A stretch of 64,000 nucleotides of DNA from Oscillospiraceae bacterium (GTDB lineage: Bacteria; Bacillota; Clostridia; Oscillospirales; CAG-272): positions 1 to 64,000 of the forward strand of contig SVTJ01000012.1 of the NCBI GenBank assembly GCA_015063845.1, read 5' to 3'. The position numbers were made by a program, and so were the translations under genes. This document shows, piece by piece, positions 1-64,000 of this stretch. Below the pieces are notes generated by a model. The model worked only from the letters and a program-made list of their open reading frames with translations, was not told the DNA's origin and searched no databases. How positions within the stretch are numbered: position 1 is the first letter of the stretch; each line of letters starts with the position of its first letter.

Positions 1-49
1 CCGGTTCATACCCGGTAGGTCATGGGTTCAAATCCAATTCCCGCTACCA
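1..49 (+). tRNA. tRNA-Met (CAT), 5' truncated by window edge
   Basis: Only the anticodon arm onward is present. The anticodon stem ccgg/ccgg encloses the seven-base loop ttCATac, followed by a short variable region, a TTCAAAT T-loop and the acceptor 3' strand with encoded CCA at 47-49. CAT reads Met; elongator, initiator or lysidine-modified Ile cannot be separated without the 5' half. Confidence 0.85.
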
Positions 50-51
50 AC

Positions 52-126
52 GGCCCGTTGGTCAAGCGGCTAAGACACCGCCCTTTCACGGCGGTAACGG
101 GAGTTCGATTCTCCCACGGGTCACCA
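52..126 (+). tRNA. tRNA-Glu (TTC)
   Basis: Complete cloverleaf. Acceptor strands ggcccgt and acgggtc pair, the anticodon loop is ctTTCac, the T-arm is gggagTTCGATTctccc, and CCA is encoded. It lies 2 bases after the tRNA-Met, so the two are probably one transcript ending at the hairpin at 181-213. Confidence 0.95.
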
Positions 127-177
127 AGGGAACTCCCCGAAAAATCTTTTCGCAAGACTTTTTAGGGCATCCAAGAA

Positions 178-213
178 AAACAGGACAGAGAATTTTCTCT
201 GTCCTGTTTTTTT
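178..213 (+). terminator. Rho-independent terminator after tRNA-Glu, bidirectional
   Basis: Perfect 11-bp stem (caggacagaga / tctctgtcctg) with a 4-base loop and seven T on the + strand. A run of A on the other side lets it also act on the minus strand behind valS. Confidence 0.9.
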
Positions 214-219
214 GCTTTG

Positions 220-266
220 TAAACATTAAGCGCTCAAGCGAATTTGCTTGAGCGCTTAATGTTTTT
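220..266. terminator. Terminator hairpin at the 3' end of valS
   Basis: Perfect palindrome with arms aaacattaagcgctcaagc and its complement around an 8-base loop. It abuts the valS stop codon. A second hairpin lies immediately beyond it. Confidence 0.8.
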
Positions 267-2910
267 AAGACAGCTTATTGAGCGCCGCTATAACACCTTC
301 AAGGTTTTCGCGGTATTTCTCAAGCTTTGCCTTTTCACCCTCAACAACTGCTGCGGGAGCTTTAGCAACGAAGCCCTCGTTTGAAAGCTTATTTTCAAGT
401 CTTTCTATCTCGCCGATAAGCTTCTTTTCCTCGCCCTCAAGTCTTGCCTTTTCTTTTTCGGTATCAATGATATCGGAAAGGGGAAGGAAGATCGTTGCGG
501 AGTCGGTGATTATCTGCACTGCGTCGTCCGCGCTTATCTTGCCCTCAAAGCTGTCAGCTATCTCGACCTCGGAAGCAGACGCGAGACGCTCAAAGAATAT
601 CTTTGTGCTGTCGTTGAAAGCGTCGGTGTACTTAGTCGCGATATATACCTTAGCCTTGCGTGAGGGAACTACGTTCATCTCGTTTCTTCTCGCGCGTATT
701 GCCTTGATAGCGGCGATGACCTTGGTCATCTTCTCGGCATCCGCTGTGAATACGAGAGCCTCGTTAAACTTAGGATACTCGCTTATCATGATGCTCTCAT
801 CGGTGTGGGGAAGAGCCTGATAGATCTCCTCTGTGATGAAAGGCATAAAGGGATGCAGGAGCTTGAGTGTTCCCGTAAGAACGTAACCGAGCACGTTCTG
901 AGCGACCTTGTTGCCATCGCTCTCCTTGTCGTTAAGGCGAGCCTTGGTAAGCTCGATATACCAGTCGCAGAATACGTCCCAGGTAAACTCGTAGATAGAA
1001 GCAAGCGCTACACCCACCTCATACTTATCGAGCGCGTTGGTGACCTCTTCGACAAGTGCGTTGAACTCGTTGAGTATCCACTTGTCCTCAGACGTGAGCA
1101 CGTCTGTCTCTGGGAGCTTTATCTCGTCGATAGTAAGGTTCATACGAACAAATCTCGAAGCATTCCAAAGCTTGTTTGCGAAGTTTCTTGCCGCCTCTAT
1201 CTTCTCGTCCGAGAAACGCATATCGTTTCCGGGGGAGTTACCCGTAGCGAGAGCGTATCTGAGCGCGTCCGCGCCATAATTCTTGATTATCTCGAGCGGG
1301 TCGATACCGTTGCCGAGAGACTTGGACATCTTGCGTCCCTGCGCGTCACGGACAAGGCCGTGGATAAACACCGTGCTGAAGGGCTTTGCGTCCATATGCT
1401 CAAGTCCCGAGAATATCATACGCGATACCCAGAAGGTGATGATGTCGTAGCCCGTTACGAGCACGCTTGTGGGGTAGTACTTCTTAAGGTCCTCTGTCAT
1501 ATCGGGCCAGCCGAGAGTAGAGAAGGGCCAAAGGGCAGAGGAGAACCACGTGTCAAGCACGTCGCTGTCCTGATGCACCTTGCCGCCGCACTTGGGGCAA
1601 ACGTCGATATCTGTCTTGGAGACTGTCATCTCGCCGCAATCGTCGCAATAGAAGGCGGGAATTCTGTGACCCCACCAAAGCTGACGGGAGATACACCAGT
1701 CAAGGATGTTGTTCATCCAGTTGAAGTAGTTCTTGGAAAATCTTTCGGGAATAAAGTTGATGTCTCCGTCCTCAACTGCCTTTATAGCGGGCTCAGCGAG
1801 GGGCTTCATCTTAACAAACCACTGATCGGATGTGAGAGGCTCAACGGTAGTTCCGCAACGGTAGCAAACGCCTACGTTGTGGTCGTGAGGAACGGTCTTA
1901 ACAAGGAAGCCCTGTGCCTCAAGGTCGGCAACGAGAGCCTTGCGGCACTCATATCTGTCCATACCCTCGTATTTGCCTGCGTACGCGTTCATGGTAGCGT
2001 CGTCGTTCATGACCTTTATCTGCTCAAGGTCGTGTCTCTGACCGACAAGGAAGTCGTTGGGGTCGTGCGCGGGGGTTATCTTAACGCAGCCCGTGCCGAA
2101 GCCTATCTCAACGTAGTCGTCGGCGATAACGGGTATCTCTCTGTTTACGATGGGGAGAATGAGCGTCTTGCCGATGAGGTGCTTTGTAGCCTCGTCATCG
2201 GGGTTTACGGCAACGGCTGTGTCACCGAACATTGTCTCGGGACGGGTGGTAGCCACCTCAACGTAGCCGTCCTCGCCCTTTATCGGGTACTTGATATGCC
2301 AGAAGTTTCCGGGCATATCCTTATATTCTACCTCAGCATCGGAAAGAGCTGTGAGGCAGTGAGGACACCAGTTGATTATTCTGTGTCCGCGATAGATAAG
2401 ACCCTTATCATAGAGATTTACAAACACCTCGCGAACTGCTCTCGAGCAGCCCTCATCCATAGTAAATCTTTCTCTTGTCCAGTCGCAGGAAGCGCCGAGC
2501 TTTTTGAGCTGGCTGATGATACGGTTACCGTACTGATGCTTCCAATCCCAAACTCTCTCAAGAAAAGCCTCACGTCCGAGGTCGTATCTTGTAAGACCCT
2601 CGTTAACTCTGAGCTGCTCCTCGACCTTTATCTGAGTAGCGATACCGGCGTGGTCTGTGCCGGGTACCCAAAGGGTGTTAAAGCCCTGCATTCTCTTGTA
2701 ACGGACAAGTATATCCTGAAGTGTCTCGTCGAGCGCGTGACCCATATGGAGCTGACCCGTAACGTTTGGAGGGGGAATGACCACGGTAAACGCGGGAGCG
2801 GGGTTTTTGACATCGGGAGTGAAATAGCCCTTGTCGCACCAATTCTGATATATTCTGTCCTCAAACTCCTGAGGGGAATATACCTTAGGTAATTCATTGT
2901 AGGAATTCAT
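265..2910 (-). CDS. valS: Valyl-tRNA synthetase
   Basis: Class Ia aminoacyl-tRNA synthetase charging tRNA-Val in the cytosol; its editing domain removes mischarged threonine. The 881-residue length is normal. The HIGH signature is seen as HMGH (residues 55-58, after PPPNVTGQL) and KMSKS lies near residue 527 in [10 protein letters not shown]. Cys pairs (CPHC, CYRC, CDDC, CPKC) suggest zinc-binding knuckles. The C-terminus is a charged coiled coil, as in bacterial ValRS. The ATG is preceded by GAGGAG at normal spacing. Transcription should be controlled by the T-box leader directly upstream, which carries a GTC (Val) specifier. Identity is secure. Confidence 0.98.
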
Positions 2911-2943
2911 TTTGTTTCTCCTCTTATATATTTAGCATAAATT

Positions 2944-3196
2944 TTTGACAAATAAAAAAGCCTCACCACCCATATCAGGGCGTTGAAGCACGCGGTACCA
3001 CCTGACTTGACAGCCGATATCGGCTATCATCTCAAGGGCCTGTAACGGAGGCTGACCGTCACGGGCTAAAGACAAGCTGTCACCCGCACCGCTCGGAAGC
3101 GACTTCGTCGGTATCTTGCGCGAACTCACACCAACCGTTCGCTCTCTGAGGCAATATTTCCGAGTACTACTCTTCGTCAAAGCGTTTTTATATTAC
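2944..3196 (-). promoter_or_regulatory. T-box riboswitch leader of valS (specifier GTC, Val)
   Basis: On the minus strand the leader has the T-box antiterminator core aggtggtaccgcg (plus 2991-3003). A terminator follows: a 12-bp stem with one A-G mismatch and six T (plus 2954-2989). Stem I is closed by ctcggaa/ttccgag. Just 5' of its 3' strand is the loop gaaGTCgc, placing the specifier codon GTC at plus 3101-3103. An AGAGAGC element also occurs in stem I. Uncharged tRNA-Val should pair with GTC and with the T-box bulge, allowing read-through into valS. Confidence 0.93.
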
Positions 3197-3201
3197 AAAT
3201 T

Positions 3202-3230
3202 ATTATAACACACAAGAAAAATAAAGTCAA
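3202..3230 (-). promoter_or_regulatory. Sigma-A promoter of the valS T-box leader
   Basis: On the minus strand TTGACT (plus 3225-3230) and TATAAT (plus 3202-3207) are separated by exactly 17 bases, with the T-box starting just downstream. Confidence 0.88.
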
Positions 3231-3334
3231 GAGGGTTTACAAATAAAAGTTGCAGCTAAGAAGCCGAGAAATTTAGGATTTATCGAATAGTTAAACACTA
3301 ATTCGAATAGGACACATATATATTTATTGTTTAC

Positions 3335-3363
3335 TTGACTTTTGGCTGTCTGTATGATATAAT
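3335..3363 (+). promoter_or_regulatory. Sigma-A promoter of the GH3 gene
   Basis: TTGACT (3335-3340), 17-base spacer, TATAAT (3358-3363). The RBS TAAGGAGA lies 8 bases before the ATG at 3409. The promoter is divergent from the valS promoter. A degenerate copy of the AAATTAGGATTTATCG repeat motif (as aaatttaggatttatcg) lies at about 3268-3284. Confidence 0.88.
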
Positions 3364-3408
3364 TCGCTTGAGTAAAAAGCTCATATTTTTACCTTAAGGA
3401 GAAATGTT

Positions 3409-5709
3409 ATGGCAACGATGGAAAAATGGGCGAGAATAAAATATATGCCCGTGTTACCCTTAGGTGAGAACGGAACGAGAGTAACAAGCTCCGCTTCTCA
3501 TATCGCACTTTCGAGACAAGCTGCCGAGGAGGGTATTGTCCTTTTGAAGAACAACGACGCAATGCTTCCCCTCAAAAAGGGAACTAACGTTGCTTTGTTC
3601 GGAATGGGACAGATCGCGTATTTCAAGGTCGGTGGCGGCAGCGGTGACGTTCACAGCGAATACACCGTGAATATATACGACGGTATAAAGAACACAAACG
3701 GATATTTAAATGCCTATGACGAGCTTTCTCAGTATTACGTAGAGTACGTTGCGGCGTGGCGCGCAAGCGGACAAAAGCTTCGCCTTATCAAGGAAGCCCC
3801 TTTCCCCGAGGAGCTGCTTGAGGGTGCGAGAAGCTTCGCCGATACCGCGATAATCACTATATCCAGACATTCCTCTGAGAGTATAGACAGACGTAACGAC
3901 GGAACGGACGATTATTTCTATCTCTCCGATACCGAAAAGAATATGGTTGAGCGCGTTTGCGATAACTTTGATAAGGTGGTCATCCTTCTTAATACGGGTG
4001 CGATGATAGACACATCTTGGTTTGCGGCCAACGATAAGATAGATGCCGCGCTTGCAGTATGGCAGGGCGGTATGGAGGGCGGCACGGCTGTTGCAAACGT
4101 CCTTATGGGTGAGGTAAATCCTTCGGGTAAGCTCGTTGATACCTGCGCCGCTTCCTTTGATGACTACCCCTCGTCTGAGGGCTTCCACGAGTCTGAGGAT
4201 TACGTCAAGTATACCGAGGATATTTTCGTAGGTTATAGATATTTTGAGACCATACCGGGCAAAAAGCAAAGAGTTATCTATCCTTTCGGATACGGAATGT
4301 CGTATACCGAGTTTGTGCTTTCGGGTGCTGTGGCAAAGCTTGACGGCGACGATATAGTTGTCAACGCAAGCGTCAAGAACGTGGGTGGCTATAAGGGTAA
4401 AGAGGTCGTTCAGGTATATTACAGCGCGCCTGATGGTAAGATGACAAAGCCTGCTCTCGAGCTTTGCGCGTTCGCAAAGACCAAGCTTCTTGAGTGTGGT
4501 GAGGAGCAGACGCTCACTATGCGCTTTGCGGTAAGCTCTATGGCGTCTTACGACGATATCGGCGACGTTTGCAAGTCCGCTTGGGTGCTTGAGGGCGGAG
4601 AATATAAGATATTCGTCGGTAATTCCATACGCTCTCTTTGTGAGCTTGATTATAAGTACGTGACTGACACGCGTGTGGTAGAGCAGCTCACCGAATATCT
4701 GACACCGAGAAATCTCGGGAAGAGACTTCTCGCAACGGGCGAATATGTGGCAGTCGCAGACTGTGAGCCTGTAAGAAAGACCTTTCCGACTAACTACCAC
4801 AATGAATATAAGCCTTCAGAGGAGATCATAACGCTCCGAGACGTATCAAAGGGAAAGGCAACGCTTGACGAGTTTATCTCTCAGCTGACCGACGAGGAGC
4901 TTGCAAGACTTCTCAAGGGTAAGAAGAATGCAGGTGTCGCCAATACCTGCGGTATTGGCGGATTGCCGAAATACGGTGTTCCCACGCCTATGACGGCAGA
5001 CGGCCCTGCGGGCGTTCGTATCGAGATGAAGACGGGCGTGAGAACGACGGCATTCCCCATAGCGACCTTGCTTGCGTGCACGTGGAACCTTGAGCTTGTT
5101 GAAAAGGTCGGTCGCGCGGGCGCGCTTGAATGTAAGGAGAACAATCTCCCGATATGGCTCACCCCGGGACTTAATATCCATAGAAGCCCGCTTTGCGGCA
5201 GAAACTTCGAGTATTACTCCGAGGACCCCTTTGTTGCGGGTAAGATGGCGGCAGCGACCGTAAGAGGAATACAGTCGGTCGGTATCGTTGCAACTCCCAA
5301 GCATTTCGCTTGTAACAATAAGGAGACAAACAGAAAAGAGTCGGACTCCATAGCTTCCGAGCGCGCGATAAGAGAGATATACATTAAGGGCTTTGAGATA
5401 TGCGTAAAAGAAGCATCTCCAAAGCTTATAATGACCGCTTATAACATCATAAACGGCGTAAGAGCATCGGAGAACGCAGAGCTTATTATGGGAATACTCA
5501 GAGGTGAATGGGGCTACGAGGGAGTGGTCACCACCGACTGGAGAAATCACGCGTCCTTCGCTACCGAGGTCAAGAGCGGAAACGACGTTCGTATGCCGTT
5601 AGACGCAACCGACGATATTATCGAGAAGCTCCACGAGGGCTATATTACCCGAGATGAGATAGCCGTCTGCGTAAAACGACTTCTTGAAATGATACTTTGG
5701 ATGGAATAA
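3409..5709 (+). CDS. GH3 beta-glycosidase with inverted domain order
   Basis: Probable intracellular beta-glucosidase or beta-xylosidase; there is no signal peptide. The domain order is unusual. The GH3 C-terminal alpha/beta sandwich and a fibronectin-III-like domain come first (about residues 25-430). The catalytic (alpha/beta)8 barrel follows (about 475-766), with TADGPAGVR, the sugar-binding KHFACNN near 631 and the nucleophile Asp near 709 in GVVTTDW. This permuted layout is known from rumen enzymes of Ruminococcus albus and Butyrivibrio fibrisolvens. The gene is monocistronic with its own promoter and terminator. Substrate cannot be read from the sequence. Confidence 0.9.
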   Translation: MATMEKWARIKYMPVLPLGENGTRVTSSASHIALSRQAAEEGIVLLKNNDAMLPLKKGTNVALFGMGQIAYFKVGGGSGDVHSEYTVNIYDGIKNTNGYLNAYDELSQYYVEYVAAWRASGQKLRLIKEAPFPEELLEGARSFADTAIITISRHSSESIDRRNDGTDDYFYLSDTEKNMVERVCDNFDKVVILLNTGAMIDTSWFAANDKIDAALAVWQGGMEGGTAVANVLMGEVNPSGKLVDTCAASFDDYPSSEGFHESEDYVKYTEDIFVGYRYFETIPGKKQRVIYPFGYGMSYTEFVLSGAVAKLDGDDIVVNASVKNVGGYKGKEVVQVYYSAPDGKMTKPALELCAFAKTKLLECGEEQTLTMRFAVSSMASYDDIGDVCKSAWVLEGGEYKIFVGNSIRSLCELDYKYVTDTRVVEQLTEYLTPRNLGKRLLATGEYVAVADCEPVRKTFPTNYHNEYKPSEEIITLRDVSKGKATLDEFISQLTDEELARLLKGKKNAGVANTCGIGGLPKYGVPTPMTADGPAGVRIEMKTGVRTTAFPIATLLACTWNLELVEKVGRAGALECKENNLPIWLTPGLNIHRSPLCGRNFEYYSEDPFVAGKMAAATVRGIQSVGIVATPKHFACNNKETNRKESDSIASERAIREIYIKGFEICVKEASPKLIMTAYNIINGVRASENAELIMGILRGEWGYEGVVTTDWRNHASFATEVKSGNDVRMPLDATDDIIEKLHEGYITRDEIAVCVKRLLEMILWME

Positions 5710-5720
5710 AACAAAAGAGA

Positions 5721-5751
5721 AAAGCTCCGACCGAAAGGTTGGAGCTTTTTT
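5721..5751 (+). terminator. Terminator after the GH3 gene
   Basis: Stem aaagctccgacc / ggttggagcttt with a GAAA tetraloop and a T run, beginning 12 bases after the stop codon. Confidence 0.92.
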
Positions 5752-5755
5752 AGTG

Positions 5756-5874
5756 ATATTCTTCGCTTGTGCTCAGCATGATATATTCGCCTTCAAAACT
5801 CGCGAAGCGAATATCACTCGGCGTAAGCCGAATATCACTGCGAAGCAATAGAACTCGCCGCAGGCGAATATAAC
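5756..5874. repeat. Array of small hairpins joined by AATATCACT linkers
   Basis: Four short stem-loops (gcGAAgc, cggcGTAAgccg, gcGAAgc, cgccGCAggcg) are each followed by a linker close to aatatcact (aatatcact, aatatcact, aatagaact, aatataact). A related aatat stretch precedes them. Period is about 18-21 bases. No ORF. It sits between two convergent transcription units. Confidence 0.75.
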
Positions 5875-5876
5875 TG

Positions 5877-5912
5877 AAAAAAGCACATCTGCAAAGCAGA
5901 CGTGCTTTTTTC
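5877..5912 (-). terminator. Terminator of tRNA-Thr, bidirectional
   Basis: Stem gcacatctgc / gcagacgtgc with an AAA loop and T/A runs on both sides, ending at the CCA end of the minus-strand tRNA. Confidence 0.9.
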
Positions 5913-5988
5913 TGGAGCTGGTAATCAGAATCGAACTGATGACCTCGTCATTACCAATGACGTGCTCTACCGACTGAGCCATACCAGC
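5913..5988 (-). tRNA. tRNA-Thr (GGT)
   Basis: Full cloverleaf on the minus strand. Acceptor gctggta/taccagc, D-arm gctcagtcggtagagc, anticodon loop ttGGTaa in a cgtca/tgacg stem, T-arm with GTTCGATTC, encoded CCA. It is a single-gene transcript ending at the adjacent hairpin. Confidence 0.95.
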
Positions 5989-6056
5989 GACTTGTATATT
6001 ATAACAAACAGTATGGCATTTGTCAAGACTTTTTTCGATTTTTCTCAAAATAATTT

Positions 6057-6890
6057 TTAGTCGCGGTAACCGAGCTCTCGAAGTATGCGTATTGCTTTTT
6101 CGGGGTCGTTGCAGGTGAACATAGTGATCCCGCGATCAATAGCCGCCTGCATTTTTTCGGGGGTATCGACCGCAAAGCAAACGCAAGTAGCGCAGTCAAG
6201 CTCATTCTTTACAAAGTCAAAATCTTCCTTCGGCAAAAGCGGCTCGGTAAGTCTTGTAGTCTTTCCTTCCGCGTTCTTGTATACGTTGAAAAGGCAAGCG
6301 TACGTGAGATAGGGATATACGTAATCCTGAGAGCCTCTCATAAGAAATTCGGGATAAAAACCGTGGAGAGGGTAGGAGGGATATTTTTCGTGCAGATACT
6401 TGAGCATAAGACGCGAGAAGCAGTTGAGCATAACTCTGTCGGAGATACCTCTCTCCTCGACCATAGCGATTATCTTGTCTGCGGTGGTGTAAGCAAAGTC
6501 ACCGAGCTCCTCGGGATAATCCTTTATCTCAAGATTGAGAAGCAGGTCATCATAGGGTGCTACAAGGTCAAGAAATTCCTCGAAGGTAGGTACTTTTGTA
6601 CCCTTGTATTCCTCACTGAATTTCACGCCTGCGTCGAGCTGTCTGAGCTCGTCAAGCGTCATATCGCAAACTCTGCCCGTACCGTCCGTCGTGCGGTCAA
6701 CGAGAAGGTCGTGCATCATAATGATAACGCCGTCCTTTGTTTGATGAAGGTCGGTCTCAATACCGTCCGAGCCCACCTCTATCGCGTGACGGAATGCGGG
6801 CATCGTGTTTTCGGGACGGCAGTCCTTGTCACCTCTGTGCGCAGCCATCATTATCTTGCCCGAGCTTATAAATTCAACAAACTTGTTCAT
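6057..6890 (-). CDS. Glycerophosphodiester phosphodiesterase (GDPD family)
   Basis: Hydrolyses glycerophosphodiesters to glycerol-3-phosphate and an alcohol. The 277-residue protein has the GDPD catalytic motifs: HRGDKDCRPENT from His18, GIETDLHQTKDG (metal-binding Glu and Asp) and HD in MMHDLLVDRTTDG. NLEIKD and a C-terminal CNDPEKA end the TIM barrel. There is no signal peptide, so it acts in the cytosol. The start is taken at MNKFVEF, preceded by GAGGT; the frame is open upstream, but that reading runs into the promoter. Monocistronic, in the minus direction downstream of the phage-head cassette but with its own promoter. Confidence 0.93.
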   Translation of the reverse strand: MNKFVEFISSGKIMMAAHRGDKDCRPENTMPAFRHAIEVGSDGIETDLHQTKDGVIIMMHDLLVDRTTDGTGRVCDMTLDELRQLDAGVKFSEEYKGTKVPTFEEFLDLVAPYDDLLLNLEIKDYPEELGDFAYTTADKIIAMVEERGISDRVMLNCFSRLMLKYLHEKYPSYPLHGFYPEFLMRGSQDYVYPYLTYACLFNVYKNAEGKTTRLTEPLLPKEDFDFVKNELDCATCVCFAVDTPEKMQAAIDRGITMFTCNDPEKAIRILRELGYRD

Positions 6891-6923
6891 AGCATATACC
6901 TCAATAAAGTTTTTTATAACGTA

Positions 6924-6952
6924 ATTATAGCACAACTTCGGGATATTTGCAA
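6924..6952 (-). promoter_or_regulatory. Sigma-A promoter of the GDPD gene
   Basis: Minus-strand TTGCAA (plus 6947-6952), 17-base spacer, TATAAT (plus 6924-6929). It lies between the hairpin ending the phage cassette and the GDPD start, so the two units are separate. Confidence 0.8.
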
Positions 6953-6998
6953 TATTTGATCATTATTTTGATAAAAGCATAAAAACGCGCAAGAGTTT

Positions 6999-7026
6999 GC
7001 CCGTGTGTCCAAGTGGACACACGGGC
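6999..7026 (-). terminator. Hairpin closing the phage-head cassette
   Basis: Perfect 12-bp stem (gcccgtgtgtcc / ggacacacgggc) with a 4-base loop, 7 bases beyond the stop of the last cassette gene. The T run is weak directly after the stem on the minus strand (aaactc, then gttttt), so termination is probable but not certain. Confidence 0.65.
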
Positions 7027-7033
7027 GTTTTGC

Positions 7034-7426
7034 TCAGTCGTAGAAATATCGGTCTTGTATGCTCTCGCAAACGGCGGGAACACAACGTCCGATAGACGAC
7101 ATCGCATCGCAGTATCTGTCATAGAGCCTGTCCGACATCTCGGGGAAATCGTCGATTATCAGCATAGCCGCAAGATAAAGAGAAGCGGCACTTGAAAAGC
7201 GGTCGAGCAGAGGGAAGTCGTTTTCAAGCGGGATAAACACCGCGTTGAAGTCATCGGACTCACGCTCGTCAAGCGCGATACGCAACGAAGCGTCGGTGTC
7301 GCGAGCCTCGGTGCAGAAAGCTGCCAGAAGATAGGGAGCTCTCTCTTCGTAATCCTCGTTGTCGCCGTCCACGGAGCTCTCAGCGAGCATTGCTAATGCA
7401 CTTATGTATATGTCTCTATTGGTCAT
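7034..7426 (-). CDS. Small protein at head-completion position (adaptor-like)
   Basis: 130 residues, acidic and mostly helical in character. I do not recognise a family from sequence. The start codon lies 1 base after the coat gene stop, so translation is probably coupled. In P22-like and HK97-like genomes the gene after the coat protein usually encodes the head-tail connector or adaptor (P22 gp4, HK97 gp6). Length and helical content fit that role, but the assignment rests on position only. It is the last gene of the cassette; a hairpin follows directly instead of tail genes. Confidence 0.6.
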   Translation of the reverse strand: MTNRDIYISALAMLAESSVDGDNEDYEERAPYLLAAFCTEARDTDASLRIALDERESDDFNAVFIPLENDFPLLDRFSSAASLYLAAMLIIDDFPEMSDRLYDRYCDAMSSIGRCVPAVCESIQDRYFYD

Positions 7427-7427
7427 A

Positions 7428-8267
7428 TCAGTTTGCTACCGAGTGAGTTACTTCTATGCAGACCATCTCCTTAGGATATATCACCTTTGCTCCAAAGAGG
7501 TGAAGTCCCTTAACGGCATCGGCAAATCTCTTTTCGGGACGGTAAGCCTCTATCTCGGAAAGCTGCTCTGCGAAAGCGATGGAGCGCTTGGTACGTACGA
7601 GACAGTTGTGAAGGATATCGTCTGTTTCCTGGAAGGATTCAACGTTGTTTGATACAAACACCTTCGCGCCGAAGAGTGTGCCGAACTGACCGTTTTCAAG
7701 TACAGAATTGTTGCTGGATGTGAATTCGATCTTTGCTCTGAGAAGAATAGATGCTACGTAGGGGGTCAACTCGATAACCACGTCGGAGGGATCAGTGACG
7801 CCTGCCTCGTAAAGCTTCTGCATAGCGGTAATAAAGGTATCCAAAAGCACCTCGGGAGTGGGCTCATTGAGGCAGATCCTTGTTTCGGTGTCCTTGTGAA
7901 GTGAATAGATAAATCTATCAGCCTGATTTGCAAGAGCGGCTGCTGCTGTGCTCATAGCAGCTTCCATAAGCTTAGGCGAAGCCTGCGCGAGGTCTATGTC
8001 GTCTATCTGGAAGTTGAAGCATACAGCTTGGTCGATCGGAAATTCGATCACTGTGTCTGTGAGGACCTGAGGTGCACTAAGATCGGTGTCCTTGTGATAG
8101 TCATTGAGTCCTACGTTTTCGATTCCGCAGATCTTTACGACAGAGCCCATCTCCTTTATATCTCCTTCGAAGGAGCGGTTACAGTTTGATGCTGCGACGT
8201 ACTTTTCGTTGAGTTTTGCATAGAGTGTCTCACTCCATACTGTAGGTATAAAATTTGTAATTGCCAT
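7428..8267 (-). CDS. Phage major capsid (coat) protein, P22 coat family
   Basis: 279 residues. The N-terminus (MAITNFIPTVWSETL, then NCNRSFEGDIKEMG and VKICGI) and the FPIDQAVCFNFQIDDIDLAQA segment match the pattern of P22-type coat proteins with an HK97 fold, found in many podo- and siphophages of Firmicutes and Actinobacteria. No delta-domain protease is encoded nearby, which fits a scaffold-dependent, non-cleaved coat. RBS AAAGGA precedes the ATG. The frame is intact from start to stop, with no sign of decay. Confidence 0.85.
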   Translation of the reverse strand: MAITNFIPTVWSETLYAKLNEKYVAASNCNRSFEGDIKEMGSVVKICGIENVGLNDYHKDTDLSAPQVLTDTVIEFPIDQAVCFNFQIDDIDLAQASPKLMEAAMSTAAAALANQADRFIYSLHKDTETRICLNEPTPEVLLDTFITAMQKLYEAGVTDPSDVVIELTPYVASILLRAKIEFTSSNNSVLENGQFGTLFGAKVFVSNNVESFQETDDILHNCLVRTKRSIAFAEQLSEIEAYRPEKRFADAVKGLHLFGAKVIYPKEMVCIEVTHSVAN

Positions 8268-8309
8268 AATTTTTTGATCCTTTCTTTTTTAAAAATTTTT
8301 GTGTTTATC

Positions 8310-8864
8310 TCAGTTCCATTTTTTCATGGAGCTTATGATCTTTTTGTAGTTTGCTCTTACCTCGTCCTGAGACATTGAGCGCACCTCATCGGGTGTGAAG
8401 AATTCGGAGGGGGTGTTTGTTCCTGCCTTGCCTGCCGAGAGAGAGGCGTTCTTTTGGTTGACTGCTTTTACGCGCTCTGCCTGGAGCTGAAGCTTGCGCT
8501 GATATATAGCGTAAGAGGCGGCAAGCGAGTTGCCTTTTTTTACGTCCTCCCAAACCTCATCGGGGAGTGTTTCCACCGCGGTCTCGGGGAAAAGGGAATA
8601 GAAGTCTCCGAGCTGTGCGGATATCCTTTCCGCCTCGGCTTGCTTTTGCGCGAGCAGAGCGGTCAGCTCGCTGACCTGCTCTCTGAGCGTTTCAAGCTCG
8701 TTTGCAACAGCGTCCTCGACGGTCTCTGCCTCAGTGTCGCATTGCTCTTCAGTGTCGCATTGCTCGTCATCGACTGCCGTGACTTTTGTATCGTTTTCCG
8801 TCTCTGCGAGCACCTCGCAGGGCTCATCCGCAATGGACGCGGCAATGATAGTATCGTTATTCAT
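8310..8864 (-). CDS. Phage scaffolding-like protein
   Basis: 184 residues. An acidic N-terminus (about 1-50) carries the short tandem repeat EEQCDTE. A predicted coiled coil follows (about 52-85). Next is a Ser/Gly/Thr-rich linker, then EFFTPDEVRSMSQDEVRANY and a basic C-terminal helix ending SMKKWN. An acidic head, coiled coil and basic coat-binding tail are the usual plan of scaffolding proteins, and the position between portal and coat matches P22 gene 8. The ATG overlaps the portal stop by 8 bases and has a GGAGG RBS. Confidence 0.75.
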   Translation of the reverse strand: MNNDTIIAASIADEPCEVLAETENDTKVTAVDDEQCDTEEQCDTEAETVEDAVANELETLREQVSELTALLAQKQAEAERISAQLGDFYSLFPETAVETLPDEVWEDVKKGNSLAASYAIYQRKLQLQAERVKAVNQKNASLSAGKAGTNTPSEFFTPDEVRSMSQDEVRANYKKIISSMKKWN

Positions 8865-10422
8865 ATGTATCCTCCGTTGTTAAGTTATTTTCTCTTTTTT
8901 CAAGTACCATGATAAGCGCGTTCCTGTCCATAAGAAGTCCTGCGGGAAGTCTGCGGACGTATTCGGACGGAGTTATGTATCCGCCGTCGAGCAGCTTGTC
9001 AAGCATATTTTGCGCGGCAGCCGCGCTGTATCTCGTGACCTCTGCGATATCAACTCTGGCGCATATAGCTGCCTTTCTGATAAGCTGAGTGTCAACGTAT
9101 TTTGCGACCGTCTCCTTTCCGTTGGTGCAGGGAAGAAGCCTGTCGGAAGGATAGTAAGCGGCTGTCATATCCGCCCAAATATTCGCGAGCTCCTCAATGC
9201 ACCCATAGTAGGCGCGGCGCACGTTGTCAAGCGAGATCCTTGATGTTTCCTGAAGCGCGAGTATCGCGCTGGTGTTTTTAGCTTCCATATTTCCGAGTGC
9301 CGATTCGGTAGCGCCCATAAGCTCCTTTGTAAGCGTGACCGACTTTTCGATGAGGTCCATAAATCCGCTCTGCATCTCGCCCGTTCCGACTACCGACACA
9401 GCATCCGAGATATTTCCGCCGCCCATTGCGGCAATAGCCTCTCCGACCTCGTTTGACCACTCGGGTATCTTGGATTTATCGTAAATGACCTTTGAAAAAG
9501 CGGTGTCGGTCATATGCTTCATCGCCATTGCGTAGGCTCTGTTGATGAACTTCTGATTGGGTATCATAGCGCCTACGGCGGACGTGCCGTGGAAGCTGTT
9601 TTTTGTGGGTGTCCAGTTAAAGAATGCTATGGGGTAGAGACTGCAATCCGTCTTTGCTCTGCGTATAACACAGCTCTTTACGGATTTTTCAAAGCATACC
9701 TTTCCTTTTTCCTTCCAGAATTTGATTATAAAGGTGGTCTTTGCCTCGTCGTCGCCCTCAAGCTCGTATTCTGCTTGCTTGCCCGACTGATAGCAGGCGT
9801 CATTGTCTGCGATTATCTTTTTTAAATCGTCATCCGAAACACCGCTCAGGTGTGCTTCCTCACGCAGAGAAGCGACAGATGCGCGCCCTGAGAGTATAAC
9901 GTATTCCTGCGACTGTATATCGGGCTTGTTTACGTCGGCGGGGAATATATTGATAGAATCAATGATCTCTGTAACGATATCGCCCGCGTAGTCCTGAGGA
10001 CTTTTCAGCTCGGTATTCCAATAGCAATAGACAGCGCCGTCACCGCTTATTGCGGCATCGGTGAGCAGGGAGAATACCTTTGTGTCCATATTTGACTGCT
10101 CCCAACGGTATGCCGCGTTTTCGGTAAGCGCGGAAAGAGTTGTGTTTATCTGCTTTTGAGCGTATTCGTCCGCAAAGGGAAGCTCCTCGTCGGTAAAGCG
10201 GATAGAGAGATCGGCTGACGCCACCGAGCATATCAGATAGTCGGCGACGCGCTTTACAATGTTGAATACGGGTCTTGGCAGATCCTTGCCCTCACCGTTT
10301 GCCCATTGCTCTCCACGATAGAATGCCTCGTTGCGTCTGCACGTCTCATAAAGACCTATTCTGCGCTTATACTCCTTGCCCGCCTCATACTGTTGCCAGG
10401 CCTTGTGTGTATATTCGTTCAT
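8857..10422 (-). CDS. Phage portal protein
   Basis: 521 residues, the dodecameric ring through which TerL pumps DNA. The N-terminus has the portal pattern RRNEAFYRGEQW and PVFNIVKRVADYLI. The middle carries FFNWTPTKNSFHGTSAVGAM, then IPNQKFINRAYAM, and the helical stem near ESALGNMEAKNTSAILALQ. This resembles P22-like and related Firmicutes portals. The gene is intact. RBS AAAGGA lies 6 bases before the ATG. It sits 22 bases after the gp10-like gene and overlaps the scaffold gene by 8 bases. Confidence 0.85.
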   Translation of the reverse strand: MNEYTHKAWQQYEAGKEYKRRIGLYETCRRNEAFYRGEQWANGEGKDLPRPVFNIVKRVADYLICSVASADLSIRFTDEELPFADEYAQKQINTTLSALTENAAYRWEQSNMDTKVFSLLTDAAISGDGAVYCYWNTELKSPQDYAGDIVTEIIDSINIFPADVNKPDIQSQEYVILSGRASVASLREEAHLSGVSDDDLKKIIADNDACYQSGKQAEYELEGDDEAKTTFIIKFWKEKGKVCFEKSVKSCVIRRAKTDCSLYPIAFFNWTPTKNSFHGTSAVGAMIPNQKFINRAYAMAMKHMTDTAFSKVIYDKSKIPEWSNEVGEAIAAMGGGNISDAVSVVGTGEMQSGFMDLIEKSVTLTKELMGATESALGNMEAKNTSAILALQETSRISLDNVRRAYYGCIEELANIWADMTAAYYPSDRLLPCTNGKETVAKYVDTQLIRKAAICARVDIAEVTRYSAAAAQNMLDKLLDGGYITPSEYVRRLPAGLLMDRNALIMVLEKRENNLTTEDTYE

Positions 10423-10444
10423 TTTATTTCCTTTCTTTTATTTA

Positions 10445-12166
10445 TTACCGCGTGTTGATACACAGCGAGTATATTCTTTGCGTTGATCGCCCTGTTGCAC
10501 GAAGAGCAAAACGGGCGGTTTTAAATCTTTTTGCGGACACTCTCTTTTTGACGGTGCTGTACTTTGTAAGCTGCGTGAGCGAGGTCGTGCATTCGGGCGC
10601 GTCTTTTCCGTCAAAGTATAACTCAAGCGAGATGCCCGTGCCGAAGTATCCTGCCGATACAGAGCGCATATGCTTGAAGCTGTCCGTCCCGAAATCGAGA
10701 GTGTTGCTGTAAAACGCGGCGTTTATCTCTTTCTCTGCCACGCCCTTATCGACCGTGCAGCTCTTATCAAACACAAATATTTGAGTGCCTTTTATAAATC
10801 CGACGTCACTTCCGCAGTCGATAAATCTATCTGCCGAGATACCTTCGAATACCGTCCAGCACTTGGAGCTCGTGTTGTAGACGAGCACCTTGTTCTCAAG
10901 CTTTGGCGAGCCGAAAAGTATCTCTCCCTTTACCCCGTCGTGAAATACGAACGCGGTGGTGAAGAAGTCGGCTGGGAGCAGTCCGTTTATTCCGTCTGAG
11001 ATACTGTACGCGTTGCATTCGTCAAGCTCGTCTGTGTTGCTTGTCCATCGGTATATCGAATTTAAACCGACAGAGCAGGGCTGATTGCCAACTGTCGTTG
11101 CGGCGTCCTCAGAGGCGACACCGATAGCTGAATTTATTCTCATAAGCGGAAACTCCTCGATACCGCAAGCGGAGCTGTCCGCCATCCAAGCACCGCCCTC
11201 GGTGAATATGAGCAGACGGTCGTAATGTCTGCTTACCGCGCTTATTGGATATCTTCCGTCACCCACCGTAAACTCGTGCCCGAAAGGAAAGTAGAGCTCG
11301 TCGCTCGAGCCAAAGGTCTTGCGTGAAGCGTAGAGATCGGCTATCGAAACGTACGCGGCGTTGTACATGACCGTCTTGTCGTTACCGCCCCAGAGGAACG
11401 GTCGGCTGTTTGTTATCGCGCCGAACACCATAGCTTTTTTGCAAGAAAGAAGCTCGGCGGTGAAGCTTGTGTCCTTTTGATAGCGATAGCATAGCTCTAC
11501 GTGGTCGCCTGCCTTTAGCTCTGTAAGAAATACGGTTCTTGGCACGATCGAGAGAGAATATCTATCCTCATCTATCTTTACTCCGTTTACGAATATGCGG
11601 TCGATACTGACAATGTTTTCATCTGTTTTGAGATAAGCGCTTCCGTCCGTCTTTATAGCGTAGGTTATTCTCGCTCTGTCGTTGAGCAGATTTGGACTTT
11701 GATAGATCTCGCCAACGGTGTTTACGGGCCAATCCTTTCCAACCAGCGGAATATAGCCGTAGGGGGCCGTGATGCCGCCGCTACCGATGATATATATGCT
11801 CTTACCGTCGATGAGATACAGCTTTGAGCGATAATAAAAGAATGTGGCGTCGCCGCTGTCGGTGTCGATTTCGCCGACGCTTGCGGACAGCTCGGTCTGG
11901 AAGTTGAGCAGCATAACGGCTTTGCCGATAAGCGCGTAGCCCTTGAAAACACCGTCAAGCTTTCCCGTCCAAACGGCTCTTATGGGGGCATCGAAGGTGA
12001 AAACGGTACGGTATCCGTATCTCTTTTCCAATGAGCCGTCGGGAGCTATACGGAAATTTGATATGTAAGAGCAGCCGTGCTCACTCGTCTTGTCCATACG
12101 CGTGTCGATCCCCTCAAAGCTATCAAACGCCAGCTCGTATTTTTGTTTTGTTGATATTTTATTCAC
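10445..12166 (-). CDS. P22 gp10-like DNA-stabilisation / head-plug protein
   Basis: 573 residues. The N-terminus (FEGIDTRMD, NFRIAPDGSLEKRYGYR) and repeated beta-strand blocks (KLYLIDGKSIYII, RLLIFTEGGAWM, GLNSIYRWT) resemble propeller-like tail-hub proteins of the P22 gp10 group, which plug the portal after packaging. Placement between terminase and portal differs from P22, where gp10 follows gp4. The first codon in frame is GTG (plus 12164-12166) after AAGAAATGAG, a weak RBS; a later start is possible. No tail needle, spike or tape-measure gene follows. The functional call is moderately sure. Confidence 0.65.
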   Translation of the reverse strand: MNKISTKQKYELAFDSFEGIDTRMDKTSEHGCSYISNFRIAPDGSLEKRYGYRTVFTFDAPIRAVWTGKLDGVFKGYALIGKAVMLLNFQTELSASVGEIDTDSGDATFFYYRSKLYLIDGKSIYIIGSGGITAPYGYIPLVGKDWPVNTVGEIYQSPNLLNDRARITYAIKTDGSAYLKTDENIVSIDRIFVNGVKIDEDRYSLSIVPRTVFLTELKAGDHVELCYRYQKDTSFTAELLSCKKAMVFGAITNSRPFLWGGNDKTVMYNAAYVSIADLYASRKTFGSSDELYFPFGHEFTVGDGRYPISAVSRHYDRLLIFTEGGAWMADSSACGIEEFPLMRINSAIGVASEDAATTVGNQPCSVGLNSIYRWTSNTDELDECNAYSISDGINGLLPADFFTTAFVFHDGVKGEILFGSPKLENKVLVYNTSSKCWTVFEGISADRFIDCGSDVGFIKGTQIFVFDKSCTVDKGVAEKEINAAFYSNTLDFGTDSFKHMRSVSAGYFGTGISLELYFDGKDAPECTTSLTQLTKYSTVKKRVSAKRFKTARFALRATGRSTQRIYSLCINTR

Positions 12167-12195
12167 CTCATTTCTTGGCTTATTGTCACAGAAGC

Positions 12196-13542
12196 TCAGT
12201 CGAAAAATCCGACCTTTTTTCTTGGGAAGATAAAGTCGTTACGTATTGTGGGCACGGGCGGCTCACAACGACACATCACGGCGTATCTGAGTGCCTCGGG
12301 AGCGTGAGTTACGGAGTGCGGCTCGCAAGAGGCGTCCTCAGGACGGACCTCGTCGCAAAGCAGGGCGGGCAAGCACTTGATAAGCTCTGTGCAGCTCTTG
12401 CTGATGCGAAGCTTTGGTGTACCCTCGGATACGTTGAGATATTCGCGAAGAACTCTCCATCCGGGTATCCTTCTGTTGTCCGCCGCTATCATAGGCGGCA
12501 TACCTCTGACCCCTTGCATTATCTCAAAGCCGCTACGTCCGCTGTCCTGACGTCTGTTCCATAGATCGGGGGAACAGACCGCAAACTCGGCATTCTCCCC
12601 CTCGCAAAGCGCGGCGACCTGCTGTGCGGCTTCCCTCAGCGTGAGATTGGGTATACACCTTTCTTTTGCGACGTACATATATCCGTCGACGTCGATGGCT
12701 ATGAGCAGAGCGGCAAGCATATCGAAGCCGTAGTCAAGCGCAACAAACCGCTTTGTGAATTTTGGGATAACGTTTGGGTTACATACGTGAGCGGCGGCAT
12801 CGAATTCGGGAAAAAACTGTCCCTCGAATACGTCCCATTTGCCGTACAGCCAGGCATCACGCAAACGCTCGGGAAGAGAGAAGAGAGAGCCGACGTATTC
12901 GGGATCGTTTGCGGTAAGCTCGGAATTGTCGAATACGAGCGCTTGAACAAATCCGTAATCGTCGGGATCCTCCCCGTCGCGGAACTGTCTGTCGATAAAA
13001 AGTCGCTTCACCCATGCGTGACCTATGCCACCGGGATTGCAGGTAAGATACATACGCCTCGGAAAGGGAGACGTTCCTCTGAGACACGCCTTGAATATCG
13101 AAAAGCGGTATTCGCTCAGCTGAGTTGCCTCGTCGATGGCTATTACGTCGTATTCCTGACCCTGATAGCGAAGCGCATCCTTGTCGGTCGCGCAAAAGCC
13201 GAGATAAATGCAGCTGCCGTTAAAGAACTTGAGAGCCTTTTCGGAGTCCGAGTAGGTGAGCAGACCCTTGTACTCACGGAGAAAGGGGATAACGTGATTG
13301 GACTTGAGCTCGGGAAGAGTGCGTCTGACCAAAAGACACCTCAGCCCCTCGTAGCGTAAGCACATAGCGGTCAGCTTTCGCCTGAGTGCCCAGGATTTTC
13401 CGCCTCCTCTCGCTCCGCCGTACGCAGTAAAGCGCGTACGCATATCAAAGAATTGCTGCTGCTTGGGATTGGGCTTTCCCTTGATCTTGAGCTGCGGCTC
13501 GGAGCGTGAGCTATTCTCCGTCCGCGAAAATGTCGTGCTCAA
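12196..13542 (-). CDS. Terminase large subunit (packaging ATPase/nuclease)
   Basis: 448 residues. The ATPase half has Walker A GGARGGGKS (about 39-47), Walker B VIAIDEATQ and the coupling motif TCNPGG. The nuclease half has LDYGFD and SPDLW as the first two acids. The third site reads HAPEALRY, where many relatives have DALRY; Glu may still bind metal. Translation starts at TTG (plus 13540-13542), inside the end of the small subunit gene. It is preceded by AAAGGAGGTGA, complementary to the 16S 3' end over 11 bases. Full-length and undamaged. Confidence 0.92.
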   Translation of the reverse strand: MSTTFSRTENSSRSEPQLKIKGKPNPKQQQFFDMRTRFTAYGGARGGGKSWALRRKLTAMCLRYEGLRCLLVRRTLPELKSNHVIPFLREYKGLLTYSDSEKALKFFNGSCIYLGFCATDKDALRYQGQEYDVIAIDEATQLSEYRFSIFKACLRGTSPFPRRMYLTCNPGGIGHAWVKRLFIDRQFRDGEDPDDYGFVQALVFDNSELTANDPEYVGSLFSLPERLRDAWLYGKWDVFEGQFFPEFDAAAHVCNPNVIPKFTKRFVALDYGFDMLAALLIAIDVDGYMYVAKERCIPNLTLREAAQQVAALCEGENAEFAVCSPDLWNRRQDSGRSGFEIMQGVRGMPPMIAADNRRIPGWRVLREYLNVSEGTPKLRISKSCTELIKCLPALLCDEVRPEDASCEPHSVTHAPEALRYAVMCRCEPPVPTIRNDFIFPRKKVGFFD

Positions 13543-13963
13543 AGCAGTATCTCACCTCCTTTGCGCTGTCTGTGGGCTCTTTGTCAAGCGTGTAGTCTAT
13601 CCGCTTTTTGAGATAGGCGGACAGCAGAGTGGGGGAGACCTCAGAATTTAGAGCCTCGTCCTCGAATACCGCTAAAAGCTTGTCGTATTCATCGGGGAAA
13701 TCCTTACAAAGCGCGGCAAGGTCGGAAAGACCGGTGCCGACGTATCTGCACAGCCCCGCAAGATTGGCAAATCGGTTTTTTTGCTTTGCCCGTTGCTTTT
13801 GAGCCTCATCCGAAAGCCCCGAGGCAGACGAATGACAAAAGCTGATGTACTCGTCAACGACGTATTCAAGAAGCCCGTTCTTGCAAAGCTCGGACATCAC
13901 ACCGTGAGCGTTGCCGTTGGTGACGCTTGTTTTGCTTTTCTTTTTCCTTTGAAACAGTAGCAT
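13511..13963 (-). CDS. Probable terminase small subunit
   Basis: 150 residues, first gene of the cassette. It has a basic N-terminus (FQRKKKSKTSV), a helical core and an acidic C-terminus. I see no clear HTH motif, and the call rests on its position and its 32-base overlap with TerL, as is usual for small terminases. The start is taken at MLLFQRKKK because GAGGAGGT lies 5 bases upstream; a longer reading begins at 13993 but lacks an RBS and would overlap the candidate -10 box. Confidence 0.6.
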   Translation of the reverse strand: MLLFQRKKKSKTSVTNGNAHGVMSELCKNGLLEYVVDEYISFCHSSASGLSDEAQKQRAKQKNRFANLAGLCRYVGTGLSDLAALCKDFPDEYDKLLAVFEDEALNSEVSPTLLSAYLKKRIDYTLDKEPTDSAKEVRYCFEHDIFADGE

Positions 13964-13993
13964 TTTTACCTCCTCTTGTTCTGTGACACCCAT

Positions 13994-13999
13994 ATTATA
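13994..13999 (-). promoter_or_regulatory. Candidate -10 box of the phage-head operon
   Basis: Minus-strand TATAAT (plus 13994-13999), about 20 bases before the RBS of the first cassette gene. No good -35 box lies 16-18 bases upstream; TTGGCA is 13 bases away. The promoter may be weak, activator-dependent or read by another sigma factor. Confidence 0.45.
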
Positions 14000-14160
14000 C
14001 GGCAGAAGCGAGTGCCAAACAGTGGTTCAAAGTGACGCTTTGTGCCTGTTTTTTAAGTTTTTTTCAAAAAAATTTCTGGACAGTGGGGGAGAGTGGCAAA
14101 AAAACGGCTGAATGTTTGTATAAAGTGTTAAATGTTGAGGTAAGTTGAAAAAATATAAAT
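14000..14160. other. Upstream region of the phage-head cassette with short repeats
   Basis: AT-rich and gene-free. It contains the heptamers acagtgg (14019-14025 and 14080-14086) and agagtgg (14090-14096), and a small palindrome caaagTGACGctttg near 14027-14041. These could be a TerS recognition (pac) site or a regulator site; nothing in the sequence decides which. Confidence 0.35.
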
Positions 14161-14177
14161 AAATTTTCGTTAAACTC

Positions 14178-14206
14178 TTGACGAACGGAGATAAAAGTTA
14201 TATAAT
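14178..14206 (+). promoter_or_regulatory. Sigma-A promoter of serC-serA
   Basis: TTGACG (14178-14183), 17-base spacer, TATAAT (14201-14206), about 60 bases before the serC ATG. RBS GGAGGT. Confidence 0.9.
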
Positions 14207-14267
14207 ATCTGTATTGTACTTTATTTAAATAAAGTAGTTTTATAATTTTTTACGGAGGTTCATTGTT

Positions 14268-15359
14268 ATGAACAGAGTTTACAATTTTTCGGCGGGCCCT
14301 TCCATGCTTCCTTTAGAAGTACTCGAAAAAGCAGCATCGGAGCTGGTTTGCTACGGTGAGTCCGGTATGTCGGTAATGGAAATGTCCCATCGATCTCCGG
14401 ATTATGAAGCTATTATAAACGATGCAGAGAAGATGCTTCGTGAGCTTATGAATATCCCTGAGAACTACAAGGTTCTTTTTCTTCAGGGTGGCGCGTCCAC
14501 GCAGTTCGCAGCTGTTCCGCTCAACCTCATCAAGAGAACGGGCAAGGCTGACTACGTAGTTTCGGGTCAGTTCTCTGGCAAGGCTTTCAAGGAAGCTCAG
14601 AAGCTCGGATACGACGTTAAGTGCATAGCTACAACTAAGGACGACAACTTCGATCACGTTCCCGTTGTTACAAAGGATATGATCCGTCCCGACGCTGCAT
14701 ACGTTCACGTTTGCTTCAACAACACCATATACGGAACAAAGTACGGCTACATTCCCGAGACGGGAGACATCCCCCTCGTAGCTGATATGTCCTCTTGCAT
14801 AATCTCCGAGCCTATCGACGTAACAAAGTTCGGCGTTATCTACGCTGGCGCTCAGAAGAATATGGCTCCCGCAGGTCTTACCCTCGTTATCGTAAGAGAG
14901 GACCTTCTTGACTATGCTGAGGAAAAGATGCCCACAATGCTTGAGTGGAAGACGATGGCAGAGAACGGCTCTATGTACAACACTCCTCCTTGCTACACCA
15001 TCTATATGGCTAAGCTCGTTTACGAGTGGATACTCGGTATGGGCGGTCTTGAGGTCATGAAGCAGAGAAATGTTGAAAAGGCAGCAGTTCTTTACGACTA
15101 TCTCGACAACCAGAGCTACTACATAGCTCCCGTTAAGAAGGATAGCCGTTCTATGATGAACGTCACCTTCGTAACAGGCGACGCTGACCTCGATAAGAAG
15201 TTCGCAAGCGAAGCTGCAAAGGCAGGTCTTAAGAACCTTAAGGGACACCGTTCCGTTGGCGGTATGAGAGCTTCCATCTATAACGCAATGCCCAAGGCTG
15301 GCGTTGAGAAGCTTGTTGAGTTCATGAAGGCGTTTGCAGAGGCAAATCCCAAGGCGTAA
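14268..15359 (+). CDS. serC: Phosphoserine aminotransferase
   Basis: Converts 3-phosphohydroxypyruvate and glutamate to O-phosphoserine and 2-oxoglutarate with PLP, the second step of serine synthesis. The 363-residue length is typical. The N-terminus has the class-V signature VYNFSAGPSMLP. GGAS(T)QF binds the PLP phosphate, and the Schiff-base lysine is near residue 197 in GAQKNMAPAG. RBS GGAGGT precedes the ATG. serA follows after 30 bases, giving an operon for serine from 3-phosphoglycerate. Cytosolic homodimer by family. Confidence 0.97.
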   Translation: MNRVYNFSAGPSMLPLEVLEKAASELVCYGESGMSVMEMSHRSPDYEAIINDAEKMLRELMNIPENYKVLFLQGGASTQFAAVPLNLIKRTGKADYVVSGQFSGKAFKEAQKLGYDVKCIATTKDDNFDHVPVVTKDMIRPDAAYVHVCFNNTIYGTKYGYIPETGDIPLVADMSSCIISEPIDVTKFGVIYAGAQKNMAPAGLTLVIVREDLLDYAEEKMPTMLEWKTMAENGSMYNTPPCYTIYMAKLVYEWILGMGGLEVMKQRNVEKAAVLYDYLDNQSYYIAPVKKDSRSMMNVTFVTGDADLDKKFASEAAKAGLKNLKGHRSVGGMRASIYNAMPKAGVEKLVEFMKAFAEANPKA

Positions 15360-15389
15360 GTTCAGGCAATAAGGAAGGAAATAATTAAA

Positions 15390-16550
15390 ATGAAAAATAT
15401 TCTTTGTCTTAATAAGATAGCTAAGGTTGGCACTGATAAGCTTAACAAGGCTATATACAACGTAGGCACTGAGGTAGAGAACCCCGATGCAATAATGGTT
15501 CGTTCCGCTGCTATGCACGATATGACCTTCGGTGAGAATATGGTCGCTATCGCAAGAGCAGGCGCGGGCGTAAACAATATCCCCGTTGAGCGTTGCGCTA
15601 CTGAGGGTATCGTAGTATTCAACACTCCCGGTGCTAACGCAAACGGCGTTAAGGAGCTTGCTCTTTGCGCTCTTATGCTCGCATCCCGTGACGTTGTCGG
15701 CGGTATCAAGTGGGCAGACAGCCTTGTGGGCACTGCTGACGTTGCAAAGCAGGTTGAGAAGGGCAAGAGCCAGTTTGCAGGTATCGAGATAAAGGGCAAG
15801 ACCCTTGGTGTTATCGGTCTTGGCGCTATCGGCGGACTTGTTGCGAATGCGGCAGTTCAGCTCGGTATGGACGTTATCGGTTGCGACCCCTTCCTCAGCG
15901 TAGACGCTGCTTGGAACATCGACAGCCGCGTACATAAGGCAGCGACCTTTGAGGACGTATTCAAGGTAGCTGACTACGTAACGCTTCACGTTCCCGCAAC
16001 AAAGGACACAAAGGGAATGATATGCGCTGACAGCCTCGCTCTTATGAAGGACGGCGTAAGAATTATCAATCTCGCACGTGCAGACCTCGTTAATGCCTCT
16101 GACGTTAAGGCAGCTCTTGCAAGCGGTAAGGTAGCGGCATACGTTACCGACTTCCCCACAGAGGAAACTGTTGGAGTGAAGGGAATAGTTGCTATTCCTC
16201 ACCTTGGCGCATCCACAGAGGAGTCCGAGGACAACTGTGCTGTTATGGCTGCTATGGAGCTTGACGAGTACCTCAGACTTGGTAACATCAAGAACAGTGT
16301 AAACTTCCCGAACGTAAGCATGCCAATGAGCGGAGATAAGAGAGTTTGCGTACTTCACGCGAACGTTCCCAATATCATCACGCAGATCACCGCGGCACTT
16401 GGTGAGACGGGCGCTAACATTGAGAACATGACCAACAAGTCCAAGGGCGACAACGCATACACACTTGTTGACGTAACGGGCGACGTTTCCGATACACTTG
16501 TTGCAAAGCTCACAGCTATCGACGGTATTTACAGAGTAAGAGTTATCTAA
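15390..16550 (+). CDS. serA: D-3-phosphoglycerate dehydrogenase with ACT domain
   Basis: Oxidises 3-phosphoglycerate to 3-phosphohydroxypyruvate using NAD, the committed step of serine synthesis. 386 residues. The Rossmann motif GLGAIG is near residue 148. A catalytic-region Arg is seen in INLARADLV, and the catalytic His is near 271 in PHLGASTEES. A C-terminal ACT domain (about 315-386, VLHANVPNIITQI) is the likely serine feedback site. The intervening ASB domain of long SerA forms is absent. RBS AGGAAGGA. The operon ends at the strong hairpin at 16584. Confidence 0.97.
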   Translation: MKNILCLNKIAKVGTDKLNKAIYNVGTEVENPDAIMVRSAAMHDMTFGENMVAIARAGAGVNNIPVERCATEGIVVFNTPGANANGVKELALCALMLASRDVVGGIKWADSLVGTADVAKQVEKGKSQFAGIEIKGKTLGVIGLGAIGGLVANAAVQLGMDVIGCDPFLSVDAAWNIDSRVHKAATFEDVFKVADYVTLHVPATKDTKGMICADSLALMKDGVRIINLARADLVNASDVKAALASGKVAAYVTDFPTEETVGVKGIVAIPHLGASTEESEDNCAVMAAMELDEYLRLGNIKNSVNFPNVSMPMSGDKRVCVLHANVPNIITQITAALGETGANIENMTNKSKGDNAYTLVDVTGDVSDTLVAKLTAIDGIYRVRVI

Positions 16551-16583
16551 AAAATACTTATCACCGAACACGGTGGTAAAAAG

Positions 16584-16622
16584 CAGACCGACATCGCTTA
16601 TCGCGGTGTCGGTCTGGTTTTA
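16584..16622 (+). terminator. Terminator of serC-serA
   Basis: Stem cagaccgacatcgc / gcggtgtcggtctg (one G-T pair) with a 5-base loop, followed by gtttta. Confidence 0.9.
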
Positions 16623-16639
16623 TGCGGGAATATACAGGA

Positions 16640-16712
16640 GCGTTTCATTGTACAAAAAAGGCGGGCGAACGCAGTTCGCCCCTGCGGTGGAATATTCAAA
16701 GCTTCGCGATTT
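16640..16712. repeat. Short GGGCGAAC/GTTCGCCC palindromic repeat
   Basis: Perfect 8-bp arms (16663-16670 and 16674-16681) around GCA, flanked by cattgtac and ctgcgg. No coding potential. It looks like one of the interspersed palindromic elements of this genome. Confidence 0.5.
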
Positions 16713-16751
16713 TAAGGAGAATATTTATTTTGTGAAAAATCGGAAATAGTG

Positions 16752-16780
16752 TTGACTTTTTGCGGAAGAAGTTTTATAAT
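16752..16780 (+). promoter_or_regulatory. Sigma-A promoter of the MFS gene
   Basis: TTGACT (16752-16757), 17-base spacer, TATAAT (16775-16780). Confidence 0.9.
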
Positions 16781-16819
16781 AATATGAAATGCATATTAAA
16801 GCTAAAAAAGGAGTTTATA

Positions 16820-18118
16820 ATGGACACGCAAGACGTTTTTCTGACAAAAGAATACAAGCGCTCACGAACGGCGTATTGCCTTGAAAGCGCGTTTGAGTAT
16901 TTTGTCGCTTTGCTCGTGGCGGACGCTTTCCTCGCGAAGCTTCTCTCCGAGCTCGGACTTAGTGACGCAACTATCGGTATAATAGCTTCGTTTATTTCCT
17001 TCGCGTTTTTGTTCCAGCTCTGTTCTATCTTTATGGTACAGCGCATAACAAACACAAAGAGAACGGCGATACTGTTTCACACCGTCAGCCAGCTGCTGTT
17101 TATGTCGCTTTATCTGATACCGTTTTTGCCCTTCGCGCAAAGCTATAAGCAGATAATCGTTGTCGCTTGCATACTCTTTGCGTACTTCGGCAACTACTGT
17201 GTCACGTCAATTATATACAAGTGGGGCAATTCCTACGTTGACCCTCACAAGAGAGCTTCCTATTCGGCAGGCAAGGAGATGATATCTCTTGTCGCGGGAA
17301 TGGTAGTTACCGTTGTAATAGGTGCTGTTATGGACCACTTTGATGCAACGAACAACACCGTAGGCGGATTTATCTTTGCGGCGATCGCAATATTTGTTTT
17401 CTGCGCGTGTGACTTCGTGTGCCTTATGCTGATAAAGAACCAGATAAAGACACGTGAAGAGCTTGCGATCGATAAAGTTCCCATGAAAGAGGTCATGAAG
17501 AACACCCTTGGAAACAGAAACTTCAGAAGCATCATTTATTTGCAGGTGCTCTGGAACTTCGCTCAGTATTTCACGGTTGGCTTCCTTGGTACATACAGAC
17601 TTTCCGAGCTGTGCTTCACTCTCGGAGCGGTACAGCTTATAAACCTTGTCGGAACGGCAGGACGCTTCTTCCTCTCGAAGCCCTTCGGCAAATATTCGGA
17701 TAAGCGTTCGTACGCGAAGGGAATCGAGCTTGCGCTGACTATCGCGGTCTGCGCGTTCGCAGTCGGTATGTTTACCTCTCCCACAACGAGATTTTTGATA
17801 ATAGGCTATACCTTGCTTTATAACATCTGCCTTGCGGGAATACATCAGAATATGTACAATATCACGTACAGCTATGTCGACAGCAAATATTTTGTTCAGG
17901 CGTCCGCTATCAAGAACAGTATAGGCGGTCTGTGCGGATTTGTCGCAGCTCTTCTTGCGAGCCGTCTGCTCACATCTGTGCAGAACAACGGCAACACCGT
18001 GTTCGGCATGACTATCTACGGACAGCAGATACTCTTTGGAGTATCCTTGGTCTTGAGCGCGATCGCTTTGATATACACAAAGCTTGTAATAAGCCGCCAA
18101 AAGGTAATGATGCAGTAA
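16820..18118 (+). CDS. MFS transporter
   Basis: Inner-membrane major facilitator with about 12 hydrophobic segments over 432 residues. A charged central loop (KNQIKTREELAIDKVPMKEVMKN) separates the halves. No signal peptide. The start is the ATG at 16820, with AAGGAG 6 bases upstream; an earlier in-frame ATG lacks an RBS and lies almost on the promoter. It has its own promoter and a shared terminator. Family members of this layout in Clostridia move sugars or small metabolites; no substrate motif is seen, so the ligand is left open. Confidence 0.85.
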   Translation: MDTQDVFLTKEYKRSRTAYCLESAFEYFVALLVADAFLAKLLSELGLSDATIGIIASFISFAFLFQLCSIFMVQRITNTKRTAILFHTVSQLLFMSLYLIPFLPFAQSYKQIIVVACILFAYFGNYCVTSIIYKWGNSYVDPHKRASYSAGKEMISLVAGMVVTVVIGAVMDHFDATNNTVGGFIFAAIAIFVFCACDFVCLMLIKNQIKTREELAIDKVPMKEVMKNTLGNRNFRSIIYLQVLWNFAQYFTVGFLGTYRLSELCFTLGAVQLINLVGTAGRFFLSKPFGKYSDKRSYAKGIELALTIAVCAFAVGMFTSPTTRFLIIGYTLLYNICLAGIHQNMYNITYSYVDSKYFVQASAIKNSIGGLCGFVAALLASRLLTSVQNNGNTVFGMTIYGQQILFGVSLVLSAIALIYTKLVISRQKVMMQ

Positions 18119-18129
18119 AAAGCAAAAAT

Positions 18130-18163
18130 AAAACAGAGGCTGAATTTCAGCCTCTGTTTTTGT
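18130..18163. terminator. Bidirectional terminator between convergent genes
   Basis: Stem acagaggctga / ttcagcctctgt with T runs on + (tttttgtttt) and A runs for the minus strand. It serves the MFS gene and the minus-strand membrane-protein gene. Confidence 0.9.
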
Positions 18164-18173
18164 TTTCTCTTTA

Positions 18174-18656
18174 TTACTTCTTCTTGGAAGAGAGAGCGTT
18201 GATGATACCAAGAACGCCGTCGATAATAAAGAATACACCGGGGATGATTATTACCCAGTCGAGTACGTTACCCGAATTTGTGATGAGCAGGATAGAAGCA
18301 ACGATGCAGATTACAGGCTGCAAAAGTCCGAGGACCTTCTGCCATGTCTTTTCGTTCTTACCCTTTTTGCTCATGATCCTCTTGACAAGCTCAACGATAC
18401 CGTAAACGAGAAGAGCGATACCGATTATAAGCAGAGCGATGTCGAGAACCAACCAACCGATAACGAGAACGAGGATACCAAGGACAGCCTTGATGACCGC
18501 GCTTACAAAATTACGCTTAACGAGGTCGACAATAGCAACGACAATAAGCGCAACGCCGATAACGGTGATGGCAATTCCGATAACCTGTGCCTTAAGTATA
18601 ACAAAGAGAATACCCAGAGCAAGTGTCATAAGAGCCGAGATAAGTGTTGATGTCAT
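18174..18656 (-). CDS. Small DUF308-like multi-spanning membrane protein
   Basis: 160 residues, four to six hydrophobic helices in two repeated halves (LGILFVIL..., then VIGWLVLDIALLIIGIALLVYGIVEL) split by a basic loop (KRIMSKKGKNEKTW). Repeated Gly-rich helix pairs with a short charged loop are typical of the HdeD/DUF308 group, whose role in Firmicutes is unknown. RBS AAGGAG precedes the ATG. Upstream on the minus strand TGCTAAAAT looks like an extended -10. Basic C-terminus (SSKKK). Function not assigned. Confidence 0.7.
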   Translation of the reverse strand: MTSTLISALMTLALGILFVILKAQVIGIAITVIGVALIVVAIVDLVKRNFVSAVIKAVLGILVLVIGWLVLDIALLIIGIALLVYGIVELVKRIMSKKGKNEKTWQKVLGLLQPVICIVASILLITNSGNVLDWVIIIPGVFFIIDGVLGIINALSSKKK

Positions 18657-18792
18657 AATATTTTCTCCTTTTCTTAGATTGTTAAGTATATTTTAGCATA
18701 TAAATATTGACATTTTGTAAACAGCGCAAAAAAAGTCGAGAAAAATCTAAAAAAACTCAAGAAAATTCAACTATAAGTAGACAGATCGCGCC

Positions 18793-18821
18793 TTGACAAG
18801 CATACTTTTGCGTGCTAAAAT
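18793..18821 (+). promoter_or_regulatory. Sigma-A promoter of the structured leader / XRE gene
   Basis: TTGACA (18793-18798), 17-base spacer, TAAAAT (18816-18821), preceded by TGC, which gives an extended -10. Start of transcription expected near 18828, about 220 bases before the regulator's start codon. Confidence 0.85.
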
Positions 18822-18827
18822 AAATAC

Positions 18828-19047
18828 GTACCGAATCTTGCGTTCTGCGGGCGCAAGTCGGTAATATATCATATGAAAGGAGGCGAACAATATTGCGTAC
18901 TATATCTAATGCCGTATTGCTCGCCACAATCACGCGAAAGTCGTGAGCGCGAGCAATAGCCGAGATGCGTCTACATACTCACCCGACGCATCTCGGTCAC
19001 AGAATTCTTGTGTGCGGCAACCCAATAAACACACAGGAGGAAATGCT
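18828..19047 (+). ncRNA. Multi-hairpin leader RNA upstream of an XRE regulator
   Basis: Three strong stem-loops follow each other. Hairpin 1 is 18830-18862 (accga..cttgcg / cgcaag..tcggt). Hairpin 2 is 18915-18958 (10-bp outer stem tattgctcgc and an inner tcacg/cgtga stem). Hairpin 3 is 18960-18996 (perfect 12-bp stem ccgagatgcgtc). A fourth weak pairing, gtgtg/cacac (about 19009-19035), sits directly before AGGAGG of the regulator. No terminator T run is seen, so control would act on translation or stability. It does not match any riboswitch class I can recall. Confidence 0.5.
18893..18946 (+). CDS. Possible 17-residue leader peptide
   Basis: TTG start with a strong RBS (aaaggagg, 18876-18883) about 9 bases upstream. 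The reading frame encodes MRTISNAVLLATITRKS and stops at TGA within hairpin 2 of the leader. A ribosome translating it would open hairpin 2, the arrangement of an attenuator or an antibiotic-type leader peptide. An ATG frame of 28 codons (18873-18959) overlaps it but has no RBS. Inferred; needs support from ribosome profiling or conservation. Confidence 0.35.
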   Translation: MRTISNAVLLATITRKS

Positions 19048-19278
19048 TTGGAAATTCCACTCGGAGAAAATATCCGACGTCTGCGCCTTGAGAGAAGTAT
19101 GACGCAGAGAGAGCTTGCGTTTCATCTGCGGGTAAGTGTTCAAGCAGTCTCAAAATGGGAGCGCGGAAGCACTTATCCCGATCTCTCGCTCCTTTTGCCG
19201 ATAGCCGAGCTTTTTGGAGTGACCATAGACGAGCTTTTCGGAAGAGCGGGTGCTGATGACGAACAAAATGACCGATAG
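19048..19278 (+). CDS. XRE/Cro-type helix-turn-helix regulator
   Basis: 76 residues, almost only a Cro/C1-type DNA-binding domain. It has IRRLRLERSMTQRELAFHL as helices 1-2, VSVQAVSKWERGSTYPDLS as the recognition part, and LLPIAELFGVTIDELF. The start is TTG at 19048, with AGGAGG 7 bases upstream; the ATG just before it is out of frame. There is no ligand or dimerisation domain. Its stop codon lies inside the terminator stem. Target unknown; the long structured leader suggests post-transcriptional control of this gene. Confidence 0.85.
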   Translation: MEIPLGENIRRLRLERSMTQRELAFHLRVSVQAVSKWERGSTYPDLSLLLPIAELFGVTIDELFGRAGADDEQNDR

Positions 19279-19303
19279 AGAACACTCTATCGGTCATTTT
19301 GTT
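19265..19303. terminator. Bidirectional terminator overlapping two gene ends
   Basis: Perfect 16-bp stem aaaatgaccgatagag / ctctatcggtcatttt with an AACA loop. It contains the stop of the XRE gene and touches the stop of the DUF815 gene. Confidence 0.9.
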
Positions 19304-20615
19304 ATATGCTTTGTTTTCCCAAAATATGATTGACGAACTGCTGTGCTGTTCTTCCCGAAATGCCGCCGTTTCTCATCTCCCAGCGATGAGCCTCAAGAAG
19401 TATCTCGTCGTCGGAGAGGGAAACTCCGCCGTGGCGGCGCACAAGCTCGAGCACCATTTCGTCAAACTCGGGTCTCGACGGCTTCATATAGCCTATCGAA
19501 AGACCGAAGCGGTTGACGAGCGAGAGCTTTTCTTCCACCGTTTCGGAGCGGTGTATATCGCCGATGTTCTCGGCGTCGTTCCTGTCCTTCCACGTTTCCT
19601 TGATAAGGTGGCGTCTGTTTGACGTCGCGTAGATAAGCACGTTGTCGGGTTTTGTCTCAACGCCGCCTTCAATGAGAGCCTTAAGATATTTGTATTCTAT
19701 CTCCTGCTCCTCGAAGGAAAGGTCGTCCATATATATAATGAAACGGTAATTGCGGTTCTTTATCTCGGAGATTATACGGGAGAGATAACGGAACTGGTGC
19801 TTGTATATCTCGATCATACGAAGTCCGTCGTCGTAGTAGCGGTTGACTATCGCCTTGATGCTTGTCGACTTGCCCGTACCGCTGTCGCCGTAGAGAAGCA
19901 CGTTGTTCGCGCTTCGTCCGTGGACGAACGCCTCGGTGTTGTCAACGAGAGCCTTTTTCTGGAGCTCGTAGCCGATAAGGTCGTCAAGGCTAACGGGCTG
20001 CATATTGGAAATGGGGCGCATGGACACGCCGCTCTCCTCGTCGCCTTCAAGTCTGAACGCCTTGTTAAGTCCGTACATACCCACGCCAAAATCGCGGTAG
20101 AAGTCGGTGACAGCGCAGAATACCGCCTCGCCGTCCGCCGCCTTTTCTATCTTTTCCGAGAGGGCGCGCACCTTTTCGCTGACGTTCTTGTTATATATCT
20201 GCTCGCGCTTGGATATCGCCTGATAATTTGAGAGCACCGAAAAGCAGTTGATGCCGAGAGCCTTCTCAATAGGGGAGAAGTCAAAATCAAAGAGCGACTT
20301 GAAGACCGAGAAATCATTAACGGCAAAGGTGTTCACCGTGCCCTCCTGCTTTCCCGCCTTTTCGTAGGTGAGACTGAAAGGGTTCTCGTCGGTGATAAGA
20401 AGATATGCGAGATAATTGTGCCAAAGGTTTTTGTCAAAGCCGTATTTGGTAGCGACCTCAAGCAGTCTGCGAACCTCGGCATATATATCCGAGCGAAGCT
20501 GCTCGGGAGTGGACGTGCCTTTGTCGAAGCGCTCGAAGATATCGCCGAGCGAGCAAAGGATACTGTCCTTGTTCTTGTCAGTATAAATAATTAGCTTAGA
20601 GATCTCTCTGTACAT
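19302..20615 (-). CDS. DUF815-family AAA-type ATPase
   Basis: 437 residues. The N-terminal half is helical and specific to the family. The C-terminal half is an ATPase with Walker A GDSGTGKS (about 243-250), Walker [11 protein letters not shown] and a sensor-like ATSNRR. It ends with a lid bearing [16 protein letters not shown]815 proteins are common in Firmicutes and their role is not established. Monocistronic on the minus strand; ATG preceded by GGAGG. Cytosolic, with no membrane segments. Confidence 0.88.
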
Positions 20616-20684
20616 AAAGCACCTCCGTGTGGAATAAGGTAATTATACAACGGCGCTCGAAAAAAGTCAATGCTTTTTATTTAT

Positions 20685-20905
20685 AAATTAGGATTTATAG
20701 ATGTGTTTGCACAGCACCCATAAGCCTCCCTCCGAGAGGGAGGAGGACCACGAAGTGGTGGAAGGAGCCAGCGTGCATACGGAGGCAAGATATAACGCTA
20801 TTGTACACGCGCTCTCCCTCAGTCTCGCATTCGCTCGACAGCTCCCTCCGCAGGGAGCCTTTTTTGCAATGCGATGCCATTTGTGCACTTTCAAATTAGG
20901 ATTTA
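20685..20905 (+). repeat. ~215-bp interspersed repeat, copy 1
   Basis: A gene-free module bounded by direct repeats of aaattaggatttatagatg (from 20685 and from 20893). Inside are palindromes cctccctccgagagggagg, ccacGAAGtgg and gctccctccgcagggagc. A second copy, about 95 percent identical by eye, lies inverted at 34249-34467 with the same 12-base boundary motif. Confidence 0.85.
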
Positions 20906-20934
20906 TAGATGTGTTCGCACAGGCTTGCGAGTGT

Positions 20935-21200
20935 CCCCCTCTAAGAACTTTAACACAAAGAAATTATTATTTTTTTAATTGGGCTGAAAAACTTATTGTA
21001 GTGCAGAACATTCAAATACCCATAAAACTCGTCGGTACGTAGGGTCCGACGAGTTTTCACCTCAGAGAAAAACAATAAAGCTATATATTTCCTATGGCTG
21101 TAACAATAACTATTTTGTTTTAAAGTTCTTGAAGGGAGTTTGAGGGAAACTTCTTTCAAGAAGTTTCCCTCAAAAAAACGCGTCCCCGACAAATCCTAAT
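20935..21200. repeat. Intergenic module with hairpins and the shared boundary motif
   Basis: The ends carry inverted ctaagaactttaa (near 20940) and ttaaagttcttgaagggag (near 21119). Inside is a terminator-like hairpin (21023-21057, aaaactcgtcgg / ccgacgagtttt). It is followed by a second stem, tgagggaaacttctt / aagaagtttccctca (near 21139-21172), then the boundary cccgacaaatcctaattt at 21187. No ORF is supported in the stretch 20616-21215. Confidence 0.6.
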
Positions 21201-21211
21201 TTGAATCCATA

Positions 21212-21244
21212 TAAAAACCCGCGGTGCATCTTGCACCGCGGGTT
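21212..21244 (-). terminator. Terminator of the GT87-like gene
   Basis: Stem aacccgcggtgca / tgcaccgcgggtt with a 3-base loop; on the minus strand it is followed by TTTTTATA. Confidence 0.9.
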
Positions 21245-21248
21245 GATC

Positions 21249-22580
21249 TTAATTGTTCTTTACCAATGCCTTTTTTCGGATATTGGGAAGCATCTCACAT
21301 TTGAACACTCTCGCGCATTCAACTCCGAGCATTATTATGATGAGCAGGGAGTGAACGATAAAGTTCTTGGCGAGTATCGTGGGAGTGAGGAACAGGAACA
21401 AAAACGTTACCGTGTAAAGTATTCTGCGTCGCTTGTCCATATCTTCGTATCCGCGCAAGAACTCCATAAAGGGCAGAAGCGCGAATATGAGAATATAGAA
21501 GTAGGATATGGACGGTACCAGAATAACGATAGCGGAAGCTATTGCCGCTCTTGAAAAGCTGTTTCTCGTATATACCGCCGCTACGGTCGAGCAAAGGAAC
21601 ACGACCGAGAGCACGCAAATATTTACGATATTGAAAGCCGGAAAGTCTGGCGTTATGTTTACGAACAGCGAGAATATCTTGTAGATAAACGCCGATATCG
21701 AAAGGTTGTTGCCCTCAAGAAGTCGGTGCTCGGTCGACATAAATCCGCCGAGGTTGTTTATAAATCTCGGGAGCTCCTCAAGACCCTCGTAAAGGAAGAA
21801 CGAAAGGAAGAAAAGCACCACCGTGTATATCGCGATCCTAACTGAAGCCCATATCTTCTTTTTGTGAAGCAGATAAACACCGAAGAAGAGCGGATATATC
21901 TTTATAAGCCCCGCAAGCACAAGACACAAATATCCGACCTCGCGCCAAAAAGCGTTTTTGTGCTCGTAAAGCAAAAGGAACAGCAAAAGGAATATCATGG
22001 CGAAGTATATCGTGTTACCTCGCATTATCGCGTAAACGAACGGCGCGCACAAAAGGATTATGATCGAGACCTTAAGAGATGGCATAGGCGGGAGCTTGTA
22101 TACCTTGATGACCGTTATTATCACCGCAAGCGAGCAGAGCGTGAAGAACAGCACGAACGATATCCAGAATTCTGGGTGCTGAACTACCTTTGAGGTGAAC
22201 TCGTCGATAGTGATACCGTCGGTGTTTATATACTGACCGTAAACGCCCTTACAGATAAGAGCAAAGGGGAAGAGCACGGCAATTGCGAGAGGGGGATAGG
22301 ACGAGCCGTCGTCGATAAGGCTGAGATAGGGGCTGTCGATAAGAGAGACCTCGGTGATATATACGAAATCCGAGAATATGCCGAGAAGCCAATCAAATGC
22401 GTCGCTTCCGTTTGAGAGTGAGGCAAAAGCATAGACGTAATAAAGGATTATACCGAGCATGGAAACGAACGTTCCTATCAGCGTCGTGAAGAAAACTATG
22501 TTCAAGATCCTGTTTTGCTTTTCGGTAAGCGCAACTTGCTCCGAAAACAGCGCACGCTTGACGCGCATCACAATACTCAT
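21249..22580 (-). CDS. Polytopic membrane protein, GT87/DUF2029-like
   Basis: 443 residues with about ten transmembrane helices. SYPPLAIAVLFPF, IMRGNTIYFAMIFLLL and LAGLIKIYPLFFGVYLL match the pattern of GT87 (DUF2029) polyprenyl-phosphate-mannose-type glycosyltransferases: YPPL, RGN/RGQ and KxYP motifs. A lumenal acidic loop after TM1 (EVSLIDSPYLSLIDDG) could hold the catalytic Asp. Likely role is sugar transfer to a cell-envelope glycan or glycolipid; the acceptor is unknown. Own promoter and terminator; no neighbouring envelope genes. Confidence 0.7.
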   Translation of the reverse strand: MSIVMRVKRALFSEQVALTEKQNRILNIVFFTTLIGTFVSMLGIILYYVYAFASLSNGSDAFDWLLGIFSDFVYITEVSLIDSPYLSLIDDGSSYPPLAIAVLFPFALICKGVYGQYINTDGITIDEFTSKVVQHPEFWISFVLFFTLCSLAVIITVIKVYKLPPMPSLKVSIIILLCAPFVYAIMRGNTIYFAMIFLLLFLLLYEHKNAFWREVGYLCLVLAGLIKIYPLFFGVYLLHKKKIWASVRIAIYTVVLFFLSFFLYEGLEELPRFINNLGGFMSTEHRLLEGNNLSISAFIYKIFSLFVNITPDFPAFNIVNICVLSVVFLCSTVAAVYTRNSFSRAAIASAIVILVPSISYFYILIFALLPFMEFLRGYEDMDKRRRILYTVTFLFLFLTPTILAKNFIVHSLLIIIMLGVECARVFKCEMLPNIRKKALVKNN

Positions 22581-22635
22581 GTCGGTCTCCTTTCAAAGTT
22601 TTTGCCCAAATACGCATATCCGTACATTAAAATAT

Positions 22636-22664
22636 ATTATAACATCTTTTGACCGATATGTCAA
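22636..22664 (-). promoter_or_regulatory. Sigma-A promoter of the GT87-like gene
   Basis: Minus-strand TTGACA (plus 22659-22664), 17-base spacer, TATAAT (plus 22636-22641). Back to back with the rsmE promoter. Confidence 0.9.
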
Positions 22665-22688
22665 CTCTATTTTTAATGAAAAAGGTAC

Positions 22689-22717
22689 TTGATAAAAGCG
22701 ACGCTAAGTGGTATAAT
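22689..22717 (+). promoter_or_regulatory. Sigma-A promoter of rsmE
   Basis: TTGATA (22689-22694), 17-base spacer, TATAAT (22712-22717). Confidence 0.85.
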
Positions 22718-22751
22718 TATAAAAACTAATGAAATTGATACGGAGGAAGCT

Positions 22752-23510
22752 ATGCCCCGATTTTTTATAAGACAGCAACAGATAGATAACGACACCGTCC
22801 GCCTTGTCGGAGACGACGCGCATCATATCGCACGGTCGTTGAGAATGGCGGTGGGAGATGAGCTGACCGTCTGCGATATGCAGGGCAATCAGTACGAGTG
22901 CGTTGTTGAGAGCTTTGAGGACGATAAGGCGGTCAACGCAAGAATAATCTCACGCTCGCACGCCGACACAGAGCCGAGATGCAAAATAACTCTTTTTCAG
23001 GCTCTCCCCAAGGGAGATAAGCTTGACACGGTCATACAAAAGGCGGTGGAATGCGGAGCTTGCGAGATAGTTCCTTTTGAGAGCGAGAGGTGCGTCGTGC
23101 GCGTAAAGGCGGAGGCGGAGGAGAGAAAGACCGAGCGTCGCTGCCGTATTGCCGCGGAGGCGGCAAAGCAGAGCGGCAGAGGAATACTGCCTACGGTCTA
23201 TCCAACGGTAAGCTTTGACGAGATGCTGAGAATGGCGTCGTCCTCGACAGTAAAGCTCTTTTGCTATGAGGGAGACGGCACACAGCCGCTCGGCAAGGTG
23301 CTCTCCGAGCGTTTAGTCAAGGGAGAGCAAGGGGAGTATCCCGACGTTTGCGTCGTCATAGGAAGCGAGGGCGGATTTTCACTTGACGAGGTGAGAAGAG
23401 CCGTGGAGGCAGGCCTCGTTCCCGTCGGTCTCGGTAAGAGGATATTGCGCACGGAAACCGCGCCGCTATTCGCTCTTTCCTGTATCGTTTTTGTTACGGA
23501 GCTCAACTGA
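22752..23510 (+). CDS. rsmE: 16S rRNA m3U1498 methyltransferase
   Basis: SPOUT-fold methyltransferase that modifies U1498 of 16S rRNA in the assembled 30S subunit, using SAM. 252 residues. An N-terminal PUA-like domain holds MPRFFIRQQQ and DDAHHIARSLRMAVGDEL. The catalytic domain has LFQALPKGDKLDTVIQKAVECG, VVIGSEGGFSLDEV and LGKRILRTETAPLFAL, the knotted SAM site. Start at 22752 with GGAGG 7 bases upstream; a longer reading lacks an RBS and overlaps the promoter. Confidence 0.95.
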   Translation: MPRFFIRQQQIDNDTVRLVGDDAHHIARSLRMAVGDELTVCDMQGNQYECVVESFEDDKAVNARIISRSHADTEPRCKITLFQALPKGDKLDTVIQKAVECGACEIVPFESERCVVRVKAEAEERKTERRCRIAAEAAKQSGRGILPTVYPTVSFDEMLRMASSSTVKLFCYEGDGTQPLGKVLSERLVKGEQGEYPDVCVVIGSEGGFSLDEVRRAVEAGLVPVGLGKRILRTETAPLFALSCIVFVTELN

Positions 23511-23587
23511 ACATCAGCAAAATTGCCTTATTACCCAATTTAATTCAAAAAAATTGTTAATTTTTATAAAAAATATTTGAAATGCTA

Positions 23588-23616
23588 TTGAAAAATCACA
23601 AAAAAGCGTGTATAAT
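23588..23616 (+). promoter_or_regulatory. Sigma-A promoter of the PucR-type regulator
   Basis: TTGAAA (23588-23593), 17-base spacer, TATAAT (23611-23616). Confidence 0.82.
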
Positions 23617-23679
23617 ATAGGGTAATATATACAATCGTTAAAAAAATAGGCGAAAATCAATATTTTGTGAGGTTTAAAT

Positions 23680-24765
23680 ATGTCAAACAGACTGTTTCAG
23701 GGTGTAATTTATCAGATGAAGGACGCGTTCGATAGAATAATCGGTGTCGTTGATGAAAACGGTGTCGTTATCTCCTGCTCGGATCTCGGAAAGATGGGAG
23801 ATATCCGTCAGGGCGTTCGCGAGGAGCTTTCATTCTCGGCTGAGGTCGTCGCTCTCGGCGGATATACTTACCGCTATATGGGCACGGGTCAGAAGAATGA
23901 ATATATAGTTTTCGTTGAGGGAGAGGACAAGATGGCAGAGAAGATGTCAAAGCTCCTTGCCGTTTCTCTCGGAAACATTAAGGGTCTTTACGACGAAAAA
24001 TACGACAAGGGCTCGTTCATCAAAAACATCATCCTTGACAACATTCTTCCCAGTGATATATACATAAAAGCGAAGGAGCTTCATTTCAACACCGAGGAGC
24101 CGAGAATAGTATTTCTCATAAAGTTTTACGGTAAGACGGATATGCTTCCGTTTGAGATGCTCCAGAATATGTTCCCCGACAAGTCGCGCGACTACGTTAT
24201 CTGCGTGGGAGAGCACGATATAGTTCTTGTAAAGGAGCTTAAGGCGGGAACGGATATGAAGGAGATAGAGAAGATCGCTGTCAATATCGCGGACACTCTC
24301 TCCACCGAGTTCTATACAAAGGTAGCTATCGGTATTTCCACGATAGTTGACAACATAAAGGATCTTGCCAAGGCATACCAGGAGGCTCAGGTAGCTCTTG
24401 AGGTAGGAAAGGTATTTGAGACTGAGAAGAACATCATCAGCTATGAGAATCTCGGTATCGGAAGACTTATCTACCAGCTTCCCACAACTCTTTGCGAGAT
24501 GTTTTTGCAGGAGGTGTTCAAGAAGGGCAATCTCGAGTCGCTTGACAGAGAAACGCTTATGACTATCCAGTGCTTCTTTGAGAACAACCTCAACGTTTCC
24601 GAGACGTCGAGAAAGCTTTACGTTCACAGAAACACGCTTGTTTACCGTCTTGAGAAGATACGCAAGCTTACGGGACTTGATCTGCGCGAGTTTGAGCACG
24701 CTATCACCTTTAAGGTCGCGCTCATGGTAAGAAAGTACCTTGATTCTAAGCCTGTAAAGTTCTAA
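23680..24765 (+). CDS. PucR/CdaR-type transcriptional regulator
   Basis: 361 residues. The C-terminal HTH is the PucR type: FFENNLNVSETSRKLYVHRN, then TLVYRLEKIRKLTGLDLREF. The middle has a degenerate cyclase-like (GGDEF-related) domain (about 110-270: IVFLIKFYGK, VAIGISTIVDNIKDLAKAYQEA). The N-terminal ~100 residues resemble a small-molecule sensing domain. CdaR relatives respond to sugar acids, but no target genes lie nearby. RBS is weak (GTGAGG). Monocistronic, ending at the hairpin at 24773. Confidence 0.85.
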   Translation: MSNRLFQGVIYQMKDAFDRIIGVVDENGVVISCSDLGKMGDIRQGVREELSFSAEVVALGGYTYRYMGTGQKNEYIVFVEGEDKMAEKMSKLLAVSLGNIKGLYDEKYDKGSFIKNIILDNILPSDIYIKAKELHFNTEEPRIVFLIKFYGKTDMLPFEMLQNMFPDKSRDYVICVGEHDIVLVKELKAGTDMKEIEKIAVNIADTLSTEFYTKVAIGISTIVDNIKDLAKAYQEAQVALEVGKVFETEKNIISYENLGIGRLIYQLPTTLCEMFLQEVFKKGNLESLDRETLMTIQCFFENNLNVSETSRKLYVHRNTLVYRLEKIRKLTGLDLREFEHAITFKVALMVRKYLDSKPVKF

Positions 24766-24772
24766 AAAATTT

Positions 24773-24809
24773 GCGGAATGCTCCGCCTCTAACGGAGCGT
24801 TCCGCTTTT
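24773..24809 (+). terminator. Terminator of the PucR-type regulator
   Basis: Stem gcggaatgctccg / cggagcgttccgc with a 7-base loop and TTTT. Confidence 0.9.
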
Positions 24810-24903
24810 GAATGAACTTGGAAAATTTTTTGACACTTGATTTTTCGACTTTTCTATCACATATATTGAAGTATGAAAAATTGATGAAAGCGAGAATAGG
24901 GAA

Positions 24904-26427
24904 ATGTCCGAAGAAAATAAGAATATACCCGAGGAAGAGATAAAGGACACCGAGGAAAAGGGCGTAGAAGGCGAGCGGACAGAAGCTGCTGCCGAGGAGC
25001 AGAAGACTTTTGAGAGCAGAGCTTTCTTTTCGTCCGAGAGTACCTCGGCAGTGACCGAACAGACAAAAAAGAAGCCCGAGAGAAAGGTATCTCTGGTGAC
25101 CTTTATTTGTTCGTGTGTTGCCGTAGCGCTTGCGGCGGTCATGCTCTCTCTTTCGGCGAGTACGATATTTTATGAAATAAAGCTTGCGCAAGTCAAGGAG
25201 GAGGCGCCGACTGTCCAGACAGGCGACCCGAACGTCACCTCGGAGATAAGCGAGCTTGAGCTTTTGCGTCAGCTATTTGAGAAATTTTCGTTCTGCGATC
25301 TTGACGAGGAGCAGATGAAGCTTGCCGTGCTTCGCGCATACGTCGAGGCAACGGGCGACAAATACGCGCGCTACTATACCGATGAGGAATATGAGGAGCT
25401 TATCACGACGCTCGGCGGAGATACCGAGGGAATAGGCATCAATATAATAAATTCCGAGGTGGTAGTCGGCGGAGTGACGTATAAGGCGCTTAAGGTCGTC
25501 AACGTAATGAAGAACGCGCCCGCGGATACGGCGGGACTTAAGAGAGGCGACTATATAGTCGCGGTAGGAACACTTGCGGAGAATACAGCGATAAACGTCA
25601 TCGGCTACGATGAGGCGCTCGCGGCTCTCAAGGGAGCATCGGGAACACAGGCGCAGTTCCTCGTGTACCGTCAGGAGGACACGGACTACGTGCTTAAGGA
25701 GTTTGCGATAACGAGAGCGCCCTTTGAGACCTCATACGTTATGCAGACCAGCGTAACTCACCCGACAACGTCCGAAAAGATAGGCGTCGTGCTGATAACG
25801 CAGTTCTATTACGAAACACCAAAGCAGGTCAGCGATGCGATCGAAGCTCTCAAGGCAGAGGGCTGCACCAAGTTTGTTTTTGACCTAAGAAATAACCCGG
25901 GCGGACTTATGACGTCCATCGTGGCAACGCTGTCGTACTTCCTTGAGGAGGGAGATACGGTCATAAGCGTGGTCGATAAGCCGGGCAACAGCGAGATCAC
26001 AAAGGTCGCGCCGATAAACAGCTACACGGGTCAGGAGACGGCGTGTAACGTAAAGGCGGAGGACATAGGAAAGTATAAGGACCTCAATATGGTCGTGCTT
26101 TGCAACGAGGGAACGGCGAGCGCAGCGGAGCTTTTCGTAGCGAACTTCCGTGACCACGAGCTCGCGAAGATAGTTGGAACGACAACGTACGGAAAGGGAA
26201 GCGTGCAGACCTACGTTCCTCTCGCGTACTACGGTTTCAGCGGTTATATAAAGATGACAGTCAAGATGTATTATCCGCCCTGCGGCGTGGGATATGACGG
26301 CATAGGCATTCAGCCGCACGTAAACGTAGAGCTCAGCTCTTTGGCGGCGACAAAAAACGTGTATGACATTTTCGGTGACCTGAGTATTGACAATCAGCTT
26401 GCCGAAGCAATAAAGTATTTTAAATAA
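24904..26427 (+). CDS. Membrane-anchored S41 (CtpA-type) carboxyl-terminal protease
   Basis: 507 residues. A long acidic cytosolic tail (about 1-65) precedes a single transmembrane helix (about 68-95), then an extracytoplasmic protease. A PDZ domain (about 170-265, with NAPADTAGLKRGDYIVAV) precedes the S41 domain. The nucleophile Ser lies in NEGTASAAELF and the catalytic Lys in TYGKGSVQ. Such proteases cut the C-termini of secreted or membrane proteins. Start ATG at 24904; its RBS is poor (ATAGGGA). greA follows after 16 bases and may be cotranscribed. Confidence 0.93.
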   Translation: MSEENKNIPEEEIKDTEEKGVEGERTEAAAEEQKTFESRAFFSSESTSAVTEQTKKKPERKVSLVTFICSCVAVALAAVMLSLSASTIFYEIKLAQVKEEAPTVQTGDPNVTSEISELELLRQLFEKFSFCDLDEEQMKLAVLRAYVEATGDKYARYYTDEEYEELITTLGGDTEGIGINIINSEVVVGGVTYKALKVVNVMKNAPADTAGLKRGDYIVAVGTLAENTAINVIGYDEALAALKGASGTQAQFLVYRQEDTDYVLKEFAITRAPFETSYVMQTSVTHPTTSEKIGVVLITQFYYETPKQVSDAIEALKAEGCTKFVFDLRNNPGGLMTSIVATLSYFLEEGDTVISVVDKPGNSEITKVAPINSYTGQETACNVKAEDIGKYKDLNMVVLCNEGTASAAELFVANFRDHELAKIVGTTTYGKGSVQTYVPLAYYGFSGYIKMTVKMYYPPCGVGYDGIGIQPHVNVELSSLAATKNVYDIFGDLSIDNQLAEAIKYFK

Positions 26428-26443
26428 TTAAGGAGATATAACA

Positions 26444-26917
26444 ATGGCAGAGAAGCAGATGTATACAAAAGAGGGTTACGACAAGCTGGTCGAGGAATAC
26501 GAGTACCTGACAAAGGTAAAGCGTGAAGAGGTAAAGAAGGCTATATCCGAGGCAAAGTCCTTCGGTGACCTTTCCGAGAACTCCGAGTACGACGAGGCAA
26601 GAAACGAGCAGGCAAAGGTAGAGGCAAGAATATTCGAGCTTGATAACCTCATTCAGAACGCAGAGATAACGAATGAGGAGGATTTTGACGAGGACGTTGT
26701 CGGTCTCGGATCTTACGTAAAGCTTGAGAAGAACGGCGTAGTTATAGAGTACAGCATCGTTGGCTCTAACGAGGCAAATCCCTTTGAGAACAAGATATCT
26801 GATATGTCCGTAATAGGAAAATCCATTATCGGTAAGAGAGCGGGAGACGCTGTTACGGCTGTCGCTAACTCGGGCGAGATAAAGATCAAAATACTTGAGG
26901 TTTCCAGAGCAAAGTAA
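26444..26917 (+). CDS. greA: Transcription elongation factor GreA
   Basis: Rescues backtracked RNA polymerase by stimulating transcript cleavage. 157 residues: N-terminal coiled coil with the acidic tip motif DLSENSEYDEA, then a C-terminal FKBP-like domain (VGSNEANPFENKIS, SVIGKSIIGKRAGD). Strong RBS AAGGAG. It lies 16 bases after the CtpA-type gene and ends at a strong hairpin 9 bases after the stop. Confidence 0.97.
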   Translation: MAEKQMYTKEGYDKLVEEYEYLTKVKREEVKKAISEAKSFGDLSENSEYDEARNEQAKVEARIFELDNLIQNAEITNEEDFDEDVVGLGSYVKLEKNGVVIEYSIVGSNEANPFENKISDMSVIGKSIIGKRAGDAVTAVANSGEIKIKILEVSRAK

Positions 26918-26925
26918 AGCAAGAC

Positions 26926-26956
26926 GTCGGGGGATTGACCTAATCCCCCGACTTTT
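26926..26956 (+). terminator. Terminator of greA
   Basis: 11-bp stem gtcgggggatt / aatcccccgac with a 5-base loop and TTTT. Confidence 0.93.
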
Positions 26957-26992
26957 GAGGTAATTAGGTAAAAGTGAAGAGGTAATAGGTAT

Positions 26993-27733
26993 ATGAAGGA
27001 TAAGGAATATACAGAGGGTATTGCAGTGCGCGGACGTTTTATGTCGTGGCTGGATAACTATTGGTATCACTACAAATGGCCGACCATAATAGGCGCGTTC
27101 TTCCTTGCCGTCGTTATCATATGCACAGTGCAGTCGTGCACCAAGGACGACTATGACCTGACGGTAGTATATGCGGGCAGAGAGGCTCTCACGTCTACAG
27201 AGAGGGAGAATATAAGAGCGGCTATCGCAGCATCTGCTCCTGAGGATATGGGAAAGAAGGGAGAGCTGAGTGTCGGCTTTAACGCTTACAATATACTCTC
27301 AAAGGAGCAGATAACCGAGCTGAGAGCACAGACGGGGGCTGACGGACGCCCCGTGCACGTCGATAACAGCTTTCATACCGCCGAGTACGATACTTACAGC
27401 GACTACATAAACACGGGAGACTGTGCGATATTGCTGCTCGAGCCGTGGGAGTTCGAGGCGCTCGTGTCCGCTGAGCGGCTCATGCCGCTTACCGAGGTGC
27501 TCGGATATACCCCCGAGGGGGCGATATCTAATTGCGGCATAAAGCTCGGAGATACCAAGCTCTACGCCGAATACGACGTAATGAAGGCACTTCCCGAGGA
27601 TACGGTGATATGCATTATGAAGCCGCTCGTATGGGGAAGAACAAAGAACGAGAAAAACTACGCTATGGATAAAAAGCTGTTTGAGGCTATGATAACACCC
27701 AAGGCTGAACAGACGGAGGGCGAGGGAGCGTGA
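26993..27733 (+). CDS. Single-pass membrane protein of unknown function
   Basis: 246 residues: basic/aromatic cytosolic start (WLDNYWYHYKWPTII), one transmembrane helix (about 33-52), then an extracytoplasmic domain without recognisable motifs. The extracellular part has DYDLTVVYAGREAL, a pattern of alternating strands and helices, and a late LLLEPWEFEAL segment, vaguely like substrate-binding folds. GAGGT RBS. The last codons overlap the next gene by 4 bases (GTGA), so the two are translationally coupled. Function unknown. Confidence 0.75.
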   Translation: MKDKEYTEGIAVRGRFMSWLDNYWYHYKWPTIIGAFFLAVVIICTVQSCTKDDYDLTVVYAGREALTSTERENIRAAIAASAPEDMGKKGELSVGFNAYNILSKEQITELRAQTGADGRPVHVDNSFHTAEYDTYSDYINTGDCAILLLEPWEFEALVSAERLMPLTEVLGYTPEGAISNCGIKLGDTKLYAEYDVMKALPEDTVICIMKPLVWGRTKNEKNYAMDKKLFEAMITPKAEQTEGEGA

Positions 27734-28632
27734 AACAAAAAATAGGCTCACTTGCTATACTTTTGCTTACGGCGATGATATGGGGCTTTGCGTTCGTCGC
27801 GCAAGTCCAGGGAATGGAATACATCGGTCCATTTACTATGATAGGAGTGCGTTTTCTTATAGCGATAGTTGCGCTTTTGCCCGTAGTGCTTTTCTTCGAG
27901 AGAGGGAGAGTGGACAAGGCAGAAAGGAAGAGAACGGTAGTCGCGTCTGTCGCGGCGGGCACAGTGCTCTTTATCGCTTCGTCGCTCCAGCAGTTTGGCA
28001 TAAAGCTGACGGCAAGCGCGGGTGTCTCGGGATTTATCACTGGACTTTATACGGTGCTCGTGCCGATAGGCTGCTACCTGCTTTTCAGACAAAAAACAGG
28101 ACTTAACGTGTGGATTGGCGCAATAAGCGCAACGCTTGGACTTTTCCTGCTTTGCTATAAGGTTGGAGAGGGACTTCGTTTTGGGCTCGGAGAGCTGCTT
28201 TTGCTAATAGGCGCGCTGTTCTGGACGGCTCACGTTATAATAATAGATAAGCTCGGCAGAAGCATTCGCTCGCTCCATTTTTCTTGGGGTCAGTTTGCGG
28301 TTTGCGCAGTGCTCGGTCTTGTGGCGATGCTTATATTCGAGCAGCCGAGTATGGGCGCGATGCTCGACGCTAAATGGGCAATACTCTACTGCGGCATTAT
28401 GTCGTCGGGAGTTGCGTATACCTTGCAGATAATAGGACAAAAGAGGGCAGACCCCACACTTGCGGTCATAATACTTTCGACCGAGTCTATGTTCAGCGCG
28501 CTTGGCGGCGTCATATTCGGCATAGACAAGCTCGGCGCGCTCGGATACGTCGGATGCGGCTTTATGTTCGTCGGTATAATCATCTCACAGATAACCTTTA
28601 AGAAAAAGGCGGACGTGGAGATAGTCGAGTAA
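27730..28632 (+). CDS. EamA/DMT-family transporter
   Basis: 300 residues, ten predicted transmembrane helices in two EamA repeats (about 5-140 and 150-290). Typical segments are MIWGFAFVAQVQGMEYIGPF, SAGVSGFITGLYTVLVPI and LSTESMFSALGGVIFGID. Family members export metabolites or amino acids; substrate not evident. Starts with GTG inside the stop of the preceding gene. The small membrane peptide gene and rsuA follow at short spacing, so all four may form one transcript. Confidence 0.9.
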   Translation: MKQKIGSLAILLLTAMIWGFAFVAQVQGMEYIGPFTMIGVRFLIAIVALLPVVLFFERGRVDKAERKRTVVASVAAGTVLFIASSLQQFGIKLTASAGVSGFITGLYTVLVPIGCYLLFRQKTGLNVWIGAISATLGLFLLCYKVGEGLRFGLGELLLLIGALFWTAHVIIIDKLGRSIRSLHFSWGQFAVCAVLGLVAMLIFEQPSMGAMLDAKWAILYCGIMSSGVAYTLQIIGQKRADPTLAVIILSTESMFSALGGVIFGIDKLGALGYVGCGFMFVGIIISQITFKKKADVEIVE

Positions 28633-28685
28633 CGCGTGAATATATGAGAACGACTTCCGCGAATAATATTCGTGGGGGTGATGAT

Positions 28686-28781
28686 ATGAAAAAAAGCAAT
28701 TTTGCTGTTGGTTTTTTTACGGCACTTGCGGTCGTGGGCGTGTTTGCGCTCGTGATGCTCGCGGTGCTGATACTGCTCTGA
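28686..28781 (+). CDS. 31-residue single-helix membrane peptide
   Basis: Short ORF beginning MKKSNFAVGFFTALAVV and ending VLILL. Two Lys at the N-terminus are followed by one unbroken hydrophobic helix to the stop, the form of a bacterial small membrane protein. RBS GGGGGTGAT lies 3-9 bases upstream of the ATG, and an AGCGGAGGTGA RBS for rsuA begins right at its stop. Position inside a compact operon supports translation. Role unknown. Confidence 0.6.
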   Translation: MKKSNFAVGFFTALAVVGVFALVMLAVLILL

Positions 28782-28796
28782 AGCGGAGGTGACGGT

Positions 28797-29501
28797 ATGC
28801 GTCTTGATAAATTCTTGGTAGCTACGGGGTGCTGCACGCGCTCGGTGGCTAAAAAGCAGGTAAGGGCGGGAGCTGTGCTCGTCAACGGACAAGCGGTGCG
28901 AAGCTCGGACCAAAACATTGACGAAAACGCCGACACCGTGACCTATTGCGGAGCAAAGGTGGTTTATAGGAAATATACCTATATAATGCTCAATAAGCCC
29001 GAGGGGTACGTCAGCGCGACCGAGGACACAAGAGACCCTACGGTGCTTGAGCTAATACCCGCAGAGGCGAGAGCGAGGGGAATGTTCCCGTGCGGAAGAC
29101 TTGATAAGAACACGCTCGGTCTTATGCTTCTGACAGACAACGGAGAGCTTGCTCATAAGCTGCTCGCGCCAAAGAGCCACGTCAGCAAGACCTACCGTTT
29201 CAAGTCGAAATTTCCCATAGACGAGGCGGACGCCAAGAGATTTGAGAACGGTCTTGTGTTGGAGGACGGCTATGAGACAAAGCCTGCAAAAATAGAGCTT
29301 GACAGTACGGCGATGGGCGGATATATCACGCTGGTCGAGGGAAAATACCACCAGATAAAGCGAATGCTGGAGGCTCTTGACAATAAGATAACCTATCTTG
29401 AGCGCGTCTCGTTCGGACCGCTCACGCTTGATGGGGAGCTTGCCCGCGGAGAGTGGAGATACCTTAGCGAGAGCGAGATCGAAGCACTTGAAGCGCACTG
29501 A
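28797..29501 (+). CDS. rsuA: 16S rRNA pseudouridine-516 synthase (RsuA family)
   Basis: 234 residues. An N-terminal S4 RNA-binding domain (MRLDKFLVATGCCTR) is followed by the TruA/RsuA-type catalytic core. The nucleophile Asp is near residue 102 in GRLDKNTLGLMLLT, with YIMLNKPEGYVSATED before it and VEGKYHQIKRML after. The family makes pseudouridine in 16S rRNA; RsuA versus RluB/E specificity is inferred from length and the S4 domain. RBS GGAGGTGA. Last gene before a repeat-filled spacer. Confidence 0.9.
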   Translation: MRLDKFLVATGCCTRSVAKKQVRAGAVLVNGQAVRSSDQNIDENADTVTYCGAKVVYRKYTYIMLNKPEGYVSATEDTRDPTVLELIPAEARARGMFPCGRLDKNTLGLMLLTDNGELAHKLLAPKSHVSKTYRFKSKFPIDEADAKRFENGLVLEDGYETKPAKIELDSTAMGGYITLVEGKYHQIKRMLEALDNKITYLERVSFGPLTLDGELARGEWRYLSESEIEALEAH

Positions 29502-29529
29502 GCTTGGTTTGTGACGTATGTGCGTTGAA

Positions 29530-29750
29530 TTATGAGTTCGCACAGCACCCGGCATTAAAGTTTTGATAAAACTTTTTCAAAAGTTTTTGCGCTCAAGCCG
29601 CATAGGCTTGCCGACGCTCGCAAGCGTCGGAACTCCTTTATGGCAATGGGCGCCGCCCCTTGACCCCGCAAGTTTTTGAAAAAACTTGACTAAAACTTTT
29701 AAGAGTTGGTATCGTGCGAGCCCACCGATAGATCCTAAATTGAACTGTAA
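29530..29750. repeat. MITE-like element with ~36-bp imperfect inverted repeats
   Basis: Left end from about 29555 (taaagttttgataaaactt) and right end to about 29703 (complement of a closely similar stretch) form long imperfect terminal inverted repeats around ~80 bp with cgacgctcgcaagcgtcg and gggcgccgcccc. The element is followed at 29722-29738 by the boundary-like ccgatagatcctaaatt. No ORF; no other feature in 29502-29782. Confidence 0.7.
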
Positions 29751-29782
29751 TAAACAACTTAAATATATAAACGGAGAAAACT

Positions 29783-31942
29783 ATGGACATTTTAAAAAAG
29801 CTTGCGGAAGAATTTAAGATAAGACAGGAGCAGGTCGAAAAGACAGTCGCTCTCATCGACGAGGGTAATACTATACCCTTTATCGCACGTTACCGTAAAG
29901 AGGAAACGGGCGGACTTGACGATGAGCTGCTGCGTGACCTCGATGACAGACTTACTTATCTGCGTAACATCGAAAAGCGTAAGGAGGAGGTCAAAAAGCT
30001 TATTACCGAAATGGGCAAGATGACCGACGAGCTCGCTACCGCGATAGATAACGCGGTAACTATTACCGAGGTGGACGACATCTACCGTCCCTACCGCCCT
30101 CATAGAAAAACTCGCGCTTCCGTGGCAAAGGAGAGAGGTCTTGAACCCCTCGCCGAGCTTTTGCTCTCTCAGCTCGATAAGTACGAGCCCACTATTGAGG
30201 AGCAGGCAGAGAGCTTTGTTGACCAAGAAAAGGGAGTTGCTAACGCGCAAGAGGCTCTTGCGGGAGCTTGCGATATAATCGCGGAGAGCATCTCCGATAA
30301 CGCGGAGTATAGAAAGACCGTCCGTAAGGTCACCTTTGATACGGGCTTTATCTCGACTAAGGCGGCAAGGGAAGAGGATAGCGTTTATACGCAGTATTAC
30401 GATTATTCCGACAAGATATGCAAGATACCTTCTCACCGTGTTCTCGCTATCAACAGAGGAGAGAAGGAAGAGTTTCTTAAGGTCAGTGTGTCGGTTGAAA
30501 AGGGTATCATCCTTAATTTCCTTTGCTCCGAGCTTATAACCAACCCTAAGAGCCCTGCCACGAAATACATCGAGGCGGCAGTTGTAGACAGCTATGACAG
30601 ACTTATCGCCCCCTCTATCGAGCGTGAGATAAGAAACGACCTCTTTGACGTAGCGGGTGAGGGAGCTATCAAGCTCTTTGCCGATAACCTTAAGCACCTG
30701 CTCATGCAGACACCTCTTAAGGGAAAAACAGTACTTGGATTTGACCCCGGTTATATAAACGGCTGTAAGACGGCTGTCGTCGATAAGACGGGTAAGGTGC
30801 TTGATACCGCCGTCGTTTATCCTACGACCAAGAGTAAGTTCAAGACCGAGGAAGCCGCTAAGATAATAAAGAAGATGGTAGAGAAGTATAAGGTCGACGT
30901 TATTGCGATAGGTAACGGAACGGCGTCTCGAGAGAGCGAGCAGTTCGTTGCCGAAACGCTTAAGTCGGTCGCGTACGACTGCAAATATATCATCATAAAC
31001 GAGGCGGGCGCGTCCGTATATTCGGCGTCCAAGCTCGCGGCTGAGGAATTTCCCGATTTTGACGTTATGCAGCGTTCCGCTGTATCCATAGCGCGCAGAC
31101 TTCAGGACCCCCTCGCTGAGCTTGTAAAGATCGACCCCAAGTCCATAGGCGTCGGTCAGTATCAGCACGATATGAAGCCCGCAAGACTTGACGCGGCTCT
31201 CGGTGGCGTGGTAGAGGACTGCGTTAACGCGGTCGGAGTTGACGTTAATACAGCGTCCTATTCGCTTCTTTCCTACATCTCGGGTATAAACGCGACGAGC
31301 GCTAAGAATATAGTTAAATATCGCGAGGAGAACGGAGAGTTCACCTCGAGAAGCCAGATACTTAAAGTACCGAGAGTGGGAGCTAAGGCGTTCGAGCAGT
31401 GCGCAGGCTTCCTCAGAGTTCCGCAGTCCAAGGAGATACTTGACAACACGGGAGTTCACCCCGAGTCGTATGAAGCGGCTCATAAGCTTATAGCGATGTT
31501 CGGATATACCGACGACGATATAAGAGAGGGCAAGCTGACCGACATCAGAGCCAAGATAAAGGACAAGGGAGCGACAAAGGTAGCAGAGGAGTGCGGAGTG
31601 GGAACGCTCACGCTTATGGATATCGTCGGCGAGCTTGAAAAGCCGGGACGCGATATAAGAGATAATATGACACCCCCAACCTTGCGCGCGGACGTCCTCG
31701 CGATAGAGGACCTCAAGCCCGATATGGTGCTTGACGGCGTTGTGAGAAACGTTATAGACTTCGGTGCGTTCGTTGATATCGGAGTTCATCAGGACGGACT
31801 TGTGCATATCTCTCAGCTGTCCGACCGCTACGTAAAGCACCCGTCCGAGGTCGTAAGACTTGGAGATAACGTCAAGGTCAAGGTGCTTGAGGTCGACGTC
31901 AAAAAGAAGAGAATATCGCTCACGATGAAGAATATTAAGTGA
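29783..31942 (+). CDS. tex: Tex-family RNA-binding transcription accessory protein
   Basis: 719 residues, the usual Tex length and order: helical N-terminal region with NTIPFIARYRKEETGGLDD, a YqgF/RNase H-like domain (LGFDPGYINGCKTAVVD), a helix-hairpin-helix pair (SLLSYISGINATSAKNIVKY, KVPRVGAKAFEQCAGFLR), and a C-terminal S1 domain (DGVVRNVIDFGAFVDIGV). Family members bind nucleic acid and influence transcription; the YqgF domain is generally not nuclease-active. Monocistronic. RBS ACGGAGAA. Confidence 0.96.
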   Translation: MDILKKLAEEFKIRQEQVEKTVALIDEGNTIPFIARYRKEETGGLDDELLRDLDDRLTYLRNIEKRKEEVKKLITEMGKMTDELATAIDNAVTITEVDDIYRPYRPHRKTRASVAKERGLEPLAELLLSQLDKYEPTIEEQAESFVDQEKGVANAQEALAGACDIIAESISDNAEYRKTVRKVTFDTGFISTKAAREEDSVYTQYYDYSDKICKIPSHRVLAINRGEKEEFLKVSVSVEKGIILNFLCSELITNPKSPATKYIEAAVVDSYDRLIAPSIEREIRNDLFDVAGEGAIKLFADNLKHLLMQTPLKGKTVLGFDPGYINGCKTAVVDKTGKVLDTAVVYPTTKSKFKTEEAAKIIKKMVEKYKVDVIAIGNGTASRESEQFVAETLKSVAYDCKYIIINEAGASVYSASKLAAEEFPDFDVMQRSAVSIARRLQDPLAELVKIDPKSIGVGQYQHDMKPARLDAALGGVVEDCVNAVGVDVNTASYSLLSYISGINATSAKNIVKYREENGEFTSRSQILKVPRVGAKAFEQCAGFLRVPQSKEILDNTGVHPESYEAAHKLIAMFGYTDDDIREGKLTDIRAKIKDKGATKVAEECGVGTLTLMDIVGELEKPGRDIRDNMTPPTLRADVLAIEDLKPDMVLDGVVRNVIDFGAFVDIGVHQDGLVHISQLSDRYVKHPSEVVRLGDNVKVKVLEVDVKKKRISLTMKNIK

Positions 31943-32152
31943 TATTTTTAATTTATTAAAATAACAAAACAAACACAAAAAGAGAACAATCACAGAACAA
32001 ACGCATCATTTGTGCAAGTTATACAATATATAGGTTAAAATTTTAGGGAATTACCCTCTTTCATTTTGACAGAAAAAATGGTATAATGTTGTAGTACAAA
32101 AAGTATGTATTAAATCTATTTTTTGCTTAAGTTTTTAGGAGGAGTATTCTAA
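31943..32152. other. Spacer before the sugar-ABC ATPase gene
   Basis: AT-rich, no ORF. TATAAT at 32082-32087 is a fair -10. The nearby TTGACA (32066-32071) is only 10 bases away, too close for a normal promoter, and no -35 lies at 17 bases. RBS TAGGAGGAG precedes the ATG at 32153. Confidence 0.4.
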
Positions 32153-33265
32153 ATGGCAAGTTTATCACTCAGACACATTTACAAAAAGTATCCCGGTGGC
32201 GTAACCGCGGTTTCCGACTTCAACCTTGAAGTAAAGGACAAGGAATTTATCGTATTCGTCGGCCCTTCAGGATGCGGAAAGTCAACAACTCTCCGTATGA
32301 TCGCAGGACTTGAGGAGATCACCGAGGGTGAGCTTTTCATAGGCGACCAGCTCGTTAACGACGTAGCACCTAAGGATAGACAGATCGCGATGGTTTTCCA
32401 GAACTACGCACTTTATCCTCACATGTCCGTATTTGAGAATATGTCCTTCGGACTTAAGCTCAATAAGACACCCAAGGAAGAGATCAAGCGCCGCGTTGAA
32501 GAGGCAGCAAGAGTTCTCGATATCACCCACCTTCTTGACAGAAAGCCTAAGGCTTTGTCCGGTGGTCAGAAGCAGAGAGTTGCGCTCGGACGTGCTATCG
32601 TCCGTAACCCCAAGGTATTCCTTCTTGACGAGCCGCTTTCCAACCTCGACGCAAAGCTTCGTGCTGCCATGAGAACAGAGCTTACAAAGCTTCACGCAAG
32701 AGTTGGAACAACATTCGTATACGTAACGCACGACCAGGTCGAGGCTATGACCATGGCAACGAGAATCGTTGTTATGAAGGACGGTCTTATCCAGCAGGTC
32801 GATACTCCTCAGAATCTTTATGACGCTCCTTGCAATATGTTCGTTGCAGGCTTTATCGGCACACCTCAGATGAACTTCATCAACGGTAAGCTTGTAAAGC
32901 AGGGAACCGACGTATACTTCAACTTTGAGGACGTATCTGTTAAGCTTCCCGAGGAGAAGGCAACAGCTCCCGAGCTTGCTGAGTACATTGGACAGGAAGT
33001 AGTTGTAGGACTTCGTCCCGAGGCTATTTCTGATGAGGCTTCCACCGTAGAGGCTAATCCCGATACATCCTTCGACGTTGCAGTTGACGTAACCGAGCTT
33101 ATGGGTGCTGAGATCTATCTCTACCTCAACATCGGTGAGACAAGACTTATCGCACGTGTATCCTCCCGTTCAAAGTCCAGAGCAGGTCAGAACATCAAGG
33201 TAAACTTTGATATTTCCAGACTTCACATCTTTGATAAGGATACAGAGCGTTGCATCCTTCACTAA
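32153..33265 (+). CDS. Orphan MsmX/UgpC-type sugar ABC transporter ATPase
   Basis: 370 residues, the full length of the CUT1 shared ATPases. Walker A GPSGCGKST (37-45), Q-loop VFQNYALYP, signature LSGGQKQR (near 135), Walker B VFLLDEPLSNLD, H-loop VTHDQ. A C-terminal OB/TOBE regulatory domain follows (about 235-370). No permease or binding protein gene is adjacent. In Firmicutes a single MsmX/MsmK often energises several oligosaccharide importers encoded elsewhere, and that is the likely role. Monocistronic, ended by a hairpin. Confidence 0.92.
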   Translation: MASLSLRHIYKKYPGGVTAVSDFNLEVKDKEFIVFVGPSGCGKSTTLRMIAGLEEITEGELFIGDQLVNDVAPKDRQIAMVFQNYALYPHMSVFENMSFGLKLNKTPKEEIKRRVEEAARVLDITHLLDRKPKALSGGQKQRVALGRAIVRNPKVFLLDEPLSNLDAKLRAAMRTELTKLHARVGTTFVYVTHDQVEAMTMATRIVVMKDGLIQQVDTPQNLYDAPCNMFVAGFIGTPQMNFINGKLVKQGTDVYFNFEDVSVKLPEEKATAPELAEYIGQEVVVGLRPEAISDEASTVEANPDTSFDVAVDVTELMGAEIYLYLNIGETRLIARVSSRSKSRAGQNIKVNFDISRLHIFDKDTERCILH

Positions 33266-33278
33266 TTTGAAATAAGCA

Positions 33279-33308
33279 AAGCGGTCACTCTTGCAGCGAC
33301 CGCTTTTG
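33279..33308 (+). terminator. Terminator of the sugar-ABC ATPase
   Basis: Stem aagcggtc / gaccgctt with a loop that can extend pairing, then TTGTTT. Confidence 0.8.
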
Positions 33309-33331
33309 TTTAAAAAAGGTAAATAAGAATT

Positions 33332-33598
33332 ATGAAAAACATTTTAAAGCTAATAGTTGCGCTGATGCTTGTGCTTTGTATGCTTGTAGCGCTCGTTGCT
33401 TGCGGAGGGGATAAGATATTTAAGGATCCGAATGCCGCAACGCCGCCAACGGAAGAACCCCAGGGTGAAGAAAATGCGGAAGAGCCGGGAACTACGAACA
33501 ACGGTGGCACAACAAATGGTAATATATCAGGCGATAACGAAGAAGATGACGGAAATATACTTGACAGTACCGATTATTCTCCTGTTCGTCCCGGTTGA
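33332..33598 (+). CDS. Small lipoprotein, paralogue 1
   Basis: 88 residues. A lipoprotein signal peptide (MKNILKLIVALMLVLCML) ends in the lipobox LVAC, Cys24. The mature part (~65 residues) is unstructured and acidic, rich in Pro, Glu, Asn, Gly and Thr (ATPPTEEPQGEENAEEPG). The signal peptide closely matches the next gene's, so the pair arose by duplication. RBS is weak (AAAAGGTAAA), and it lies just past a terminator with no clear promoter of its own. Function unknown. Confidence 0.75.
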   Translation: MKNILKLIVALMLVLCMLVALVACGGDKIFKDPNAATPPTEEPQGEENAEEPGTTNNGGTTNGNISGDNEEDDGNILDSTDYSPVRPG

Positions 33599-33627
33599 TT
33601 TTTTTTGAAACTTTTGATAAAAAACTG

Positions 33628-33656
33628 TTGACAAGAACTCATTTTTATGGTAGAAT
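33628..33656 (+). promoter_or_regulatory. Sigma-A promoter of small lipoprotein 2
   Basis: TTGACA (33628-33633), 17-base spacer, TAGAAT (33651-33656). Confidence 0.82.
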
Positions 33657-33700
33657 ATTACCATAAGATAATTATAATTATTTTTTGGAGGAATAAGACA

Positions 33701-33931
33701 ATGAAAAACATTTTGAAGCTCATGATGGCTCTTGCACTTGTTCTTTGCATGGTTACAGCTCTCGTTGCTTGCGCAGGCGACGATGCTCCCGCTGCAGGTG
33801 ACACTCCCGCAGCTGATGCAGGAACTCCCGATGCAACTCCCGAAGATCCTGGCAACGACACAACCGGTGAGGACGGTACTCTTCCCAACAAGGGTGCTAA
33901 CACTGGCGCTGGTTACGGTGACCTTAGCTAA
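33701..33931 (+). CDS. Small lipoprotein, paralogue 2
   Basis: 76 residues: signal peptide MKNILKLMMALALVLCMV with lipobox LVAC (Cys24). The mature chain is ~53 residues rich in Ala, Asp, Pro, Gly and Thr (GDDAPAAGDTPAADAGTPDA), ending GYGDLS. Start fixed by TTGGAGG 9 bases upstream of the ATG. It has its own strong promoter and terminator, so it is probably well expressed. No domain is recognisable. It could be a surface spacer, a metal- or cation-binding polymer, or a source of a signal-derived peptide; none is shown. Confidence 0.75.
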   Translation: MKNILKLMMALALVLCMVTALVACAGDDAPAAGDTPAADAGTPDATPEDPGNDTTGEDGTLPNKGANTGAGYGDLS

Positions 33932-33942
33932 TTACTACTTAT

Positions 33943-33974
33943 AAAAGCTCTCCGCTTTTGCGGAGAGCTTTTTG
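33943..33974 (+). terminator. Terminator of small lipoprotein 2
   Basis: Stem aaaagctctccgc / gcggagagctttt with a TTTT loop and a T run. Confidence 0.92.
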
Positions 33975-34071
33975 TCTTATTACCTCTCATCGTGGGTTAA
34001 AATTTGCTTCGCGGTGTGAAAGCTCGGTCTGCTAAATTATGATTTGTCGGTGTATTGTGTTTGGGTTGTAA

Positions 34072-34225
34072 AACGGGTCGTCGAGGACGACGACCCCTAC
34101 AATGGATAGAGCAAACATATTCGCATCAGATGTTGTTTGATGTAATTTGATGGGAAATATGTTTATATTTTATGGTGAATTGTATTAGGAGCGTGTAGGG
34201 GTCGACGTCCCCGACGACCCGTTCG
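34072..34225. repeat. Element with ~30-bp inverted ends (GGGTCGTCG type)
   Basis: Left arm aacgggtcgtcgaggacg...cgacccctac (34072-34100) and right arm gtaggggtcgacgtcc...gacgacccgttcg (34195-34225) are near-perfect inverted copies around ~95 bp of AT-rich DNA. A shorter relative (gtaagggtcgacgccccgt) sits near 49386. The boundary-like gatttgtcgg lies before it at 34041. Confidence 0.7.
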
Positions 34226-34248
34226 TTGGTATACTCTAACACCCCGAT

Positions 34249-34467
34249 AAATCCTAATTTGAAAGTGCACAAAGGCATCGCATTGCAACAAAGGCTCCCT
34301 GCGGAGGGAGCTGTCGAGCGAATGCGAGACTGAGGGAGAGCGCGTGTACAATAGCGTTATATCTTACCTCCGTATGCACGCCAGCTCCTTCCACCACTTC
34401 GTGGTCCCCCTCCCTCTCGGAGGGAGGCTTATGGGCGCTGTGCGAACACACCGACAAATCCTAATTT
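34249..34467 (-). repeat. ~215-bp interspersed repeat, copy 2 (inverted)
   Basis: Reverse-complement copy of the module at 20685-20905, with the same internal palindromes and bounded on both sides by aaatcctaattt (34249-34260, 34456-34467). Differences are scattered single bases plus one or two small indels. Confidence 0.85.
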
Positions 34468-34551
34468 GAATAACTAAATCAAAGATTTTCTCGGACGAGG
34501 GAAAACGAGGATAAAAAATGGCAAAAAACATAAAAAACTTTCAAAAAAGTG

Positions 34552-34581
34552 TTGACAAATGAAATATAGATATGGTATAAT
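34552..34581 (+). promoter_or_regulatory. Sigma-A promoter of rplU-prp-rpmA
   Basis: TTGACA (34552-34557), 18-base spacer, TATAAT (34576-34581). Confidence 0.87.
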
Positions 34582-34589
34582 ATACTGCC

Positions 34590-34672
34590 GCATAATATTG
34601 GGGGCTTTCTAAGCGTGCGCCGAAAGGGCACCGCCCACATTAGCGAGTCTATAAGAAAGAGAGGTGCTTTTC
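34590..34672 (+). promoter_or_regulatory. Probable L21 leader RNA
   Basis: The 5' UTR of rplU folds into a stem closed by gctttct / agaaaga with an inner gtgc-gcc-GAAA-ggg-cac hairpin, next to the RBS GAGAGGTG. A structured leader at this position is the known L21 leader of Firmicutes, thought to give feedback by a ribosomal protein. I assign it by position and general form. Confidence 0.5.
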
Positions 34673-34984
34673 GTGTACGCAATAATCGAAACAGGCGGAA
34701 AGCAGTACAAGGTTAACGAGGGCGATATCCTTTTCGTTGAGAAGCTCGACGTTAACGAGGGTGACACAGTTACTTTTGACCGTGTCAAGGCAGTATCCAT
34801 GGGAGATGATTTTAAGGTTGGCACTCCCACAGTTGAAGGCGCAACCGTTACAGCAAACGTCGTTAAGAACGGCAAGAGCAAGAAGATTTATGTAATTAAG
34901 TACAAGTCCAAGAAGAACGAGAAGAAGAAGATCGGTCACAGACAGCCTTACACTAAGGTACAGATCGTATCTATCAACGCGTAA
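34673..34984 (+). CDS. rplU: 50S ribosomal protein L21
   Basis: 103 residues with the L21 pattern: [28 protein letters not shown], and the C-terminal [20 protein letters not shown] that contacts 23S rRNA. The start is GTG at 34673, 8 bases after GAGAGG, which gives exactly the family length. First gene of rplU-prp-rpmA. Confidence 0.97.
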
Positions 34985-35001
34985 TTTTCAACCAAAAGAA
35001 A

Positions 35002-35361
35002 ATGACCAAGATCGTTTTTTTCAGAAGCGGCGGAAGCTTCTATGGATTTGAGGAGCAGGGACACGCTGATTACGACGAGGCAGGACAGGATATCCTTTGC
35101 GCGGCGCTTTCGGCGATGACAATGCTCATCATCAACACCGTTGAGGTAGCGTATGCGTCGGACGTTGATTATCAAATCGACGAGGGCGCGACCAACATAA
35201 GAGTTCGTTCAAAGGCAGCACTTGCTGAGTTTGAGGACGACGAGCGCAAGAGATATGCAGTTTCGGGACTCTTCATGTCCTACTACTATCAGATCTGCGA
35301 TCTTCTTGAGGAGTATTACGAAAATCTCGACGTTGAGATCAAAGACATAGATTGGGTCTGA
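35002..35361 (+). CDS. prp: Ribosomal-processing cysteine protease Prp
   Basis: 119 residues. Prp removes the N-terminal extension of L27 in Firmicutes, an essential step in ribosome assembly. The catalytic His21 and Cys33 are visible in EQGHADYDEAGQDILCAALS. The gene sits between rplU and rpmA, the standard position, and the neighbouring L27 carries the matching cleavage site. RBS is weak (AAAAGAAA). Confidence 0.95.
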   Translation: MTKIVFFRSGGSFYGFEEQGHADYDEAGQDILCAALSAMTMLIINTVEVAYASDVDYQIDEGATNIRVRSKAALAEFEDDERKRYAVSGLFMSYYYQICDLLEEYYENLDVEIKDIDWV

Positions 35362-35416
35362 GCTTTTGAAGCCCACAACAAGTACAAATTTACACAAATT
35401 TACGGAGGAATGAAAA

Positions 35417-35695
35417 ATGGTAAGAATCAGTTTACAGTTCTTTGCTCATAAAAAGGGAGTTGGTTCTACAAAGAACGGCCGTGACAGTGAGTCCAAGAGA
35501 CTTGGTGTTAAGAAGGCTGACGGTCAGTCCGTGCTTGCAGGTAACATCATCGTAAGACAGAGAGGTACTGCTATCCATCCCGGCAACAACGTCGGAATCG
35601 GTAAGGACGACACACTCTTTGCTCTCATTGACGGAAAGGTCAAGTTCGAGCAGAAGACAAAGGACAAGAAGCAGGTTAGCGTATACGCTGACTAA
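35417..35695 (+). CDS. rpmA: 50S ribosomal protein L27 with Prp-cleaved N-terminus
   Basis: 92 residues. The N-terminus [14 protein letters not shown] has the Firmicutes extension, with predicted Prp cut between Phe9 and Ala10 to expose AHKKG, which reaches the peptidyl-transferase centre. The body shows [18 protein letters not shown] and [31 protein letters not shown]. Last gene of the operon, followed by a terminator. Confidence 0.97.
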
Positions 35696-35710
35696 TCAAG
35701 CTTAAGAGAT

Positions 35711-35737
35711 AGGACGGGTATCCCGTCCTTTTTCTTT
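35711..35737 (+). terminator. Terminator of rplU-prp-rpmA
   Basis: Stem aggacggg / cccgtcct with a 3-base loop and TTTTTCTTTTT. Confidence 0.92.
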
Positions 35738-35740
35738 TTG

Positions 35741-35769
35741 TTGACAAACGCTGTCGGTTGTGATATACT
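35741..35769 (+). promoter_or_regulatory. Sigma-A promoter of the repeat-rich lipoprotein
   Basis: TTGACA (35741-35746), 17-base spacer, TATACT (35764-35769). Confidence 0.85.
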
Positions 35770-35802
35770 AAACTTATAAATAACTATTGAGAGGTTATCA
35801 TT

Positions 35803-37545
35803 ATGAAAAACAGTGTGGTACTTCGCGTTCTGGCAATACTTCTTTGTGCCTTTATGCTGTGCGCTTGCTTTGTTGCGTGCGACAAGGAGGATAAGGATCC
35901 TACGGGTGGCAACACGGGCACTCCTTCCGATAATACGGGAACTCCCCCCACGGGCGGCTCAGGCGGAGGCACTGGCGGAGATGGCCCCGAAAACGGCGGC
36001 GGAAGCCAAACTAACCAGCTTGCTTACGGCTTGTTTGTGATCGGCGATCGTATGGCGATCAGCAACTATGACGCGAGCGGCAAATTCCTCGGCACGGATA
36101 CTGTCAATGCTTGTACAATGACATATGATTACGGTGACCGTATGTTTGTGCACACCTTTGCATATGGCGACGACGGAAAGCTTAAGACGGTCAACTTTGC
36201 GTTTGGTCTTAGTATGGAAGTCTTTGAGGAGCTCACAGTTGCTGAGGAAAAGGTAACCGCTAAGGGAGCGAACGTTGATATGGAGCTTACCTACGATCAA
36301 AGCGGAAAGCTTGTAAGCGAGAGATATACCAATGACGGCACTATCGTCTGCGGCTTTGATTACGATGAATACGGCAGAGTAGTCCGTGAGTATGACGGCA
36401 GCACTACTCCCATGTACTACCATATTTACGGAGATGGCTATGAAAAGGTCGTAACAGTCGACCCCGCAACTATGACATCCGAGCCCACAACGAGTGTTTA
36501 TACACTTTCTTTTGACAAAAACGGCAACCCCACGAAGCTTGAAATGGTGGACGATAAGGGCGATAAGTTTGTGTACACGTGGACTTATAATACAAAAGGG
36601 CAGTGCATAAAGACCGAAACGACGGACGGCGATCTCTATGATATGACCTACGGAGAGGACGGCAGAATAAAGAGCGCGTCGGGCAAAACGGTATATAATG
36701 ATAAGGAATTTATGCTGGAAGTCTTTGAGTACAGCTATACAAGTGACGGCAAGATAAAGACCTATTCAAGGCTGGTTGAGGATACGCAGCTTGATGAAAA
36801 GACAGGCGAGCCCGTAGTATATAAACACAAGCTCACACAGACCTATAACTACAAGGCAGGAGAGCCCGACGGATATACGGAAAAGCGCGAGCAATATGAC
36901 GTAAGCACCGATACTGTCACAACTACCGATATATTCTATATAGATAACTTCGGCTATTCAACGGGTAGCGACAAGATATATACCGTAGTCAGCGGCGGTA
37001 TTCTTTACAGAGTAGAGACGACCGAGCGTGGATACGAAAACGGTACGCGTTTCACGGAGAAGGCATACGTTGCCGAAACTGGCAAGCTCTACATCGCCTA
37101 TGAGAGAGTGGTCACTTACACAGAGGACTACTATATAAGAAGCCGTGTGGATGTGAAAACATACTATCTTGAGGACGGAGAAACAGTTTCCAAGAAAGAG
37201 GAGATCACCTATCATTACAACAGTGAAGGAACGATGCCCACAAAGAGAGTGATCGTTACCACAACGTATAACGCAAACGGAACTGTTGCCGGAACGGATA
37301 CCAAAGAAGAAACCTTCCCATTTAGCATTATGACGGTCTACAATACAGTAAAGCCCGATCCCACTACGGGTGGCGGAGAAGGTGATGCTGATCACGAAGA
37401 CGGTGGCAACAAAGGTGACTCAGGTGACACAGGTGACTCAGGTGACACAGGTGACACAGGAAACGGCGACTCAGGCGGCACATCTACGGGTGGCGGCGCA
37501 TCTACGGGTGGCGGTGCATCTACGGGTGGCGGCATAAAGGGCTAA
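35803..37545 (+). CDS. Large surface lipoprotein with YD/RHS-like beta repeats
   Basis: 580 residues. Lipoprotein signal peptide with lipobox FVAC near Cys26. A Gly/Thr/Pro/Asn linker follows (about 30-68). A long region of imperfect ~20-residue strand-turn repeats comes next (YDQSGKLVSERYTNDG, YDEYGRVVREYDG, YNTKGQCIKTETTDG, YGEDGRIKSASG). These resemble YD/RHS-type repeats without a core or toxin domain. The C-terminus is low complexity: GDSGDTGDSGDTGDTGNGD, then three STGGGA-type units. Anchored outside the membrane. Partner and function unknown. Confidence 0.8.
   Translation: MKNSVVLRVLAILLCAFMLCACFVACDKEDKDPTGGNTGTPSDNTGTPPTGGSGGGTGGDGPENGGGSQTNQLAYGLFVIGDRMAISNYDASGKFLGTDTVNACTMTYDYGDRMFVHTFAYGDDGKLKTVNFAFGLSMEVFEELTVAEEKVTAKGANVDMELTYDQSGKLVSERYTNDGTIVCGFDYDEYGRVVREYDGSTTPMYYHIYGDGYEKVVTVDPATMTSEPTTSVYTLSFDKNGNPTKLEMVDDKGDKFVYTWTYNTKGQCIKTETTDGDLYDMTYGEDGRIKSASGKTVYNDKEFMLEVFEYSYTSDGKIKTYSRLVEDTQLDEKTGEPVVYKHKLTQTYNYKAGEPDGYTEKREQYDVSTDTVTTTDIFYIDNFGYSTGSDKIYTVVSGGILYRVETTERGYENGTRFTEKAYVAETGKLYIAYERVVTYTEDYYIRSRVDVKTYYLEDGETVSKKEEITYHYNSEGTMPTKRVIVTTTYNANGTVAGTDTKEETFPFSIMTVYNTVKPDPTTGGGEGDADHEDGGNKGDSGDTGDSGDTGDTGNGDSGGTSTGGGASTGGGASTGGGIKG
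37410..37535 (+). repeat. In-frame minisatellites in the lipoprotein C-terminus
   Basis: Two blocks: repeats of ggtgactca/ggtgacaca (9 bp, 37412-37459) and three copies of catctacgggtggcgg (18 bp period, 37480-37532). Units are multiples of three, so copy-number change alters length without breaking the frame. Confidence 0.85.
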
Positions 37546-37572
37546 AAATAAACCAAGTAAAACGTGGCTTTA

Positions 37573-37608
37573 CCGCCCGACCTCTTTTGCGAGGTCGGGC
37601 GGCTTTTT
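37573..37608 (+). terminator. Terminator of the repeat-rich lipoprotein
   Basis: 12-bp stem ccgcccgacctc / gaggtcgggcgg with a 6-base loop and CTTTTT. Confidence 0.93.
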
Positions 37609-37655
37609 GCATGCCGAAAATAAGTAAAAAAAGTGTTAAACAGACGTGTCAAATC

Positions 37656-37684
37656 TTGACAAAAACATTAAAATATATTATAAT
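37656..37684 (+). promoter_or_regulatory. Sigma-A promoter of miaB
   Basis: TTGACA (37656-37661), 17-base spacer, TATAAT (37679-37684). Confidence 0.88.
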
Positions 37685-37722
37685 AATATAATTGGAATAA
37701 CTATATCTATAAGGATAAATAA

Positions 37723-39147
37723 ATGCGATCAGAAACACAGATACTTTCTCTTTGTGAGATAGAAAAACAAAACGGATATATGGCGTCAGTCAGAGAATAT
37801 ACGGACTGTCTTTTTGCTGAAAACGGCATAAGACCGCGTGTATTCGTGCTTACGCTCGGCTGCCAGCAGAACGTCTCGGACAGCGAGAAGTTGTCGGGAA
37901 TGGCGAACGAGATGGGCTATGATATCACAGACACTCCCGAGGACGCTCATCTTATCGTTGTGAATACCTGCGCTATACGCGAGCACGCGGAGAAAAGAGC
38001 GCTGTCTCTTGTCGGTCAGTATAAGCATATAAAGCAAAAACGTCCCGAGCTTATCATAGCGGTGTGCGGCTGTATGGTGGCTCAGGAGCATAGAGTTGAG
38101 CAGATAAAGAAAAGCTATCCGTACGTCGACTTGCTGTTCGGTACGTCGTCGATACATCGCTTTCCCGAATTTCTCGCATCAAAAATAAAGACAAAGAAGC
38201 GCGCTCTCCACTTCCACGAGCCCGAGAGGGTGGTGGCAGAGGATATGCCCGTGCATAGAGACAGCAGCTACCGTGCTTGGGTGTCGGTGATGTACGGATG
38301 CAATAATTTTTGCTCGTACTGCATAGTGCCGTACGTTCGCGGACGCGAGAGAAGCAGGGAAAAGCAGCAGATAGTAAACGAGGTCAGAGAGCTTGTCGAG
38401 AGCGGATATAAGAGCATCACGCTTCTCGGTCAGAACGTAAATTCTTACGGAAAGGACCTCGATACCGAATACGATTTTGCCGACCTTGTTCAAGAGCTTG
38501 ACAGTATAGAGGGCGATTGGTGGCTCGATTTTATGACCAGTCACCCGAAGGATGCAAGCCGTAAGCTTATCGACGTGATGGCGGCGGCAAAGCACGTAAC
38601 GCACCACTTCCACCTGCCTATGCAGTCGGGAAGCGATAGCGTGCTGAGAGCGATGAACAGACGCTATGACTTTGAAAAATATATAGGTATCGTTGACTAT
38701 ATAAGAGAAAAGATGCCCGACGCGACGATAACCTCGGATATAATAGTCGGATTTCCGACCGAGAGCGAGCAGGACTTTGAGGATACGCTGAACGCACTCC
38801 GCAGAGCGCGTTTTGATATGATATTCTCATTCATATACTCGCCGAGAAAGGGAACGCCCGCCGCCGAGATGGAGCAGATATCCGACAAAATAAAGTCGGA
38901 GCGATTTGAGAGACTTCTCGCAACGCAGAACGAGATATCGCTGTGTCAGAATAAGCCGCTTGAGGGCAAAACGCTCAAGGTGCTTTGCGACGGCAGAAGC
39001 AAGACTGACGACGGCGTGATAAACGGACGCACCGAGGGCGGAAAGATAGTGCTTTTTGAGGGCGACGACAGTATGACGGGAAAATTCTTAAATATAAAGA
39101 TAGAGCGCGGAGAGACCTTCGCACTTTACGGAAAAGTAGTTAAATAA
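37723..39147 (+). CDS. miaB: tRNA methylthiotransferase MiaB
   Basis: Radical-SAM enzyme adding the 2-methylthio group to N6-isopentenyl-adenosine-37 of tRNA. 474 residues. UPF0004 domain with three cluster Cys (LGCQQNVSDSE, NTCAIREHAEKR, CGCMVAQ). Radical-SAM motif CNNFCSYC near residue 193. C-terminal TRAM domain (about 405-474). The N-terminal ~35 residues before RVFVLTLGC are an extension as seen in clostridial MiaB. First in a stretch of DNA/RNA maintenance genes. RBS ATAAGGAT is modest. Confidence 0.95.
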   Translation: MRSETQILSLCEIEKQNGYMASVREYTDCLFAENGIRPRVFVLTLGCQQNVSDSEKLSGMANEMGYDITDTPEDAHLIVVNTCAIREHAEKRALSLVGQYKHIKQKRPELIIAVCGCMVAQEHRVEQIKKSYPYVDLLFGTSSIHRFPEFLASKIKTKKRALHFHEPERVVAEDMPVHRDSSYRAWVSVMYGCNNFCSYCIVPYVRGRERSREKQQIVNEVRELVESGYKSITLLGQNVNSYGKDLDTEYDFADLVQELDSIEGDWWLDFMTSHPKDASRKLIDVMAAAKHVTHHFHLPMQSGSDSVLRAMNRRYDFEKYIGIVDYIREKMPDATITSDIIVGFPTESEQDFEDTLNALRRARFDMIFSFIYSPRKGTPAAEMEQISDKIKSERFERLLATQNEISLCQNKPLEGKTLKVLCDGRSKTDDGVINGRTEGGKIVLFEGDDSMTGKFLNIKIERGETFALYGKVVK

Positions 39148-39153
39148 CGAACT

Positions 39154-39310
39154 CCTCATCCGTCACTCGCCTCTGTCTCGTGCCACCTTCTCCCGCAGGA
39201 GAAGGCTAAGAATAGAGAACGTTGAGCGATAGACAGCTTAACTTAACGTAACGCAAACAAATATGAGCCTTCCCCAGTGGGGGAAGGGGGACCGCTTGCG
39301 GTGGATGAGG
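39154..39310. repeat. Palindromic element between miaB and the DUF559 gene
   Basis: Ends cctcatcc (39154-39161) and ggatgagg (39303-39310) are inverted. Inside are the palindromes ccttctcccgcaggagaagg and ccttccccagtgggggaagg and the 3' end gaccgcttgcggtggatgag. It resembles the YTTCCCC-type interspersed repeats common in gut Clostridia. No ORF. Confidence 0.7.
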
Positions 39311-39316
39311 TGTTTT

Positions 39317-39690
39317 ATGATACCGTACAATAAAAAGCTTGTTTCAAATTCAAAGACATTACGAAAAAATATGACACCCGAGGAAAAACGTTTGTGGTAC
39401 GACTTTTTAAAAGAATTGCCGTATAACGTTAGGCGTCAGCACGTGATCGGAAATTATATAGTTGATTTTTATATTGCCGAAAAAAGATCGTTATAGAGTT
39501 GGATGGAATTCAGCATTCAATGGTCGAGCATAGGCAGTCTGACGAAATGCGAGACAGTGCGTTATCCGCGTGGGGAATTACTGTATTGCGATATCCAAAT
39601 GAAAGTATACGGACGTGCTTTAGTGACGTTGTTGAGGATATTTTATTAAAACTTGGATTAACTATTGAAGATTTAGATAAAAACAATTAA
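39317..39690 (+). pseudogene. DUF559 endonuclease-like gene with a -1 frameshift
   Basis: The first part (from ATG at 39317) reads MIPYNKKLVSNSKTLRKNMT, then PEEKRLWYDFLKELPYNVRRQ and GNYIVDFYIAEKRSL, then stops at TAG. The next frame continues the family as KIVIELDGIQHSMVE...ITVLRYPNESI to 39690. One extra A in the run of six A (39480-39485) would restore the frame. DUF559 proteins have a Vsr/restriction-endonuclease fold; the active-site pieces VDFY and ELDG are split by the shift. It is either a decayed gene, a slippage site or an assembly error. DNA is AT-richer than its neighbours. Confidence 0.8.
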
Positions 39691-39703
39691 AGGAGAAAAT
39701 AAA

Positions 39704-40093
39704 ATGGAAATTTTTGAACTTGCGGCAGAGCTTGGTAAGGCTCTCAGAAAAGACGAAAGACTTGTAAGACTTGAGAACGCAAAGAAGGCGTATGAGGGAG
39801 ACAAGGACCTTCAGAAGCTTATGATAGAGTATGAGGTGCAGCAAAAGGCACTCCAGCACGAGATAACAAAGGAAGAGCGCGACACTATGTTCATCGACGT
39901 TATCCAGAAGCGTATCGACGAGCTGTATAAGGCTATTATGGAGCACCCGATATTTGAAGAGCTCAACGAGGCTCAGGCAGAGGTCAATATCCTTATGAAT
40001 GAAGTAAACGGTACTATAACCTATAATATCACAGGCGAGAAGCCCTCTGCTTGCACGGGAAGCTGCTCAACCTGCGGAGGCGGCTGCCACTGA
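39704..40093 (+). CDS. YlbF/YmcA family protein with C-terminal Cys cluster
   Basis: 129 residues. The helical YlbF domain covers about 1-105 (LAAELGKALRKDERLVRLEN, HPIFEELNEAQAEVNILMNE). The tail CTGSCSTCGGGCH has four Cys (CxxxCxxCxxxC). In Bacillus, YlbF with YmcA and YaaT forms an Fe-S-containing complex affecting RNase Y and development, and clostridial YlbF proteins often carry this tail. The gene directly precedes mutS. RBS AAGGAGAA. Confidence 0.88.
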   Translation: MEIFELAAELGKALRKDERLVRLENAKKAYEGDKDLQKLMIEYEVQQKALQHEITKEERDTMFIDVIQKRIDELYKAIMEHPIFEELNEAQAEVNILMNEVNGTITYNITGEKPSACTGSCSTCGGGCH

Positions 40094-40155
40094 TCGGCAC
40101 TCGCCCGAACTTTAAGTTACCATTTTCAACTTTTAAAACCTTCGGAGGAAAAGCT

Positions 40156-42744
40156 ATGACCCCAATGATGGAGCAATACTTTGAAATAAAAAATCAATAT
40201 AAGGATTATTTGCTCTTTTACCGTCTTGGCGACTTTTACGAGATGTTCTTTGACGACGCCGTACTCGCCTCGCGTGAGCTTGAGCTTACGCTGACGGGCA
40301 GAGACTGCGGTGAGGCAGAAAGAGCGCCCATGTGCGGCGTTCCTTTCCACAGCTCCGAGGGGTACATAGGCAAATTGATCGAGAAGGGCTATAAGGTCGC
40401 TATCTGCGAGCAGACTGAGGACCCCGCACTTGCTAAGGGTCTTGTGCGCCGTGAGGTCGTGCGCGTGGTAACACCGGGTACGCTTATCGAGACCAATCTC
40501 CTTTCCGAGAATAAGAACAACTACCTTTGCGCAGTTTATATGAGCGAGCTTGAATGCGGAGTTGCATTTGCTGACGTTTCCACAGCGCAGATATACGCCA
40601 CGTCGTTTTGCGGAGATAATATCGAGGCAAGACTTAAGAACGAGCTCGGAACTTATGCTCCGAGTGAGGTGGTGTCCAACCTGTCGGCGAAAAAGCTCGG
40701 AGACGTCTCGGAGTTTGTAACCTCGCGTGTTGGCGCTATGCTTACCGACAATCGTCCCACTCAGTTTGAGTATGCCGCCTCTCTTAATGCCGTAAAGGCG
40801 CAGTTTGGCGATGCGCTGAGAGAGGGAGCAGAGGACGACAAGGCGCTCATATGCGCTCTCGGCGGACTGCTTTCGTATATCGCCGATATGCAAAAGAGCG
40901 ACATATCCTATATCAAGGAGCTGAGCGTGTATTCGGACGGTCAGTATATGGAGCTCGATATCAATACAAGACGAAATCTGGAGCTTACGGAAACGCTTCG
41001 CTCAAAGGAGAAAAAGGGCTCTCTTTTGTGGGTGCTGGATAAGACCAAGAGTGCGGCAGGCGCAAGACTTCTGCGCCAGTGGGTGGAACACCCCCTGTTG
41101 TCAACGGGCGCTATCATCTCCAGACAAAACGCTATCGAGGAGCTTTGCTCAAACTATATACTCCGCGAGGAGATAGGCGCGCTGCTTGACGGCGTGCTCG
41201 ACCTTGAAAGACTTGTCACAAAAATAGTCTACGGAACGGCGAACGCTAAGGACCTAAGAGCTGTCAGCTCAACCATCTCCGTGCTTCCCGAGCTTAAGGC
41301 GTTGCTTGCGACCTGCCGTTCGGACGAGCTGTGCCGTATAAACTCAGAGCTTGAGACGCTTGAGGACATCTATTCGAGCATCGACACGGCGATATGCGAG
41401 GAGCCACCCTTTTCGGTGAGAGAGGGAGGTATAATTGCCGACGGCTATAACGCAGACGTTGACAGCCTCAGAGACATAATGAAGGACGGCAGCTCCTGGA
41501 AGGAAAGAATTGCCGAGGAGGAGAGAGAAAAGACGGGCATAAAGACCCTTAAGGTAGCGTATAACAAGGTGTTTGGCTACTATATAGAGGTCACCAAATC
41601 GCTTATCTCCCAAGTGCCCGACAGATACATAAGAAAGCAAACGCTCGCAAACTGTGAGCGATACATAACCGAGGAGCTCAAGGAAATGGAAGCAACCGTG
41701 CTCGGCGCGTCCGATAAGGTATGCTCACTTGAATATGAGCTTTTCAGTCAGATAAGAGGCTTTGTTGCGGATAACAGCCGCAGAGTACAAAAGGCGGCGG
41801 CTCTTATGGCAAAGCTCGACGCTTATTACAGCCTTGCGACGGTAGCGGCAAAGAACAGCTATGTCCGCCCCGAGGTGGATACGAGCGATATTATTGATAT
41901 AAAGGACGGCAGACACCCTGTCGTTGAGCAGTTCGTTAAGGACACGTATTTCGTGCCCAATGACGCGCATCTTGATACGTCCGCAAATCGCCTTATGCTC
42001 ATCACAGGACCTAATATGGCGGGTAAATCTACGTATATGCGTCAGGTGGCGATAATCACACTTATGGCGCAGATAGGCTCATTCGTGCCCGCGAAAGAGG
42101 CAAGGATAGGTATTGTGGACAAGCTGTTTACACGTGTCGGCGCGTCCGACGACCTCGCTTCTGGTCAGTCCACGTTTATGCTGGAGATGAACGAGGTGGC
42201 GTATATTCTCAGAAACGCCACAAAAAAGAGCCTTATCATATACGACGAGGTGGGCAGAGGCACGTCCACGTTTGACGGAATGAGCATAGCGAGAGCTATC
42301 GTTGAATATACGGCGGGAAGAAAGATAGGAGCTAAAACGCTTTTCGCGACGCACTATCACGAGCTTACCGTGCTTGAGGACGAGATGGACGGTATCGTCA
42401 ATTACAACATCGCGGCTAAGAAGAGGGGAGACAGCATCACGTTTCTCCGCAAGATAGTACGCGGCTCGACCGACGACAGCTACGGTATTGAGGTCGCAAA
42501 GCTTGCAGGACTTCCTAATGAGGTCATCAAGAGAGCAAAAGAGGTGCTCGCGTCGGTAGAAAAGACGGCGAAGGCACTCTCGACGACCGATAAAGAGGAT
42601 AGTGCTGTTGACGACACGCTCATCACGCTTGACGACTTTGTAAACGACCAGGTCATCGAGGAGCTTAAGGCGGTAGACATAAATATGCTCTCACCGTACG
42701 AAGCAATGAGCTTTTTGTTTGACCTTAAGAAGAGATTGAAGTAA
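40156..42744 (+). CDS. mutS: DNA mismatch recognition protein MutS
   Basis: 862 residues. The mismatch-reading Phe-Tyr-Glu is at 27-29 in RLGDFYEMFF. Core, clamp and ATPase domains follow. Walker A GPNMAGKSTYM is near residue 617, then SGQSTFMLEMNEV, Walker B LIIYDEVGRGTSTFDG and FATHYHEL. The C-terminus has a short linker and the tetramer-type helix (LSPYEAMSFLFDLKKRLK). Start at 40156 with CGGAGG 8 bases upstream; the frame is open further back into the ylbF gene but without an RBS. Operon with mutL, 24 bases downstream. Confidence 0.98.
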   Translation: MTPMMEQYFEIKNQYKDYLLFYRLGDFYEMFFDDAVLASRELELTLTGRDCGEAERAPMCGVPFHSSEGYIGKLIEKGYKVAICEQTEDPALAKGLVRREVVRVVTPGTLIETNLLSENKNNYLCAVYMSELECGVAFADVSTAQIYATSFCGDNIEARLKNELGTYAPSEVVSNLSAKKLGDVSEFVTSRVGAMLTDNRPTQFEYAASLNAVKAQFGDALREGAEDDKALICALGGLLSYIADMQKSDISYIKELSVYSDGQYMELDINTRRNLELTETLRSKEKKGSLLWVLDKTKSAAGARLLRQWVEHPLLSTGAIISRQNAIEELCSNYILREEIGALLDGVLDLERLVTKIVYGTANAKDLRAVSSTISVLPELKALLATCRSDELCRINSELETLEDIYSSIDTAICEEPPFSVREGGIIADGYNADVDSLRDIMKDGSSWKERIAEEEREKTGIKTLKVAYNKVFGYYIEVTKSLISQVPDRYIRKQTLANCERYITEELKEMEATVLGASDKVCSLEYELFSQIRGFVADNSRRVQKAAALMAKLDAYYSLATVAAKNSYVRPEVDTSDIIDIKDGRHPVVEQFVKDTYFVPNDAHLDTSANRLMLITGPNMAGKSTYMRQVAIITLMAQIGSFVPAKEARIGIVDKLFTRVGASDDLASGQSTFMLEMNEVAYILRNATKKSLIIYDEVGRGTSTFDGMSIARAIVEYTAGRKIGAKTLFATHYHELTVLEDEMDGIVNYNIAAKKRGDSITFLRKIVRGSTDDSYGIEVAKLAGLPNEVIKRAKEVLASVEKTAKALSTTDKEDSAVDDTLITLDDFVNDQVIEELKAVDINMLSPYEAMSFLFDLKKRLK

Positions 42745-42768
42745 AAAATTCAGAAAGGAGAACGCAAT

Positions 42769-44844
42769 ATGGGAAAGATAAATGTGCTTTCATTTGCCGT
42801 GGCGAACCTTATTGCCGCAGGCGAGGTGGTCGACAGACCCTCGTCCGTTATCAAAGAGCTGCTTGAAAACGCAATAGATTCGGGAGCGGATAAGATAACC
42901 GTTGAGATACAAAACGGCGGTGTTACCTATATGCGTGTCTCCGATAACGGCTGCGGTATGACACCCGAGGACCTGCCCGTGTCCATTCGCCGCCACGCGA
43001 CAAGTAAGATAAAAAACGCTGAGGACCTTGACGGAATAATCACGCTCGGCTTCCGCGGTGAGGCTCTCGCGGCTATCGCTTCGGTGTCGGATATAAGAAT
43101 TATCACAAAGACGCGTGACGCATCTGTTGGCGCGATGCTCGAGGCGCACGGCGGCAATATCGTCGGTGTACAGGAAAGAGCTTGCACCGACGGAACGACC
43201 GTCATAGTTGAAAACCTATTTTCAAACGTTCCCGCAAGGCGAAAGTTCCTTAAAAAGGACGTTACCGAGGCTATGGCTGTAAGCGCGATAGTGGAAAAGG
43301 TCGCGCTGTCAAGACCCGATATTGCCTTCAAGCTCATAATAGACGGCAACGTAAAGCTTGAGACTATCGGAGATAAAACGCTTAAGAGCGCGGTATACTC
43401 AGTGTTCGGGCGCGAATTCGCCTCAAAGCTTCTCGAAGCTTCTATCGAGATAGAGGGCATCAAGGTTCACGGCTATATATCACGACCCGATAACGTACGC
43501 GCAAACAGAAATTATCAAAATTTCTTTATCAACGGAAGATACGTTCGCTCAAAGACGGCACTTGCCGCGATAGAGCAGGCGTATTCGTCCTACATAGCGT
43601 CGGAAAAATTCCCGTGCTGCGTGCTGTTTATCGAAATAAACCCAGCAACGGTAGACGTAAACGTTCACCCCGCCAAGCTTGAGGTCAAGTTCTCAAACGA
43701 AAAGCCTGTTTTTGAGGCGATATACTACGCGGTCAGAAACACGCTTGAGAGCAACACATCACGACCCGATATAATGCTCGGTACAAGAGCGGGCGGAGCG
43801 AGAGTTTCGGATAGGACTACACCTATCGAGGACACGAGAGCTGAGAGCCTTAAGAAGCGTCAGCTTTCGGCAGAGCTTTACGGAGCAGGCGCGCAGAGCG
43901 CACCGAGAACACAGCGTCCGCAAGGCGGATTTGCGCATATAACCGCGGAAGAGTACTTGAGGAATTATACGACCGCTCCCGCCACCAAGGAGGAGAGGGA
44001 GGCGTTGAAGCCCCGTCAGGAGCAGATAATAAAGCTCGCCGAGCAAAAGATACGCGAGCAGGAGCAAAGAGCCAAGCAAAAGGGTGCTGAGGAGCAAGCT
44101 AAGGCAGAGCCTCAAAAGGTTGAGTCACCGAAGGCGGAAGACGTCGTGGCAGAGCCCGACAAGAATAAAGCTCCCAACGTACAAATAACAAAGATAGACC
44201 TCGAACCGCCCAAAGAGAGCGCGGCGCAAGATAAGCATACGTCCTATCAAGCGCCGAGAAGCCTTGAATATAGGATAATAGGCGAGGCGTTCAACTCATA
44301 CGTTATTGTAGAAAGAGGAGACAAGCTTCTTCTCATAGACAAGCACGCCGCTCACGAGCGCATACTTTTCGAGCAGCTGAAGGCGGCGCTCCATTCGCAG
44401 ACCGAGCGCGCATCTCAGATACTCGCGTTGCCCGTTGAGTATATGATGACAACTATTGAGATGCAGATGTTAAGGGATTACAAGGAGGAGATAGAGGCAG
44501 TCGGATTTGAATACGTGACGGGAAAATATATCGTGTTTGTCACGGCGATACCCGAGGGAATAGACCTTGATAAGGCAAAGGATATGCTCACGGAGATAGC
44601 CGACCGACTTCATAAGAGCACGGGAGACGCGGAAAAGACGCGTGCCGACGTGTTTGAAAAGGCGCTTTACCAAGCATCCTGTAAGGCAGCGATAAAAGCT
44701 GGTAGGGAATATCCGCCCGAGTACGTGGAGTGGATAGTGGATAAGCTTATGCAGATACCCGATATCACCGTCTGCCCACACGGCCGCCCCGTAGCAATGG
44801 AGCTCTCCAAGAAAAATCTCGATTATCAATTTGAGAGAAGCTGA
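42769..44844 (+). CDS. mutL: DNA mismatch repair endonuclease MutL
   Basis: 691 residues. N-terminal GHKL ATPase with SSVIKELLENAIDSG, VSDNGCGM, TSKI and GFRGEALA, then a transducer domain. A long charged linker (about 345-495, rich in Glu/Lys/Gln) follows. The C-terminal endonuclease domain has the metal motif as DKHAAHERILFE (near 523), where the consensus is DQHA(x)2E(x)4E; Lys replaces Gln. CPHGRPVAMEL closes the site. So this is the nicking type used by bacteria without MutH. RBS AAAGGAGAA. The stop codon abuts a repeat array. Confidence 0.97.
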   Translation: MGKINVLSFAVANLIAAGEVVDRPSSVIKELLENAIDSGADKITVEIQNGGVTYMRVSDNGCGMTPEDLPVSIRRHATSKIKNAEDLDGIITLGFRGEALAAIASVSDIRIITKTRDASVGAMLEAHGGNIVGVQERACTDGTTVIVENLFSNVPARRKFLKKDVTEAMAVSAIVEKVALSRPDIAFKLIIDGNVKLETIGDKTLKSAVYSVFGREFASKLLEASIEIEGIKVHGYISRPDNVRANRNYQNFFINGRYVRSKTALAAIEQAYSSYIASEKFPCCVLFIEINPATVDVNVHPAKLEVKFSNEKPVFEAIYYAVRNTLESNTSRPDIMLGTRAGGARVSDRTTPIEDTRAESLKKRQLSAELYGAGAQSAPRTQRPQGGFAHITAEEYLRNYTTAPATKEEREALKPRQEQIIKLAEQKIREQEQRAKQKGAEEQAKAEPQKVESPKAEDVVAEPDKNKAPNVQITKIDLEPPKESAAQDKHTSYQAPRSLEYRIIGEAFNSYVIVERGDKLLLIDKHAAHERILFEQLKAALHSQTERASQILALPVEYMMTTIEMQMLRDYKEEIEAVGFEYVTGKYIVFVTAIPEGIDLDKAKDMLTEIADRLHKSTGDAEKTRADVFEKALYQASCKAAIKAGREYPPEYVEWIVDKLMQIPDITVCPHGRPVAMELSKKNLDYQFERS

Positions 44845-45062
44845 CCTACTTTTCTTTTGGAAAAAAGAAAAGTAGGCAAAAGAAAACTTACACAATTGGT
44901 TTGTTCGATGATTTGGAATTCATCGCCTTCTTTTGGAAAAAAGAAAAGTAGGCAAAAGAAAACAACACTTTGGTTTGTTCTTTGCTTCAAAGGTTATCGC
45001 CTTCTTTTGGAAAAAAGAAAAGTAGGCAAAAGAAAACTTACAAAATTGGTTTGTTCGTTGAT
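44845..45062 (+). repeat. Array of three ~75-bp repeats upstream of tgt
   Basis: The shared core is ggaaaaaagaaaagtaggca followed by aaagaaaac, then a variable ~35 bp with ttggtttgttc. Core agtaggcaaa falls at 44871, 44947 and 45021. The first unit also has the 5' half of a palindrome, cctacttttctttt, starting right after the mutL stop. Spacer sequences differ only slightly. Confidence 0.88.
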
Positions 45063-45094
45063 ATAAAATATAAATCCAAGAAAGAGAAAATACT

Positions 45095-46231
45095 ATGTTT
45101 GAAATTTTAGCAACAGACGGGCGCGCGAGACGTGGCGTGCTTCATACCGTACACGGTGACATTCAGACCCCCGTGTTTATGAACGTCGGTACTTGTGCCG
45201 CGATCAAGGGTGGCGTCTCATCAAGAGAGCTTATCGACCTTGACTGTCAGGTCGAGCTGTCAAATACCTATCACCTTCATATTCGTCCGGGTGACAAGCT
45301 CATATACGAAATGGGCGGACTTCACAAATTTATGAATTGGGAACGCCCCATTCTTACCGACAGCGGTGGATTTCAGGTATTTTCTTTGTCGTCTTTGCGT
45401 AAAATAACCGAAGAGGGTGTTCGCTTTGCCTCTCACGTTGACGGTAAGCGAATTTTTATGGGACCCGAGGAGAGTATGCAGATACAGTCAAATCTCGCGT
45501 CTACTATCGCTATGGCTTTTGACGAGTGCGTTGAAAATCCCGCGCCTTATAAGTACGTCAAGGATTCCTGCGAGAGAACGGCGCGCTGGTTGGTTCGCTG
45601 CAAGACCGAGATGGACAGACTTAACTCCTTGCCCGAGACCATAAACAAAAATCAGCTGCTTTTCGGTATAAATCAGGGTGGCACTTACGAGGATCTCCGT
45701 ATAGGTCATATGCAGCAGATAGCTGAGCTCGACCTTGCAGGATACGCGATCGGCGGACTTGCTGTTGGCGAGGAGACCGAGGAGATGTACCGCATAATAG
45801 ATGCTGTCGAGCCTCATATGCCCAAGAACAAGCCCAGATATCTTATGGGTGTCGGAACGCCTTGTAATATACTTGAGGCGGTTCATATGGGCGTTGACTT
45901 CTTCGACTGCGTAATGCCCAGCCGTAACGCACGTCACGGCAATCTTTTCACGTGGCACGGAAAGATGAACCTGCTTAACGAGAAATACGCCCGCGATCCC
46001 CGTCCGTTTGACGAGAACTGCGGTTGTCCCGCTTGCCGTAATTACAGCCGTTCCTACGTTCGTCATCTTATCAAGGCGAAGGAGTCGCTCGGAATGCGTC
46101 TTGCGGTAGCTCATAACCTCTATTTCTATAACAATCTCACAAGAAAGATACGCGAGGCGCTTGACGGCGGTTATTTTGAAAGCTTCTACCAGAAGTACAG
46201 AACTATCCTCGGTGAACGTAGCCAAGACTGA
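45095..46231 (+). CDS. tgt: tRNA-guanine transglycosylase (queuine/preQ1)
   Basis: Exchanges guanine-34 in GUN anticodon tRNAs for preQ1, the first tRNA-bound step of queuosine formation. 378 residues. The catalytic Asp lies in LTDSGGFQVFS (near 89) and a second in DFFDCVMPSRNARHG. The zinc site is CGCPACRNYSRSYVRHL with a distal His (NLYFYNN region). RBS is AAGAAAGAGAAA, weak. It stands between two repeat arrays rather than in a queuosine operon. Confidence 0.97.
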   Translation: MFEILATDGRARRGVLHTVHGDIQTPVFMNVGTCAAIKGGVSSRELIDLDCQVELSNTYHLHIRPGDKLIYEMGGLHKFMNWERPILTDSGGFQVFSLSSLRKITEEGVRFASHVDGKRIFMGPEESMQIQSNLASTIAMAFDECVENPAPYKYVKDSCERTARWLVRCKTEMDRLNSLPETINKNQLLFGINQGGTYEDLRIGHMQQIAELDLAGYAIGGLAVGEETEEMYRIIDAVEPHMPKNKPRYLMGVGTPCNILEAVHMGVDFFDCVMPSRNARHGNLFTWHGKMNLLNEKYARDPRPFDENCGCPACRNYSRSYVRHLIKAKESLGMRLAVAHNLYFYNNLTRKIREALDGGYFESFYQKYRTILGERSQD

Positions 46232-46492
46232 CCTACTTTTCTTTTGAAAAAAGAAAAGTAGGCAAAAGAAAACAACACTTTGGTTTGTTCTTTGCTTCAA
46301 ACTTATCGTTTTCTTTTGAAAAAAGAAAAGTAGGCAAAAGAAAACAACACTTTGATTTGTTCGATGATTTGGAATTCATCGCCTTCTTTTGGAAAAAAGA
46401 AAAGTAGGCAAAAGAAAACAACACTTTGATTTGTTCTTTGCTTCAAACTTATCGTTTGCTTTTGAAAAAAGAAAAGCAGGCAAATGAAAGAT
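46232..46492 (+). repeat. Array of four ~73-bp repeats downstream of tgt
   Basis: Same unit and orientation as the array upstream of tgt; core agtaggcaaa (last copy agcaggcaaa) at 46257, 46329, 46403 and 46475. It begins right after the tgt stop with the same ctgacctacttttcttttg that follows mutL. Spacers alternate between two types (tctttgcttcaaacttatcg and cgatgatttggaattcatcg). Confidence 0.88.
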
Positions 46493-46504
46493 CAAGTAAA
46501 AGCT

Positions 46505-46568
46505 ATTAAAGTTCTTTGAAGGGAGCTTGAGGGGAACTTTCTCGAAAGAAAGTTCCCCTCAAAAAAAA
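46505..46568. repeat. TTAAAGTTCTTTGAAGGGAG hairpin element
   Basis: Stem ttgaggggaactttc / gaaagttcccctcaa. It is the same family as the element near 21119-21172, with the same lead-in ttaaagttctt(t)gaagggag. It lies just before tldD; no other feature in 46493-46575. Confidence 0.7.
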
Positions 46569-46575
46569 TAAAACT

Positions 46576-47955
46576 ATGATAGATCAGAAAATACTCGAAG
46601 AAGTGCTCGGCGTGGCTATGTCCACGGGCGGAGACTTTGCTGAAATATATGCCGAAAACACGAGAAACAATTCACTCTTTTTGGTTGACGGCAAAATAGA
46701 TAAGATAGTTGACAACACCTATTCGGGTGTTGGCGTGCGTGTGTTCCTCGGCGAGAGAACCGTATACGCAACCACCACCGACCTCACTCGTGAGGGGCTT
46801 TTGGCGTGTGCCAAGAGTGCCGCCGAGATACTCGGTGAGCTGAAGACCAATATAAGCGTGTCTCTTACGAAAACGCGTGTGCCCGATATTCACCCCGTGC
46901 GTATTCACCCGATGAGCGCGGATATGAGAATAAGGACTGACATTCTCAAATGCGCGTGCTTTGCGGCAAAGGAGCACAGCGAAAAAATATCGCAGGTGCA
47001 GGGAACACTTCTCGGTGTTGACCACGGTATACTTGTAGCAAACAGCGAAGGGCTGTTCAAGGAAGACAGACACGTTCGCACCCGTCTCATAGTCAACTCG
47101 GTTGCAAGCGCAGGAGGGGAGAACCAATCGGGCTCTTGCACACCGGGACGCGGAATGGGTCTTGAAATGTTCGATCTTTTTGATCCTCGCGAGGTCGGTA
47201 TCCACGCGTCGCGTCAAGCGCTTGTAAATCTTTCGGCTGGCTACTGCCCCGCAGGGCAGATGACCGTTGCTATTGAAAACGGCTTTGGCGGAGTTATATT
47301 CCACGAGGCGTGCGGACACTCTCTCGAGGCAACGCAGGTAGGGGTTGGAATGTCGGAGATGTGCGGAAAGCTCGGTCAACTCATAGCAAACCCCAAGGTC
47401 ACAGCCATAGACGACGGAACTATTGCGGGCGCATGGGGCTCTGTGAATATTGACGACGAGGGAAATCCCACGCAGAGAAACGTGCTTATTGAGAACGGTG
47501 TTCTTAAAAACTATATGATAGACCGTCTCGGTTCGCGCAGACTTCATATGCCAATGACTGGTAACAGCCGCAGGCAGGGCTACGAATACGAGCCCACCTC
47601 GCGTATGACTAACACCTTTATTGACAACGGACCCGACAAAAACGAGGACATTATCGCTTCGATAGAGTACGGTCTTTACGCAAAGGAAATGGGCGGCGGC
47701 TCGGTAAATCCTCTTACGGGCGCGTTCAACTTTGCCGTAAGAGAGGGATATATAGTCCGCAACGGCAAGATATGTGAGCCTGTGCGCGGCGCCTCTCTCA
47801 TAGGAACGGGCTCGCAGATACTTCGCGATATAGATATGGTCGGACAAAACCTTGATTGCGGTCAAGGAATGTGCGGCTCGTCGAGCGGAAACGTACCGAC
47901 AGATGTCGGTCAGCCTCTTATTCGTGTCGGCAAGATAACGGTCGGCGGAAGATAA
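46576..47955 (+). CDS. tldD: TldD-family metalloprotease subunit
   Basis: 459 residues. The zinc-binding HEACGH of the TldD HExxxH motif is near residue 244 in GVIFHEACGHSLEATQVG. Conserved GSVNPLTGAFNF and the C-terminal GQGMCGSSSGNVPTDVGQP, then PLIRVGKITVGGR, are typical. TldD with TldE forms a heterodimer that degrades unfolded peptides and trims some modified peptides (for example microcin B17). The partner gene follows 13 bases later. No upstream promoter or strong RBS is visible; the nearby hairpin is the only signal. Confidence 0.95.
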   Translation: MIDQKILEEVLGVAMSTGGDFAEIYAENTRNNSLFLVDGKIDKIVDNTYSGVGVRVFLGERTVYATTTDLTREGLLACAKSAAEILGELKTNISVSLTKTRVPDIHPVRIHPMSADMRIRTDILKCACFAAKEHSEKISQVQGTLLGVDHGILVANSEGLFKEDRHVRTRLIVNSVASAGGENQSGSCTPGRGMGLEMFDLFDPREVGIHASRQALVNLSAGYCPAGQMTVAIENGFGGVIFHEACGHSLEATQVGVGMSEMCGKLGQLIANPKVTAIDDGTIAGAWGSVNIDDEGNPTQRNVLIENGVLKNYMIDRLGSRRLHMPMTGNSRRQGYEYEPTSRMTNTFIDNGPDKNEDIIASIEYGLYAKEMGGGSVNPLTGAFNFAVREGYIVRNGKICEPVRGASLIGTGSQILRDIDMVGQNLDCGQGMCGSSSGNVPTDVGQPLIRVGKITVGGR

Positions 47956-47968
47956 GGAGGGAAGAGAT

Positions 47969-49306
47969 ATGGATTTTAGTATTGTAAAGCAAACACTCAT
48001 AAATGAAGCGCAAAGACGCGGACTTGACGAGTATGAGATATTCTTCACGCAGTCCGAGCAACTAAGCACGGAAACGCTTAAGGACGAGATATGCTCATTC
48101 TCAAGCGGAGTTGGCTCGGGCGTCAGCTTCAGATGCATTGTGGACGGAAGAATGGGCAACGCGGCAACCGAGCTTTTCACAGAAGAGGAGCTTGTATCTC
48201 TCGTTAAGAGAGCGATGGACAACGCTTCTGTTATCGAGAACGACGACCCCGTATTTATTTTCGAGGGCTCTGACAAATATGAGACCGTCGAAAAGCCTAA
48301 CTTTGATATGCCATCGACGGCAAAAATAAGAGAGCTTGCGCTTGATATTCAGGCCAAGACCTACGCGCAGAGTGATGCCGTGACTGACGGAACTCAGTCG
48401 AACGTATTTGCCATGAGCACAAGACGCGAGCTTATAAACTCCAAAGGACTTGAGCTTTCCGACACCGTAAAGCTCGGTGGAGCATTCGCCCAGGCAGTTG
48501 TCAAGCAGTCGGATGAGGCGCAAGAGGCGTATGATTTTGTGATTGGGTATGACGGCGTTGATACGCTTCCGAAGAAAGCTGTTGACAAGGCGCTCTCAAA
48601 GATAGGCGCGACTGACGTAAAGTCGGGCAAATATAATATAATCATCGACGGCGCGCAGATGCGCTCACTGCTTGCGACCTATTCGTCGGCGTTTTCGGGA
48701 AAGCAGGCGCTTCTCGGACTTTCCTTGCTCGCGGGCAAGGTGGGAGAGAAGATAGCCGCCGATTGCGTGACCCTCGTTGACGATCCTCGTCTTGATGGCA
48801 GCTTCGCTCAGACCTCTTTTGACGGAGAGGGCGTTGCCACCTATAAGAAAAACGTTATAGAGAACGGTGTTCTTAAAACCTTGCTCTACGACCTTTCGAC
48901 AGCCGCCAAGGCAGGGGTAAAAACAACTGCCAACGGTCAACGTTCGAGCTATGCAAATCAAGTCGGTATCGCGCCCTTTGCGTTCTATATAGAGGGCGGA
49001 GAGGTCAGCGAGGAAGAGCTTCTCGCGAAAATGGGCGACGGTATATATCTTGCAGAGCTCAAAGGACTTCACGCTGGAGCGAATGCCGTCACGGGCGACT
49101 TCTCGCTTGAAAGCGCGGGATATCTCGTCGAGAACGGAAAAAAGATAAAGGCAATCAAGGGCTTTACTGTCGCGGGTAACTTTTTTGAGCTTTTGAGTAG
49201 TATTAAACAGCTGTCCGATAACGTAAAATTCGGTATGCCCTCAGGGCTTACCACGTTCGGCTCTCCCGACGTCCTGCTCGAAAACGTAAGCGTAGCAGGC
49301 GTATAA
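47969..49306 (+). CDS. TldE/PmbA-family protease partner
   Basis: 445 residues, the non-zinc half of the TldD/TldE pair; it has no HExxxH. Typical blocks: FCTQSEQL-like start region, LVDDPRLDGSFAQTSFDGEG, IENGVLKTLLYDLSTAAKAG and the C-terminal GFTVAGNFFELLSSIKQLS and GSPDVLLENVSVAGV. RBS AAGGAGGGAA. Terminates at the hairpin at 49338. Substrate unknown; no RiPP-like precursor is seen beside it. Confidence 0.93.
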   Translation: MDFSIVKQTLINEAQRRGLDEYEIFFTQSEQLSTETLKDEICSFSSGVGSGVSFRCIVDGRMGNAATELFTEEELVSLVKRAMDNASVIENDDPVFIFEGSDKYETVEKPNFDMPSTAKIRELALDIQAKTYAQSDAVTDGTQSNVFAMSTRRELINSKGLELSDTVKLGGAFAQAVVKQSDEAQEAYDFVIGYDGVDTLPKKAVDKALSKIGATDVKSGKYNIIIDGAQMRSLLATYSSAFSGKQALLGLSLLAGKVGEKIAADCVTLVDDPRLDGSFAQTSFDGEGVATYKKNVIENGVLKTLLYDLSTAAKAGVKTTANGQRSSYANQVGIAPFAFYIEGGEVSEEELLAKMGDGIYLAELKGLHAGANAVTGDFSLESAGYLVENGKKIKAIKGFTVAGNFFELLSSIKQLSDNVKFGMPSGLTTFGSPDVLLENVSVAGV

Positions 49307-49337
49307 TACGAAAAGGACGAGATAAAAACGAATTATT

Positions 49338-49371
49338 ATACCCACCCATTTTATTGGGTGGGTATTTTTAT
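49338..49371 (+). terminator. Terminator of tldD-tldE
   Basis: 11-bp stem atacccaccca / tgggtgggtat with a 6-base loop and TTTTTA. Confidence 0.93.
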
Positions 49372-49379
49372 GCTTTTTT

Positions 49380-49450
49380 ATGATGTAAGGGTCGACGCCC
49401 CGTTTTACAATACAAACTAAACATCCCGACAGATCCTAATTTATTTGATC
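49380..49450. repeat. Truncated repeat module with boundary motif
   Basis: Contains gtaagggtcgacgccccgttttac (related to the element at 34072-34225) and ends with cccgacagatcctaattta at 49422-49440, the shared boundary motif. No ORF. Confidence 0.55.
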
Positions 49451-49454
49451 CCCT

Positions 49455-49490
49455 AAAAAACCCGTACGGTTTTCGCCGTACGGGGGGGTA
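49455..49490 (-). terminator. Terminator of the CmpB-family gene
   Basis: Stem cccgtacgg / ccgtacggg with a 6-base loop, followed on the minus strand by TTTTTTAGG. A second partial copy, gtccgtacgac, lies beside it. Confidence 0.85.
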
Positions 49491-49530
49491 GTCCGTACGA
49501 CAACGAATTCACACGAAAAAACTACTCATC

Positions 49531-50157
49531 TTAAAGCCTTTGTCCCGTGACGAGAAGATAGAGGACGTTTATAAAGAAGTCCAGCGACACGGGTATTGCC
49601 GCCCACACGGAAAGGGCAATGGAGGCATCATTTGGAAGCTTTGAGACGAGAAGGTAGATAGGTCCCCACAAAAAGCACATAAAAAGAGTGATAAGCGCGC
49701 CCCATAAGAGACTGTAACCAAGACAGATAATGCCGAGCAGATTAAAAGCTCTTTCCGAGTAATTCCAGAGAGGCGCGCCAAGCGACCTTGCCAGCAGTCC
49801 CGTCAGTAGCTCGACAGCGGTCGATACGAATGTGACAAAGGCAAAGTATGAGATAATGCGTGCGTACTTATTCTCAGCCATAAAACGCCACACCTTGCTC
49901 CTTGCCACGCGTCCTCCGATAAGCCCCGAAAGCCGAGACGGCACTCCCACAAGCAGATATATAAGCACTATGCTTATACCGTATATAGGGCAGAGGGGGA
50001 GCGACAAAAAGCCACGGTCAGCTATCTGACGGTAAACCAGCGCACGCCCCACCACCTCAAAGCACCAACCGCCGAAGGATATAAAGAGCGCTATGAGAAA
50101 AAGCCTTGCCGCTTTGCCGAGAGCGCTGTGAGCGCGGCGTTTTTTTATATGAGACAT
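49531..50157 (-). CDS. CmpB-type putative ABC transporter membrane protein
   Basis: 208 residues, about five transmembrane helices. The motif FGGWCFEVVGRALVYRQIAD followed by RGFLSLPLCPIYGI is the hallmark of the ABC_trans_CmpB family (putative ABC transporter type IV), whose function is unproven. Basic N-terminus HIKKRRAHS. Start at plus 50157 with GGAGG 4 bases upstream. No ATPase gene is attached. The gene is divergent from the Ca2+-type ATPase gene, 97 bases away; no clear promoter pair was found between them. Confidence 0.85.
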   Translation of the reverse strand: MSHIKKRRAHSALGKAARLFLIALFISFGGWCFEVVGRALVYRQIADRGFLSLPLCPIYGISIVLIYLLVGVPSRLSGLIGGRVARSKVWRFMAENKYARIISYFAFVTFVSTAVELLTGLLARSLGAPLWNYSERAFNLLGIICLGYSLLWGALITLFMCFLWGPIYLLVSKLPNDASIALSVWAAIPVSLDFFINVLYLLVTGQRL

Positions 50158-50254
50158 AATTCCTCCAAAAAGGTATTTGAGCATAGCTTTTATCATTACC
50201 CCCGTTTTTTATTCATATATTTTGATATACAAATATTTGGAGGAAAAGGAAAAA

Positions 50255-52909
50255 ATGACAGATATGAAAGAAAAAGTGAGGCAGGCAAGGGGGCTCAGCT
50301 CCGCCGAGGTGGCGGCATCGCGTGAAAAGCACGGCGCGAACGTACTGCTCACACATGCCTCAAAGAGCTTTTTGCGTCGCTTTTTTGAAAACCTCGGAGA
50401 CCCTATAATCCGCATACTTCTTGTGGCTCTTGCTGTAAATCTCGTTTTTGTGTTCAGAGGCGGCGATCTTGCGGAAACTATCGGCATAGGAGTGTCGGTG
50501 TTCTTGGCGGCGTTTATTTCCGCGCTGTCTGAGAGCGGGGGAGAGAACGCCTTTAAAAAGCTGAGCGCAGTGAGCGAGAGACAGGAGTACCGAGTGAGGA
50601 GAGACGGCGGAATAAGTCGCGTGTCCATTGAGGATATCGTTGTGGGTGACGTTGTGCTTGTCGGCGCGGGCGAGAGGATACCTGCCGACGGATATCTGCT
50701 TTCGGGTAGGCTGAGTGTCGACCAATCTGCGATAACGGGAGAGGACAGAGAGGTGGAGAAGTGCGACAGCGGAGAAAAAAAGCCGCTTCCCGAGGCTAAG
50801 GGCACGGTGCTCAGGGGCTGTCCCGTGCTCTCGGGAGAGGCACAAATAGAGATATTCGCCGTGGGCGAGGCAAGCTTTCTCGGAAAAATAAGTGCAGAGG
50901 TGCAGACCGATACAAGAGAAAGCCCACTCAAGCTCCGACTCTCAAGGCTCGCAAAGCAGATAAGCCGTCTCGGCTACGTGGCGGCGGCACTGGTCGCGCT
51001 TGCGTATCTCGTCAACTCCTTTGTTATAGACAGCGGATTTGAGTGGCAGCTTACGCTCTCAAAGCTGTGTGACGTGGAATATCTTCTTCACGAGCTTCTT
51101 CACGCCTTTATGCTTGGGCTGACGATACTCGTCGTCGCCGTTCCCGAGGGACTGCCGCTTATGATATCGGTGGTGCTTTCCTCAAACGTAAGACGAATGG
51201 TGAGAGACAATGTCCTTGTCCGTAAGCCGGTTGGCATAGAGGCGGCGGGGAGTATGAATATCCTATTTACCGACAAAACGGGTACGCTGACCGAGGGTAA
51301 AATGAGCGTCGATAGCATAATGACGTGCGAAGCGTCAAAATATAGCTATCCCGCTCTTTGCAGAAGGACAGCGAGAGTGTCACAGCTGTATACCTTGTGC
51401 TGTACGCATAACACAGCCGCCACGCTAACGCCCGACAAAGAGGCAGTCGGCGGCAATTTCACCGAAAGGGCGCTTTTGCGCTCGGTAAATGGGGCAAGTA
51501 CGCACGCGAGCGTCACCGAACGCTTGCCGTTTAACAGCGCTATAAAGATGTCGGCGGTTCGGATAAACGCAGACGACGGGAGCTTTGTGCTTGTCAAGGG
51601 CGCACCCGAAAAGCTTTTGCCGTACGTTTGCGACTGCGTGAGCGAGAGCGGTGAGGTGACAGGCTTTTTACCGTATAAGGCAAAGCTTTCAAAGGCGGTG
51701 GCAGATACGTGCGCCGACGGAAAAAGAGTTCTTTTGATAGCCTTGGCGAGTGAGATGCCAAGCGATAAAAGAATTCCGCCCCTCACGCTCGTGTGCGCGG
51801 TCTCTCTTTGCGACCCATTGCGAAAAGAGGCGCGCGCATCGGTCGCAGAGCTTCGAGGAGCGGGTGTGGGAGTGGTTATGATAACGGGTGACTCAAAGAC
51901 CACGGCAGAGCGTATCGCACGCGAGAGCGGTATTCTTGGGGGCGAGAGACGATATGTGATAGACAGCGCATCTCTTGCGCGAATGAGCGACACAGAACTA
52001 TCTTTGCTTATCCCTCACCTTGCGGTAGTAGCGAGAGCATTGCCAAGTGATAAGAGCCGACTTGTAAGAGTTGCGCAGAGCAGGGGGCTTGTGGTCGGAA
52101 TGACGGGTGACGGCATAAACGACGCCCCCGCCTTAAAGCTTGCGGACGTAGGCTTTTCCATGGGAAGCGGAACGGACGTTGCCAAGGACGCGAGCGACGT
52201 TCTGATACTTGATAACGACCTTGCCTCTATCGTAAAGGCGGTGCTGTACGGCAGAACGGTGTTCAAGAGCATACGCAAATTCATAACGCTCCAGCTGACT
52301 ATGAACTTTTGCGCGGTGGCGGTATCTATGATAGGTCCGTTTATCGGAATAGACGCCCCGGTGACGGTCGTGCAGATGCTTTGGATAAATATAATCATGG
52401 ACACACTCGGCGGTCTTGCATTTGCGGGCGAAGCGCCGTCGAAGCTTTATATGAAAGAGCCGCCCAAGAGGCGCGACGAGCCCATACTTAACCGTTATAT
52501 GGTCAACCAGATAGTAGTGCTCGGCGGATTTACAGTTGCGCTGTGCCTATATTTTCTGCTCTCGCCGACGGTTGCCTCACACTTCAGGTATTCGCACGAT
52601 AAGATATATCTGTTGACCGCCTTTTTCGCACTCTTTATATTCACCTCGGTGCTTAATTGCTTCAGCTCGAGGAGCGACCGCATAAGCTATCTTTCGGGAA
52701 TAACCAAAAACCGAGCGTTCATTGCGATAATGCTTAGCGTGTGCGCCGTACAGACGGCGTTCATATATCTTGGCGGAAGCGTGCTTCGCACGATGCCGCT
52801 CACCCCGTCCGAGCTTGCTTATACACTCTTGCTCTCACTTCTTGTAATTCCCGCAGAGCTGTTGCGCCGCATACTCTGGCGCATCCGCGGTAAGAAAAAC
52901 GGGTTTTAG
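50255..52909 (+). CDS. Calcium-type P-type ATPase (P2)
   Basis: 884 residues. Cation N-terminal domain, an actuator loop with SAITGED (TGES in most relatives), M4 VVAVPEGLPLMISVV, phosphorylation motif DKTGTLTEGKM near residue 339, nucleotide-binding KGAPEKLL, hinge GMTGDGINDAPALK and six C-terminal helices. The M4 VPEGLP and M6 WINIIMDTLGGLA patterns match PMCA/SERCA-like bacterial pumps exporting Ca2+. Start at 50255 after TTGGAGGAAAAGGA; an earlier in-frame start has no RBS. Regulation is not visible. Confidence 0.92.
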   Translation: MTDMKEKVRQARGLSSAEVAASREKHGANVLLTHASKSFLRRFFENLGDPIIRILLVALAVNLVFVFRGGDLAETIGIGVSVFLAAFISALSESGGENAFKKLSAVSERQEYRVRRDGGISRVSIEDIVVGDVVLVGAGERIPADGYLLSGRLSVDQSAITGEDREVEKCDSGEKKPLPEAKGTVLRGCPVLSGEAQIEIFAVGEASFLGKISAEVQTDTRESPLKLRLSRLAKQISRLGYVAAALVALAYLVNSFVIDSGFEWQLTLSKLCDVEYLLHELLHAFMLGLTILVVAVPEGLPLMISVVLSSNVRRMVRDNVLVRKPVGIEAAGSMNILFTDKTGTLTEGKMSVDSIMTCEASKYSYPALCRRTARVSQLYTLCCTHNTAATLTPDKEAVGGNFTERALLRSVNGASTHASVTERLPFNSAIKMSAVRINADDGSFVLVKGAPEKLLPYVCDCVSESGEVTGFLPYKAKLSKAVADTCADGKRVLLIALASEMPSDKRIPPLTLVCAVSLCDPLRKEARASVAELRGAGVGVVMITGDSKTTAERIARESGILGGERRYVIDSASLARMSDTELSLLIPHLAVVARALPSDKSRLVRVAQSRGLVVGMTGDGINDAPALKLADVGFSMGSGTDVAKDASDVLILDNDLASIVKAVLYGRTVFKSIRKFITLQLTMNFCAVAVSMIGPFIGIDAPVTVVQMLWINIIMDTLGGLAFAGEAPSKLYMKEPPKRRDEPILNRYMVNQIVVLGGFTVALCLYFLLSPTVASHFRYSHDKIYLLTAFFALFIFTSVLNCFSSRSDRISYLSGITKNRAFIAIMLSVCAVQTAFIYLGGSVLRTMPLTPSELAYTLLLSLLVIPAELLRRILWRIRGKKNGF

Positions 52910-52942
52910 CGTGGATTTTTAAAAATATCTTTTATAAATCGC

Positions 52943-52971
52943 TTTACAACGCTAAAGAGTTGTGGTATAAT
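52943..52971 (+). promoter_or_regulatory. Sigma-A promoter of the large surface protein
   Basis: TTTACA (52943-52948), 17-base spacer, TATAAT (52966-52971). The RBS GGAAAGGA lies close to the ATG. Confidence 0.85.
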
Positions 52972-53035
52972 ATATCATATAATTTTGTAGTGTTGTTGAA
53001 TACCGTACCCGCGGTGTTCGGAAAGGACAGTAAAA

Positions 53036-56000
53036 ATGAAAGCTAAAAGAATTATATCGGCACTTATTGCGGCAATAATGCTTGCAATGATGATACCCTT
53101 TGGAACAGTCATGGCTTCTGCCGCAAAAGATGACGTTTCTTCGCCTGCCGCTGAGCCCGAGACTACGGCTGTCTATGACGCAGACACCGTTGCGTTAGTT
53201 AATGGTGTTGAAGTAACGGTTGACAACATTCTCGACGTTCTTTTGGAATCTCCCATGGGCGGAACTGTCGAGATCGTTAAGGACTTTACGACGTTTTCGC
53301 TTATTTTTCAGAACAGTGAAGAAACAGGCATAACATCTAAGTGGGTAATTAACGGCAACGGACACACAATTAGCTCGCCTTTTTTAGTTCGTCTCAACAC
53401 TAACTACCTTATAACAACTGATGCTGACTACGTTGAGATCAATGACCTTACCCTTGTAACTATGGGTAGCGGTATCGTTGTTAAGGACGGCTCTCAGGTT
53501 CATCTCAATAACGTAAACGTTTACACAGGTGGTACAAAGGCAGGAACCGATCCCGCAAACAAGGACTACTTTTGCGTAGAGCAGTCTTCCGCACAGCTTA
53601 ACTCTATTGCGGTCAAAATATCAGCTAGTACACGTTCCACTGTTTATATCAACGGCGGCACGTACAAAGCATACGGTGTTAGCGGTCAAGTTCTCGCGGT
53701 TGACCGTGGAAATATGGTCGTATACGGCGGTACGTTCGTCGGTGAGGACTGTTCGTTTGTTGCGCGTGTTAAAAACTCTAACAAGGTTACTGATCTTACA
53801 AGCGCAACAGCTTCTCTTACTGTTTACGACGGTACATTTATTAAGCCTGTTATTGATAAGAAGGCTGCTTACCACGCTAATAACGATACAACTAAGACTC
53901 CTACACAAAACAGTGACGGTGCCGTTATTCGAGGTGACGCGGGTGGAATTATTAACATTTATGACGGCACTTTCGCTTGTTTTTCAGGAAAGGCTACTAA
54001 GGATGATGGAACCACTGCTTTTGGTGTACAACGTGACTTCGTAATTCTCAGTGGGATCTCCACGAATACTCGCAACTGCGTAGGGTTTATAAATATATTC
54101 GGTGGAAACTTTTATTCCTTTATGACCGAGGATTGCAACGAGTATTCAACACAGCTTATAGGTAATGTCTCCGGATCTTACACGGAGATGAACGAAGCGG
54201 AACTCACGAAGATAAATACGTCTATCTACGGCGGTAACTTCTATTCTAATATGCCCAGCCGTGAGGATAATATCAAGAGCGTTGTAAACAAAACGACCCC
54301 CACTATCCAGCACGTTCCATCCGACCAGTACGCAACGACTACCTCTATGAATAATACCGTAACACTTTACGGTAAGCAGTTCACAGGCGTTACAAAGTGG
54401 ACGGTCAGCTATCTTGAGCCCACCACGGCACCGGCGAATGCCACTGTTAAGGTTAAGAACTCCAATGGCAGTAACTACTACATCAGTGATTACACGTATA
54501 CCGCCCCAACTCTTAACGTAACCGTTACTATTCCCGCATTTGCACAGGCAGTTAACGGTGTTGCGGATAAGAATTCCACAGTAACACTTCTTAAGGATAT
54601 CACCATTACTCCCACCGAGATCCTCAACAGAGGTCAGAAGATGACTATCGACGGAAACGGCAAGAAGCTCACGTCCGCATCAAACGGACTCACTGTTTCT
54701 TCGGGTGAGATCACGGTAAAGAACCTTACTATCAAAGCAGGTACGCTTGACGGCAACTACGCTTTCAAAATTGCTAAGTCGGCAATTGTTAAGGATGAAA
54801 CCTCGGACTATTACAATGTAACTGTCGATGCGTTCAACCTAGTTCTCAAGCTTGAAAACTGTGCGTTTACCGCGAATATTCCCGTAATTGATAACCCCTT
54901 CTTGGAGGGAAGTGTAACGACAACGGGATGTACAGCCAATAACGGATCGGTATTGAATATAACGCATACCTATACGGCACCAAAACCCCCGGTTATAGAG
55001 TGGGAATTCGATACCACAACGGGAACGCTTACTATTTCCGGCGATACTTCTCTCAGTAAGAAACTTTGGATAGACAAGATCTCTATCGAAGATATAAAGT
55101 CTATAGTTATAGCGGACGGTGTTACGGCAATCGGCAATAACATATTCGCTCTTTGCACAAACCTTGAAAGCGTGAGCATAGCAAACAGCGTTAAGAGCAT
55201 TGGCAACTTTGCTTTCCAAGATTGCTACAAGCTCAAGAGCTTTACCCTTGGCAACGGAATTCAAAGCATAGGTGAAGCTGTGTTCATGAATGATAGAAGC
55301 ATTGAAAGCATAACGCTCCCCGAAGGCCTTGAGAGTATAGACGATAGTGCGTTCCTGGGTTGCACAAAGCTTAAAAGCATAATCCTGCCTGCATCACTTA
55401 CAACACTCGGAAAGTCAGTCTTCCGTGGATGCGATAGCCTTAGCAGTATAAACGTAGCAACAGCTAACACAAAATATAAGTCTATCGACGGCATCCTTTA
55501 TACCAAGGACGCAACAAAAATTCTTATGTATCCGCATGGAAAGACCGACAAGAGCTTTACTGTGCCAACGAACGTTAAAACCGTTGGAGCATACGCGTTT
55601 TCCGAGTGCCCGGGTCTCACAAGCGTTGTGCTTCCAGACAGTGTTACGACTATTGAAGAGTATGCTTTTTATGCTTGCGGCGATCTTGAGAGTGTAGATA
55701 TATCCAAGAATGTTATTGATATAGACATTTATGCATTCTGTGACTGTCAATCCCTTAAATCCGTAAACCTGCCCGAGGGATTAAATGCTATCAATAAGGG
55801 AGTCTTTAAAGGCTGTGTGAGCATCGAGAGCATATTTGTTCCCGAATCAGTTCGTTCGATCAGTGACAGTGCGTTTTACGAATGTATGAGTCTTAAGAAC
55901 GTGATCTTATCAAACACTGAAATAATAGGTACTTATGCTTTTTGGAAATGTGTAAGTCTTAAAAAGATAGTTATTACCGCCAACGTGGTAATGATTGGTA

Positions 56001-56503
56001 AATATGCGTTCAGCGACTGTACAGCTCTTGAGACCTTGGTGGTTTGTAGTGACAATATGTATATATCGAACGATACTATCAGAGATAGCGCTATAAATAA
56101 GATAATCATATGCGGATTTAAAGAGGTTAATATTGAGGTGATGTTTGATAACCCATTGTTAAGTAAGATCGAATCCGGAGATATAGATATCGAAGTACAT
56201 GATCACAAGTGGGATAAGGGTGAGATAACCACTCCCGCGACCGAAACGAGTAAGGGTGTAAAGCTCTATACTTGCTTGGACTGCGGAAAAACAAAATTCG
56301 CTGAATACGCCAAGGGTAGCGAAGAAAGCACACCTGGCGGAAATGTGTCGGGTGGAGGACAGACTGATAACAACACCGACGATGACGATCAAGCAAACGT
56401 AGTAAAGAAAGGCTGTAGCTCGGCGGTAGTTGGCTCGTTTGGCGCACTGGCAACAGTTGCTTGTGTAGCTGCCGTTACGCTTCGCAAGAAAAAAGAGGAC
56501 TAA
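53036..56503 (+). CDS. Large surface protein: beta-helix plus BspA-type LRRs, C-terminal anchor
   Basis: 1155 residues. Sec signal peptide (about 1-30, ending ASAA). Parallel beta-helix-like region (about 60-460; repeated INGNGHTI, VYINGGTYKAYG, VYGGTF, NIYDGTF, NIFGGNF). A second similar block (about 500-660). A BspA-type leucine-rich repeat domain (about 680-1040; units like AFSECPGLTSVVLPDSVTTI). A Cys-bearing module (HDHKWDKGEITTPATETSKG, YTCLDCGKT). Tail: linker, KKGCSSAVVG, a transmembrane helix and RKKKED. Likely a cell-surface adhesin or structural protein. No LPxTG motif. Confidence 0.85.
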   Translation: MKAKRIISALIAAIMLAMMIPFGTVMASAAKDDVSSPAAEPETTAVYDADTVALVNGVEVTVDNILDVLLESPMGGTVEIVKDFTTFSLIFQNSEETGITSKWVINGNGHTISSPFLVRLNTNYLITTDADYVEINDLTLVTMGSGIVVKDGSQVHLNNVNVYTGGTKAGTDPANKDYFCVEQSSAQLNSIAVKISASTRSTVYINGGTYKAYGVSGQVLAVDRGNMVVYGGTFVGEDCSFVARVKNSNKVTDLTSATASLTVYDGTFIKPVIDKKAAYHANNDTTKTPTQNSDGAVIRGDAGGIINIYDGTFACFSGKATKDDGTTAFGVQRDFVILSGISTNTRNCVGFINIFGGNFYSFMTEDCNEYSTQLIGNVSGSYTEMNEAELTKINTSIYGGNFYSNMPSREDNIKSVVNKTTPTIQHVPSDQYATTTSMNNTVTLYGKQFTGVTKWTVSYLEPTTAPANATVKVKNSNGSNYYISDYTYTAPTLNVTVTIPAFAQAVNGVADKNSTVTLLKDITITPTEILNRGQKMTIDGNGKKLTSASNGLTVSSGEITVKNLTIKAGTLDGNYAFKIAKSAIVKDETSDYYNVTVDAFNLVLKLENCAFTANIPVIDNPFLEGSVTTTGCTANNGSVLNITHTYTAPKPPVIEWEFDTTTGTLTISGDTSLSKKLWIDKISIEDIKSIVIADGVTAIGNNIFALCTNLESVSIANSVKSIGNFAFQDCYKLKSFTLGNGIQSIGEAVFMNDRSIESITLPEGLESIDDSAFLGCTKLKSIILPASLTTLGKSVFRGCDSLSSINVATANTKYKSIDGILYTKDATKILMYPHGKTDKSFTVPTNVKTVGAYAFSECPGLTSVVLPDSVTTIEEYAFYACGDLESVDISKNVIDIDIYAFCDCQSLKSVNLPEGLNAINKGVFKGCVSIESIFVPESVRSISDSAFYECMSLKNVILSNTEIIGTYAFWKCVSLKKIVITANVVMIGKYAFSDCTALETLVVCSDNMYISNDTIRDSAINKIIICGFKEVNIEVMFDNPLLSKIESGDIDIEVHDHKWDKGEITTPATETSKGVKLYTCLDCGKTKFAEYAKGSEESTPGGNVSGGGQTDNNTDDDDQANVVKKGCSSAVVGSFGALATVACVAAVTLRKKKED

Positions 56504-56524
56504 ACTAAAAAGCAAACAAAAATA

Positions 56525-56559
56525 CCACCGCTCACGTTTTTCGTGAGCGGTGGCTTTTA
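56525..56559. terminator. Bidirectional terminator between surface protein and gpmI
   Basis: 12-bp stem ccaccgctcacg / cgtgagcggtgg with a 5-base loop; CTTTTATT on +, and A-rich DNA on the other side for the minus strand. Confidence 0.9.
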
Positions 56560-56569
56560 TTAATTTTAT

Positions 56570-58228
56570 TTAGAACTTGATAATACTCTCGTCCCACATA
56601 GCGGGTGCTTCGTAGCCGAGAAGATTAACCATGGTAGCTGCAACGTTGGAAAGTCCGAACTGTCCCTCGTCAGCCTTAACGGTGTACTTGTCAGCGTTTA
56701 CATTGTCATAGATTATGCAGGGAACGGGATTGAGCGTGTGGCTGGTCTTAGCCTTGTACTTGCCGTTCTTGTCAGTCTTGGGCATACCCGTCTTCTTGTC
56801 CATCTCATACATCTCGTCAGCGTTTCCGTGGTCAGCTGTGATGAGAGCAACGCCGCCTACCTTGTCGAGCACTGCGAGAATTCTCGCAAGCTGAAGGTCA
56901 AGAGCTTCCATGGAGCAGCGTGTTGCGAGGAGAGAGCCCGTGTGACCGACCATATCTCCGTTGGGGAAGTTTACGCGCAGATACTTGTACTCACCGCTCT
57001 CGATGCACTCGATAAGCTTGTCGGTGATCTCGGCGCACTTCATCCAAGGTCTCTGCTCAAAGGGAACTACGTCAGAGGGGATCTCGATATACGTCTCAAG
57101 CTCCTCGGAGAACTTGCCCGAACGGTTTCCGTTCCAGAAATAGGTTACGTGACCGTACTTCTGTGTCTCGGAGATAGCGAGCTGAGTAACGCCTGTGAGA
57201 GTGAGATACTCACTCATGGTGTTTGTTATCTCGGGGGGAGAAACGAGGTATCTGTTGGGGATGTGGAGGTCGCCGTCGTACTCGAGCATACCAGCGTAAA
57301 CAACTGCGGGAACGCGAACTCTGTCGAACTTGTCGAACTCTCCTGCGGGAGCGTCGAACGCCTTGGATATCTCGATAGAGCGGTCACCTCTGAAGTTGTA
57401 GAATATTACGCTGTCGCCGTCTTCGACCGTACCTACGGGCTTGCCGTCCTTTGCGATAACGAAGGGAGGAAGATCCTGGTCGATGACCTTGTACTCGTCG
57501 CGGTAGGTGTTGATAGCCTCTTCAGCGGAGGCGAACTGTCTGCCCTCGCCGAGAACGTGTGTCTGCCAACCTCTCTCGACCATAGACCAGTCAGCCTCGT
57601 ATCTGTCCATGGTTATCTTCATACGTCCGCCGCCCGAAGCGATCATGATATCAAAATCAGCGTCGCGAAGCTCAGAAATGAAGCTTTCGAAGGGAAGCAC
57701 GTAGTCGAGCGCGCTTGTCTCGCCAACGTCACGACCGTCTATAAGCGTGTGAACTCTGACCTTCTTGACACCCTCAGCCTTAGCCTCTACGATCATAGCC
57801 TTGAGGTGGTCGATGTGAGAGTGAACGTTACCGTCGGAGAAAAGACCGAGGAAGTGGAGAGCACCGCCGCTTGTCTTTACGTTTTCAATAATTGCCTTCC
57901 AGGACTCGGATGCGAACATCTTGCCGCTCTCGATAGACTGGGATACCAGCTTTGCGCCCTGAGCGAATACCTGACCTGCGCCGAGAGCGTTATGACCTAC
58001 CTCGGAGTTACCCATATCGTCGTCGGAGGGAAGACCTACCGCCGTACCGTGAGCCTTAAGAGAGACCATAGGATACTTCTCCATAAGCATATCGAGTGTG
58101 GGGGTATACGCGCTTGCTACGGCATTTGAGACTGTATCGGGAGCAAGACCGACACCGTCCATAACGATGGTGAGAACAGGACCCTGAACACCATCAAACT
58201 TAGTAAGCTTTTTTAAAGTTTCAGCCAT
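56570..58228 (-). CDS. gpmI: 2,3-bisphosphoglycerate-independent phosphoglycerate mutase
   Basis: Interconverts 3- and 2-phosphoglycerate in glycolysis using two Mn2+. 552 residues, slightly longer than the usual ~510. Metal-binding Asp in IVMDGVGLAP, catalytic Ser75 in DDMGNSEVGHNALGAG, HSHIDHL, LIDGRDV, FYNFRGDRSIEIS, and the C-terminal ITADHGNADEM and KTSHTLNPVP. The 38-residue excess lies in the N-terminal leader and in short loops. RBS TTGGAGGT. Monocistronic with its own promoter. Confidence 0.97.
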   Translation of the reverse strand: MAETLKKLTKFDGVQGPVLTIVMDGVGLAPDTVSNAVASAYTPTLDMLMEKYPMVSLKAHGTAVGLPSDDDMGNSEVGHNALGAGQVFAQGAKLVSQSIESGKMFASESWKAIIENVKTSGGALHFLGLFSDGNVHSHIDHLKAMIVEAKAEGVKKVRVHTLIDGRDVGETSALDYVLPFESFISELRDADFDIMIASGGGRMKITMDRYEADWSMVERGWQTHVLGEGRQFASAEEAINTYRDEYKVIDQDLPPFVIAKDGKPVGTVEDGDSVIFYNFRGDRSIEISKAFDAPAGEFDKFDRVRVPAVVYAGMLEYDGDLHIPNRYLVSPPEITNTMSEYLTLTGVTQLAISETQKYGHVTYFWNGNRSGKFSEELETYIEIPSDVVPFEQRPWMKCAEITDKLIECIESGEYKYLRVNFPNGDMVGHTGSLLATRCSMEALDLQLARILAVLDKVGGVALITADHGNADEMYEMDKKTGMPKTDKNGKYKAKTSHTLNPVPCIIYDNVNADKYTVKADEGQFGLSNVAATMVNLLGYEAPAMWDESIIKF

Positions 58229-58268
58229 TTTTGACCTCCAAAAAGTTAAATTTATATCAATCCTATAT

Positions 58269-58297
58269 AGTATAACTCAAAAACCCTATTTTTTCAA
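58269..58297 (-). promoter_or_regulatory. Sigma-A promoter of gpmI
   Basis: Minus-strand TTGAAA (plus 58292-58297), 17-base spacer, TATACT (plus 58269-58274). Confidence 0.8.
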
Positions 58298-58386
58298 GTG
58301 TTTTTGAAAATTTTATTTAAGTCGCAAAAAGCCATTTATCTATTTGCTTTTTATGTGCGGTGGTAAAACAAGCGCAGCGGAGAGCT

Positions 58387-58444
58387 GCTCATTATCATTA
58401 TCAATATCAATATTATTCTCATTATTATTATCATTATCATTATA
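58387..58444. repeat. ATTATC/ATTATT microsatellite
   Basis: About 55 bases of attatc, aatatc, attatt and ctcattatt hexamers and nonamers, nearly free of G. It sits in the non-coding gap 58298-58500 between gpmI's promoter and the hairpin behind the WYL gene. No ORF or RNA gene seen there. Confidence 0.85.
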
Positions 58445-58500
58445 GGGTTTTTTCGGTTTCTTTCGCAACCGATCGGTTTTTGGCACTGTGTGTCATTAGT

Positions 58501-58537
58501 AAAAATGCCGAAAAGCGTGTTGCTTCTCGGCATTTTT
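58501..58537 (-). terminator. Terminator of the WYL-type regulator
   Basis: Stem aaaatgccga / tcggcatttt with further pairing aagc/gctt; T/A runs on both strands, 5 bases beyond the minus-strand stop. Confidence 0.85.
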
Positions 58538-58541
58538 GTAT

Positions 58542-59081
58542 TTATTCATTGCTTTTAAGTATCTGTTTTGCGAATTCGATAAGCTTCTCTCTGAGCCAAT
58601 CCGGGGAGACTATACGTATCTGCGCGCCCGTCGACATTATGATGCCGAGGAAGAGCTCTATGCTCGGAAACTCACAGCGATATCTGTGATGACGCTCCTC
58701 GCCCACGATAAAGCTACGCAGATTCATAACGGTTATCTTGTCGGTTATCTCGAGCACAGCGGTGTAGGGAAGCTGCATCTGCACGACCGACACCTCCGCC
58801 GAATTCTCCGTAAAATGGCGTAATCCCGCCAAAACCGTATTGTAATCGGATTGATTTTCATTGCTCAGCATTGACGGCAGATAAAAGCTTCTCTTGTAAA
58901 AATATCCCTTTTTGGAAGCCGAATACGTGAGCGGCGCGTTGAGAGAAACTCTCATATATTCTATGTCGCGCTGAGCCTGTCTTTGCGATATCCCGAATTT
59001 ATCTGCTATGTTGGACGCGTTGGGGTAGCACTTTTCCGCCACCATTTTATGAAACCACTGAATTCTGTCGTTGGCGCTCAT
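58542..59081 (-). CDS. HTH regulator with truncated WYL-like domain
   Basis: 179 residues. The N-terminal DeoR/HTH_11 helix-turn-helix (YPNASNIADKFGISQRQAQR, then DIEYMRVSLNAPL) is the type that precedes WYL domains. The C-terminal half ends like a WCX dimerisation extension (VSPDWLREKLIEFAKQI). It is about 100-130 residues shorter than full WYL regulators (YafY type), so the middle WYL beta-barrel is reduced or missing. RBS AAAGGAGG. Upstream are three GGCAC repeats spaced exactly 10 bp, a likely operator. Confidence 0.8.
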   Translation of the reverse strand: MSANDRIQWFHKMVAEKCYPNASNIADKFGISQRQAQRDIEYMRVSLNAPLTYSASKKGYFYKRSFYLPSMLSNENQSDYNTVLAGLRHFTENSAEVSVVQMQLPYTAVLEITDKITVMNLRSFIVGEERHHRYRCEFPSIELFLGIIMSTGAQIRIVSPDWLREKLIEFAKQILKSNE

Positions 59082-59118
59082 AATTGCCTCCTTTGATGTT
59101 TTTGTGCATTTTTTTGCG

Positions 59119-59153
59119 TGTCACAAGTGGCACCGAATGGCACCAAAGGGCAC
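59119..59153. promoter_or_regulatory. 10-bp-phased GGCAC repeats upstream of the WYL-type regulator
   Basis: GGCAC at 59129, 59139 and 59149, with GTCAC at 59120. On the minus strand this is a run of GTGCC boxes on one face of the helix, about 40-70 bases before the regulator's start. Fits a cooperative operator, perhaps for autoregulation. Confidence 0.45.
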
Positions 59154-59168
59154 GGTTTTCAGAAATTT

Positions 59169-59993
59169 TTATTCGCTTTTTGCCTGTTCATCACTTTTTT
59201 GCGCAGCGTTTGAGAAGCAAAGCCCTATAAATCTCACAACAGCGAACACAAAAGCGCAAAGCAACACGATATCCATAAAAATAAGGTCGTATGCATAGGG
59301 AAGCTCATCGAAAAGATAGCTTATCACGTTAGGCACTGACGCAACTCCGAGCACGATGAGCGCGGTAGTCACCGAGAACATCTGAAGCTGACGTCTCTTT
59401 GTGTCAAAGGTCGCGCGTATCTCCGAAAGAACAAGCAGCATAAGAGCGAGACACGCGAGCTCGTTTATCAATTTTACGGGAGCATTCATTGGGAGATAGA
59501 GGTCGAAATAGGAAAGAGCAATGACGCATATCGCCCAGAAGATAACCGCAATACCGCAGATAAGATACAATGGAGTGTCAAGCTTTTTGCCAAACGCGAG
59601 AAACGCAAAGAACACCAAAGCAAAGACCGACGCCACAAATGAGAGCAGCTGGAGCGTGGAGAGCACGTGATAGAACATATAGAACTCAACGCACTTGAAT
59701 GCGTAAAGCGCAAAGCCCGCCGCAGGTATCAATGCAGCCATTTTAACGGCTCTTGTGTTTTGCATAGGCTCCTGAGTGATGCCAAAGCGGGGCACAAAGC
59801 ACATCACCGCCGCGACAGCTACGAATATCAGCGGAAGGTAAAGAGAAGCAAACGCCCCCAATCCCGTATAATATCCCGTGAAATTATCAAGCGTGAAAAG
59901 GTTGCAGAGAACCCTTGCTATTATCAAAATAAAAGTTATTGCTAAGGCGCAGATACCAAAGACGGCACGCGCGCGAACAGACGTATTTTTCAT
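59169..59993 (-). CDS. Seven- to eight-helix membrane protein, unknown function
   Basis: 274 residues with about eight hydrophobic segments, short loops and a Lys/Glu-rich C-terminus (AAQKSDEQAKSE). Extracytoplasmic loops are small. No motif recognised; the general form is like other clostridial polytopic proteins of unknown role. Start taken at plus 59993 (MKNTSVRARAV) with GGGAGC upstream; a longer frame would begin in the promoter region. A TATAAT with TTTACA lies at loose spacing upstream on the minus strand. Divergent from arsR. Confidence 0.7.
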   Translation of the reverse strand: MKNTSVRARAVFGICALAITFILIIARVLCNLFTLDNFTGYYTGLGAFASLYLPLIFVAVAAVMCFVPRFGITQEPMQNTRAVKMAALIPAAGFALYAFKCVEFYMFYHVLSTLQLLSFVASVFALVFFAFLAFGKKLDTPLYLICGIAVIFWAICVIALSYFDLYLPMNAPVKLINELACLALMLLVLSEIRATFDTKRRQLQMFSVTTALIVLGVASVPNVISYLFDELPYAYDLIFMDIVLLCAFVFAVVRFIGLCFSNAAQKSDEQAKSE

Positions 59994-60084
59994 AACTGCT
60001 CCCGATGTTAATATCTTTATAGATAACATTATATACCGAAATTTTGAACGCGCTGTAAACAAATGACAAATCTATAAAAAATAG

Positions 60085-60114
60085 TTGACAAAAATATAAG
60101 TGATATGATAACAT
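60085..60114 (+). promoter_or_regulatory. Promoter of the arsR-zntA operon
   Basis: TTGACA (60085-60090), 18-base spacer, TAACAT (60109-60114). The -10 runs directly into the operator palindrome, so repressor binding would block initiation. Confidence 0.75.
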
Positions 60115-60115
60115 A

Positions 60116-60141
60116 TTCATATGAATGAACTTTCATATGAA
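60116..60141. promoter_or_regulatory. ArsR/SmtB-type operator
   Basis: CATATGAA-N6-TTCATATG (60118-60139) is a perfect 8-bp inverted repeat with the TGAA-N6-TTCA core of CzrA/SmtB operators. It is built from two copies of the palindrome TTCATATGAA (60116-60125, 60132-60141). Confidence 0.8.
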
Positions 60142-60154
60142 ATGGAGATATATT

Positions 60155-60478
60155 ATGTCGGCAGTAAAGGGAAGTAAATACGTATTGGGAGACGTACCGC
60201 TTGATAAAATGAGCGAATTTTTCAAGGTCATGTCGGACAAAACAAGACTAAAGATACTCGTTGAGCTTTTGGGGGGCAGTATGTGCGTTATGCACATATC
60301 CGAGAGGGTAGGAATGAGCCAATCGGCGACCTCGCATCAGCTCGCCATACTGCGAAAAGCGGACCTTGTGCGCGTTAAGAGAAACGGAAAAAGCATAGTT
60401 TATTCTATTTCCGATGAGCACGTTCGTCTTATGCTGGATATGGCGCTTCTGCACCTTGGAGAGGAGGGAAAGATATGA
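60155..60478 (+). CDS. ArsR/SmtB-family zinc-responsive repressor
   Basis: 107 residues, winged helix. The recognition helix is in GMSQSATSHQLAILRKADLV and the wing in VRVKRNGKSIVYSI. The C-terminal helix has Asp87, His89, His100 and Glu103, spaced as in the alpha-5 zinc site of SmtB and CzrA (DxH-x10-HxxE). The alpha-3 site Cys pattern is reduced to one Cys (SMCVMHI), so it should sense Zn2+ rather than Cd2+/Pb2+. Start at 60155 (GGAGA upstream). Its last bases overlap the ATPase gene (ATGA). Confidence 0.9.
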   Translation: MSAVKGSKYVLGDVPLDKMSEFFKVMSDKTRLKILVELLGGSMCVMHISERVGMSQSATSHQLAILRKADLVRVKRNGKSIVYSISDEHVRLMLDMALLHLGEEGKI

Positions 60479-62526
60479 AAGACAAACATACGAATTGCGA
60501 AGAGCAAACGCCCTGCTCTTGTGAGCATAAGCACGAACACGAGCATCATCACGAGCACGACAGCTGTGGTTGCGGCTGTGGCTGCTCTCACGAACACAAG
60601 CACGAGCATCATCACGAGCACGACAGCTGTGGTTGCGGCTGTGGCTGCTCTCACGACCACGAGCACGAGGACGGCGAGAGCCGTTCAAGGACCGTTCTGA
60701 AATATACTCTCGGCGCTATCCCCGTGATAGTGGGATTTCTCTCGTTTATTCCTTTTTACATCCCGCTTTTGGCGGCGATAGTCGGATATATACTGTTCGG
60801 TTTTGAGGTCATAAAGGGAATGCTTTCGGGCTTCAAGAGAAAAAAGATATTTACAGAGTTTACGCTAATGTGCGTTGCTACGGTAGGCGCGTTTGCCATA
60901 GGTGAGTATGCCGACGCGGCGGCGGTGATGTATCTTTATTCCTTGGGCGAGACCATTTCATCACGTGCGTATTCACGCTCCAAAAAGAGCATTTCCGAGC
61001 TTGTCGAAGTCACTCCCGAGCACGCAAATCTTTGCGTTGACGGCAAGGTAGAGAGCGTTGAGCCCGATGACGTACACGTAGGCGACGTTATTCTCGTCCG
61101 CGCAGGCGAGAGAGTGCCGCTTGACGGCGTTGTGCTCAGTGGTGGCGGAAGTGCGGACACCTCGTCCGTCACGGGTGAGGCAAAGCCGTTGGAGCTTTAC
61201 GAGGGAGTAGAATGCCCGTCGGGCGCTTTGCTTTTCGAGGGCTCGGTAGAGATGCGTGTTGCGAGCGAATATCACAATTCCGTGGTGTATAGACTTACCG
61301 AGGCTGTGCGAGATGCGAGCAAGAAAAAGTCGCACGCCGAAAAGAGGATAGCGCGCTTTGCGGCGGTGTTCACACCTATCGCGTTTTGCGTCTCCGCAGT
61401 TATTTTCGCGCTGGGCGCGCTTATCACAAAGAACGTAGCCGAGTGGCTCAGAGCAGCGATCATGGTGCTGGTCGTATCCTGTCCGTGCTCACTTGTCCTC
61501 TCAGTTCCGCTGACCTATTTTGCAGGTCTTGGAAATGCCGCTAAAAAGGGTATCATCTTCCGTGGCGGCGAGGTAATGGACAGTATGGCGAGCGTGAGCG
61601 CGGTCGCTTTCGATAAAACGGGAACTATAACCGAAGCAGGACTCTGCTATGACGGAGCGAGTGTCGAGGACGGAGTGGATAAGGAGAAGTTTACCGCGCT
61701 TTCATACGCCGTGCTCACACACAGTCCGCACGCCGCCGCGATATCCTTTTGCGGCAGTGTCGAGTGCGATAGCGATATAAGAATTGAGGACGTCAGCATA
61801 ATCAGCGGCAGAGGCGTGGTATGCAAGGCTGACGGAAAGCGCGCGCTGTATGGAAATGCAAGACTTATGCGAGAAAACGGAATAGACGTTGCTGACAGCG
61901 AGACCACGGTCATATACGGAGCGCTTGATAATAAGCTTCTCGGAAAGCTTGAGTTTTCTTCTCGCCTTAAGAGCGGAGTTGAGGACACGGTAAAGCAGCT
62001 GAGAGCTCTTGGAGTAGAGAGGATAGCCGTTATAAGCGGAGATGCCGAGCACTCTGTAAGAGACACCTGTGTCGAAGCGGGGATAGATGAATACTATTCA
62101 AATCTCGCTCCCGACGAAAAGCTGTCGGTATTCGAAAGTATAGCGGCAGAAAAGGAGAGAGGAAAGAGCGTTGCCTTTTGCGGCGACGGACTTAACGACT
62201 CCGCTACAATAGCTGCGGCGGACGTAGGTATTGCAATGGGCGGCTGCGGCTCTGCACTGACGGTAGAGAGTGCGGACGTCGTTCTCATGGACGATAACCC
62301 CGAAAAGATATGCACGGCAATACGCATAGCAAGACACACCGCCCGTGTGGCGACCTCGAACATAGCGCTCTCTTTGGGTATAAAGGTGGGAGTGCTGCTT
62401 GTGGGCGTTATCCTTGCGTACCTCAAGGTAGACGTGCCGATAGAGCTTGCCATAGTCGCCGACGTCGGAGCGGCTGTGCTTGCAGTGCTCAACGCGTTGC
62501 GAGCGGCAAAAGGAGGAGACAGATGA
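60475..62526 (+). CDS. zntA: P1B-type Zn2+/Cd2+/Pb2+ efflux ATPase
   Basis: 683 residues. In place of the usual HMA domain, the N-terminus is a His/Cys-rich tail with a 21-residue tandem duplication (HEHHHEHDSCGCGCGCSHEH). The membrane motif CPC (near 337, VVSCPCSLVLS) defines the P1B-2 zinc/cadmium/lead group. TSSVTGEAKPL, DKTGTITE (near 380) and GDGLNDSATIAAADVGIAMG follow. The nucleotide-domain His-Pro appears as THSPHAAAI, with the Pro after His lost or shifted. Cotranscribed with the upstream repressor by a 4-base overlap, so it should be zinc-induced. Confidence 0.93.
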   Translation: MKDKHTNCEEQTPCSCEHKHEHEHHHEHDSCGCGCGCSHEHKHEHHHEHDSCGCGCGCSHDHEHEDGESRSRTVLKYTLGAIPVIVGFLSFIPFYIPLLAAIVGYILFGFEVIKGMLSGFKRKKIFTEFTLMCVATVGAFAIGEYADAAAVMYLYSLGETISSRAYSRSKKSISELVEVTPEHANLCVDGKVESVEPDDVHVGDVILVRAGERVPLDGVVLSGGGSADTSSVTGEAKPLELYEGVECPSGALLFEGSVEMRVASEYHNSVVYRLTEAVRDASKKKSHAEKRIARFAAVFTPIAFCVSAVIFALGALITKNVAEWLRAAIMVLVVSCPCSLVLSVPLTYFAGLGNAAKKGIIFRGGEVMDSMASVSAVAFDKTGTITEAGLCYDGASVEDGVDKEKFTALSYAVLTHSPHAAAISFCGSVECDSDIRIEDVSIISGRGVVCKADGKRALYGNARLMRENGIDVADSETTVIYGALDNKLLGKLEFSSRLKSGVEDTVKQLRALGVERIAVISGDAEHSVRDTCVEAGIDEYYSNLAPDEKLSVFESIAAEKERGKSVAFCGDGLNDSATIAAADVGIAMGGCGSALTVESADVVLMDDNPEKICTAIRIARHTARVATSNIALSLGIKVGVLLVGVILAYLKVDVPIELAIVADVGAAVLAVLNALRAAKGGDR

Positions 62527-63032
62527 AGAAAGAGAACAAGAGCAATAACAAAGCGCTTATTATCACGGCGTTAGTGTGCGTATGCGTTGTGGCGGTTTTG
62601 TTGTTCGTGCTGATATGCGGCGATATGATAGCGGGTAAGTCCGCTCTCTCAAAGACCCGAAAGGGAATTAAGGGGAGCGACGCGGTGGTGATATCCGACC
62701 CCGCATATAACGACAGCATATTGCCCACCACAGCCGAGGTGGTGCTCACGGGTGACGCTGCAAAGCAGATGGCAGATAAGATACTGTCGCTCACGGACGG
62801 CGCAAGCTTTCATAATACACTTACCTCAAGCGCGGGCTTTTGGGACACCTGTATGCGCTTCGAGGACGGGAAAGACACCTATGCGATATACCTTGGAGAG
62901 GATAGCTTTTACGTGGTCAAAAACGACGTGGGATATATTTTTAATGTTGACAAAAACGCAAAAGAAGAGTATAATGTATTTTGTGAAAGTGTAGACGCGC
63001 TCATCAAAGAAAAAGCTGATAGCGCGCAATAA
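62523..63032 (+). CDS. Membrane-anchored extracytoplasmic protein, third gene of the zinc operon
   Basis: 169 residues: basic start (KKENKSNNKA), one transmembrane helix (about 10-33), then a ~130-residue outside domain with no known motif (DAVVISDPAYNDSILPTTAE, YAIYLGEDSFYVV). ATG overlaps the zntA stop (ATGA) and has AGGAGGA upstream, so it is in the operon. It contains few His or Cys in the outer part, so direct metal binding is not evident. Function unknown. Confidence 0.75.
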   Translation: MKKENKSNNKALIITALVCVCVVAVLLFVLICGDMIAGKSALSKTRKGIKGSDAVVISDPAYNDSILPTTAEVVLTGDAAKQMADKILSLTDGASFHNTLTSSAGFWDTCMRFEDGKDTYAIYLGEDSFYVVKNDVGYIFNVDKNAKEEYNVFCESVDALIKEKADSAQ

Positions 63033-63049
63033 AAACGTCGGGGGAAAAG

Positions 63050-63520
63050 ATGAACCTGTATTTAAAGCAAAAGCATTTTTCGTGGGACGATAAGTTTTAC
63101 GTGTACGACGCGAATGACAATAAAATGTACTACGTCGAGGGCGAGATACAAAGCTGGGGAAAGAAGCTCCATCTTTACGACCTGTTCGGCAACGAAAAGA
63201 TATTTATATCTCAGAAAATGACGTCCGTTCTGCCGAGATACACGATAAATATGGGAAGCCATACGGTGGCTGAGGTCGAAAGACAGTTTCTTTTCAAGAA
63301 CGAGTACAAGGTCACTGAGCTTGATTGGAGAGTTCGCGGAAACTTTGAGGACGAATACACGATAGAAAACGGAAGAAGAGTTATAGCGACCGTATCAAAG
63401 CAAGGAGAGGGTCAGGAGATAAGGATATCCTTTGACAGCGACGAGCTGATGGCGCTCTCAATAGTGCTGGTCATCGACGCCTGCATCGAAGCAAAGACAA
63501 CGGTCTGGAATCACATATAA
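63050..63520 (+). CDS. LURP-one-related (YxjI-like) protein
   Basis: 156 residues, beta-barrel family with a central helix. The N-terminus MNLYLKQKHFSWDDKFYVYD, then MYYVEGEIQSWGKKLHLYD, and the closing helix SDELMALSIVLVIDAC are the standard LURP-one pattern in Firmicutes. No signal peptide. Biochemical role unknown in bacteria; plant homologues are defence-linked and distant relatives include phospholipid scramblases. 17 bases after the previous gene, possibly cotranscribed. RBS GTCGGGGGAAAAG. Confidence 0.88.
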   Translation: MNLYLKQKHFSWDDKFYVYDANDNKMYYVEGEIQSWGKKLHLYDLFGNEKIFISQKMTSVLPRYTINMGSHTVAEVERQFLFKNEYKVTELDWRVRGNFEDEYTIENGRRVIATVSKQGEGQEIRISFDSDELMALSIVLVIDACIEAKTTVWNHI

Positions 63521-63556
63521 ACCGACTTGTATTTTTACGAAAGGGGGAGAGGGCAA

Positions 63557-64000
63557 ATGAATATGAAAAAGGCGTTGATCCTTTTATTGACAGTAGGAAT
63601 ACTTTTGTCGTTCGCGACTTTTTCGGGCGTTGCGGCAACTACCGTCAGCGGCACGTACGGCACTCTTTCCTGGACGCTTAACCAAAATACGGGCGAGCTT
63701 GTTATCTCGGGCTCGGGAGATATGGGAAGCCTTTCGGGCTCGTCAAGCCAGTGGAAAAGCTATTCAAGCTATATAAAAAAGGTCACGATAGGTGATAATG
63801 TCAAAAGCATAGGATCGTATGCTTTTGACAGCTGTACAAACATCGAAAGTGTCACTATCGGAAGCGGCGTCACCTCAATAAATACGTATGCTTTCAGATA
63901 TTGCTATGCGCTTAAGAGTATAACTATACCCGATAACGTAACAAGCTTGTCGAGCAGTGTATTTAACCAATGTACGGCGCTTGAGAGCGTTAGTCTTGGA
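63557..64000 (+). CDS. BspA-type LRR surface protein, truncated by window end
   Basis: Open to the last base (148 codons, no stop). Signal peptide (KKALILLLTVGILLSFATFS, about 1-27). Next comes a region typical of these proteins (GTLSWTLNQNTGELVISGSG, DMGSL, WKSYSSYIKKVTIGD). Then LRR_5 units follow (SIGSYAFDSCTNIESVTIGS, INTYAFRYCYALKSITIPD). RBS GGGGGAGAGGG. Same family as the LRR part of the protein at 53036. Export is predicted; anchoring is beyond the window. Confidence 0.85.
   Translation, partial: MNMKKALILLLTVGILLSFATFSGVAATTVSGTYGTLSWTLNQNTGELVISGSGDMGSLSGSSSQWKSYSSYIKKVTIGDNVKSIGSYAFDSCTNIESVTIGSGVTSINTYAFRYCYALKSITIPDNVTSLSSSVFNQCTALESVSLG

Follow-up and report, generated by a model that had tools for sequence, protein, structure and literature searches.

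A seven-gene cassette for virion heads and DNA packaging on the minus strand of the analyzed window, a 64,000-nucleotide stretch of an Oscillospiraceae bacterium contig, is probably a much reduced, domesticated phage-particle operon of the gene transfer agent (GTA) type that has for the most part been passed down within the host lineage. Rather than a dying virus, it resembles a piece of one that the host has tamed and retains, probably to package DNA, since the set and its own promoter recur in many relatives. The preference of the first-pass annotation for a domesticated GTA-like or DNA-packaging body over a decaying prophage is supported by the recurrence of the unit, its clustering by genus, the TerL trees, purifying selection in related pairs and the dedicated conserved promoter. 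As expected of a GTA, the structural and packaging genes are phage-derived, chromosomal and intact, and no genes for integration, excision or replication accompany them at the locus. Lysis and fibre genes were likewise not found there.

All seven frames are open, as the first reading had it, and run contiguously in one direction behind one promoter (Table 1). Neighboring genes overlap by 32 nt (TerS/TerL) and 8 nt (portal/scaffold) or are separated by gaps of 29 nt (TerL-gp10), 22 nt (gp10-portal), 42 nt (scaffold-coat) and 1 nt (coat-adaptor), and two start codons are not ATG (TTG in TerL, GTG in gp10). TerS probably starts at the ATG at 13963, which follows the ribosome-binding site gaggagg and lies downstream of the -10 box; the start of a longer TerS frame, at 13993, is not the likely one. 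The hairpin past the last gene is the probable end of the operon transcript. The base composition of the cassette is unremarkable. For the flanking GDPD and serC genes, to which own promoters had been ascribed, sigma-70-like sites were indeed present, but their frequency did not exceed that in shuffled sequence.

Table 1. Features of the cassette and the evidence for their assignment
Feature	Coordinates	Strand	Evidence
Operon promoter, four repeats and -10 box	13986..14051	-	Best match to the matrix from TerS upstream regions
TerS-like small terminase, ~150 aa	13511..13963	-	Position, ribosome-binding site, conservation; PF16677 (GP3_package) in relatives
TerL large terminase, 448 aa	12196..13542	-	phrog_979, 6e-42
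gp10-like probable tail nozzle (tail tubular B type), 573 aa	10445..12166	-	phrog_3287, 4.7e-8; lies between TerL and portal
Portal protein, 521 aa	8857..10422	-	PF16510 (P22_portal), 2.1e-14; phrog_156, 6e-30
Scaffold-like protein, 184 aa	8310..8864	-	Position; weak family evidence; homolog in the same place in 39 seven-gene loci
Major coat protein, 279 aa	7428..8267	-	phrog_267, 1.2e-39; profile of relatives to PDB 8e16 major capsid protein, 6e-44
Adaptor-like head-tail connector, 130 aa	7034..7426	-	Position after coat; family conservation; weak phrog_13046, 0.0036
Strong hairpin just past the last gene	6998..7027	-	Fold z -5.9

The earlier assignments of TerL, portal and coat were confirmed by profile matches. 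The Walker and nuclease motifs of TerL did not vary across an alignment of 45 sequences, some of them duplicates, and the GP3_package domain matched 24 of 35 members of the TerS family (best 2e-7), with an E value of only 0.05 for the copy in the window. Likeness to gp10 was borne out for the protein annotated as a portal plug, but its probable role, judged from sequence, is that of a podoviral short-tail nozzle: the profile of its relatives matched the tail tubular protein B of PDB 9k09_U at 6.1e-6. Because of this likeness a stub of a tail is apparently present, and the statement that the cassette holds no tail gene was too strong. The adaptor and scaffold were assigned from position and conservation with the set, their family evidence being weak, and the adaptor family profile found no relative among solved structures. 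The best-ranked phage matches were at 27% for the portal, 23% for the nozzle and 40.5% for the coat, the last to Aeribacillus phage AP45. The cassette resembles P22-like and Bacillus Page/Pascal-like podophages in the types of its portal, coat and nozzle, but differs from them in lacking integrase, replication, fibre and lysis genes at its locus, and its gene order departs from that of P22.

Exactly this set of seven genes, in unchanged order with the nozzle before the portal, was found in 39 of 53 distinct loci, that of the window included, so the cassette is not a random remnant. The next gene begins at a median distance of 214.5 bp on the upstream side (36 loci) and of 157 bp on the downstream side (31 loci). 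A recent prophage deletion or decay that left the late head block by chance is accordingly very improbable. What speaks for it is that the serC site was without the cassette in all four congeners examined, that TerL carries internal stops in a few relatives (G112, G011 and G078, and G035 in a distant TerL), and that a prophage-like region of congener G180 (L266) holds a related head. However, the same four congeners all carry the cassette, at four other loci, and it therefore did not enter the genus recently; the outcome of the proposed comparison of the GDPD-serC locus among relatives was thus mixed. Apart from the stops in those few relatives, truncated genes or sporadic occurrence, two marks of decay, were not observed, and the dN/dS values in related pairs were low and not neutral. 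Together with the clustering by genus and the dedicated promoter, these results largely refute a remnant.

In the host family (f1), 57 of 196 genomes have the coat; they belong to 24 of 71 genera, and its occurrence is clustered by genus. Eight of the 18 multi-genome genera with matches were fully occupied (g1, 5/5; g12, g29, g32 and g54, 4/4; g47, 3/3; g14 and g70, 2/2) and the other ten only partly (e.g., g18, 3/4; g35 and g65, 2/4; g59, 1/4), owing to loss, incomplete genomes or transfer, and each of g3, g4 and g48 had none in four genomes. Matches also occurred in other families, namely f17 (21/22 genomes), f19 (11/12) and f20 (30/42). In the TerL tree, seven of eight multi-genome genera formed clades, and the inner branching equaled that of the ValS tree in g18, g20, g29 and g32; TerL of G032 grouped outside its own genus. 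The suggested dN/dS test gave 0.04 to 0.11 for the coat, 0.05 to 0.13 for the portal and 0.07 to 0.15 for TerL in pairs of source-type cassettes from relatives, none of which included the cassette in the window, with dS often about 1 or above; the nozzle and adaptor also stayed below 1 in related pairs. Viral contig L111 yielded no dN/dS because it is 100% identical across 4,891 bp. Purifying selection and mostly vertical inheritance within the host clade were thus found, with G032, the partly occupied genera and the changing position of the cassette as exceptions.

Capsid-forming phage-inducible islands (cfPICI) build their own heads and take tails from a helper phage, and their plan, in which head and packaging genes are present but the tail is incomplete, fits the cassette, as do its differing loci in congeners. 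Such a satellite or mobile element, raised earlier as a satellite helper, is nevertheless almost as improbable as a remnant. No integrase, replication gene or island regulator accompanies the head genes here, and the 122 flanking proteins of the other loci are mostly non-phage; the 25 of their 37 families that were listed include a single integrase, a single DnaC-like loader and a single repressor family. TerL, moreover, follows host genera, and a stolen long tail is unlikely because a nozzle of this type is part of a short one.

The conserved operon promoter of the proposed domesticated unit consists of four TGRSAC repeats at 10-bp spacing followed by a -10 box. In the window these are aGGCAC (14047-14042), CGTCAC (14037-14032), AACCAC (14027-14022) and TGGCAC (14017-14012), in 10-bp phase, and TATAAT (13999-13994). 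A matrix was built from 42 TerS upstream regions of other genomes with the source locus left out, and the source promoter was its top match (40.9 bits). By plain consensus this copy is degenerate (18/24), which counts against the GTA-like reading. A score of at least 19 was reached by 40 of 67 TerS upstream regions, compared to 0 of 201 shuffles and 3 of 303 control upstream regions. Known promoter types were rejected as the shared signal, namely LexA-like sites (6 of 67 TerS upstream regions, 0.3 expected), sigmaH-like sites (9, 1.9 expected) and extended -10 sites (7, 0.5 expected). In viral contigs, 75 stretches fit the promoter pattern, with simple TGGCAC arrays among the matches listed.

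A scan of 1.26 of the 1.88 Mb of the own genome with this matrix gave two strong matches, the cassette promoter and a site of 31.6 bits, and the next scored 9.4. The second site precedes a phage-related DUF6291 gene (PF19808, 1.2e-27), whose product has 136 aa. The cassette-type promoter likewise stands before DUF6291 in a second genome (L044), and this site is one of the three high-scoring controls; its repeat part scores 41.6 and the full matrix only 4.6, because the -10 box sits 13 and not 12 bp from the repeats. By plain consensus, two other own-genome sites (L397 and L388) equal the DUF6291 site; L397 has a matrix score of 0.7 and L388 is outside the ten best matrix matches. Through the promoter common to both genes, DUF6291 is a candidate regulator of the operon. 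The cassette promoter and its pairing with DUF6291 are new here.

Fuller forms were found in the sister families. In f17, structural and terminase operons lie apart and have a related promoter in common; TGTCA-N5-TGTCA with a -10 box precedes the structural operon in 4 of 4 loci and the terminase locus in 6 of 14 genomes, the exact motif being missing at the other 8. One f17 terminase operon also contains genes for a fibre-like protein, a GH25 lysin and a holin-like protein, and the f20 operon has about ten genes including a holin. The fibre-like and coiled-coil genes of the sister elements (X1 and X2) were sought in 35 f1 genomes, 30 with and 5 without the cassette, and gave one match, at the operon of G013 itself. 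No linked or co-regulated lysis or fibre gene was found for the source genome, of which the promoter scan covered 1.26 of 1.88 Mb. The recommended search elsewhere in the genome revealed a holin locus (C12; holin PF16079, a lysin-like Rv2525c domain, Big_2 proteins and an integrase) and no fibre gene. This locus was rejected as a second operon on the ground of co-occurrence: of the 11 of 196 genomes with its lysin-like gene, 4 belong to the 57 that have the coat.

Two further readings were weighed. A DNA-packaging body without delivery, which might release DNA as a public good, store it or interfere with the assembly of phages, is unlikely but carries some weight. It accords with the absence of X1 and X2 from 29 of 30 cassette-bearing genomes, with the lack of a linked lysis gene, and with lineages from which even the nozzle is missing (G019, G082, G126 and L063); against it, the nozzle and adaptor are kept in 39 of 53 distinct loci, with dN/dS below 1 in pairs, where a sealed body need not keep them, and the own-genome scan covers two thirds. 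That same coverage, with the fast evolution of fibre genes, would suit a prophage family peculiar to the lineage, its remaining genes having diverged beyond recognition or lying outside the searched sequence. FpGTA II, which went undetected in 7 of 12 strains of Faecalibacterium (PMC12946183), also speaks for such a family. This reading is rather improbable, given two strong matrix matches in 1.26 of 1.88 Mb, no integrase at the locus and the mostly non-phage neighbors of other loci.

Among GTAs, RcGTA of Rhodobacter has a long tail, in contrast to the short-tail nozzle of the cassette. It is alike in being a phage-like structural cluster placed under an activator encoded elsewhere, GafA, which also binds its own promoter and controls the lysis cassette (PMC6363796); here, DUF6291 is a candidate for an unlinked regulator. 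The closest known system, compared with the cassette by gene content, is FpGTA (I and II) of Faecalibacterium (Borodovich et al. 2026, PMC12946183). Both have an operon on the chromosome with TerS, TerL, portal, scaffold and coat genes (the content of FpGTA operon I) and no replication genes, a gut Clostridia host, a podovirus-like type and genus-wide presence. The gene content of the f20 operon is similar to that of FpGTA I, and f17 locus L261 resembles FpGTA II; an additional operon of the latter kind, carrying fibre, holin and endolysin genes, was not found in the source genome at the sensitivity of the searches made. The cassette differs in its seven genes with the nozzle before the portal, in that no linked fibre, holin or endolysin gene was found, and in the four-repeat promoter common to DUF6291. 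A 9.6-kb human fecal contig (MT836592.1, L227) with a similar gene order was considered as a possible FpGTA. A Faecalibacterium 16S probe sequence matched 0 of 394 genomes.

In the mechanism we propose, the DUF6291 protein, or a factor controlling both genes, would bind the four helically phased repeats and activate the operon in a subset of cells. Host DNA would next be driven by TerS and TerL through the portal into a small P22-like shell, and the adaptor and nozzle would close it as a stub tail. Delivery would require a fibre or receptor, none of which was found, or uptake by the recipient. More tentatively, and with slightly less than even confidence, the cassette may represent a new class of GTA-like systems, minimal and devoid of a fibre, with fuller relatives in several gut Clostridia families. 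Fibre, ejection-like and lysis genes would have been shed stepwise (full in f17 and f20, intermediate in f1-g14, then the seven-gene and six-gene f1 forms), a phage-derived DUF6291 activator would run the operon via the four-repeat phased promoter, and the particles would deliver DNA by some other route or only package and release it.

Beyond the Alphaproteobacteria, the known GTA-like systems are few, and FpGTA, reported in January 2026, was the first from the human gut, according to that report (PMC12946183). If the proposed reading is true, related systems would be common across several gut Clostridia families, where a specific promoter would allow them to be traced, and some would have lost parts thought to be needed for delivery. 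Three questions would then become testable: how a Gram-positive GTA is switched on, what the minimal set of phage parts is, and whether packaging without delivery is selected for.

All seven genes of the cassette are open and run in one direction in the window sequence, as the first-pass annotation had claimed; their order and extent are listed in the table. Family searches gave clear identities for TerL, portal and coat, while scaffold and adaptor are putatively assigned from position and conservation. The window TerS taken alone matched the GP3_package model weakly (E 0.05), a model matched by 24 of 35 TerS family members with a best value of 2e-7. The family profile of the gp10-like protein hit a solved tail tubular protein B (6e-6); the gp10-like protein is probably a podoviral nozzle, so a particle with a stub tail is predicted, and the earlier view that no tail gene is present probably has to be given up. 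A strong hairpin was found 3' of the last cassette gene. The GDPD gene and serC had been credited with their own promoters; sigma-70-like sites are present at both, but their frequency in the region is no higher than in shuffles.

Coordinates of the cassette and of the gene with the second promoter in the same genome
Feature	Location	Strand	Remark
Cassette: TerS, TerL, gp10-like protein, portal, scaffold, coat, adaptor	13963 to 7034	minus	
Phage-related DUF6291 gene	L361:1592-2002	minus	G000 (the window's own genome) contig C8; four-repeat promoter type as at the cassette

TerL relatives were detected in 148 of 196 genomes of the host family f1, including distant TerLs of ~35-45% identity. The more specific coat profile matched 57 of the 196 genomes, distributed over 24 of 71 genera; four of the 57 (G016, G089, G154, and G176) have no more than a distant coat. 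Coat occurrence in the family clusters by genus: 8 of the 18 multi-genome genera with matches were fully occupied (g1, 5/5; g12, g29, g32, and g54, 4/4; g47, 3/3; g14 and g70, 2/2), 10 were partly occupied (e.g., g18, 3/4; g35 and g65, 2/4; g59, 1/4), six further positive genera were represented by one genome each, and the coat profile found no match in the other 47 of 71, including g3, g4, and g48 (0/4). Across the order, 113 of 394 genomes matched, some very weakly; the per-family totals (f17, 21/22; f19, 11/12; f20, 30/42; f1, 11/41) use a separate genome list, assumed to be the same draw.

After removal of duplicate contigs, TerL, portal and coat occurred together at 53 distinct loci; at 39, counting the window, the gene content was precisely these seven genes in the window's order. 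Some of the remaining 14 end at a contig edge, and in some a gene is missing at the threshold used for the search. The nozzle was not seen in some cassettes (G019, G082, G126, and locus L063); in L063, the adaptor is lengthened to 416 aa (14323-15573) and possibly takes over the role of the nozzle. The nearest upstream gene starts a median of 214.5 bp away (36 loci) and the nearest downstream gene 157 bp (31 loci). Scanning of 122 flanking proteins against PHROGs (E 1e-15) matched 37 families; the 25 of these listed included one integrase, one DnaC-like loader, one repressor and several unnamed families; none of those with a name stood for tail or lysis functions.

For 33 genomes, the TerL tree was compared with that of a single host marker, ValS. 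TerL clades recovered seven of eight multi-genome genera, and the inner order was identical in both trees for g18, g20, g29, and g32; in the ValS tree itself, g47 and g65 do not form single clades. TerL of G032, from the window's genus, was placed outside its genus, which suggests some exchange. Pairwise identities of TerL and ValS were correlated (Mantel r 0.42, p 0.001), with a Spearman coefficient of only 0.16. The position of the cassette was less stable than the inheritance of TerL by genus. In four congeners, the cassette is missing from the region around serC and is located at four other loci. Cassette neighbors are common to G028 and G090, and to G047 and G103; a region with an HPr-kinase-like gene (assigned by eye) recurs, and the lepA-hemW region (also assigned by eye) adjoins the operon at four loci of f20 and is no more than a few kb away in two f1 genomes of g20.

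For pairs of window-type cassettes, none including the window itself and with dS often near or above 1, dN/dS was 0.04-0.11 for coat, 0.05-0.13 for portal, 0.07-0.15 for TerL and 0.10-0.32 for the nozzle. The TerL motifs that we take to be Walker and nuclease motifs were invariant in 45 aligned sequences, duplicates included. Among the matches listed, a stop inside TerL in G112, G011, G078, and G035 counts against a picture of selection for intact genes. A second, more distant coat and portal set lies in an apparent prophage of a cassette-bearing congener (L266, G180 contig C28).

Upstream of TerS, four TGRSAC copies at 10-bp spacing are followed after 12 bp by a -10 box; this distance was 12 bp in 42 of 45 aligned sites and 13 bp in three. 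Consensus scores of at least 19/24 were reached by 40 of 67 TerS upstream regions, 0 of 201 shuffles and 3 of 303 upstream regions of neighboring genes; the window copy is degenerate (18/24). With a matrix built from 42 other genomes, window excluded, the window site ranked first in 1.26 of the 1.88 Mb of its own genome (40.9 bits), followed by a site of 31.6 bits and then one of 9.4. Loci L397 and L388 equal the second site by plain consensus alone; the matrix scored L397 at 0.7 and placed L388 outside the best ten. The second site immediately precedes the 136-aa DUF6291 gene. At locus L044, a DUF6291 gene likewise follows a site with 24/24 repeat matches; with 13 bp between the repeats and the -10 box, this site scores 4.6 bits with the full matrix and 41.6 for the repeat part. 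No further DUF6291 was found by tblastn over the fetched loci (E 0.01). In PHROGs, both proteins belong to phage families that lack an assigned function and are weakly linked to primosomal proteins, and DUF6291 was not named in the literature searched. GafA regulates its own gene and the RcGTA particle genes (PMC6363796); by analogy, DUF6291 is a candidate regulator of its own gene and of the cassette particle genes. Four TGRSAC repeats spaced by 10 bp occur in 75 stretches of viral contigs (L279-L353), in some of them as part of longer simple arrays.

Fuller relatives occur in other families of the order and in genus g14 of f1. The f20 operon reads TerL, portal, scaffold, coat, small, adaptor, nozzle, coiled coil, holin, small, with a TerS-like gene ahead of TerL in L171-L173 (by eye). 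Its holin has a family match in L170 (1e-19) and stands at the operon in all four f20 genomes searched. In f17, structural and terminase loci are separate: 13 of 14 genomes have TerL on a different contig, and one has it ~22 kb off; TGTCA-N5-TGTCA with a -10 box was found at 4/4 structural loci and in 6/14 terminase genomes, and elsewhere 18 times in 3.75 Mb. Such a promoter opens an operon in G278 with fibre-like, GH25 lysin (7.6e-37), holin-like and TerS-like genes, then TerL; the collagen-repeat fibre-like and holin-like proteins were recognized by eye. The fibre-like X2 and coiled-coil X1 genes of sister elements are kept behind the nozzle in g14 (L212) and in L077; of the 30 cassette-bearing f1 genomes searched for them, 29 gave no match. 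At L258 (G370), apparent host genes separate a TerS-like gene from TerL (by eye), an arrangement that suggests dispersed, domesticated parts. On contig C12 of G000 (L252, 94401-114400), a holin, a lysin-like Rv2525c-domain protein, large Big_2 proteins and an integrase lie together; this lysin-like gene occurs sporadically across the family (11/196).

The nearest published system is FpGTA. Its description reports a ten-ORF operon including TerS, TerL, portal, scaffold and coat, 40-nm particles without visible tails holding ~8.5-9 kb of DNA, and, in some strains, a further operon that carries fibre, holin and endolysin (PMC12946183). The f20 and f17 elements resemble FpGTA in gene content, whereas the window form has seven genes and a different nozzle position, and no second operon was found. 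A human fecal contig of 9.6 kb (L227, MT836592.1) has the order TerL, portal, scaffold, coat, nozzle, much like a GTA I operon. The best-ranked matches in 50,697 phage records were 40.5% for coat, 27.3% for portal and 23.2% for nozzle, all <60%. The literature searched, mostly at listing level, yielded no description of a cassette with these seven genes, of its promoter or of where it occurs.

Both the packaging of random DNA and its delivery are putative, and neither the f1 search for X1 and X2 nor the promoter scan of 1.26 of 1.88 Mb revealed a partner for delivery or release; assignment to the GTAs is therefore tentative. Judged from sequence, the most likely reading of the cassette is a domesticated DNA-packaging operon, putatively GTA-like up to the filling of a particle.
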